From a virus, in IMG/VR virus record IMGVR_UViG_3300042525_000059, positions 1 to 27,459 of that record: a stretch of 27,459 nt of DNA; one strand, given 5' to 3'. Each line of letters begins with the position of its first letter. Within the stretch, counting starts at the first letter, position 1. Both the position numbers and the translations under genes were made by a program. This document shows positions 1-27,459 of this stretch, one piece after another. The notes under the pieces were generated by a model, which searched no databases, had not been told where the DNA came from, and saw only the letters and a program-made list of their open reading frames with translations.

Positions 1-2
1 TT

Positions 3-362
3 ATCAACAACGAGGCAGACAAACGCACAGGGATCGCAGTTGCTCCTTTGCGGGAACCCAAGGGCAAGGTCGTGGTGCGATACGAGCCAGATACCAAGCG
101 TATATACATCGATGTGCGAGACTGGCGTGCAGCGGTATCCAAAGACTATATTGACTTCGACGGATCGTTGCAGCCCTACAAGAAGAACGGCTCACTCTTA
201 GGCATCAAGCGTAAACGTATGCTGAAGGGCACGATTGCTAGTGATGCAAGCGCAGTCAACGCACTAGAGTTTGATAGCTCGAAACTCAACGTGTTCTCAG
301 AAGAGGTGATTCTTGATAAAAGTCTTAGGCGCGACGATGATAGTCCCTTGGTCAACGTTTGA
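3..362 (+). CDS. C-terminal part of a possible phage replication protein (truncated by window edge)
   Basis: The reading frame is open from the left edge, so only the last 119 residues are visible and the true start lies outside. Visible features are a stretch reading VVVRYEPDTKRIYIDVRDW, followed by a basic KRKRMLKGT segment and a VNALEFDSS segment near the end. This order (RYEPDTKR, then KRM-KG, then AL-FD) recalls the C-terminal tail of phage primase/helicase-type replication proteins in environmental phages. That is memory of the family, not a detected catalytic motif; no Walker or primase motif falls inside the window. The gene is rightward, against all late genes, which agrees with an early or replication operon. 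It overlaps the start of the next gene. CDS status is secure; the replication role is a weak inference. Confidence 0.6.
   Translation: MNNEADKRTGIAVAPLREPKGKVVVRYEPDTKRIYIDVRDWRAAVSKDYIDFDGSLQPYKKNGSLLGIKRKRMLKGTIASDASAVNALEFDSSKLNVFSEEVILDKSLRRDDDSPLVNV
302..312 (+). promoter_or_regulatory. Ribosome binding site supporting a TTG start
   Basis: AGAGG at 302-306 followed by six bases and TTG at 313 is a well-spaced Shine-Dalgarno arrangement. The alternative ATG at 337 has only TAGG about seven bases upstream. The site lies inside the coding region of the preceding gene, so the two genes are probably translationally linked. Confidence 0.5.
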
Positions 363-513
363 TGTCGGGATGTCTTTCTTCATACCCTGCACGAACACCG
401 ACGAGGTTGCCGAGAAAGTACGATGGGAGGCTGCTCGCTTCAGATATGAGCTTATCTGTAAACAAGTTGTAGAGCAGGGTATGTATGGATTGCGCTGTTG
501 GCGGATAAAGTGA
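313..513 (+). CDS. Small conserved phage protein, function unknown
   Basis: A 66-residue protein (58 if the ATG at 337 is used) overlapping the preceding gene by 50 bases. The core reads VPWSTFDVGMSFFIPC, then a helix rich in A, R and K, and a C-terminal GLRCWRIK. The pattern W-x-x-x-x-V-G-x-S-F-F-x-P near the start and G-x-x-x-W-R at the end is shared by many small phage proteins from environmental genomes. No function is established that I know of. It could be a small nucleic-acid-binding or regulatory protein, but the sequence does not decide this. It is the last gene of the rightward operon, 60 bases before the terminator at 573. Confidence 0.7.
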   Translation: MIKVLGATMIVPWSTFDVGMSFFIPCTNTDEVAEKVRWEAARFRYELICKQVVEQGMYGLRCWRIK

Positions 514-596
514 TATAGTCCGCTCGGAATTCTTCACTCTCCTGGCGCTCCTCCCAATTAGTGCTAGGTTGTCCCCGGCCCCCTGCCGGGGTTTTT
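514..596. other. Short convergent intergenic gap
   Basis: Between the stop of the rightward 66-aa gene and the stop of the leftward 2097-aa gene I see only the terminator hairpin. No further gene, promoter or repeat is apparent. Confidence 0.6.
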
Positions 597-598
597 TT
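573..598 (+). terminator. Intrinsic terminator of the rightward operon
   Basis: A 7-bp perfect GC stem (CCCCGGC at 573-579, GCCGGGG at 585-591) with a five-base loop CCCCT is followed by seven T residues (592-598). It terminates + strand transcription after the 66-aa gene. Its T tract overlaps the stop codon (597-599) of the convergent 2097-aa gene, so the two transcription units meet exactly here. Read on the minus strand the hairpin lacks a T tract, so it should not terminate the late operon efficiently. Confidence 0.9.
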
Positions 599-3500
599 AA
601 AGTCCTGCGACTTCTTTGCGTAACGCTGGAATATTGTAGGCACGGAGCAACTCATTCTCCGTCCGTTCAATCTCATCCAACCGATCTTTCTTCTCAGCAC
701 CCGTCATGGTTGGGTCGTTAGAGATTAGCTTGCGGAAAGCTCGCATCTTCTCCAACTGCTGATCGATCTGATTCATGGACCGCCGCAAGGCAAGCAGATT
801 GATACGGTCATCGTTCAGGTATTCCTGCAATTCTTCTGCACGTCCCTGAGCCTTCAACCCGTTCATGGTGTAGACCACCTGCTCAACTTTCTCCCGCAGA
901 TCGTAGTACTGCTCTTTATATCCGCCTGGGATCTTGTCATACATAAACGTCTTAAAGGCAGGCATCTCATACAGCCGCTTGTCGGGCCTATCAGTGAACA
1001 ACATGTTCGACAGATCCAGCACCGTGCCACCTGCAATACCCGTGGTGCCCCGCACAAAATATTCAAGCTTCATCGGAGAGATGCCAGCCAGAGCGCCGAT
1101 CATCTTTGCAATCTCAGAGGTCGAGTCTGTGAACTGCTGTGCAGGTTCTAACTTCTCCAGCCCCCGTCCAACTATCGGCGTGCCCGTAAAGAACGAGTAG
1201 TTCACCAGCAACTCAAGCGCAGGCTTGACAGCTTGAGGTGTCAAGTTAGGTCCACTAAACGCATCAAATGCAGCGGTGCCAATAGCCTTGCGTAGTGCCG
1301 CCGCATCCTGCGGACGTTCGGTGCCTTGGCTAGCGATGTAGTTGTACATGCGCTCGGGGATAACTTTGAAGAAGAACCCAACTTCGGGAGCAACTGGTAT
1401 CTTTACTCCTGTCCCCGGCACGATAAAGTTTTTATCCTTCTCATAATCCCGCAGTCCTTCATACTCATCGTCATCACCTACCAACATCGTGTAGATCGTG
1501 GTAAGCGCAGCAAGCTTCACACCTGTACCAAGGAACATCTTAAAGGCTTCACTACGCTCGGTAGCTGCAACCCCACGTCCGGTCATTGTGCGGTAGAACA
1601 CATCCATACCTTGGATGTAGGCGTTCATAAACGGAATGAGTTGGCGCATTAGACCCACCGTCCGGTTTGCACCTTGCCGTTTAAAGTTGATAACTTCTTG
1701 AGCGCGATACCGTGCAAGCAGCACGTCACCATCGGGGAACTGCGGCGACTTAGTTTCTTCTAACGTCTGCTCAAAGACTGCCTTACGCAACGCAGCATCA
1801 GAGGCGATGGAGAACGACTCCATGAACGACAGCCCCTTCTCAAGCACAGACCGCTGCCGAATCCCAAACTCTTTCTCGATCTCATCCTTGGCACGTCCAG
1901 GCATCAGGTCATACGCGCCCACAATCCCAAACTTCTCAAGCTGCTGTGTCGTGGCATCTCCACGGTACGCACCCACTGCACCTGTCAAGACCTTGGCAGC
2001 AACCTCAAACGGGTTCTTCACGCCTGACGTCACTGTAGCGCGGTACGCATCTTGGAATAACTGACTTGCTGCGAACTGGGGAGTAGCTGTGGTCGTGCGC
2101 CGTAAAATATTAGCGAACGCAGTGAAGCTGCTAAGGAGCGGACCCCCCATGCTTTCTACACCCTTGAACGCATAAACATCTGCTATCGACTCATACTCAT
2201 AGACTTCAGGCTTGCCATCGCGGTAGATATAAATTGTCTTGTTGGGGTCAACTCCAGGCTGTCCTTGGCGTACCTGCCGCGCACCTAACCCGTTGGATAC
2301 AAATGCGTCAGTGAGTTGCACCGCAGCATGGTTGCGTATCGCACCGTTAACAAGCCAGAAAGAGAGGCCCACCATGTTGTCAAAGATGTCGTTGATCTCG
2401 TCGGTGCCACCTCGGATCTCTTTCATCTGCTTGAGATTGGTCAGCCCACGGAAGTACGCTTGAGGACTTGTAGCGATCTTGTCCTCATAATCTTTGATAC
2501 GGTTCCACGGCACATAGTCCGCAGCTTCTTTCCACTCGGCAGCTTGCTCTTTACTAAAGCGTCCTGCATCGACACCTGCATCGATTAAGTTGTTCTTGAA
2601 CGTAGTGAACTCTTTGAACGCAGCCTCTAACTCGGGGAAGTCCTTGAAGGCTTGCATACCTGCTTTGATCTTTGCATCATCGGGCAGGCCAGAGATACCC
2701 AGTTGTGGGTGCTGTTTGAAGTAGTTCGCACGACGAGCAATGAACGCATCGTTTGCTAATTTAAACGCAAGCTGCTGATCGCCTAGCTTGGTGCCAAGCT
2801 CCTTGATCTTATCAATAACACCTTGGAAGGAGGCAGTGCTCTTCTCTGCAACCCAACCCACCTTTGGATCAAGCTTTAACTTACCATCCTTCATCACGGC
2901 AACAGCCATCGTATCGGCATGTTCCGCAGCAGTCATAAACACATCAGGACGAATGTTGCCTAGCGCATCACGGATCTTGCCGTTGTACTGGTTGAGCATG
3001 GCAAGTTTAGATTCAGCAGCCGCACCCTTGTACGCTACCTGCACACGGAACTTATCTATCTGATCTTGGCGATACGATGGGTCTTGGAAGAACGCTCCAA
3101 CTTTCTGAAGCGTAGACATCTGCGGACCCTTGGGCTTGGCGTTTGTTATACCCGCCATAGCAGCTACCGCTGCTTGTGCTTGCTGCCCCGCCACAGTTAG
3201 TATGGGGGCTGGGGTCTGTCTGAAAAATAATTGATCTGGCAGATTGTTTGTAGGATCAACAGCAGGTTCAGCAGACTGTTCTCTCGATATAGGGAACGGC
3301 ACTTTAACTTTACCGTCTTCGCTCAGCAGTTCAGTCGGCCAGTTTTCAATGTAATCAAACTTGCTGGGGTCGCTTTGTTGGTCCCAACGAATATTTGAAG
3401 ACCGTACCGCTACAGGCACATGGGTGTAACCTCTTTGCGACAACGCAAATGCTCTATGTCTACCTTCGTGCCCTGTAACTTCATGTACACCGTTTTCACC

Positions 3501-6500
3501 CTCTCTAATAGTAAGAAAAGGGATCGTGTTAAGTTGTTCTCCACGGTCTAAAGTATTATTGACCGTCTTTAGCTTAGGGTTCCCTGTAAGGATGTTTACA
3601 TCCTCTTTTGAAAAGTCAGTAGGTTCCGCAAGTTTTAGGAAGGTATCTATGGGCAAATAGATAAGTCTTGTTCTGTCCTTGTAATCTGGGCTTTCGGAAA
3701 CGTTCCCAATATCCGATTCAAACCTTCCCTTATCGTCCTTCTTAAATAAATCAGAAACTGCACCCTCCGCACCCATGAACAACTTGCCTTGACCTTTGGT
3801 CTTAGCTTTCACCCCAGGCTGCGTTAGCTCGCCGTAAATGGTAAGGAGTTCAGTTAGTGCGTTGTCGTTCTTCAGACCAAGAAGTTTTGCAATGTACTCA
3901 GTAAACTTATCCCAAGCGGTTGTGTTCTGGTATTTGATACGCGATAGAGCGTACTGGAACCGAGGATTACTAATACCTTCTGCAATAAATTCCTGAATAC
4001 TAGACACACCGTAAGGCGGACGATAAAAATCTGGATCTTCGTTTGCTGCTTCTTTTTTATAGTGTTGCTTAACGTACTCGTATAGTTTGTTCAACCGCTG
4101 CACGGTTGGGCGCTGCGCTGGCTTTGGATTGGCAACTATATTGGAAACTTGGGCGTGCACTATTTCATGTGCCAACACATGCTCATCTTTAGATTTGTAG
4201 TCACTAACCTTAATCGTGTCAGACTTAACGTCATACAACCCGCTGACACCCGTCTGAGGAAACGCTACCGCAGTTGACGTAAGTCGTAACTTGTTCTCAT
4301 CAATATTTTTTGTGGCACGTTCTATTGCGTCCCGTAGGTTTAAGAAGTCCTCTTTAGTACGTAACTTTGCACCGCCTTGTAACCCTAAAGGCGCAAACAT
4401 AGAGTGGTTGTTGTCAACAATCGTCTGCAATCCGTATGTACTTGTAGCTTCTCCGTCTTCGTAGGCTTGAATATTTGACCCCAACACTTCGTATGGGAGG
4501 ACTGCACCGTCTGGCAACTTCTCTATCTGCGGTGCAACTTGCCGAATGTAATCAAGCGCACCGAGGTGCATCTTTGCACTATCAATAGATAGCTGGCGAG
4601 ACGTGTACCTTTCATCTTTATAATTTTCAAACGCGTCTTTAGAGACTTCAATCTTAGTTTTTAAACTTCTTGCGAGTTTAGCTACTTGCTGAACAATAGG
4701 GTTCTTGCTTTTCTCAAGCGCATCAAGAACGCCAGAGAAACTGCCTTGCTGCACGGCTTTTCCTGCCTGCTGATTCTGGCGGGTGCGTAATTGCTCCTCA
4801 TAAGTAGCACCAATACCTTTACTAAACGCGGCTCGCTGCTGTATTTCTGTCAATGGACGGGGCTGTTTTCCTTCTGCCACATCACGTGGCTCAGCGCGTA
4901 GTGCAGGTTCGCCCACTCCAGTTGTGACAGGTGCTTGAGGTCCGGGGGCAGCGACGGCAGCTCCTTGGTCAGGTACAGGAACGCTTGACTCACTTGCTCC
5001 GGCGACAGGTTGCTTAGGTTGTTTGACACGTTGTTTTCTCCTTGGAGCTAACGGTAACTCCATTTGCTCAAAGAATATAGGACTATCTAAAAAGTTCTCA
5101 ACCTTCTTAACAATCCCAGGACTACGATTAGGGTCTGAAGCAAATGCTTCTAGACGTTCCTTCACAAACCTACGGTCTTCAGAGTTGGCAAGATCTTTAC
5201 CCAGTATCTCTTCACGTAACTTCTTATTAGTCGCGCCAATACCCATCGTACGAAAGTCCTGCTCCGTTACAGGACGAGTTTCTGGTGCAGCAAGTTGCTT
5301 CTGCACTTTCATCTTAGGTTGTTCGATATCCGTACGCTGAAGCGTTAATGGAAACCTAGTTACCTTTTGCTGCGATAGGTCTAAGTCAGGGGTGGGCTTA
5401 GCTGCTTCCTCTTGATACTGCTCACGCTCTAAGAACTTAACCCGCATCATGTCTGCTTGGGTTACGGGTTCTCCTGCTGCGATCTTGTCACGAATACCTT
5501 GCACACGCTGTTCTTCCAGCATGCGTTGTTGCTGCTCGTTTAAACGTGGAGCTGCGGCTTCCTCACCAATCACGGTCCCTGTATCTGGCCGGTACTCAGT
5601 TTTAGCAACTTGCCCAACACGATCACCGATACTAGGCAACGGAGCTTCAAAATCTAATTGTGGTTCTCCAGCGCCAGGACGTGCACCTTCTGCTGCACCT
5701 AGCGTACCTTTTACAGCTTCGATCTGAGTCTTTAGTTCGTTTAGCGGTTTCGCAAGTGCTACGGCTTGGTCGTAGATCTGCTGTTTCTTAACAGGATCAG
5801 CCTCGCGCTCATAGGCTGCTGCAAGTCTTTCGTTCTCTCGCTGGTAAAGATCAAATTCATCTCTTAGCTTAAACAGACGATCTTGAGCCTCACGTGTCGA
5901 TTGCGCTGTGCGTTGGATGTTTTCTTCTGTAAAGAGGTCTTGCTGTGTGGCAGTTTCAGGTACACCCCGTGCAGGCGCAAATGTCGTGGGTGCCGTAGGT
6001 GCGGCAGGGGTAGTTATAGCAGGCTGTTCTTCTACCGCAGGGGTAGTTGGTTGTGCAGGTGTAGCCGCAGTTTTTGCTCTACGTCCAAGTGCAACATCTA
6101 AAAGACCTTGCGCCAACGCACCAACAGCACCACCATACGCAGCCTGTTCGCCTAATCCCTCAATAAGTTGTTGCTCAGGTTTATAAACGCCACGAGCAAT
6201 CAGGTTTTGTGCAAGCCCAGCAGCAGCTTCTTGTGCAGCTTCTTCACCGCCAGCCATAGCAACCCGCTTAATACGATTAGCCGCAGTAAGCACTTCCCCT
6301 TCAGGGATACGCGATAGGATTCTGAACGGTGTAATAAGTTCAGACAAACCAACAACAGCACCAAGTCCTGTGGATAGAGACTGCTGCCCAGGAGTCGCAC
6401 CTTCTTGTTGTGCACGTGTTAACGCTTCACCCGCACCAGACCCCGTAGCAAGTGCACCTGCTCCAACGCGACCCGCAACACCAAGGGCACCGAGACCAAG

Positions 6501-6890
6501 GAATGGTACAAACGAGCCTGCGGCTTCGCCAAACTTACGACCTACTGACTCTTCGTATCCAGCTTCAGGTGCAAATGGTTTCTTCGCTGCGGCAGCAACC
6601 CCACGAATAGCTTCCTGTGCACGAGCTTCATACTGGTCAGGTAATAGCGCAGACGCGCCAACAGCAGCTTGCTCAACAAGCCCAATCGCTCCAGGCACTA
6701 TACCCTTGACGGCTTCCTTGAGTTGCCCGCCAATCGTCGGTTCAAAAGATAAGTGCTTAACAATCTCTTCGTCAGAGTACCCCTCGTTACGCGCTCCAAC
6801 AAGATTGAATTTACGTTTACCAGCAAGATACTCGGCTATCTCTGAGTAGCTATAACCTTCTTGCAATGCACGTCGGACATCAAAGGCCAT
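597..6890 (-). CDS. Giant polyvalent/DNA-ejection protein with metallopeptidase-like and ParB-like sites and LPD38-like C-terminus
   Basis: A 2097-residue protein, last gene of the late operon; ATG with AGGGG upstream. Order: two helical GYS-x-x-EI elements (8-23, 33-48); Ala/Gly-rich hydrophobic segment (about 120-165); Thr/Pro/Ala linker (about 273-311); coiled coil (about 320-400); second Pro-rich linker (about 627-660); LAHEIVH with HExxH at 908-912 and a later QEFIAEG offering a third zinc ligand (E967 or E971); TGHEGRHRA at 1139-1147, recalling the G-x-RR-x-x-A box of ParB-like folds; then about 840 residues (1258-2097) with IPFMNAYIQGMD around 1753 and a hydrophobic stretch ending in GDDDEYEGLRDY, typical of large polyvalent protein associated domain 38. 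Polyvalent proteins of this kind are virion-packaged proteins injected with DNA, thought to modify host or phage targets. Domain names rest on motifs by eye. Packaging is inference from the neighbouring internal-protein-like genes. Confidence 0.85.
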   Translation of the reverse strand: MAFDVRRALQEGYSYSEIAEYLAGKRKFNLVGARNEGYSDEEIVKHLSFEPTIGGQLKEAVKGIVPGAIGLVEQAAVGASALLPDQYEARAQEAIRGVAAAAKKPFAPEAGYEESVGRKFGEAAGSFVPFLGLGALGVAGRVGAGALATGSGAGEALTRAQQEGATPGQQSLSTGLGAVVGLSELITPFRILSRIPEGEVLTAANRIKRVAMAGGEEAAQEAAAGLAQNLIARGVYKPEQQLIEGLGEQAAYGGAVGALAQGLLDVALGRRAKTAATPAQPTTPAVEEQPAITTPAAPTAPTTFAPARGVPETATQQDLFTEENIQRTAQSTREAQDRLFKLRDEFDLYQRENERLAAAYEREADPVKKQQIYDQAVALAKPLNELKTQIEAVKGTLGAAEGARPGAGEPQLDFEAPLPSIGDRVGQVAKTEYRPDTGTVIGEEAAAPRLNEQQQRMLEEQRVQGIRDKIAAGEPVTQADMMRVKFLEREQYQEEAAKPTPDLDLSQQKVTRFPLTLQRTDIEQPKMKVQKQLAAPETRPVTEQDFRTMGIGATNKKLREEILGKDLANSEDRRFVKERLEAFASDPNRSPGIVKKVENFLDSPIFFEQMELPLAPRRKQRVKQPKQPVAGASESSVPVPDQGAAVAAPGPQAPVTTGVGEPALRAEPRDVAEGKQPRPLTEIQQRAAFSKGIGATYEEQLRTRQNQQAGKAVQQGSFSGVLDALEKSKNPIVQQVAKLARSLKTKIEVSKDAFENYKDERYTSRQLSIDSAKMHLGALDYIRQVAPQIEKLPDGAVLPYEVLGSNIQAYEDGEATSTYGLQTIVDNNHSMFAPLGLQGGAKLRTKEDFLNLRDAIERATKNIDENKLRLTSTAVAFPQTGVSGLYDVKSDTIKVSDYKSKDEHVLAHEIVHAQVSNIVANPKPAQRPTVQRLNKLYEYVKQHYKKEAANEDPDFYRPPYGVSSIQEFIAEGISNPRFQYALSRIKYQNTTAWDKFTEYIAKLLGLKNDNALTELLTIYGELTQPGVKAKTKGQGKLFMGAEGAVSDLFKKDDKGRFESDIGNVSESPDYKDRTRLIYLPIDTFLKLAEPTDFSKEDVNILTGNPKLKTVNNTLDRGEQLNTIPFLTIREGENGVHEVTGHEGRHRAFALSQRGYTHVPVAVRSSNIRWDQQSDPSKFDYIENWPTELLSEDGKVKVPFPISREQSAEPAVDPTNNLPDQLFFRQTPAPILTVAGQQAQAAVAAMAGITNAKPKGPQMSTLQKVGAFFQDPSYRQDQIDKFRVQVAYKGAAAESKLAMLNQYNGKIRDALGNIRPDVFMTAAEHADTMAVAVMKDGKLKLDPKVGWVAEKSTASFQGVIDKIKELGTKLGDQQLAFKLANDAFIARRANYFKQHPQLGISGLPDDAKIKAGMQAFKDFPELEAAFKEFTTFKNNLIDAGVDAGRFSKEQAAEWKEAADYVPWNRIKDYEDKIATSPQAYFRGLTNLKQMKEIRGGTDEINDIFDNMVGLSFWLVNGAIRNHAAVQLTDAFVSNGLGARQVRQGQPGVDPNKTIYIYRDGKPEVYEYESIADVYAFKGVESMGGPLLSSFTAFANILRRTTTATPQFAASQLFQDAYRATVTSGVKNPFEVAAKVLTGAVGAYRGDATTQQLEKFGIVGAYDLMPGRAKDEIEKEFGIRQRSVLEKGLSFMESFSIASDAALRKAVFEQTLEETKSPQFPDGDVLLARYRAQEVINFKRQGANRTVGLMRQLIPFMNAYIQGMDVFYRTMTGRGVAATERSEAFKMFLGTGVKLAALTTIYTMLVGDDDEYEGLRDYEKDKNFIVPGTGVKIPVAPEVGFFFKVIPERMYNYIASQGTERPQDAAALRKAIGTAAFDAFSGPNLTPQAVKPALELLVNYSFFTGTPIVGRGLEKLEPAQQFTDSTSEIAKMIGALAGISPMKLEYFVRGTTGIAGGTVLDLSNMLFTDRPDKRLYEMPAFKTFMYDKIPGGYKEQYYDLREKVEQVVYTMNGLKAQGRAEELQEYLNDDRINLLALRRSMNQIDQQLEKMRAFRKLISNDPTMTGAEKKDRLDEIERTENELLRAYNIPALRKEVAGL

Positions 6891-6902
6891 CGAAGTCCCC
6901 TG

Positions 6903-8741
6903 TTAACCACCAAACGTTGATAGAGGTGCCCTGTTTGCTGGGGGTTTAGTTTGCCCTCCGCCCATCTGTGCTCTCTTAAAATCTTCAAATGTTGGAAAGT
7001 CTTTTTTATACAATATAAAATTCTTTGTATATTCTTCCCGCAGCTCCGCTTCTGCTCTGGGCGCGTATCTGTCAACTTGCATTTGTCTGTAAGTTTTAGC
7101 AAATTCTGAATCTTTACCAAGACGTTCAATAAGCTGCATTTCGGGAGAGGGTCTGTTAGCCCCTATATTTGCTGCTTTTAGCTGTCCTTGAATCTGCGCC
7201 TGAGTGCGCTCCATAGCCGCAGCGTCTTGTGCCTTCTGCTTGTATAGACCCATTTCGCCTTCATACATAATCCCGGCAAGTCTATCAACACGTAGGTTGT
7301 ATTTATCCAGAGCGTTGTCGCGCCGTTCAATAGCTTTATCCAAACGTGCTTGATCTGCTTTCGTAAACTCTGCGGCTTCTTTGTTCTGGAGGGTACGGAT
7401 CTGACGATCTTGTAACTTGTAATCACGCTCAAGCTTATCAAGCTCTTTAATATCTTGTGCGTAACCTTTTACGGCACCTTCAGCACCCTTACCGATATTG
7501 ACAAACGCATGTGGGGATGCGCCGCCTAGAATGGCTAATCCTGCTTCAAGAACTCGCATATTGGCAGCTTCTTTCCGTTTTTGTGGAATCGCTTCAATAT
7601 CTTTGCGGTTCTCAGCAACCATATCTTTGAGAAGATTGAAGTCGTAGCCTTCATCAGTAAGCTGTTTGACTCGCTCACTTCTGATCTGCGAAAGCCCAGG
7701 AACCACCGGAATATCTTTGCCCCCTTCTGCTTGTAACGTACCTTCTGCGGCAGAGCGTGCGGCAGAAAACATGGGTACAGGCCCAAGTTCAGCAGATTTA
7801 GCAGGTGCTGGTGCTGCCGGTGCTGCGGGTGCAGCAGACGGAGCTTTCGGGGGTGGCGGTTTATTAGCCGCAGCTTGGGCTTCCGCTACAGCTTGTTGCT
7901 CCGCAGCTTGCGGGAATGTTTCTTGAGGTGGTTTTTTTGCATCCGCGATACGCTTAGCCTCTTCAGGCTTCATTGCGTTAATTTGTTCTTGCGTGTACCC
8001 CAACGCATATAACCGTTTTAGTGTGTCTAATGTTTCTGCTTCATTAGCATTTAGGTTATCCGAGCCGAACAAGGCAGTTCCTATTGCTGCTGCGCCTGGA
8101 AACGCACGCCCTAAATAGCTCAACCCACGAGAGAACATCGATGGTGTTGCAGCAGCAGGTGTTGCCGCTGCGCTTGGAAACGCTTGCGCGAACGTCGTGC
8201 CAGTAGGTCTTGGAGCACCACTCAGCCTTGGTTTAGGTTGCCCAAATCGATCTAGTTCAGGAAATAACTCCATCTGACCACCCGGAGCAAACCGTTGCAC
8301 ATCACCACCACCGGCAAATGCAACCATGCCGCCATCAGCATAGTCAAACATGTTGTCAGGTACAGGTAGGCCGGAGATACCCCGCTCCATCGCAGGTGAC
8401 GGCACTTGGTTATTACTGACAGCAACTTGACCGCCGTAGGCCATACGTGTTGGGGGTTGTTGCGGTGCGGCTTGGGGGGCCATAGCAGACATGCCCATTG
8501 GTTGTGGAGGCGGTGCCATCCCAACATCTTGAGCTACGGTAGAACCGGACGGTGGTTGAGTGTTTGCAGCGACAATCCGTTGGATCGTCATCATTGCCAT
8601 AAGTGCCGTCGTGGGGTCAATCTTTCCGGCAGCAGCGTCCATCTTTAGGCGTTGCACGTTAGATCCATAAGTGGCAACAATGTCACCAACCGTACGATCT
8701 GCGGTCCTATTGACCGCTTTTTCTAGTGTCCGAAGGCTCAT
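6903..8741 (-). CDS. Putative internal virion (ejection) protein, Ala/Gln-rich
   Basis: A 612-residue protein starting ATG within an ATGA overlap with the preceding 382-aa gene, with GGGGGTAAAGG just upstream. The N-terminal 60 residues are helical. Residues 70-100 are Pro/Met/Ala-rich. Then come short glycine motifs: MAYGGQV (100-106), YADGGMVAFAGGGDV (134-148) and FAPGGQM (151-157). A GYTQEQI helix (249-255) precedes a Pro/Ala linker (293-317) and a charged coiled coil (about 420-520). No catalytic motif is visible. The composition, size and place between other long helical genes at the end of a late operon match the internal core or ejection proteins of podoviruses. Exact function is unknown. 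It ends 12 bases before the 2097-aa gene. Confidence 0.75.
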   Translation of the reverse strand: MSLRTLEKAVNRTADRTVGDIVATYGSNVQRLKMDAAAGKIDPTTALMAMMTIQRIVAANTQPPSGSTVAQDVGMAPPPQPMGMSAMAPQAAPQQPPTRMAYGGQVAVSNNQVPSPAMERGISGLPVPDNMFDYADGGMVAFAGGGDVQRFAPGGQMELFPELDRFGQPKPRLSGAPRPTGTTFAQAFPSAAATPAAATPSMFSRGLSYLGRAFPGAAAIGTALFGSDNLNANEAETLDTLKRLYALGYTQEQINAMKPEEAKRIADAKKPPQETFPQAAEQQAVAEAQAAANKPPPPKAPSAAPAAPAAPAPAKSAELGPVPMFSAARSAAEGTLQAEGGKDIPVVPGLSQIRSERVKQLTDEGYDFNLLKDMVAENRKDIEAIPQKRKEAANMRVLEAGLAILGGASPHAFVNIGKGAEGAVKGYAQDIKELDKLERDYKLQDRQIRTLQNKEAAEFTKADQARLDKAIERRDNALDKYNLRVDRLAGIMYEGEMGLYKQKAQDAAAMERTQAQIQGQLKAANIGANRPSPEMQLIERLGKDSEFAKTYRQMQVDRYAPRAEAELREEYTKNFILYKKDFPTFEDFKRAQMGGGQTKPPANRAPLSTFGG

Positions 8742-9886
8742 CCTTTACCCCCACTAGGAAGCATGTTGTATAGGCTCACACCTGTCAGTCCCATACCGGT
8801 TAGCTGACTAGCAAAACTCGGTGGGGGCGTTGTCGTTGTCTGTGTCGATGAAGTTGTTGGTATACCTCGTAATAAATTAGAAAGCTGACCAACCTGAGTC
8901 TGCCCGTACTGTGCTTGATCGATAAGCATTTGACGTTGAGCATCCATTTGCTGCTGTTGGATAGCCCTTTGTAAATCACCAAACGCACCTTGTGTCTTAA
9001 GCGTATCAAGTTCTGCCGCACGCTGCTGTGTACCAAGCTGACCAAATTGTCCCGCCAAAGACCCAAGATCTGCCGCAGAAGTTCGCCTAAGCTCCGCCGC
9101 TGCTTGTTGTGCAGATTGATTTGCTTTTTGAGCTTCTAATGACTTATTTGCACCAAGCTCTTGAGTACCCATAGCAGCAGCAAGATTTGCCTGATCGACC
9201 CCCATTTGTGCTGCGCGATCTCTTTCAAACTGGGCTTGAGCTTGCTCATACGCTGACTGTAATCCTTTAGCTTGAAGATCAGCTAACGTAGTCTGAAGCC
9301 CAGCTTCTCTCTGTCCCTGTAGCAGAGCTTGTCTAGCACCACCATAAGTACCTTGACGCGCCGCAGCAAGATTTTGTCCTAGTTGAGCTTGTTGTGCGTT
9401 TTTAAGTGCTGCCGCTTGCTGTTGATCTACAACCGCTTGCATATAAGGCGACATATACTGCTTTGCTATGTCGCTGGTGAACATCTGCGGACCTTCCCGC
9501 TGAAACATTGTTAGTTGCGGCGCAGCAATTTGCATCCCTTGATAATCTTGTAAGGCACGTAAACCTGATGCTGAAGCTTGCCCAGCCTGCGTACCTAGAG
9601 CATATTGCCCCGGCGTACCCATCGTACCGAGTTGCTGCCCCACAGATTCTTGAAAAGGTGAAAGTCCAGCAACACTGCCAGAACCCATTAAACCTGCTTG
9701 AAAAACAGGAGCATATTGCGCTTGATAAGCAGCTTGCCCTGTTAAACCGCCTGGATAGATCGCAGATATACCGCGCTCGATAAGTCCCGGTACAGCGGGT
9801 TTCCCATCTTTCGCTTCTACCCCTGAATAAAACGGTTTAAGTACGTCAGGGATCTCGCTCTGTAAAACTTGTGTCGTTGTAGTCAT
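8738..9886 (-). CDS. Putative internal virion protein, Gln/Ala-rich coiled coil
   Basis: A 382-residue protein; ATG preceded by GAGGAACTAATT. The N-terminal third is Gly/Gln-rich. AKQYMSPYMQAVVD (141-154) opens a long helical region to about residue 345, dominated by Q, A and L with TYGGARQALLQG at 180-191. A Thr-rich segment and a short hydrophobic C-terminus follow. The combination YMSPYMQ-V-D followed by YGG-RQAL and long Q/A helices recurs in environmental podovirus-like genomes beside connector and fibre genes. I read it as a structural or ejection protein. There is no signal peptide or enzyme motif. It overlaps the next gene by four bases and follows the 1194-aa gene after ten. Confidence 0.75.
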   Translation of the reverse strand: MTTTTQVLQSEIPDVLKPFYSGVEAKDGKPAVPGLIERGISAIYPGGLTGQAAYQAQYAPVFQAGLMGSGSVAGLSPFQESVGQQLGTMGTPGQYALGTQAGQASASGLRALQDYQGMQIAAPQLTMFQREGPQMFTSDIAKQYMSPYMQAVVDQQQAAALKNAQQAQLGQNLAAARQGTYGGARQALLQGQREAGLQTTLADLQAKGLQSAYEQAQAQFERDRAAQMGVDQANLAAAMGTQELGANKSLEAQKANQSAQQAAAELRRTSAADLGSLAGQFGQLGTQQRAAELDTLKTQGAFGDLQRAIQQQQMDAQRQMLIDQAQYGQTQVGQLSNLLRGIPTTSSTQTTTTPPPSFASQLTGMGLTGVSLYNMLPSGGKG

Positions 9887-9896
9887 AATTAGTTCC

Positions 9897-12800
9897 TCAA
9901 GCAGGCATCAAACGACCCATATCAACTTCGGGCGGTTGTCTTGTTGTGCCATGTCGTGCTTTCCTAACTCGATCCATCATGGCATAAAGTTTCTTAGACC
10001 CAGCGTTACTGGAGCCGTTACCTAGATCTGCAACAACATCGGCAGGGATCACAAACTCTCCATCGGCAAGACGCGCCTCTTGAACACCCTCGATGGTAGC
10101 AGGCACACTATCACTCATGCCATCCCCTGCGCCATTTATTGTGCGTGGTTCGTTAGCAGGCCCAGTAGCACCTCCAGCAACCATTGCGGCAATCTCACCA
10201 CCTCCAGCAAACCCACGCATCAATCTACGGAAAAGATCTTCGTAGTATTGCTTTTCTTCTTGGGATTTTGCAGTCAGTGCAGCTTGTTGAGCTTGGAACG
10301 CGTTCATTTCATCAGCGGCTTTAACACCGCCCATGCCCACTGCCGCAGCACCCGCAGCCATTGTTGGGGTTAGTTGTTTACCAAATACTGAACCTTGTCC
10401 GGCAGTGAAGGCTTCTTGTGCAGCGCGATCCCCCATAGCAGCTTCCATACCACCACGACCGACTGCTTGTATGTTTTCACCGAGTTGGGGTAAGAATCCT
10501 TTGCTGCTATCAAATACATTTCCGAATTTTGGTAACGCTGCATTAGCCGCTTGTGTAGCTTGTTGTGCTGCTGTTTGTTGCGCTAAATTTGATGTGACCG
10601 CTTCTCTACTCATACCTTCTAACGCGGCGGGGTCTATATTTGAAATGCTTGGCGTGATAGGAATATCTCCACTAACTCCTGACGCAGCACCAGCACCCTG
10701 TGCCAAACTACCCATGCCATAAGACATCAAGCCTGACATCAAGCCACGTTTAAAGTCAAAGCCTTTGCCGCCACTAACAGCACCCGATAGCCCACTGATT
10801 AAAGCTTGAGCACCAAGGCCAATACCTGTAAATGGCAATACAAACGGTAGTACCTTACCCACACCTTTTAATACTTTCCTCCAACTGAAGTACTCAGGCA
10901 GGCCAGTCTGTGGATTTATAGTACCCGCACCACCTGCGGCTTGTAGCATCTGAGCTTCTTCGGGACTAATGTGGGCTAGCATCGTGTCGCCAAACCGACC
11001 CTTTTGTGCCATCTCTTGAGCGTAGCCTTTCATGGCAATACTGCCTAGACCACGACCAACATCACCGCCTTCAGCGTATTGGTATAAATATTCTGGTCTA
11101 TAGGGTATGGGGCGTCCGGTTCTTGGATCAATAGCTCCTTCTGGTGTATCAAAAGCAGGTCTCGTACTTTCAAACATATTAGCTGGAAAGTATTCAGCTC
11201 CAGTGCGCCCTTGCCTAATCATTAATTGCCGTCTTGCTAATTCGCGTGCTGCTGGGGTCATACCCGCCAACACCGCAGCTTCTAGTCCTTTAAGCTCAGG
11301 GTTAAACAGAACATCACGCGGCACATCAAAAATACCTCGCTTACGCGCTAGTTCTACCGTAGCGGGGGTAAGTCCAAAATCCTCAAACGAGAACTTCTTC
11401 TCCCCAGCCATTTCTGTTTTGCCGCCCTCGGCAAGGGCTATTACACCCCCAGTTTTAGAGAACGAAACTGATTGATCTGGAGCACTTGGCACTGTCGTTG
11501 TAGATGCTACTGATATTGGCGCACCAGCGCCACCTGTACCTCCGGTAACACCGGCAAATTTAGCTCGTGCGGCAATTAAATCGTCTGCGGTTACTCCGTA
11601 AGTACGCATCGCATCAGCTACTTGAACCGGCGATAATCCTTGATTAAGTGCAGTTGCTATATTTTCGTAGTACTTAGCTTGCCCAATACCACCTGGGGCA
11701 CTAGCAGCCGCAAGCCCACCTTGGGAAGGTGAGGTAAACCCTGGCGTAGCATATGAAAGCGGTGGTGGAGCAATAGAGGATATGCCTTTATTTGTGGATT
11801 GAATATTTAAATAGTCTGGGCTACTCGTTAAAAACGAGGCATATTCCGAAGCAGATTTAAAAGGCGTAGCACTTTTCTGTTTTTCTTCAAAATAGCTTCG
11901 TTGTAGTGGGGTAGGAGCAGTACCAAATAACTGAGCGTAAATAGCCGCAGCGTCCGAGTACGGTAATCGACTTTCAGTTGTGCTTTCTTTAGCAGCCGTG
12001 GAGTATGTCTTTGGTTCGCTAATCCCAGATTTACCAATAGTACGAGTAATAAGTTCTAGAGGAGTTGCTTTAGCTTCTGATAAAAGCTGACCTAACCCAC
12101 GCGACGTAGCTAATTCTGTGGGTGCTTGATAAAGTTCTTTAAATCCATAGGTTTTAGGATACGAAGATTGCCCTTGCGTTTGGGCTTGTACATTTTGTAA
12201 CGCCGATAATCCTGCACCTTTAGCCTGTTCTTGCCCTTGCGTAGCCACACCTTGATAGACGGTTGAAGGTTTTTCAGTTGCTTTTGATGCTTCCGTAGCT
12301 AATCTTGCTTTTTCACTTAAAAGATAATTTTTAAACGTATTAGCATCTGTGTAAGGATTAGTGCCTTTTTGATACGCATTAAAATTATTAAGTTCATTAA
12401 TACTTGGATCACGACCAAATACGCTTTTAAAAGTAGCTATAGCAGTAGTTTGATCTAATGGTTTTATAGCTGTTGTGTTTGCTGTGTTTGCTGTGTTTGT
12501 TGTGTTTGTTGTGTTTGCTGTGTTTGCTGTGTTTGCTGTGTTTGCTGTGTTTGCTGCGTTTGTAATTGATTTAAGATAATCGGCGTAATCAGTAGTGCCT
12601 TTTAGGTAGTTCTCAAACGCGGTGGTCGATGCCAAACGAGGGTCGTTTGCCCCTATCGATGCAAAGTTTTTAAGTTGTTGTTCGCTTGGTTCTCTACCAA
12701 ACAATTTTTGAAATACGGCACTTGCATCAGCGGTTGAAATGTTTTTGTTAGCCACTTGAGTAGCAGTATTAACAGCAGCAGCGTTATCAGTAACGGCTTG

Positions 12801-13481
12801 ATTTCCGCCTAAAAAATCAGGAATATTTCTTGGGTCTGTCTCGCCTTCTTCATAACGCCCTGTATCAAAATTGTACTCTCCGGCGTTTTTGAACGAATAA
12901 GGCGTGGCTCCCATCGCTTGTGTAAATTCTAGGCTTGATGGGCTTACATCCTTGAACCCTTCTTTTGAACTATCAATAACACCCTGTTGTTGATTAATAT
13001 AAGCCTCTTGTCGAGCAATAGAATTTCTCATGTACTCAGGTGTCATCCCGCCTTGAACAAGAGATGGATTCTTCTCAATAGCCGCTAAATAATTTTTGTC
13101 GTTTTGAAGTAAGCGCTGCTTGCTATCTAAATTTTGCTGCGCGTTGTAAGCACGCAAGATATCGTTGGCTTGCGTGGAATTAATTTTTCCTTGAGCTATA
13201 TCTTTAGCAAGATAAAACTCTTTGACAGCCTCTTGTGCATCATCATAACGTGATGCTTGATAAGACCCTGGTATAGCCCCTAACTGATCAGCGTAAGAAC
13301 CAAGGTGTTGCATTAACGTTGTCCAGTAATCCAACCCACCGCCAGACATACTAAGAAACTGCATGGCGTCACTGACTTGCTGCGCGGCATTTGGGTCCAT
13401 ACGCTCTCTACCGGCAAACAAATCGCTTATAAGATTTTCTTGTGTGTAAGGGCGATAGTTGGTGAGATTGCTAGTTGTCAT
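9897..13481 (-). CDS. Large modular virion protein (putative ejection or tail protein)
   Basis: A 1194-residue protein; ATG with GAGGTAAATC upstream. The N-terminal 245 residues are mostly helical. Three related segments of about 45-60 residues share L/V-FG-x-x-P: KLFGREP (near 257-263), SVFGRDP (near 352) and QLFGTAP (near 525). Each is followed by a helix and F/Y-x-x-F/Y-L, distantly like DUF4214-type modules. The first two are joined by an (Ala/Thr)-Asn-Thr linker encoded by a 9-bp repeat (about 307-336). Later come GLSPVQVADAM, then GG motifs (GGVIALAEGG, YAEGGDVGRG). The C-terminal 100 residues contain GAGDGMSDSVPATIEG, LADGEFVIPADVV and LYAMMDRVRKAR, a conserved ending in many environmental phage proteins. 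It heads the four-gene internal-protein block. The molecular role is unknown. Confidence 0.75.
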   Translation of the reverse strand: MTTSNLTNYRPYTQENLISDLFAGRERMDPNAAQQVSDAMQFLSMSGGGLDYWTTLMQHLGSYADQLGAIPGSYQASRYDDAQEAVKEFYLAKDIAQGKINSTQANDILRAYNAQQNLDSKQRLLQNDKNYLAAIEKNPSLVQGGMTPEYMRNSIARQEAYINQQQGVIDSSKEGFKDVSPSSLEFTQAMGATPYSFKNAGEYNFDTGRYEEGETDPRNIPDFLGGNQAVTDNAAAVNTATQVANKNISTADASAVFQKLFGREPSEQQLKNFASIGANDPRLASTTAFENYLKGTTDYADYLKSITNAANTANTANTANTANTTNTTNTANTANTTAIKPLDQTTAIATFKSVFGRDPSINELNNFNAYQKGTNPYTDANTFKNYLLSEKARLATEASKATEKPSTVYQGVATQGQEQAKGAGLSALQNVQAQTQGQSSYPKTYGFKELYQAPTELATSRGLGQLLSEAKATPLELITRTIGKSGISEPKTYSTAAKESTTESRLPYSDAAAIYAQLFGTAPTPLQRSYFEEKQKSATPFKSASEYASFLTSSPDYLNIQSTNKGISSIAPPPLSYATPGFTSPSQGGLAAASAPGGIGQAKYYENIATALNQGLSPVQVADAMRTYGVTADDLIAARAKFAGVTGGTGGAGAPISVASTTTVPSAPDQSVSFSKTGGVIALAEGGKTEMAGEKKFSFEDFGLTPATVELARKRGIFDVPRDVLFNPELKGLEAAVLAGMTPAARELARRQLMIRQGRTGAEYFPANMFESTRPAFDTPEGAIDPRTGRPIPYRPEYLYQYAEGGDVGRGLGSIAMKGYAQEMAQKGRFGDTMLAHISPEEAQMLQAAGGAGTINPQTGLPEYFSWRKVLKGVGKVLPFVLPFTGIGLGAQALISGLSGAVSGGKGFDFKRGLMSGLMSYGMGSLAQGAGAASGVSGDIPITPSISNIDPAALEGMSREAVTSNLAQQTAAQQATQAANAALPKFGNVFDSSKGFLPQLGENIQAVGRGGMEAAMGDRAAQEAFTAGQGSVFGKQLTPTMAAGAAAVGMGGVKAADEMNAFQAQQAALTAKSQEEKQYYEDLFRRLMRGFAGGGEIAAMVAGGATGPANEPRTINGAGDGMSDSVPATIEGVQEARLADGEFVIPADVVADLGNGSSNAGSKKLYAMMDRVRKARHGTTRQPPEVDMGRLMPA
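12474..12563. repeat. 9-bp tandem repeat (10 units) in the 1194-aa gene
   Basis: Ten consecutive nonamers of consensus TGTGTTTGC occupy 12474-12563. Units 3 and 4 and the last differ by a single base or two. On the coding strand they encode repeated (Ala/Thr)-Asn-Thr. Since the unit is a multiple of three, gain or loss of units changes linker length without a frameshift. Confidence 0.95.
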
Positions 13482-13489
13482 GATTTACC

Positions 13490-14080
13490 TCAAGCGGTCA
13501 TCCAGACCATTGTTGCAATTACAGACGGTATAGCTGGTCTAGTTGGAGAAGAAGGGGCTGTGTAATGCTCTAAATAGGTACCCACATCAGTCGTACACCA
13601 CACAATCTCAACATAGTCACCACTTTTAAGGGTTAAGAAAAAGTTGAGGGCCGCAACACTGTGGTACGGGTCACCTACGCCTTTACGTGGCGCAAGACCA
13701 AATCTTGTGTTTGAATCTGTAATATCAGTACCATTTTTACGAAACCAAATATCAATGTCTTGAGACGCGTTAGTTGTATTAACAAGTTGACAACTGAACT
13801 GGATGTTGTACGTACCTGAAGTATCGACGTACATTCTTGAATTACTACTAACTTCCACCCCTACAGAATAAGACGTTGTGTTAAACGTCATAGGATAAGC
13901 TATTGTCGTAGATACTGCTATCTGGTCGGTTGTATCATAAAAAGAACCATATGGCACTAAAAAATTATCAAAACGGTTAAAGTACAAACGTAACGCACGG
14001 TTAAGCTCATTCTGTTGCCGTACATCATATTGAGGCGTAGATAGCGGTAATGCTGGAGATCTAAATGCGAAATAACCCAT
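13490..14080 (-). CDS. Jelly-roll/C1q-like virion protein
   Basis: A 196-residue protein. I place the start at ATG 14080, one base after the stop of the 637-aa gene (TAG-C-ATG). The longer frame would need a TTG at 14110 and a 28-base overlap. The N-terminus (MGYFAFRSPALPLSTP) is followed by a helical NELNRALRLYFNRFDNFL segment. Then a beta-rich domain contains SGTYNIQFSCQL, DIDIWFRKNGTDI, LNFFLTLKSGDYVEIVWCTT and a C-terminal RPAIPSVIATMVWM. This order (strand, x-W-F-K/R-NG, LKSGD-E-W, RPAIPSV) is that of the C1q/TNF-like trimeric beta-sandwich found in phage fibre heads. It is probably a receptor-binding or decoration protein. The position after the tail-needle-like gene suggests a tail-tip location. 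Function is inference. Confidence 0.7.
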   Translation of the reverse strand: MGYFAFRSPALPLSTPQYDVRQQNELNRALRLYFNRFDNFLVPYGSFYDTTDQIAVSTTIAYPMTFNTTSYSVGVEVSSNSRMYVDTSGTYNIQFSCQLVNTTNASQDIDIWFRKNGTDITDSNTRFGLAPRKGVGDPYHSVAALNFFLTLKSGDYVEIVWCTTDVGTYLEHYTAPSSPTRPAIPSVIATMVWMTA

Positions 14081-14081
14081 G

Positions 14082-15995
14082 CTATCGTTTTCCGTCTGGG
14101 CGTACGTCAAGACGAAGCGAACCCAACTGCCATTGCACTCCTAAATCTGTAGACTCAACCTTAAGCGCCATTTGTCTACCACGAGCACGGATAAATACCT
14201 GCTCTGTGTACTGGTCAATCGTTGCGCTACTAGAAACAACACTTTGAGTATCGGACGCCGTGTTAGCGTAGGCGCTACCTGAGAACCTTTTAGGACGCAT
14301 GGTCATGGTTACAGTTGGTGACGCGGCTGTCGATTCCGTAAAATTAAAGTCAGGCAGCAAACGTCTGGTTAGCATGAACTGCTCCCCATCACCCAAATCA
14401 AAATCAGAAGACTGAATATACGAAGTCATTGGGGCATCACCGTCATTTACCCCATATTCATGTAAGTATTGATACCCGATAGACGCGCCTTCTTCAGTAA
14501 CGCAAGCAACCGGATAATCTCGTAGTGCTGTGTCTAGCCAAGCTGTACGTACAATCTCACCATAATACCAAGCGTTTTCTAAGTGATTAAAAATAACGTA
14601 CCGATCATTCCACGTTGAATTTGCACTAGGGTAAAACCACCAAATTTCAGTAAACCCTTCGTTGCTTCCACAAACAATTTGATCGACTTGATTCATGTTA
14701 ATGTCTTGATAGACATACTGACGTAACGTGCAAGGCAGCGTTTGCACCTGACCTGAATAGACATAGAATTTATCCTGTCCCATCCAGTACGTAACGTTAT
14801 TAGCTGTAGCTACAGCTCGCGGCCCGATGATCGAAATGTTATCAGCAAGTTCTTGTAGCCCAAACACATCAGTTGTGCCCAGATACTGCAATGAATAGAG
14901 ACTAGAGTTTGTCCATACCAAAATTTCTTGGCGTGTTGCTAACGCACGAACTATTCTAGAACCACGAGAAACTCTAATAAACCCAGCAGAAGTTGTTGCT
15001 GAAGGAGTCCAATTTTGCGGCTCGTCTTGATTGGCCCAACGAATAAGAAGGGGATCGTAGTCTGTAGAAAGGCCACTATAAGGTTGGCACCCAAACGCCA
15101 GAAGATGTTTATCATTCTGGGATACTAAAGTCTGCATCGCCGCAGTTGGTACGTCAGATGCGCCAGAAAGTGAAGACAATAAAACTGCCCGAGTACTAAG
15201 CGCTGTTTCGGGGTTTGTAAGAGACCCTCGTTCCCAGTAATAAATTTTACCGCTACGGATATTCATCACAAGGTCGTTGTCGAAGTTGTCAAACCACCAA
15301 TCACGTTGCTCCAAATTTATAGGCGTAGACCCGCCTAATCCCCACGCATAACTACCATTCCAAGCGCTTGCGCCCCATCCATAGCCATACGTATCAGACG
15401 CATATCCTGAAGCGATTCCGTACTTTGCAGTTACCGCCCCACCACCGTTTCCCGAGTCGGAAGAATTAGCTGTAATTAAAACAATTTGATCTTTGTTGTC
15501 GTTCGATCTTGCTTGTATGGTGTATGTATTAACCCCAGTCCTAGTTATCTCATAATCTTGATTAAGCACAGCGGCAGTTATATTCCCGCCCAAGCTAACA
15601 GCCCCGCTAAACGTAACAAAATCTCCAGTATCCGCACCGTGTGCGTTATCGGTAACCGTAATAGTAGAAGACCCGTTAGTAGCAGCAAAAGTTGCTGTAT
15701 TTGTGGTTGTAGTACGTAGCGGTGTTATGTTGTAGTACTGTCCGCCAGTCTCGATATATACGTGATTGTTTGTACCTAAAGCTAAGAAATTGTCGCTGAA
15801 AGAAGTGATCCAGTTAAATAGCTGACGGCAAGTACCAAAGAAGAAGTTCGGCGAATACTTTGCCCACCCACCTAATTTTTGTGGATACCCTGAGAAGAAT
15901 CTAACCTTGTCGCACTCGTACCAACCACCTTCGCCGGAGTAGCTCGTTTGGTCGCGGTTGACCCCTGGCCTAAAATTGAGTTTGAGAAATGGCAT
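14082..15995 (-). CDS. Tail/stabilisation protein (P22 gp10-like or T7 gp12-like family)
   Basis: A 637-residue protein; ATG with GAGGTGATCG upstream. It begins MPFLKLNFRPGVNRDQT and continues GGWYECDKVRFFSGYPQKLGG, an opening shared by large beta-rich tail proteins of environmental podovirus-like phages. The repeated strands with W/Y and N/D (for example GTNNHVYIETGGQYYNI, 74-90) suggest a beta-propeller. Residues about 100-165 form an inserted beta module (GDFVTFSGAV, LNQDYEITRTG, NTYTIQA) like modules found in many tail proteins. It is longer than P22 gp10 (472 aa), partly because of this insert. The likely role is in the tail tube or plug that keeps packaged DNA in place and contacts the cell envelope. 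Family membership is inferred from overall pattern and context, and the choice between gp10 and gp12 types is open. Confidence 0.7.
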   Translation of the reverse strand: MPFLKLNFRPGVNRDQTSYSGEGGWYECDKVRFFSGYPQKLGGWAKYSPNFFFGTCRQLFNWITSFSDNFLALGTNNHVYIETGGQYYNITPLRTTTTNTATFAATNGSSTITVTDNAHGADTGDFVTFSGAVSLGGNITAAVLNQDYEITRTGVNTYTIQARSNDNKDQIVLITANSSDSGNGGGAVTAKYGIASGYASDTYGYGWGASAWNGSYAWGLGGSTPINLEQRDWWFDNFDNDLVMNIRSGKIYYWERGSLTNPETALSTRAVLLSSLSGASDVPTAAMQTLVSQNDKHLLAFGCQPYSGLSTDYDPLLIRWANQDEPQNWTPSATTSAGFIRVSRGSRIVRALATRQEILVWTNSSLYSLQYLGTTDVFGLQELADNISIIGPRAVATANNVTYWMGQDKFYVYSGQVQTLPCTLRQYVYQDINMNQVDQIVCGSNEGFTEIWWFYPSANSTWNDRYVIFNHLENAWYYGEIVRTAWLDTALRDYPVACVTEEGASIGYQYLHEYGVNDGDAPMTSYIQSSDFDLGDGEQFMLTRRLLPDFNFTESTAASPTVTMTMRPKRFSGSAYANTASDTQSVVSSSATIDQYTEQVFIRARGRQMALKVESTDLGVQWQLGSLRLDVRPDGKR

Positions 15996-15998
15996 CGA

Positions 15999-16466
15999 TC
16001 ACCTCATTAAGGCAGCTTCTGCCGCACGTCGGCGTGTAAGACCGGGGAGAACTCGACCCGCAGCTTTATTCCAGAGCATACATTGGTCTGCTGCACCATC
16101 CCAGTCCCCCGCATCAATACGTTTCTTGAACGTGGAAACTCGATAGTTTCCTAAGCCACAATTGTAAGCCCAGCTTGTCACGGCGGCAATGCGTCTTGGT
16201 AATGCAGTCTGAAGTTTGGGAGACATCTTAAAAAGCCCCCTGATAAAGTATTCAACATGGTGATCCAGCGCATCTTCACACTGCCGCATCGTCCAGATCG
16301 TGCCGGGATTAATGTCAGGGCCGGTTGCACCCCAGCCGATTGTCCAAGGATGACCACGAGTGCCGGGGTCGGGATAAGCCGTTACACGTCCGTCAGGCAA
16401 ACGCTTTGCTAGCCCCTCAAAGGGCTTGATCAGTACATCTTTGCAAAGCTTCTTAGCCTCATTCAT
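15999..16466 (-). CDS. Endolysin, GH24 lysozyme (muramidase)
   Basis: A 155-residue enzyme that hydrolyses beta-1,4 bonds between N-acetylmuramic acid and N-acetylglucosamine in peptidoglycan. I start it at ATG 16466, which forms a TAATG overlap with the holin stop; the longer frame would need a TTG at 16508. The GH24 signature is clear: IKPFEGL with catalytic Glu17, then AYPDPGTRGHPWTIGWGAT with Asp33 and Thr42. Further on are AVTSWAYNCGLGNYRVSTF and a C-terminal PGLTRRRAAEAALM, the usual GH24 ending. There is no signal peptide or N-terminal membrane anchor, so it should need the holin for release. It lies directly after the holin gene, as in most lysis cassettes. Length is normal for the family. 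Confidence 0.95.
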   Translation of the reverse strand: MNEAKKLCKDVLIKPFEGLAKRLPDGRVTAYPDPGTRGHPWTIGWGATGPDINPGTIWTMRQCEDALDHHVEYFIRGLFKMSPKLQTALPRRIAAVTSWAYNCGLGNYRVSTFKKRIDAGDWDGAADQCMLWNKAAGRVLPGLTRRRAAEAALMR

Positions 16467-16951
16467 TATGATTTCTGGTACTTTTCCACGCTGCGCCCAA
16501 CGAACCAAAACGTCAAAACCATTGTAAATAAAGCAAAATCATCCTCATCCCAGCACTTAGTTACAACTTCCATCCAGTTCGCGCCCGTCTGAAACGCGAT
16601 AACAAGTGCAGCCGCTTTGACTGCCGCATACATAAAGAACAAAGCCCAAGTAATCCCCGGACGAACCAACGCCGAGATAGCAGCCACAAACCAACCCGCT
16701 GCCTTAGCCGTTTCAGCTTGCTCTTGAAACGCAGCTTTGATGGTATCCATCTGCTGGATAGAGTAGTCAACATACTTCTCCTCCATCTTGAATTCACCGC
16801 GCATCTTCTCCAGATCGGTCTGTAGCTGAAACATGCTTAGTTCGTGTTGGCGCTCGTTCTTTTTGTCCAAGAACTTGAGGACTTCGGGGGCGAGCCGGAA
16901 TAAGCCACCGAAGATAGAACCCAAAAGACCACCGCTAAGTAGTTCAAACAC
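16466..16951 (-). CDS. Holin, 3TM-type
   Basis: A 161-residue membrane protein with a GTG start at 16951 that overlaps the stop of the upstream gene by one base (TAGTG). Residues 1-22 are hydrophobic and glycine-rich, 28-80 form a charged helix (KKNERQHELSMFQLQTDLEK), 86-120 hold one or two membrane segments around ALVRPGITWALFFMYAAV, and 139-152 another. The RPG-x-x-W between membrane helices and the long preceding helix fit the 3TM holin family (GTA_holin_3TM-like). It would form the inner-membrane lesion that lets the adjacent lysozyme reach the cell wall. The TAATG junction with the lysozyme gene implies coupled translation. Confidence is good for a holin-like membrane protein and moderate for the exact family. 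Confidence 0.8.
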   Translation of the reverse strand: MFELLSGGLLGSIFGGLFRLAPEVLKFLDKKNERQHELSMFQLQTDLEKMRGEFKMEEKYVDYSIQQMDTIKAAFQEQAETAKAAGWFVAAISALVRPGITWALFFMYAAVKAAALVIAFQTGANWMEVVTKCWDEDDFALFTMVLTFWFVGRSVEKYQKS

Positions 16952-17220
16952 TACCTTTTCCCCAGCTTTTCACGTTCTTCAAGCAGCCTGACTTTGACCT
17001 GAAGTTCGTTGATGTGTTGCATGAGTTGCTCTTTCTGCAAAGCGCGTTTCTCAGCACTGATTGGGCTATCAGTCGGCACACCTTCCTTAGTAATTAAGGC
17101 AGGCATTGAACCTTCAATTTTGGTCAGACGGGTGGAGAAGTCAGCAACTTGCCCAAGCAGCCACGCAAGCGAAGCCACGATAACAGGGATGACCGCCTTT
17201 AAAACGTCTGACCAATTCAT
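16951..17220 (-). CDS. Small membrane-anchored coiled-coil protein of the lysis cassette
   Basis: An 89-residue protein beginning MNWSDVLKAVIPVIVASLAW. One membrane segment (about 7-24) is followed by a short linker and a charged C-terminal helix (56-86, EKRALQKEQLMQHINELQ) likely to be a coiled coil. It overlaps the upstream chaperone-like gene by ATGA and the downstream holin by one base. This TM plus coiled-coil plan is that of inner-membrane spanins or of accessory holin proteins. No lipoprotein-type outer spanin (no lipobox) was found in or beside it, so it cannot be called a spanin with confidence. Close relatives occur beside holin and lysozyme genes in environmental phages. Function is inferred from topology and place. 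Confidence 0.65.
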   Translation of the reverse strand: MNWSDVLKAVIPVIVASLAWLLGQVADFSTRLTKIEGSMPALITKEGVPTDSPISAEKRALQKEQLMQHINELQVKVRLLEEREKLGKR

Positions 17221-17501
17221 ACTGGTTCTTTAGGCCACGGAAGATCAGCCTCGTTTTCAAAAGCAACATCATCAGGTGTGTTTTCTGGCATGTCCCTTAG
17301 AGCTTGACGATATGCCTGCCACTTTAATCGGGTAGCTTCTGGCACATCTGGAAGCTGCGTCCAATCTGTGGCAGCTAGTCGCGCATTACGAAACTGCCTT
17401 ACCATTTCTCTTTGGCTTGGATAAGGTGTGTCTTGCCACTCGGTAGTTACCGGCTGACCCTCAGCGTGTAAATGCACTAATACTCTTTTAATTACTGGCA
17501 T
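17217..17501 (-). CDS. Tail fibre assembly chaperone-like protein
   Basis: A 94-residue protein, ATG with AAGGAATAATC upstream, placed ten bases after the 573-aa fibre gene. The C-terminal half carries RNARLAATDWTQLPDVP, then KWQAYRQALRDMP. The pattern R-x-x-R-L-x-x-x-D-W-T-Q followed by W-x-x-Y-R-Q-x-L-R-D is the signature of the Phage_tail_APC family (tail assembly chaperone, PF16778). Members typically sit directly downstream of a fibre gene and help fold or attach it. The acidic C-terminal end (DDVAFENEADLPWPKEP) is also typical. Its partner is most likely the neighbouring 573-aa fibre. Whether it stays in the particle is not known from sequence. Confidence 0.8.
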   Translation of the reverse strand: MPVIKRVLVHLHAEGQPVTTEWQDTPYPSQREMVRQFRNARLAATDWTQLPDVPEATRLKWQAYRQALRDMPENTPDDVAFENEADLPWPKEPV

Positions 17502-17510
17502 GATTATTCC

Positions 17511-19232
17511 TTATTTAACTCCGTAGAGCACCCAATAACCTGTTGCGTTAAATTGTATGGATGTAATCGAAGCAGTACTGAAAAGCGTACTATAACCCCC
17601 CGATAATATTACAGTAGTAGTTTGGCCTCCTCCCATCCCAGATACTGAAGCCCCACCTAAAGCGCTGCCACTACGAGTGTATATATTAAGAAAGGCGCTG
17701 CCTCCGCTCCCAAAAGAGATACCGTTTATTGAGTTTACACCCGTAGAATAGTTACTAGTGTTAGAAAGTATATACGAAGAATATCTTGCGCTAGTGTCGC
17801 TATTGAAAGTTATATTTTGTAGTGAACAGTTTGCAGAGTTGTTAGCTGCTGTACAAATTAGAGTGTAGTATTTATAAGTATTAAAATCCAAACTGACTGA
17901 ATATGAAGTCGATGATGAGGCATAAGCTGATGTAATCTCGGTCATGCCGCCAGAAGATGTATTTGTAATGGTTACACCGCCTGTTGAAGCACTAACCGAT
18001 ATGCCACTACCTGCTGTCAGTGATGTGACACCTGCATTTGTAAGCGTAACCGTACCGCTTGATGTAACTGTACCGCCCCCAGAAAGACCTGAGCCAGCAG
18101 AAACAGTGACTGATGTGACAGTGCCCGCACTTATAGCCGATCTAAAAGTAGCTGCATCGAGAGCAGATACGGTGTTATCTGCGTTAATTCTCGGAAAAGT
18201 AATCGCAGACGGGTTGGTAAGCGTGAAGAAATTTGAGCCAACGGTGCTTGCACCAATACCTGTTCGTGCAGCAGCTTGTGTTGTACCACCCGTACCACCA
18301 TTAGTTACGGCCAAAGTACCTGCAACAGTCACTGCACCTGATGTAGCGGTTGACGGGGTTAGTCCAGTTGACCCAAATGTGATCGTAGAAACCCCTGAAG
18401 CCAGACTCTCCCACGTTGGCGGGCTTGACCCATTACTTTGTAACACCTGACCTGCTGTACCAGCGGCTGTATAGGCAACGGCAGTGCCTGTACCATAACT
18501 CACCCCACCCGCCGTTGGGGTAGCGGAAGAATTTGTGCCGCCTTGTGCAATTGCTAGTAACCCACTTGCGTTTAAAGCAGCTAAACCATTAGCCGCGTTC
18601 GTGGCATTTCCTATCGCTGTAACAACGCCTGTACCTGTGGTCGTTGTAGTAGGTGCAGCACCTGCGCCACCCCCTAGCACTATCTGATTTGCTGCTAACG
18701 CCCCAGAAGAAGCAATCGCAGTGGTAGAAGAAAAATACGGTATCCCGCCAGAAGTACCAGATGTGATGCCAGTTCCACCATAAGGGACGGTTACAGTTGG
18801 GCCAACAGTACCAACAACTACATAATCAGTGCCGTTAAAGGCAACGACACCCGTTTGTCCGGGTAAAAATGTCACACCCGTCTGCCCAGAAGCTTTGATT
18901 GTTAGGCTATAGGTCGCGTCTGCATTAATGATTCTGTATGAGCGGTTGCTGCCTGGGGCTGTGATGGTGGAGTTGACTGCTAACGAAGATACTTTGATCG
19001 TTGCATACTGTGCAGACCCTGCGGCAATGTTGGTTGCTGATGAATCCCCTTGTGTATTTGCAATGGTTAAAGCGCCAGCCGGGAAGTTAGCGCTAGTCAA
19101 AGAAGTCATCCCTGCAATCGCAATATCCATGTATTGCGACAACCCATTGTTGGTCGTATCGCCCCAAGTACCAGATTCCGTACCCGTTACCGGGAGGGGA
19201 AGATCTAAAAGGGTTGTGCGGTTAACAGTCAT
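17511..19232 (-). CDS. Tail fibre, Gly/Ser/Thr-rich
   Basis: A 573-residue protein, ATG with GAGGTGAATC upstream. The N-terminus NRTTLLDLPLPVTGTESGTW followed by GDTTNNGLSQYMDIAIAGM is a common attachment end of phage tail fibres. The middle (about 150-400) is low-complexity G, T, S and A with recurrent fibre motifs: VPYGGTGITSGTSGG, IAQGGTNSSATPTAGG, VLQSNGSSPPTWES, VTNGGTGGTTQAAARTG. These form extended triple beta or polyglycine-like shafts. From about 430 on, a less repetitive domain (STSYSVSLDFNTYKYYTLIC to a C-terminal TGYWVLYGVK) is the probable receptor-binding tip. A chaperone-like gene follows immediately. It belongs to the adhesin block and probably binds a surface polysaccharide or protein; the target cannot be read from sequence. 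Confidence 0.85.
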   Translation of the reverse strand: MTVNRTTLLDLPLPVTGTESGTWGDTTNNGLSQYMDIAIAGMTSLTSANFPAGALTIANTQGDSSATNIAAGSAQYATIKVSSLAVNSTITAPGSNRSYRIINADATYSLTIKASGQTGVTFLPGQTGVVAFNGTDYVVVGTVGPTVTVPYGGTGITSGTSGGIPYFSSTTAIASSGALAANQIVLGGGAGAAPTTTTTGTGVVTAIGNATNAANGLAALNASGLLAIAQGGTNSSATPTAGGVSYGTGTAVAYTAAGTAGQVLQSNGSSPPTWESLASGVSTITFGSTGLTPSTATSGAVTVAGTLAVTNGGTGGTTQAAARTGIGASTVGSNFFTLTNPSAITFPRINADNTVSALDAATFRSAISAGTVTSVTVSAGSGLSGGGTVTSSGTVTLTNAGVTSLTAGSGISVSASTGGVTITNTSSGGMTEITSAYASSSTSYSVSLDFNTYKYYTLICTAANNSANCSLQNITFNSDTSARYSSYILSNTSNYSTGVNSINGISFGSGGSAFLNIYTRSGSALGGASVSGMGGGQTTTVILSGGYSTLFSTASITSIQFNATGYWVLYGVK

Positions 19233-19240
19233 GATTCACC

Positions 19241-20566
19241 TCAAGTCGAAATTGGTACCCAGCTAGCTGCTTGGTCATCGTTAACTGTTTGCCAACTAGT
19301 TGTTTGGTCATCGTTAACTGTTTGCCAACTAGCTATTTGTGAGTTGTTAATAAGCTCCCATAAAAATCTAGCTGTAACAGCATCAGTTATGGTTGCGGTT
19401 TCAGAGATACTACTATTAAAAAGCCCGCCAACCTGCATTAAATCTATAGCTTGCGCCGACTCAAATACAGTATCAACGAAATCAGCCTGTGCTGCAATAA
19501 CATCCACTGCTGTCGCAGTTTCAGCAATAATGGTACTTAATACACGAAGCGAATCAACATCATCAACCCCTGTTGCGGTTTCAGAAATTAATTTGTCATA
19601 TAAAAGCCCAGCTACTGCGCTGTCTGCGCCTACGGAGGTTTCATCTACAACACTACTAACGCTTACCGCCGCAAAAGTAGCATCGGAACCTGTTGCACTT
19701 TCCGACACATTACCAGATGTATCGATGATGGTTGTTATAGCGTCAGCACCGAGCGCAACCTCTGAAACCGAAGCCACCAAGGTATACGTCGCGCTAATAC
19801 TGTCAGTTGCTGTTGCTGCCTCGGCAATCAAAGTGTTAATGATATGATCGGAGGAAACCACATCTGAACCTGTTGCCGATTCTGAGATCGTGCTTTGGTA
19901 GGCTAAGGATGCGTCAATAGAATCTGTTCCCGTAGCTGCCTCATCGACACTTGCCACAAGCGTATAAGTCGCCGTGATCTGATCTGCGCCTGTTGCCGCC
20001 TCAATAACCTGTGCAAGGAATGTCCCTGCTGATTCAACTGCATCTGCGCCGCTAGCCGATTCTGAGATCGTGCTTTGGTAGGCTAAGGATGCGTCAATAG
20101 AATCTGTTCCCGTCGCTGTTTCTGCAACATTCGGGTTGACTGTAAGACTTGCGTCAGTTGTATCTGCTCCCGCCGCTGTTTCTGCAATGTCCGTGCTTAA
20201 GGTTATGTTTGCAGAGAGTGCGTCAGTACCTGTGGCCGTTTCTTGAGTTTCGGCGTTTAATGTGGCATTTGACGTTATTTGATCCGCACCCGATGCCGTT
20301 TCCGCAGCAACAAGATTAAAAATATATTCAGACGTTACAGTCTCAGACGCCGTTGCTGTTTCTTCTGTGGTGGCGTTAAGTGTGGCAAGTGAGCTTATTA
20401 CATCTGTACCCGTAGCCGTTTCAGCTACTACTGCTAGCGCAGTGAGGGTTGTATCTAGTAAATCGGTGCCGGTCGCTGTTTCATTGACCTGTCCGTCAAA
20501 ACTAGGTGTTACTGCGCCTGCGGTACTCGCATACGGGGTTTGTGCATAGGCGCTAAAACCGAACAC
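19241..20566 (-). CDS. Virion protein made of nineteen 20-residue repeats
   Basis: A 441-residue protein with a GTG start at 20566 and AAGG upstream. Residues 1-27 (MFGFSAYAQTPYAS then Gly/Ala) resemble the start of environmental phage tail proteins. Residues 28-407 are exactly nineteen 20-residue repeats without insertions, consensus x-E-T-A-T-G-x-D followed by twelve variable positions that end in hydrophobic residues. The last 34 residues carry an 11-residue Trp repeat (SWQTVNDDQTT, SWQTVNDDQAA, SWVPIST). Similar ETATATD-type repeats occur in other aquatic phage proteins, but I know of no assigned function. A regular beta-solenoid or fibre shaft is plausible given the exact period. No cysteine or enzyme motif is seen. 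It lies between a 94-aa gene and the 573-aa fibre, so it is probably a tail appendage. Confidence 0.8.
   Translation of the reverse strand: MFGFSAYAQTPYASTAGAVTPSFDGQVNETATGTDLLDTTLTALAVVAETATGTDVISSLATLNATTEETATASETVTSEYIFNLVAAETASGADQITSNATLNAETQETATGTDALSANITLSTDIAETAAGADTTDASLTVNPNVAETATGTDSIDASLAYQSTISESASGADAVESAGTFLAQVIEAATGADQITATYTLVASVDEAATGTDSIDASLAYQSTISESATGSDVVSSDHIINTLIAEAATATDSISATYTLVASVSEVALGADAITTIIDTSGNVSESATGSDATFAAVSVSSVVDETSVGADSAVAGLLYDKLISETATGVDDVDSLRVLSTIIAETATAVDVIAAQADFVDTVFESAQAIDLMQVGGLFNSSISETATITDAVTARFLWELINNSQIASWQTVNDDQTTSWQTVNDDQAASWVPIST
19271..19332. repeat. 33-bp tandem repeat encoding the Trp motif
   Basis: The 29-base core at 19271-19299 recurs at 19304-19332, an offset of 33 bases. 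It encodes two copies of SWQTVNDDQ at the C-terminus of the 441-aa protein, and a third degenerate copy follows (SWVPIST). Confidence 0.95.
19875..19933. repeat. 59-bp direct repeat, copy 1
   Basis: Identical over 59 bases to 20055-20113, beginning GCCGATTCTGAGATCG. The offset is exactly 180 bp, three 60-bp units, pointing to a recent duplication or recombination of a three-unit block within the repeat array. Confidence 0.95.
20055..20113. repeat. 59-bp direct repeat, copy 2
   Basis: Second identical copy of the block at 19875-19933, encoding the same peptide with DSIDASLAYQSTISES. The flanking units (ATYTLVASV copies) are also similar at 180-bp spacing but no longer identical. Confidence 0.95.
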
Positions 20567-20575
20567 ATTGTTGCC

Positions 20576-20860
20576 TTATAGCTGTGCAGTCGTGAGGTTG
20601 GAAAATTGATCTGACGTAAACGATTGTATCGGCTGTTCTGCTTGTGTGTCAGTAGCTAACTCTACCCAACCTTCGTTTAAGAAATACGCCCACTGATAGC
20701 CCTCACGGTTTGCCGGTGCGGGGTCTCTGATGATCCACTGCGGTGCTACCCAAATGACTTCCTTGCCTTCAGGAGTCTCTGGCTTATCCGGTGCTGGTTG
20801 CCAGCCTTCCGTACCGTCTGTGGTTTCGTAAGGTATTGATCCGTTCTTTGTCCAAAGCAT
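20576..20860 (-). CDS. Small Trp-rich protein in the adhesin block, function unknown
   Basis: A 94-residue protein, ATG with AAGGACTGACT upstream, between the 702-aa LamG-like gene and the 441-aa repeat gene. It has seven tryptophans (MLWTKNGSIPYETTDGTEGW, VIWVAPQWIIRDP, YQWAYFLNEGW) and an acidic, polar C-terminal third. No known domain is recognisable by eye. Similar small proteins starting MLW-x-x-xGSIPYE sit next to fibre genes in other environmental phages. A partner or chaperone role for the preceding adhesin is possible from position only. No membrane segment, signal peptide or cysteine is present. Confidence 0.65.
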   Translation of the reverse strand: MLWTKNGSIPYETTDGTEGWQPAPDKPETPEGKEVIWVAPQWIIRDPAPANREGYQWAYFLNEGWVELATDTQAEQPIQSFTSDQFSNLTTAQL

Positions 20861-20869
20861 AGTCAGTCC

Positions 20870-22978
20870 TTATTGAACGGGGAAGGCTGCGGTTGGTGGT
20901 GTGAAATTGGCTGAATACCTAGCGTATAGAGTAACCCTAGTATCTTGCACATAAGCATTTGCGTTACTTCCGCCCGTCCTGTCAGCAGCAACATACATTG
21001 CATTGGTCTGGTTAAAGTCGGTGCTTACCGTTCCAGTCCCATCATTCGTCCCACTTATGTAAATTTTTGTTAGATTTGTGCCAGTACCTGACCGGACAAC
21101 AGCAATGTGTGTCCACGTTGTCGCTGAAACCGTACCTGTTGATGTAATGGTGCTTGATCCATAAGTAAAAACAACTTGATTGCTGCTATTAAGCGATAAC
21201 AACCAACCTGTCGTTCCGGTTCCCTTACCGATCAATCCATATGTTCCAGAAGCATTACGATACACCCAACACTCAACAGTAAAATTACCTGTACCAATTC
21301 TTTGTGATGGGTTATCAGGAATAAGTAAATAATCCCCAGTACCATCAAAGTACATCGAAGTTGGTGACCACTTGCTCTGTGTCGTACTTACCTGAGCATT
21401 ACCAACCGTCTCCAGCACATTCTTCGCAGTGGCATCGTATATACCGGAGTTGGTGCAGTTGAGTAGTAACTTAACATCAGAAGCAGTTGCGCCTTGCGAT
21501 GTTGTTGTTAGTGGAGAAGTGGGAACCGTAAAGATCGTAGTTCCGGTGGTTGTGCTGCTTGTCTGATAATCGGTTGGAATACTTCCGTTAATGATTCTAA
21601 GATTGCTTATATAAGTTGTTCCAGCAGATGAGCTGTTTCCATTAATATATATGTTGCCTGAGCTATTTCCAATAGTCCCGCTGCTTGTGCCGGTTGCTTT
21701 TAGTACACCGTTTTTGAACAGCCTGAAAGTAGAACCACTTCTTGTCGCTACATAATGCGCCCACGCATTTGTTGTTGTCGAGGTATCAAAAAAAGCTGTG
21801 TACAACCACGCTGTCGTCGTTCCAAAGTTAGCTTGTACGTTAGAACTATTGGCTGATGCGTAACTAAAATTCAGCGGGTAGTCCCCAGAACTGTCAAAAC
21901 TTAGAATCCCGCCATAGGTTGCCGGAGCAATTGGATTTAGCCAGAATTCAATACAAAAATCATTTGTCCCAAGATTGAAGTCAGCCCCAGCAGGTACTGT
22001 CAAGTAACTACCGCTAAAATACCCACTCCCACCAACCGTTGAAGCCGACCATGCGCTTGTGGGGTTGAATGGGGAGAAGGCAACGACTTGTGGTAAGCCT
22101 GCTCCAGGGGTAATTGTCAATGGACTTGCGCTTGTATCAATAAATCTATTTGATTGACAGGTAAGCAAGCCAACCGTACCCGTCAATGCAACTGGCGAGC
22201 CACTGACGGTCCAACCAGTTGATGATGTTGTTAGCGGAGAAGTAGGAGGCGTAAAAGTTGAAGTAGCAACAGCTTGCCCAGTAATGATACGGAAATTGCT
22301 TATATATCCAAACATTGTGAAGCCGCTGTTGCCATCCCCTGGTCCACCAATAGTCATTGACTGAGTTGTATCCACCACTGTTCCTGTGACAGCCCCCGAT
22401 GTCAGCAAACTCCCATCTCTAAAAATGTAAAGAGTGTTGCCGCTTCTTACAAATGCCCAGTGATACCAAGTGTTTAGACTATTTGTTGTTGTTGCTGTTA
22501 TATTTGTGTAAGTGCCAGTAGCAGATCCGCTAACATTGACCTCAAAAATCACTTGAGTGGCGTTTATATACGCTCTTACTTCTCTACCTGACGCATACGG
22601 ACCTTTTTCAAAAACCATAGCGTGGTTAGAAGGCCAAGCAGTATGATAAGAAAACACCTCAATCGTAAAGTTGTTTGCGCCAACGTAGTACTTTGCATTA
22701 TCAGGCACCGAAAGTGAAGCATTTGCGGCACTAAAATAATTCCCCCACCCCGTCTGACTGAACGGTGAGAACGTACCCTGTGTCGGTGCATTTGGCCCTG
22801 TCGCAGGATTGCGGGTAATGGTGAAGTTATTGGTAGAGCTGTCTTGAAACGTATTGTTCTGCTGACCATTTGTTGCTGTGGTTGATAACAGCAGCGTAGT
22901 GAGGTTAAAGTAGGGATCGGTTGAGACTGCGCTACCTGAGAAGATAGCCGCAATCATTGCTGTTAGGTTGCCAGCCAT
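20870..22978 (-). CDS. Adhesin with three LamG/concanavalin A-like domains
   Basis: A 702-residue protein, ATG two bases after the previous stop (TGATATG). After a 20-residue start there are three similar units. Each has a short D-containing lead (NNTFQDSSTNNFTIT, NRFIDTSASPLTI, SGIYDATAKNVLE) and then a beta-sandwich of the LamG/Laminin_G_3 type. The sandwiches lie near 80-245 (NYFSAANASLSVPDNAKYYV, NNFTIEVFSY), 315-470 (GYFSGSYLTVPAGADFN, NDFCIEFWLNP) and 535-690 (MYFDGTGDYLLIPDN, GNFTVECWVYR). The units are joined by PTSPLTT linkers. The repeated pattern Y-F-x-G/A-x-x-x-L-x-V-P, then F-x-I/V-E-x-W, then WxHxAxxRSG is diagnostic of this fold. Such domains bind glycans, often with calcium. 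The gene sits in the fibre block, so it is most likely a surface-binding appendage. No hydrolase signature is visible. Confidence 0.85.
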   Translation of the reverse strand: MAGNLTAMIAAIFSGSAVSTDPYFNLTTLLLSTTATNGQQNNTFQDSSTNNFTITRNPATGPNAPTQGTFSPFSQTGWGNYFSAANASLSVPDNAKYYVGANNFTIEVFSYHTAWPSNHAMVFEKGPYASGREVRAYINATQVIFEVNVSGSATGTYTNITATTTNSLNTWYHWAFVRSGNTLYIFRDGSLLTSGAVTGTVVDTTQSMTIGGPGDGNSGFTMFGYISNFRIITGQAVATSTFTPPTSPLTTSSTGWTVSGSPVALTGTVGLLTCQSNRFIDTSASPLTITPGAGLPQVVAFSPFNPTSAWSASTVGGSGYFSGSYLTVPAGADFNLGTNDFCIEFWLNPIAPATYGGILSFDSSGDYPLNFSYASANSSNVQANFGTTTAWLYTAFFDTSTTTNAWAHYVATRSGSTFRLFKNGVLKATGTSSGTIGNSSGNIYINGNSSSAGTTYISNLRIINGSIPTDYQTSSTTTGTTIFTVPTSPLTTTSQGATASDVKLLLNCTNSGIYDATAKNVLETVGNAQVSTTQSKWSPTSMYFDGTGDYLLIPDNPSQRIGTGNFTVECWVYRNASGTYGLIGKGTGTTGWLLSLNSSNQVVFTYGSSTITSTGTVSATTWTHIAVVRSGTGTNLTKIYISGTNDGTGTVSTDFNQTNAMYVAADRTGGSNANAYVQDTRVTLYARYSANFTPPTAAFPVQ

Positions 22979-22979
22979 A

Positions 22980-23903
22980 TCAGGTCACCCCTGGCCCAGT
23001 TACCCACCAAGTATCTGTAGCGACTTTGATAAGTGAAGCCATGCCTTTAGTAGCTACCGTACGGTTTCCTGTTGATCCATTGGCTAGTTGGAACGTCACA
23101 CCAGCACCAGAGATCGTTAAGTTGCCGCTGTTGTTGTTGAGCACTAAGATTGTGGTTCCCGTAGGAAAAGCAACAGAAGCGTTGGTTGGAACCGTGAGGG
23201 TCGCTGTACTGCCACCAGTGAAGTAAACATGGTCGCCCGCATCAGTCAGCGCAAGCGTATAGGCAGTCGCACCGCCAGAAACTTGTGGTGAGCCGATATA
23301 GCCCACTGAGCTAATAGGCATTGTGCTGTTCTTAAGCAACTTGCCCGTCGTGCCATCGTAGACCGCGAGAACCGAGTCTGTAGAGCTAGCAGGGCCAACC
23401 ACATCACCAGCACCCGCCAAAGCCATAAGGCTCCAGTAAGTTGCGTTCGTGGGTAGATTGCCCGTCGATGCCAGAATACAAATGTAAGTCGAGTTGTTAT
23501 AGCTGACTACATCATTAGCAACGTACGCTGTTGCGCCGTTATAAGCCCCTTGCCAGATAAATGATGTGCCGTTTGTACCGTTTGTGCCGTTGGTTCCTGC
23601 AAGAGCTAAAAGTGACCAATAGGTTGCGTTGGTAGGCAGATTGCCGGTCGAGTTAAGTATGCAGATATAGGATGAATTGTTGTACGAAACAACATCGTTT
23701 ACTACATATGCAGTGCCAGCACTGTAAGCGCCCTGCCATTTTGCACTTGCAGCATAAGTAAGGCTGTTCCAAGCGGTGGAGCCATTACCAATCTTAAATC
23801 GCCCTGTGTCCGTTTCAGCGCCGATTTCCCCTGCCATCAAAGTAGGGTTAGCAGAAGTCCACTGAGCAGCAGTGCCATTACGGGTTTGAATTTGAACGGC
23901 CAT
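22980..23903 (-). CDS. Tail fibre with two carbohydrate-binding-like repeats and a collagen-like link
   Basis: A 307-residue protein whose ATG overlaps the previous stop (TAATG). Residues 1-50 (IQTRNGTAAQW, NPTLMAGEIGAETDTGRFKI, GNGSTAWNSL) form the common fibre attachment domain (R-x-G-T-x-x-x-W to GE-x-G-x-E-T-D-T-G-x-x-K-I-G). Residues 55-103 and 116-164 are two copies, identical at 41 of 49 positions, of a module reading WQGAY, TAYVxNDVVSYNN, YICIL and TYWSL. This matches small carbohydrate-binding modules of the CBM5/12 type (W-x-x-x-x-Y-x-x-G-x-x-V-x-Y-x-G-x-x-Y). They are joined by GTNGTNGTNGT, a short Gly-x-y stretch. The C-terminal part begins GDVVGPASSTDSVLAVYDG. It is probably a trimeric fibre or spike that contacts surface sugars such as chitin-like or peptidoglycan-type glycans; the ligand is not determinable here. 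Confidence 0.85.
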   Translation of the reverse strand: MAVQIQTRNGTAAQWTSANPTLMAGEIGAETDTGRFKIGNGSTAWNSLTYAASAKWQGAYSAGTAYVVNDVVSYNNSSYICILNSTGNLPTNATYWSLLALAGTNGTNGTNGTSFIWQGAYNGATAYVANDVVSYNNSTYICILASTGNLPTNATYWSLMALAGAGDVVGPASSTDSVLAVYDGTTGKLLKNSTMPISSVGYIGSPQVSGGATAYTLALTDAGDHVYFTGGSTATLTVPTNASVAFPTGTTILVLNNNSGNLTISGAGVTFQLANGSTGNRTVATKGMASLIKVATDTWWVTGPGVT

Positions 23904-24295
23904 TAGGGTGCTCCTCCGTTGATAGCCTGTGCGCCGCCATAATTAGTTGAGGGTATGCCGCCATCTAGATTAGGCGAATTAGCCAGCGTTGCTTCCGCAG
24001 GAAGTGTTACAAATACGTTTTGGGTTCCAGAGCTAAAATTTATTCTGCTTGTGTTTCCGGCAGAATTTGACAGGACTGTATCCCTTGACAGCGTTGTACC
24101 AGAAGATGTGTAAGTTCCAATTCCAACTTCCCAGTTAGAACCAGATTGATCAGCTATCGTGTAATAAGTGCTATTACCGTTACCAATGACTGCAAAGTCT
24201 TGGAATCCAGTTACCGCCGCGCCCAGGGTTATAGTTGTAGCCGACCCAGGCGCAGATACAGTAACTTGTACACGATCTGCGACGACAAAAGCCAT
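23903..24295 (-). CDS. Conserved virion protein, function unknown (MAFVVADRV family)
   Basis: A 130-residue protein with TAATG junctions at both ends. It begins MAFVVADRVQVTVSAPGS and contains ITLGAAVTGFQDF, IGNGNSTYYTIADQSGSNWE, VGIGTYTSSGTTLSRDTVL and NFSSGTQNVFVTLPA. This series is strongly conserved in many phages and prophages of proteobacteria, always near tail or fibre genes. The length is usual for the family. It is beta-rich with no membrane segment. The role is unknown; an attachment or spacer protein of the adhesin apparatus is the natural guess because the fibre gene follows directly. The C-terminal Gly/Asn-rich tail (GGIPSTNYGGAQAINGG) is low-complexity. Confidence 0.75.
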   Translation of the reverse strand: MAFVVADRVQVTVSAPGSATTITLGAAVTGFQDFAVIGNGNSTYYTIADQSGSNWEVGIGTYTSSGTTLSRDTVLSNSAGNTSRINFSSGTQNVFVTLPAEATLANSPNLDGGIPSTNYGGAQAINGGAP

Positions 24296-24867
24296 TATGC
24301 AGACAAGCTGAACTGATACGTTACTTGAAGAACGTCACCACTAACAACCGAACGATCCCCACCTGTGAAGTCAGAAGCAGAAAACAACGTTCCTGTTGTG
24401 CCACCTTTGGTGTTATCGCTTGTCAAGAACGCACCACCAACAGTTGTCGTACCGTTGATGTTAAACGATGCTTTGCTTGCCGTATTTGTTACAACCGAAG
24501 GGTTAGCCGTTGTCGCCGCCGCAAACGTAGCGGCTGGGCGTGTTGCATTACTGTAAGTCGTATCCTCCGTCCATCCGGCATGAGAAGACATGGTATCGCC
24601 TGCGGCGGGTGTATTAGACGCTCCAGCCCCGTAAAGACCAATATACCAAGAAGTGATACGCGATGTTGCCCCGTCAAGCGACGTGCCAGCCATGTACTGA
24701 AGGCCCACGTTGACCACGAGGTTTTTAGATTCAGCCGTCCACTTAAGGTTGCCGTCTTTGTCGTAGCACTCTAAGAAATACTTGCCCATCGCACGGGCTG
24801 CTTCTTCAGAACCTGGGCGAGCAATTAATCCGCTTGCTACAGCATCATTTGTCTTTGCATGTTCCAT
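24295..24867 (-). CDS. Conserved virion protein, function unknown
   Basis: A 190-residue protein, TAATG junctions on both sides. Features in order: KYFLECYDKDGNLKWTAESK (28-47), NLVVNVGLQYM, SWYIGLYGAG, AAGDTMSSHAGWTEDTTYS, RPAATFAAATTANPSVVTNT, then GTTTVGGAFLTSDN, GTLFSASDF and a final VSGDVLQVTYQFSLSA. The sequence of DTMSSHAGW-E, RP-F-A, GAFL, GTLFSAxxF and GD-L-VTY is shared by a large group of phage structural proteins with no assigned function. It is beta-rich and probably assembled at the tail or portal vertex. It is one of three consecutive conserved small virion genes between the connector genes and the first fibre. Confidence 0.75.
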   Translation of the reverse strand: MEHAKTNDAVASGLIARPGSEEAARAMGKYFLECYDKDGNLKWTAESKNLVVNVGLQYMAGTSLDGATSRITSWYIGLYGAGASNTPAAGDTMSSHAGWTEDTTYSNATRPAATFAAATTANPSVVTNTASKASFNINGTTTVGGAFLTSDNTKGGTTGTLFSASDFTGGDRSVVSGDVLQVTYQFSLSA

Positions 24868-25298
24868 TATGAAATCCTTATTAAGGCGGTAGTGCTGGTA
24901 TTAGGGGGAAATTCAACTTGGAAAGTCGTAGTAGATGTTTTATCTGCCCCGAAGTCAAGTATACAAATCGCTGGGTTGCCCGTTGTAACTCTATAAATTA
25001 AAGCCCCCCGAGCAGTGAAAGCACCACTCCAAGAAGCATTAGAAAAGTCAATATAAGCAATCCCTGTGGAATTATCAATAGCAAGTGAAGGAGTGATGGC
25101 TTCTCCACCCGCCGTGTACCCCGTAGCCACAACCTCGCCAGTCGTACCTGTATAAGTCGTAGTAGTCTGGTCAAGCGTGGCATCGTTGGTGTACAGCGCA
25201 ATCTTAAAGGTTTGTGTCGTACCCGAAGAAAAATCAAAATCTCCCTCAAACAATTGCTGCTTGAAGGAGTTACATGTGTAGTTGCCAGTAAAGGCCAT
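24867..25298 (-). CDS. Conserved beta-rich virion protein, function unknown
   Basis: A 143-residue protein, TAATG junctions at both ends. It opens with NYTCNSFKQQLFEGDFDFSS, then FKIALYTNDATLDQTTTTYT, TGEVVATGYTAGGEAITP, AYIDFSNASWSGAFTARGA, LIYRVTTGNPAICILDFGAD and K-TSTTTFQVEFPP. The combination F-K-x-x-L-x-x-G, F-K-I-A-L-Y-T, GYTAGG, A-RGALIY and LDFGxDKTS identifies a very widespread phage family found next to tail and fibre genes, for which I know no experimental role. Length and composition are typical. I take it to be a structural component; nothing in it points to an enzyme. Confidence 0.75.
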   Translation of the reverse strand: MAFTGNYTCNSFKQQLFEGDFDFSSGTTQTFKIALYTNDATLDQTTTTYTGTTGEVVATGYTAGGEAITPSLAIDNSTGIAYIDFSNASWSGAFTARGALIYRVTTGNPAICILDFGADKTSTTTFQVEFPPNTSTTALIRIS

Positions 25299-26050
25299 TA
25301 GTTCACCGACATCCTGACCTGACCAGACCTGTAAGCATCACGACGCTCCATACCATCACCAAGACGTTTGGCAAGGATCATGGCTTCTTCGTATCGTTTG
25401 GCATAGTTAGTAATAACATCAGCTTCACCCTTCATGAAGGTGTAGCCCTCTACCAAAGCACCATACAGTAGCGCCATATCAAAATGATTGCCTAACCAAG
25501 TCTCGCCAGAAGCAACTTCAGTAATAGATTCTGGGTAGTAAAAATAATGTAATTCAACCCAATAATCAAGATCTGGTATTGGCCCTAAAATAAATGATGT
25601 TTTGTTTGGTGTAGGTGTGCCACCGGTATACCCAGAGGAAAATATTCCATAATATCTAGGTAGCCCACGCGTAGAGGTAGCTACGTTCGGATACGCCGCA
25701 CGCATGTAATCAACATCTTTATTTAAAAGATACTCATACACCCCGCTAACAACAACGTTGTTAGTAACAACCGCATTGGTAATAACAGCTAAGGAATATA
25801 CGGCTAAAAAATTATCTGGAGAAGTTAGATACGTATTCCCAGCGCTTAGTTGCGCTAACTCATTTCTTCTAAAGTTTGGAAATTGAGTCGAATTATAGAT
25901 GCGCTGTTCAGCTTGTTTAATAAACGTATCGATCTGCTGTTTAGCAGTGAACGTAGCTGTACCCGATCCAGACGAATCAGCGCCAGTAAACGACGGAAAG
26001 TCGTTCTCTAGATAACCTTGAATCGTTTTGAAAAGGGTAGCGTAGTTCAT
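25298..26050 (-). CDS. Head-tail connector/adaptor protein (SU10 adaptor-like)
   Basis: A 250-residue protein, TAATG junctions at both ends. The N-terminus (MNYATLFKTIQGYLENDF) is followed by QQIDTFIKQAEQRIYNSTQF, NFRRNELAQLSAGNTYLTSP, the segment LLNKDVDYMRAAYP, LPRYYGIFSSG, FILGPIPDLDYWVELHYFYY and WLGNHFDMALLYGALVEGYT, then KGEADVITNYAKRYEEA. This pattern (I-x-x-A-E-x-R-I-Y-x-x-x-x-x-P-x-F-R, then L-G-P-x-P, then Y-G-x-L-x-E-A-Y-x-F-M-K-G) is that of phage adaptor proteins that sit under the portal ring and join it to the tail. A Ser/Gly/Thr-rich loop (21-36) is an extra. Placement upstream of all tail and fibre genes agrees. The role is known for the family; assignment is by motif pattern. 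Confidence 0.8.
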   Translation of the reverse strand: MNYATLFKTIQGYLENDFPSFTGADSSGSGTATFTAKQQIDTFIKQAEQRIYNSTQFPNFRRNELAQLSAGNTYLTSPDNFLAVYSLAVITNAVVTNNVVVSGVYEYLLNKDVDYMRAAYPNVATSTRGLPRYYGIFSSGYTGGTPTPNKTSFILGPIPDLDYWVELHYFYYPESITEVASGETWLGNHFDMALLYGALVEGYTFMKGEADVITNYAKRYEEAMILAKRLGDGMERRDAYRSGQVRMSVN

Positions 26051-26196
26051 TAGCCCATCTTCTTAGAAGCACCTGTGCCCTTCGTGGCGCATCCGGTTCC
26101 CCGGATCTTTACCGTCTGGGTGTTGGGTATGTTATTTGGGTAGCCGTTGTTTGTGTTTTTAACGGGCACCGGCGTTGGCATTTTGCTGTGTTTCAT
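26050..26196 (-). CDS. Tiny conserved phage protein of 48 residues
   Basis: A 48-residue ORF filling the otherwise empty 142 bases between two larger genes. ATG at 26196 overlaps the stop of the 69-aa gene (ATGA), and its TAA shares a base with the next ATG (TAATG). GGGGGCG lies just upstream. The protein starts MKHSKMPTPVPVKNTNNGYP and ends with TVKIRGTGCATKGTGASKKM-G. The RGTG-ATKG-K-M ending is found in small proteins at the same place in related environmental phages. It is basic, Gly/Thr-rich and probably disordered. A role as a minor head or DNA-binding component is possible but unproven. Coupling on both sides is the best evidence that it is translated. Confidence 0.7.
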   Translation of the reverse strand: MKHSKMPTPVPVKNTNNGYPNNIPNTQTVKIRGTGCATKGTGASKKMG

Positions 26197-26402
26197 TTCG
26201 CCCCCATCTTGTACTTAAAAGAAGGTGATTTCTGGTTAGCAATTTTAGCCATGTTACGCCCCAACGTTTTCATTTCGGCGTTAGTCTTACCGCCCTTACG
26301 AAGTTTGGTCAGTGGCTGACCTTTATGCTTGGCTTTCTCATGCTTATGTACTGCACCAGCAATCATTTTCTTGTCTTGGGCTAAGTCTTTCTTGTCCATC
26401 AT
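26193..26402 (-). CDS. Small very basic phage protein, function unknown
   Basis: A 69-residue protein, about 30 percent Lys/Arg. AGGAG lies three bases before the first ATG (26402) and six before the second (26399). The second ATG is therefore better spaced and may be the real start. The sequence contains KKMIAGAVHKHEKAKHKGQP, LTKLRKGGKTNAEMKTLG and RNMAKIANQKSPS. Similar proteins with AGAVHKHE, K-LRKGGKT and GRN-A occur next to connector genes in related phages. The charge suggests binding to DNA or to an acidic capsid surface, but no domain is known to me. It overlaps the following 48-aa gene by four bases. Confidence 0.7.
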   Translation of the reverse strand: MMDKKDLAQDKKMIAGAVHKHEKAKHKGQPLTKLRKGGKTNAEMKTLGRNMAKIANQKSPSFKYKMGAK

Positions 26403-26408
26403 AGGCTC

Positions 26409-26831
26409 CTATGTGACGTTCACAGTAACAGTGCCTAGCGTGATGCCCAGCACAAGATTGTTTGGCGTTAGTCCTGTGTCGTAGGCTCTTGCCCCACCTA
26501 CAGGTGCCCATCCCCACTGAATAATTCTACTACCTCCAGAGGGATCTCCGCTACCTAGTTGCGTAGTCGTTGTGTTGATCTGCAACCCATTTAAACCTGC
26601 AACGCGATATGTCGTATCAGGACGGGGATTACGCAATGCCTGTGGGTCATCCACAGGATACATACCAAGCTGCAACTGCGGTTGATCGGGTTCCCAACAC
26701 GTAGGACAGACTAAGATATTAACGTTCTTAGTCTTAATAACAATCTCACGAAGTTCTTTCAGTTTGTACCGAAAGCCACACCTATCGCACTGCGATATGG
26801 CCCACTTACCTGATGCAAACCGATTAGGCAT
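26409..26831 (-). CDS. Zinc-ribbon virion protein near the connector
   Basis: A 140-residue protein starting at ATG 26831, one base after the upstream stop (TGATATG). The N-terminal half has four cysteines in two pairs, QCDRCGF (C15, C18) and VCPTCWEP (C42, C45), separated by the basic segment YKLKELREIVIKTKN: a zinc-ribbon arrangement. It continues DQPQLQLGMYPVDDPQALRN PRPD and a beta-rich C-terminal part ending LVLGITLGTVTVNV. The series R-Y-x-L-K-E-L, CP-CWEP-PQ, then DPQALRNPRPD is common to many environmental podovirus-like phages just before the adaptor gene. Its position suggests a head completion or connector component. The zinc-binding role is inferred from the spacing; metal binding has not been shown here. 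Confidence 0.75.
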   Translation of the reverse strand: MPNRFASGKWAISQCDRCGFRYKLKELREIVIKTKNVNILVCPTCWEPDQPQLQLGMYPVDDPQALRNPRPDTTYRVAGLNGLQINTTTTQLGSGDPSGGSRIIQWGWAPVGGARAYDTGLTPNNLVLGITLGTVTVNVT

Positions 26832-26832
26832 A

Positions 26833-27459
26833 TCAGTAGAACAACTGCCGTGGTGCGATCCGCAAGGGGGCTTTCTCGCGGTCTTCGTCTAGCGCAAGCC
26901 TTAACTGCTCGTCATACATCTCTTTCAGCATGGAGGTACGCTGAGTTGTTTCAGGGCTTTTTAACGAAATATAGTACGCAAGCCCTGCTACCATGCAGTT
27001 GAGTAAACGAAACGGAATATCTTGAACATTTACCCCGATACCTGCGTCCTGCATACGTCGTAGCCGCCAGTACACAAAGGTGTAGTAGTTGTCTTGGTCT
27101 GGTGCAGGCCATACATTGATCGAAGGTAAATTTTGAAGTGTTATCGCTGCCCCAGTCGTATGCGACGCTGCGGTGGTGTTGTTTGACCCACGAACGCAGT
27201 AAATAAGATCATTACCACTAACTGCTGAGTAGGCAATTGTCTCGCTATCTATCTTGATAAACCCAGCAGAAGGTAAATTTGCAGTGCTTGATACCGTTAT
27301 CGTTGTAACGCTAGAGTTAATAGTCCCATTTAACGTAACGCTCGTGGTGTTGTACTGACCGGTCTGCCTATTAACCCAAACTTGAATGGGTCTACCTTGA
27401 GCATTTTTATTCGGTATGGTGGCGTAAGTATCGACTGAGATACGGCTAATATTAATGTC
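26833..27459 (-). CDS. Phage structural protein with inserted beta module (truncated by window edge)
   Basis: The frame is open to the right edge, so the N-terminus is missing and 208 residues are visible. The codon at 27075 is an internal GTG, not the start. From the edge: ISRISVDTYATIPNKNAQGR and QVWVNRQTG (visible 5-34), then a Thr/Ser-rich beta module (about 38-108) with TLNGTINSSVTTITV, IKIDSETIAYSAVSGNDLIY, CVRGSNNTTAASHTTGAA. The family sequence resumes at LPSINVWPAPDQDNYYTFVY, followed by WRLRRMQDAGIGVNVQDIPF, RLLNCMVAGLAYYISLKSPE and EKAPLRIAPRQLFY. The ending is widespread in podovirus-like environmental phages upstream of the zinc-ribbon and adaptor genes. It is probably a connector or head-vertex protein. 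Its exact role is unknown. Confidence 0.8.
   Translation of the reverse strand, partial: DINISRISVDTYATIPNKNAQGRPIQVWVNRQTGQYNTTSVTLNGTINSSVTTITVSSTANLPSAGFIKIDSETIAYSAVSGNDLIYCVRGSNNTTAASHTTGAAITLQNLPSINVWPAPDQDNYYTFVYWRLRRMQDAGIGVNVQDIPFRLLNCMVAGLAYYISLKSPETTQRTSMLKEMYDEQLRLALDEDREKAPLRIAPRQLFY

Follow-up and report, generated by a model that had tools for sequence, protein, structure and literature searches.

What does a run of near-identical nonamers do inside a viral gene, and does it change in length from one relative to the next? The question is raised by a 1194-residue ORF in the window, by which we mean the whole 27,459-base virus record analyzed here. The original prediction, made from the letters of the DNA, described a 9-bp in-frame repeat that would vary by slippage in steps of three residues without breaking the frame, and that might thereby tune the reach of a virion protein.

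The nonamer array and the modules around it

Read on the plus strand, positions 12474-12563 are tiled by ten 9-mers, namely seven copies of TGTGTTTGC, two of TGTGTTTGT, and one of TGCGTTTGT. TRF delimits the array at 12474-12562 with a period of 9, 9.9 copies, and 96% matches, and its score of 157 is the highest among the 10 rows returned for the window. In the minus-strand ORF 9897-13481, the array encodes SITNAANTANTANTANTANTTNTTNTANTANTTAIKPL at approximately residues 307-336. Its units run head to tail, the period is a multiple of three, and the whole lies inside an ORF, the features by which we class it as a minisatellite. A collagen-type (Gly-X-Y)n pattern was not found in the array, as the (A/T)NT unit lacks Gly. 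Sequence, TRF, and ORF reading thus agree with the original prediction of ten near-identical in-frame nonamers encoding (Ala/Thr)-Asn-Thr, and a profile bears out their placement between two LFG-type modules, which prove to be modules 1 and 2 of three.

Table 1. Features of the window discussed in the text
Feature	Position	Strand	Basis or remark
Host gene of the array, 1194-aa ORF	9897..13481	-	Between a virion-structural/tail gene pair and a DNA-ejection-protein-like gene
Ten-unit 9-bp in-frame array	12474..12563	-	(GCA/ACA)-AAC-ACA = (A/T)NT; sequence, TRF, null tests
LFG module 1	12573..12740	-	Residues 248-303; profile match, predicted helical
LFG module 2	12288..12458	-	Residues 342-398; profile match, predicted helical
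LFG module 3	11790..11957	-	Residues 509-564; profile match
N-terminal block, exchanged module	12811..13462	-	CDS nt 20-671, 91.7% DNA identity with L008
C-terminal 85 residues (1110-1194), highly conserved	9900..10154	-	Near-invariant in the close clade
Downstream neighbor, DNA ejection protein-like	8738..9886	-	phrog_4287, E 4.3e-10
Virion structural protein, upstream of small ORF 13490-14110	14082..15995	-	phrog_3287, E 4.4e-68

The array exceeds what chance or the peptide would produce. A score of 157 was reached in 0 of 500 codon shuffles of the gene (maximum, 87; any array scoring at least 50 appeared in 14 of the 500) and in 0 of 1000 synonymous recodings drawn with the codon use of 11 window ORFs (mean, 86.8; maximum, 135). 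Within a 31-codon stretch, all 10 Asn codons are AAC, all 13 Thr codons are ACA, and all 8 Ala codons are GCA; usage of AAC, ACA, and GCA in the same 11 ORFs is 54%, 32%, and 30%. Because the recodings fall short and the codons are this uniform, we regard the array as a duplication at the level of DNA, beyond a merely repetitive peptide.

Of the five module copies used to build the LFG profile, three belong to the window and two to the L008 gene, so scores at these loci are partly by construction. Among the first loci collected, the profile matched only the window, L001 (the window's own DNA), L002, and two contigs with the L008 gene. An AlphaFold2 model of residues 237-405, based on three aligned sequences and of modest quality (mean pLDDT 67.9), predicts helical module blocks, mostly at pLDDT 70-87, joined by a linker that falls below pLDDT 50 at construct residues 75-101 (window residues 311-337). 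A Foldseek search of this two-module model against the PDB gave no match at an E value of 0.001 or better; the top match, the phycobilisome linker 3osj (E 0.57), and the S-layer protein RsaA, 6t72 (E 1.5), are not significant and serve as a lead only. By eye, the modules resemble DUF4214 (PF13946); we rejected this identity, as the PF13946 profile has no match in the window at E values up to 10.

Other repeats occur in the window. A 33-bp repeat of 2.5 copies at 19259-19339 forms in-frame SWQTVNDDQ-type repeats at the end of ORF 19241-20566, whose protein is itself built of degenerate ETATGTD-like repeats. At 23565-23591, in ORF 22980-23903, an in-frame 9-bp repeat of three copies encodes Asn-Gly-Thr.

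Length and repeat type of the linker in relatives

We examined 22 loci and 3 further loci for the array, all from assembled contigs. L002 is the only one of the relatives found that carries the same array, and variation of the (A/T)NT array itself is therefore seen in one pair. The window and L002 share 97.9% DNA identity over 2 kb. Of 2018 aligned nt, the 1929 outside the array contain 31 substitutions and zero indels, whereas the 89 inside contain 5 substitutions and all three gaps, with a net difference of 6 nt. The array measures 84 nt in L002 and 90 nt in the window, and direct reading resolves it into eight 9-mers and two 6-mers in L002 versus ten 9-mers in the window. Array length therefore changes, but not in clean nonamer steps, because the net 6 nt are accompanied by internal rearrangement. 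In this pair, the expectation that length would vary with the frame intact holds, and the expected step of three residues gives way to a rearranged difference of 6 nt.

An exact 24-base piece of the array occurs in only two viral contigs, those of L002 and of the unrelated L024. At L024 5192-5215, the 24-base repeat encodes Gln-Gln-Thr repeats in the sole stop-free plus-strand frame of the stretch shown. L024 was rejected as a relative, as this frame has no visible likeness to the window protein.

A scan with the two-module alignment returned seven loci, three on known contigs and four new. With module ends set by the profile, the linker that joins modules 1 and 2 spans 38 residues in the window and 36 in L002, both of the A/T-N-T type, and 25 residues of an NTG/GNVG type (Asn-Thr-Gly) in L122; it is poly-Gln in L124 (16 residues), L008 (8), and L125 and L126 (7 each), all of these lengths varying by a few residues with the profile end. 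A second contig (L009, L025) contains an identical copy of the L008 gene, which was counted once, and 3 of 1953 bases distinguish L125 from L126. In all, five further distinct genes carry other repeat types, with linkers of 7, 7, 8, 16, and 25 residues compared to 36 and 38. Because relatives carry poly-Gln or the Asn-Thr-Gly type there, the variable feature is the linker position and not the nonamer.

In pairwise comparisons of the region that extends from module 1 to the stop codon, L008, L124, and L125 show 97.4-98.8% identity, and each pair differs by a single indel (24, 3, and 27 nt) that lies in the linker and consists of CAA/CAG codons. A length-variable linker with indel-free flanks is thus found in the window/L002 pair and, from module 1 to the stop, in L008, L124, and L125. 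L122 is 84.6-86.4% identical to these three genes; each of the three alignments contains several gaps, and no unit-by-unit alignment of the L122 linker with theirs is possible. Length polymorphism in related phages, the check suggested by the original prediction, is accordingly seen both between the window and L002 and at the same linker in other relatives. An invariant unit number, named in advance as the contrary outcome, is not what the relatives show, though only L002 has the same array.

The gene as a whole is rich in repeats. We compared 68 distinct coding sequences including the window's, with exact duplicates and contained fragments merged and with relatives of the C-terminal third represented by the best 80 of 276. 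At a TRF score of at least 40, these sequences contain 86 arrays, of which 85 have a period divisible by three; such a bias would be expected if only in-frame changes survive in a coding region. Arrays are absent from many of the more distant members. In the closer clade, 18 of 20 sequences have an array scoring at least 70, and L003 and L008 have none. Across 18 loci, one per gene type and some with the gene cut by contig ends, arrays scoring at least 50 occupy 3469 of 55320 nt of the gene (6.3%) versus 714 of 178509 nt outside it (0.40%). Unit types are varied and include Gly-Ala-Asn-Thr, Asn-Gln-Thr, Ala-Ala-Asp-Ala-Lys-Ala, and Val-Glu-Pro-Tyr. At the same place in the gene, L131 and L023 have neighboring arrays with 4 versus 3 copies of Gly-Gly-Thr3 and 5 versus 2 copies of Ala-Ala-Asp-Ala-Lys.

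We aligned eleven close pairs, some over part of the gene, and whole-unit length steps do occur in its other arrays. L015 and L016 are exactly one 18-bp unit apart in an array, with 5 of 1938 bases differing outside arrays. L013 and L014, compared over the first 1.7 kb, differ by one 21-bp unit in an array and by four gaps outside. L124 and L125, aligned separately over the whole gene, differ by 21-bp and 54-bp tandem copies, by the 27 nt of poly-Gln, and by two 1-nt gaps that compensate each other. The more diverged L085/L094 pair has a 51-bp unit and smaller changes in arrays, with many gaps outside. In other pairs, the gaps are located elsewhere: L015/L017 has 8 outside arrays, mostly in one diverged patch, and 0 inside, and L085/L088 has 5 outside and 0 inside. 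Among further, more diverged pairs, L015/L023 has many gaps both inside and outside arrays, and L093/L096 and L080/L098 have many outside and none counted inside, with no array scoring at least 80 in the compared positions. L071/L072 and L097/L101 have zero gaps and no array scoring at least 80. As a separate observation, the ORF of L005 is split in two (6719-6774), unlike that of the near-identical contig L004.

Gene order, module exchange, and readings of the array

The 1194-residue protein has no Pfam, PHROG, or NCBIfam match over the cut-off, and neither these searches nor Foldseek with the two-module model revealed an ejection-protein likeness over the cut-off. A structure model of the C-terminal part was too poor for a fold search (mean pLDDT 42.2). 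As looked for in the case of an ejection or internal protein, the gene has a phrog_3287 gene on one side, whose product may resemble the P22 gp10 type, and a phrog_4287 gene on the other, and both types flank it in L121 as well. The phrog_4287 side also holds a 612-aa ORF that matches nothing clearly and the gene for a 2097-aa protein, in which LPD38 is accompanied by a weaker match of the virion RNA polymerase type; a holin-like gene and an endolysin gene are nearby. Gene order thus points to a protein located in the virion, probably an ejection-apparatus or internal virion protein, of what would be a short-tailed phage. In L121, the ejection-protein-like gene at 9215-10291 (phrog_4287, E 2.4e-23) encodes a protein in which the final 90 residues match the ends of many tail-fiber families. 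This C-terminal end is presumably of the chaperone type (peptidase S74-like), which seems unusual for an ejection protein.

The C-terminal third of the host protein has 276 confirmed relatives in viral-contig stretches; among the best 80, many of those seen have quite different N-termini. The conserved C-terminal 85 residues may perhaps represent a shared targeting, assembly, or processing signal. A scan of genome contigs for cellular homologues, using residues 790-935 only, gave 54 pattern stretches and 0 confirmed relatives. With the whole protein as the query, tblastn against annotated phages returned 6 records, none reaching 80% query coverage and all matching only residues 1071-1194 or parts of 812-910.

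The neighbors are conserved across the 18 relatives' loci to a degree that the N-terminal portion of the target protein is not. The phrog_3287 protein is 73-98% identical over its full length in 15 loci and 29% identical over 81% in L121, and the remaining two loci start inside the target gene; the phrog_4287 ejection protein is 62-76% identical in 15 of the 18. Coverage of the first 560 residues of the target exceeds 15% only in L002 and L121 among these 18 relatives. L121 is a longer stretch of a contig with the L008 gene, which lies at L121:7001-8842. Its phrog_3287 protein is about 29-33% identical to that of the window in the aligned pieces, yet identity reaches 90% in the first 223 residues of the target. 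Within the L008 gene (CDS nt 1-1839), nt 20-671 match the window at 91.7%, nt 679-1839 match L124 at 97.3%, and the DNA immediately before the start codon resembles that of L124. At the right junction, a CAA-rich tract adjoins a further copy of sequence known from the LFG linker. Judged by these matches, the L008 gene is an intragenic recombinant and shows directly that distant phages have exchanged a module.

We think it likely that the array is a young, slippage-grown minisatellite that forms a disordered, hydrophilic spacer between the helical LFG modules of a mosaic and probably internal or ejection virion protein. Slippage is the mutational mechanism that the sequence suggests, and a flexible spacer is the role that the array would play. 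Replication or repair errors between units would add or remove whole codons, and since surviving changes come in multiples of three bases, the reading frame would be kept. Many lengths and compositions would be tolerated because the segment is only a spacer, and with a tolerant spacer and an intact frame the linker would rapidly change in length and unit identity between modules that stay recognizable. Since related phages carry other lengths and repeat kinds at this place, copying slips most likely resize the repeat. Either slippage or unequal recombination between units could renew the spacer, the latter giving the same pattern, and multiples of three are expected for any surviving coding indel.

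Among other readings, one that we regard as unlikely is that repeat tracts are kept as short homology for module exchange between phages. The right junction of L008, entering a CAA-rich tract beside the copied LFG-linker sequence, is consistent with this idea, as is the pair L007/L020, in which homology of about 91% stops at an array. Clade-wide, however, 14 of 176 breakpoints fall at arrays versus 17.1 expected, and none of five thresholds gave a significant enrichment (best, 9 of 46 versus 5.5 expected, with 153 of 2000 permutations as high). Arrays as recombination hotspots were rejected on these two tests, neither of them significant, and the single case of L008 is why we retain the junction reading as a rival.

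Somewhat less probable is a contingency locus, in which slippage itself would be selected, a change of the spacer would alter host range or DNA delivery, and several lengths would coexist, the "tuning of reach" of the original prediction. Very close relatives do differ in length, and repeats in the compared loci are concentrated in this gene, but a range of 7 to 38 residues and three compositions at one linker fit tolerance equally well. Selection for linker length, and hence a tuning of reach, is conceivable but unlikely.

It is very unlikely that an Asn-Thr-rich tract has been selected as a peptide, for example, as an interaction site, with the DNA repeat as a by-product. Asn-Thr-rich arrays recur in several relatives (GANT, NTG, NQT, and TNT units), but the codons are more uniform than the peptide needs, as seen in the synonymous recodings (0 of 1000), poly-Gln replaces the tract at the homologous linker, and the gene has other arrays rich in Ala/Lys/Asp, Pro, or Gly. 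An equally improbable assembly artifact would make the unit number wrong and the polymorphism noise, as short-read assembly of metagenome contigs such as these can miscount repeats, but the array is only 90 bp long and interrupted, the differences among relatives are in frame, often unit-sized, and accompanied by internal sequence changes, and the identical gene with its arrays recurs in L020, L021, and L022, which have different metagenome numbers, perhaps of related samples.

A wider and decidedly tentative extension of the slippage-grown spacer is that this phage protein family in the ejection-protein slot evolves as a kit of a near-fixed C-terminus, traded N-terminal modules, and self-extending, unit-swapping repeat linkers; the linkers would adjust newly acquired modules to a new phage-host delivery machine. 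If true, N-terminal modules are traded even between phages whose neighboring genes are about 30% identical, and one type of linker unit gives way to another (NT, NTG, poly-Gln, and others) at a joint that does not move. The locus offers a natural example, from uncultured phages, of a homologous linker changing both length and repeat type within a recognizable module pair. As a hypervariable mosaic gene with conserved neighbors beside an ejection-protein-like gene, it is a candidate for host-specific adaptation.

Comparison with known repeat systems

Our literature search, of partial coverage, turned up nothing that we recognized as dealing with the window gene family or with repeat types that change at its linker. 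Because in-frame repeat variation in phages has been published, as the consulted parts of three papers describe (PMC3368898, PMC6821194, PMC6426759), the event is of a known kind.

In a Helicobacter pylori SSR contingency locus, slipped-strand mispairing alters tract length; according to the sections consulted, this regulates expression of an adhesin (PMC4081817), whereas the window array would change protein length only. In mycobacteriophages, about 78% of microsatellites lie in coding sequence, where hexa- and trinucleotide units are favored (PMC6426759, consulted in part). The window array is likewise coding, but its unit is 9 bp compared to 1-6 bp in that work, whose consulted sections trace no homologous linker across relatives.

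Low-complexity tracts of phages, as the portions consulted of a proteome-wide survey explain, are possible products of slippage, recombination, and repair that were originally considered neutral linkers, and they average 33 residues (PMC6821194), a length near that of the window tract. Ala, Gly, and Pro are the most enriched residues and Asn is under-represented in the surveyed phage tracts, whereas the window tract consists of Asn, Thr, and Ala; the window gene is not treated in those portions of the survey.

The closest likeness is to the collagen-like and PCoil tail-fiber genes of Escherichia coli O157:H7 prophages, in which length differences are typically multiples of three residues (Col) or seven (PCoil), as stated in the consulted part of that study (PMC3368898). 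According to the same part, these too are phage structural genes with in-frame, fixed-period repeats whose tract lies between conserved domains (PMC3368898). The O157:H7 fibers are described there as rod-like stalks, a collagen triple helix or a proposed coiled coil, with named Pfam domains (PMC3368898). In contrast, the window tract is predicted to be disordered and its unit type changes at the homologous linker, and the window gene has no named domain and adjoins an ejection-protein-like gene. Phage collagen-like tail fibers are thus the published precedent, and what is new is a member in an uncharacterized mosaic gene.
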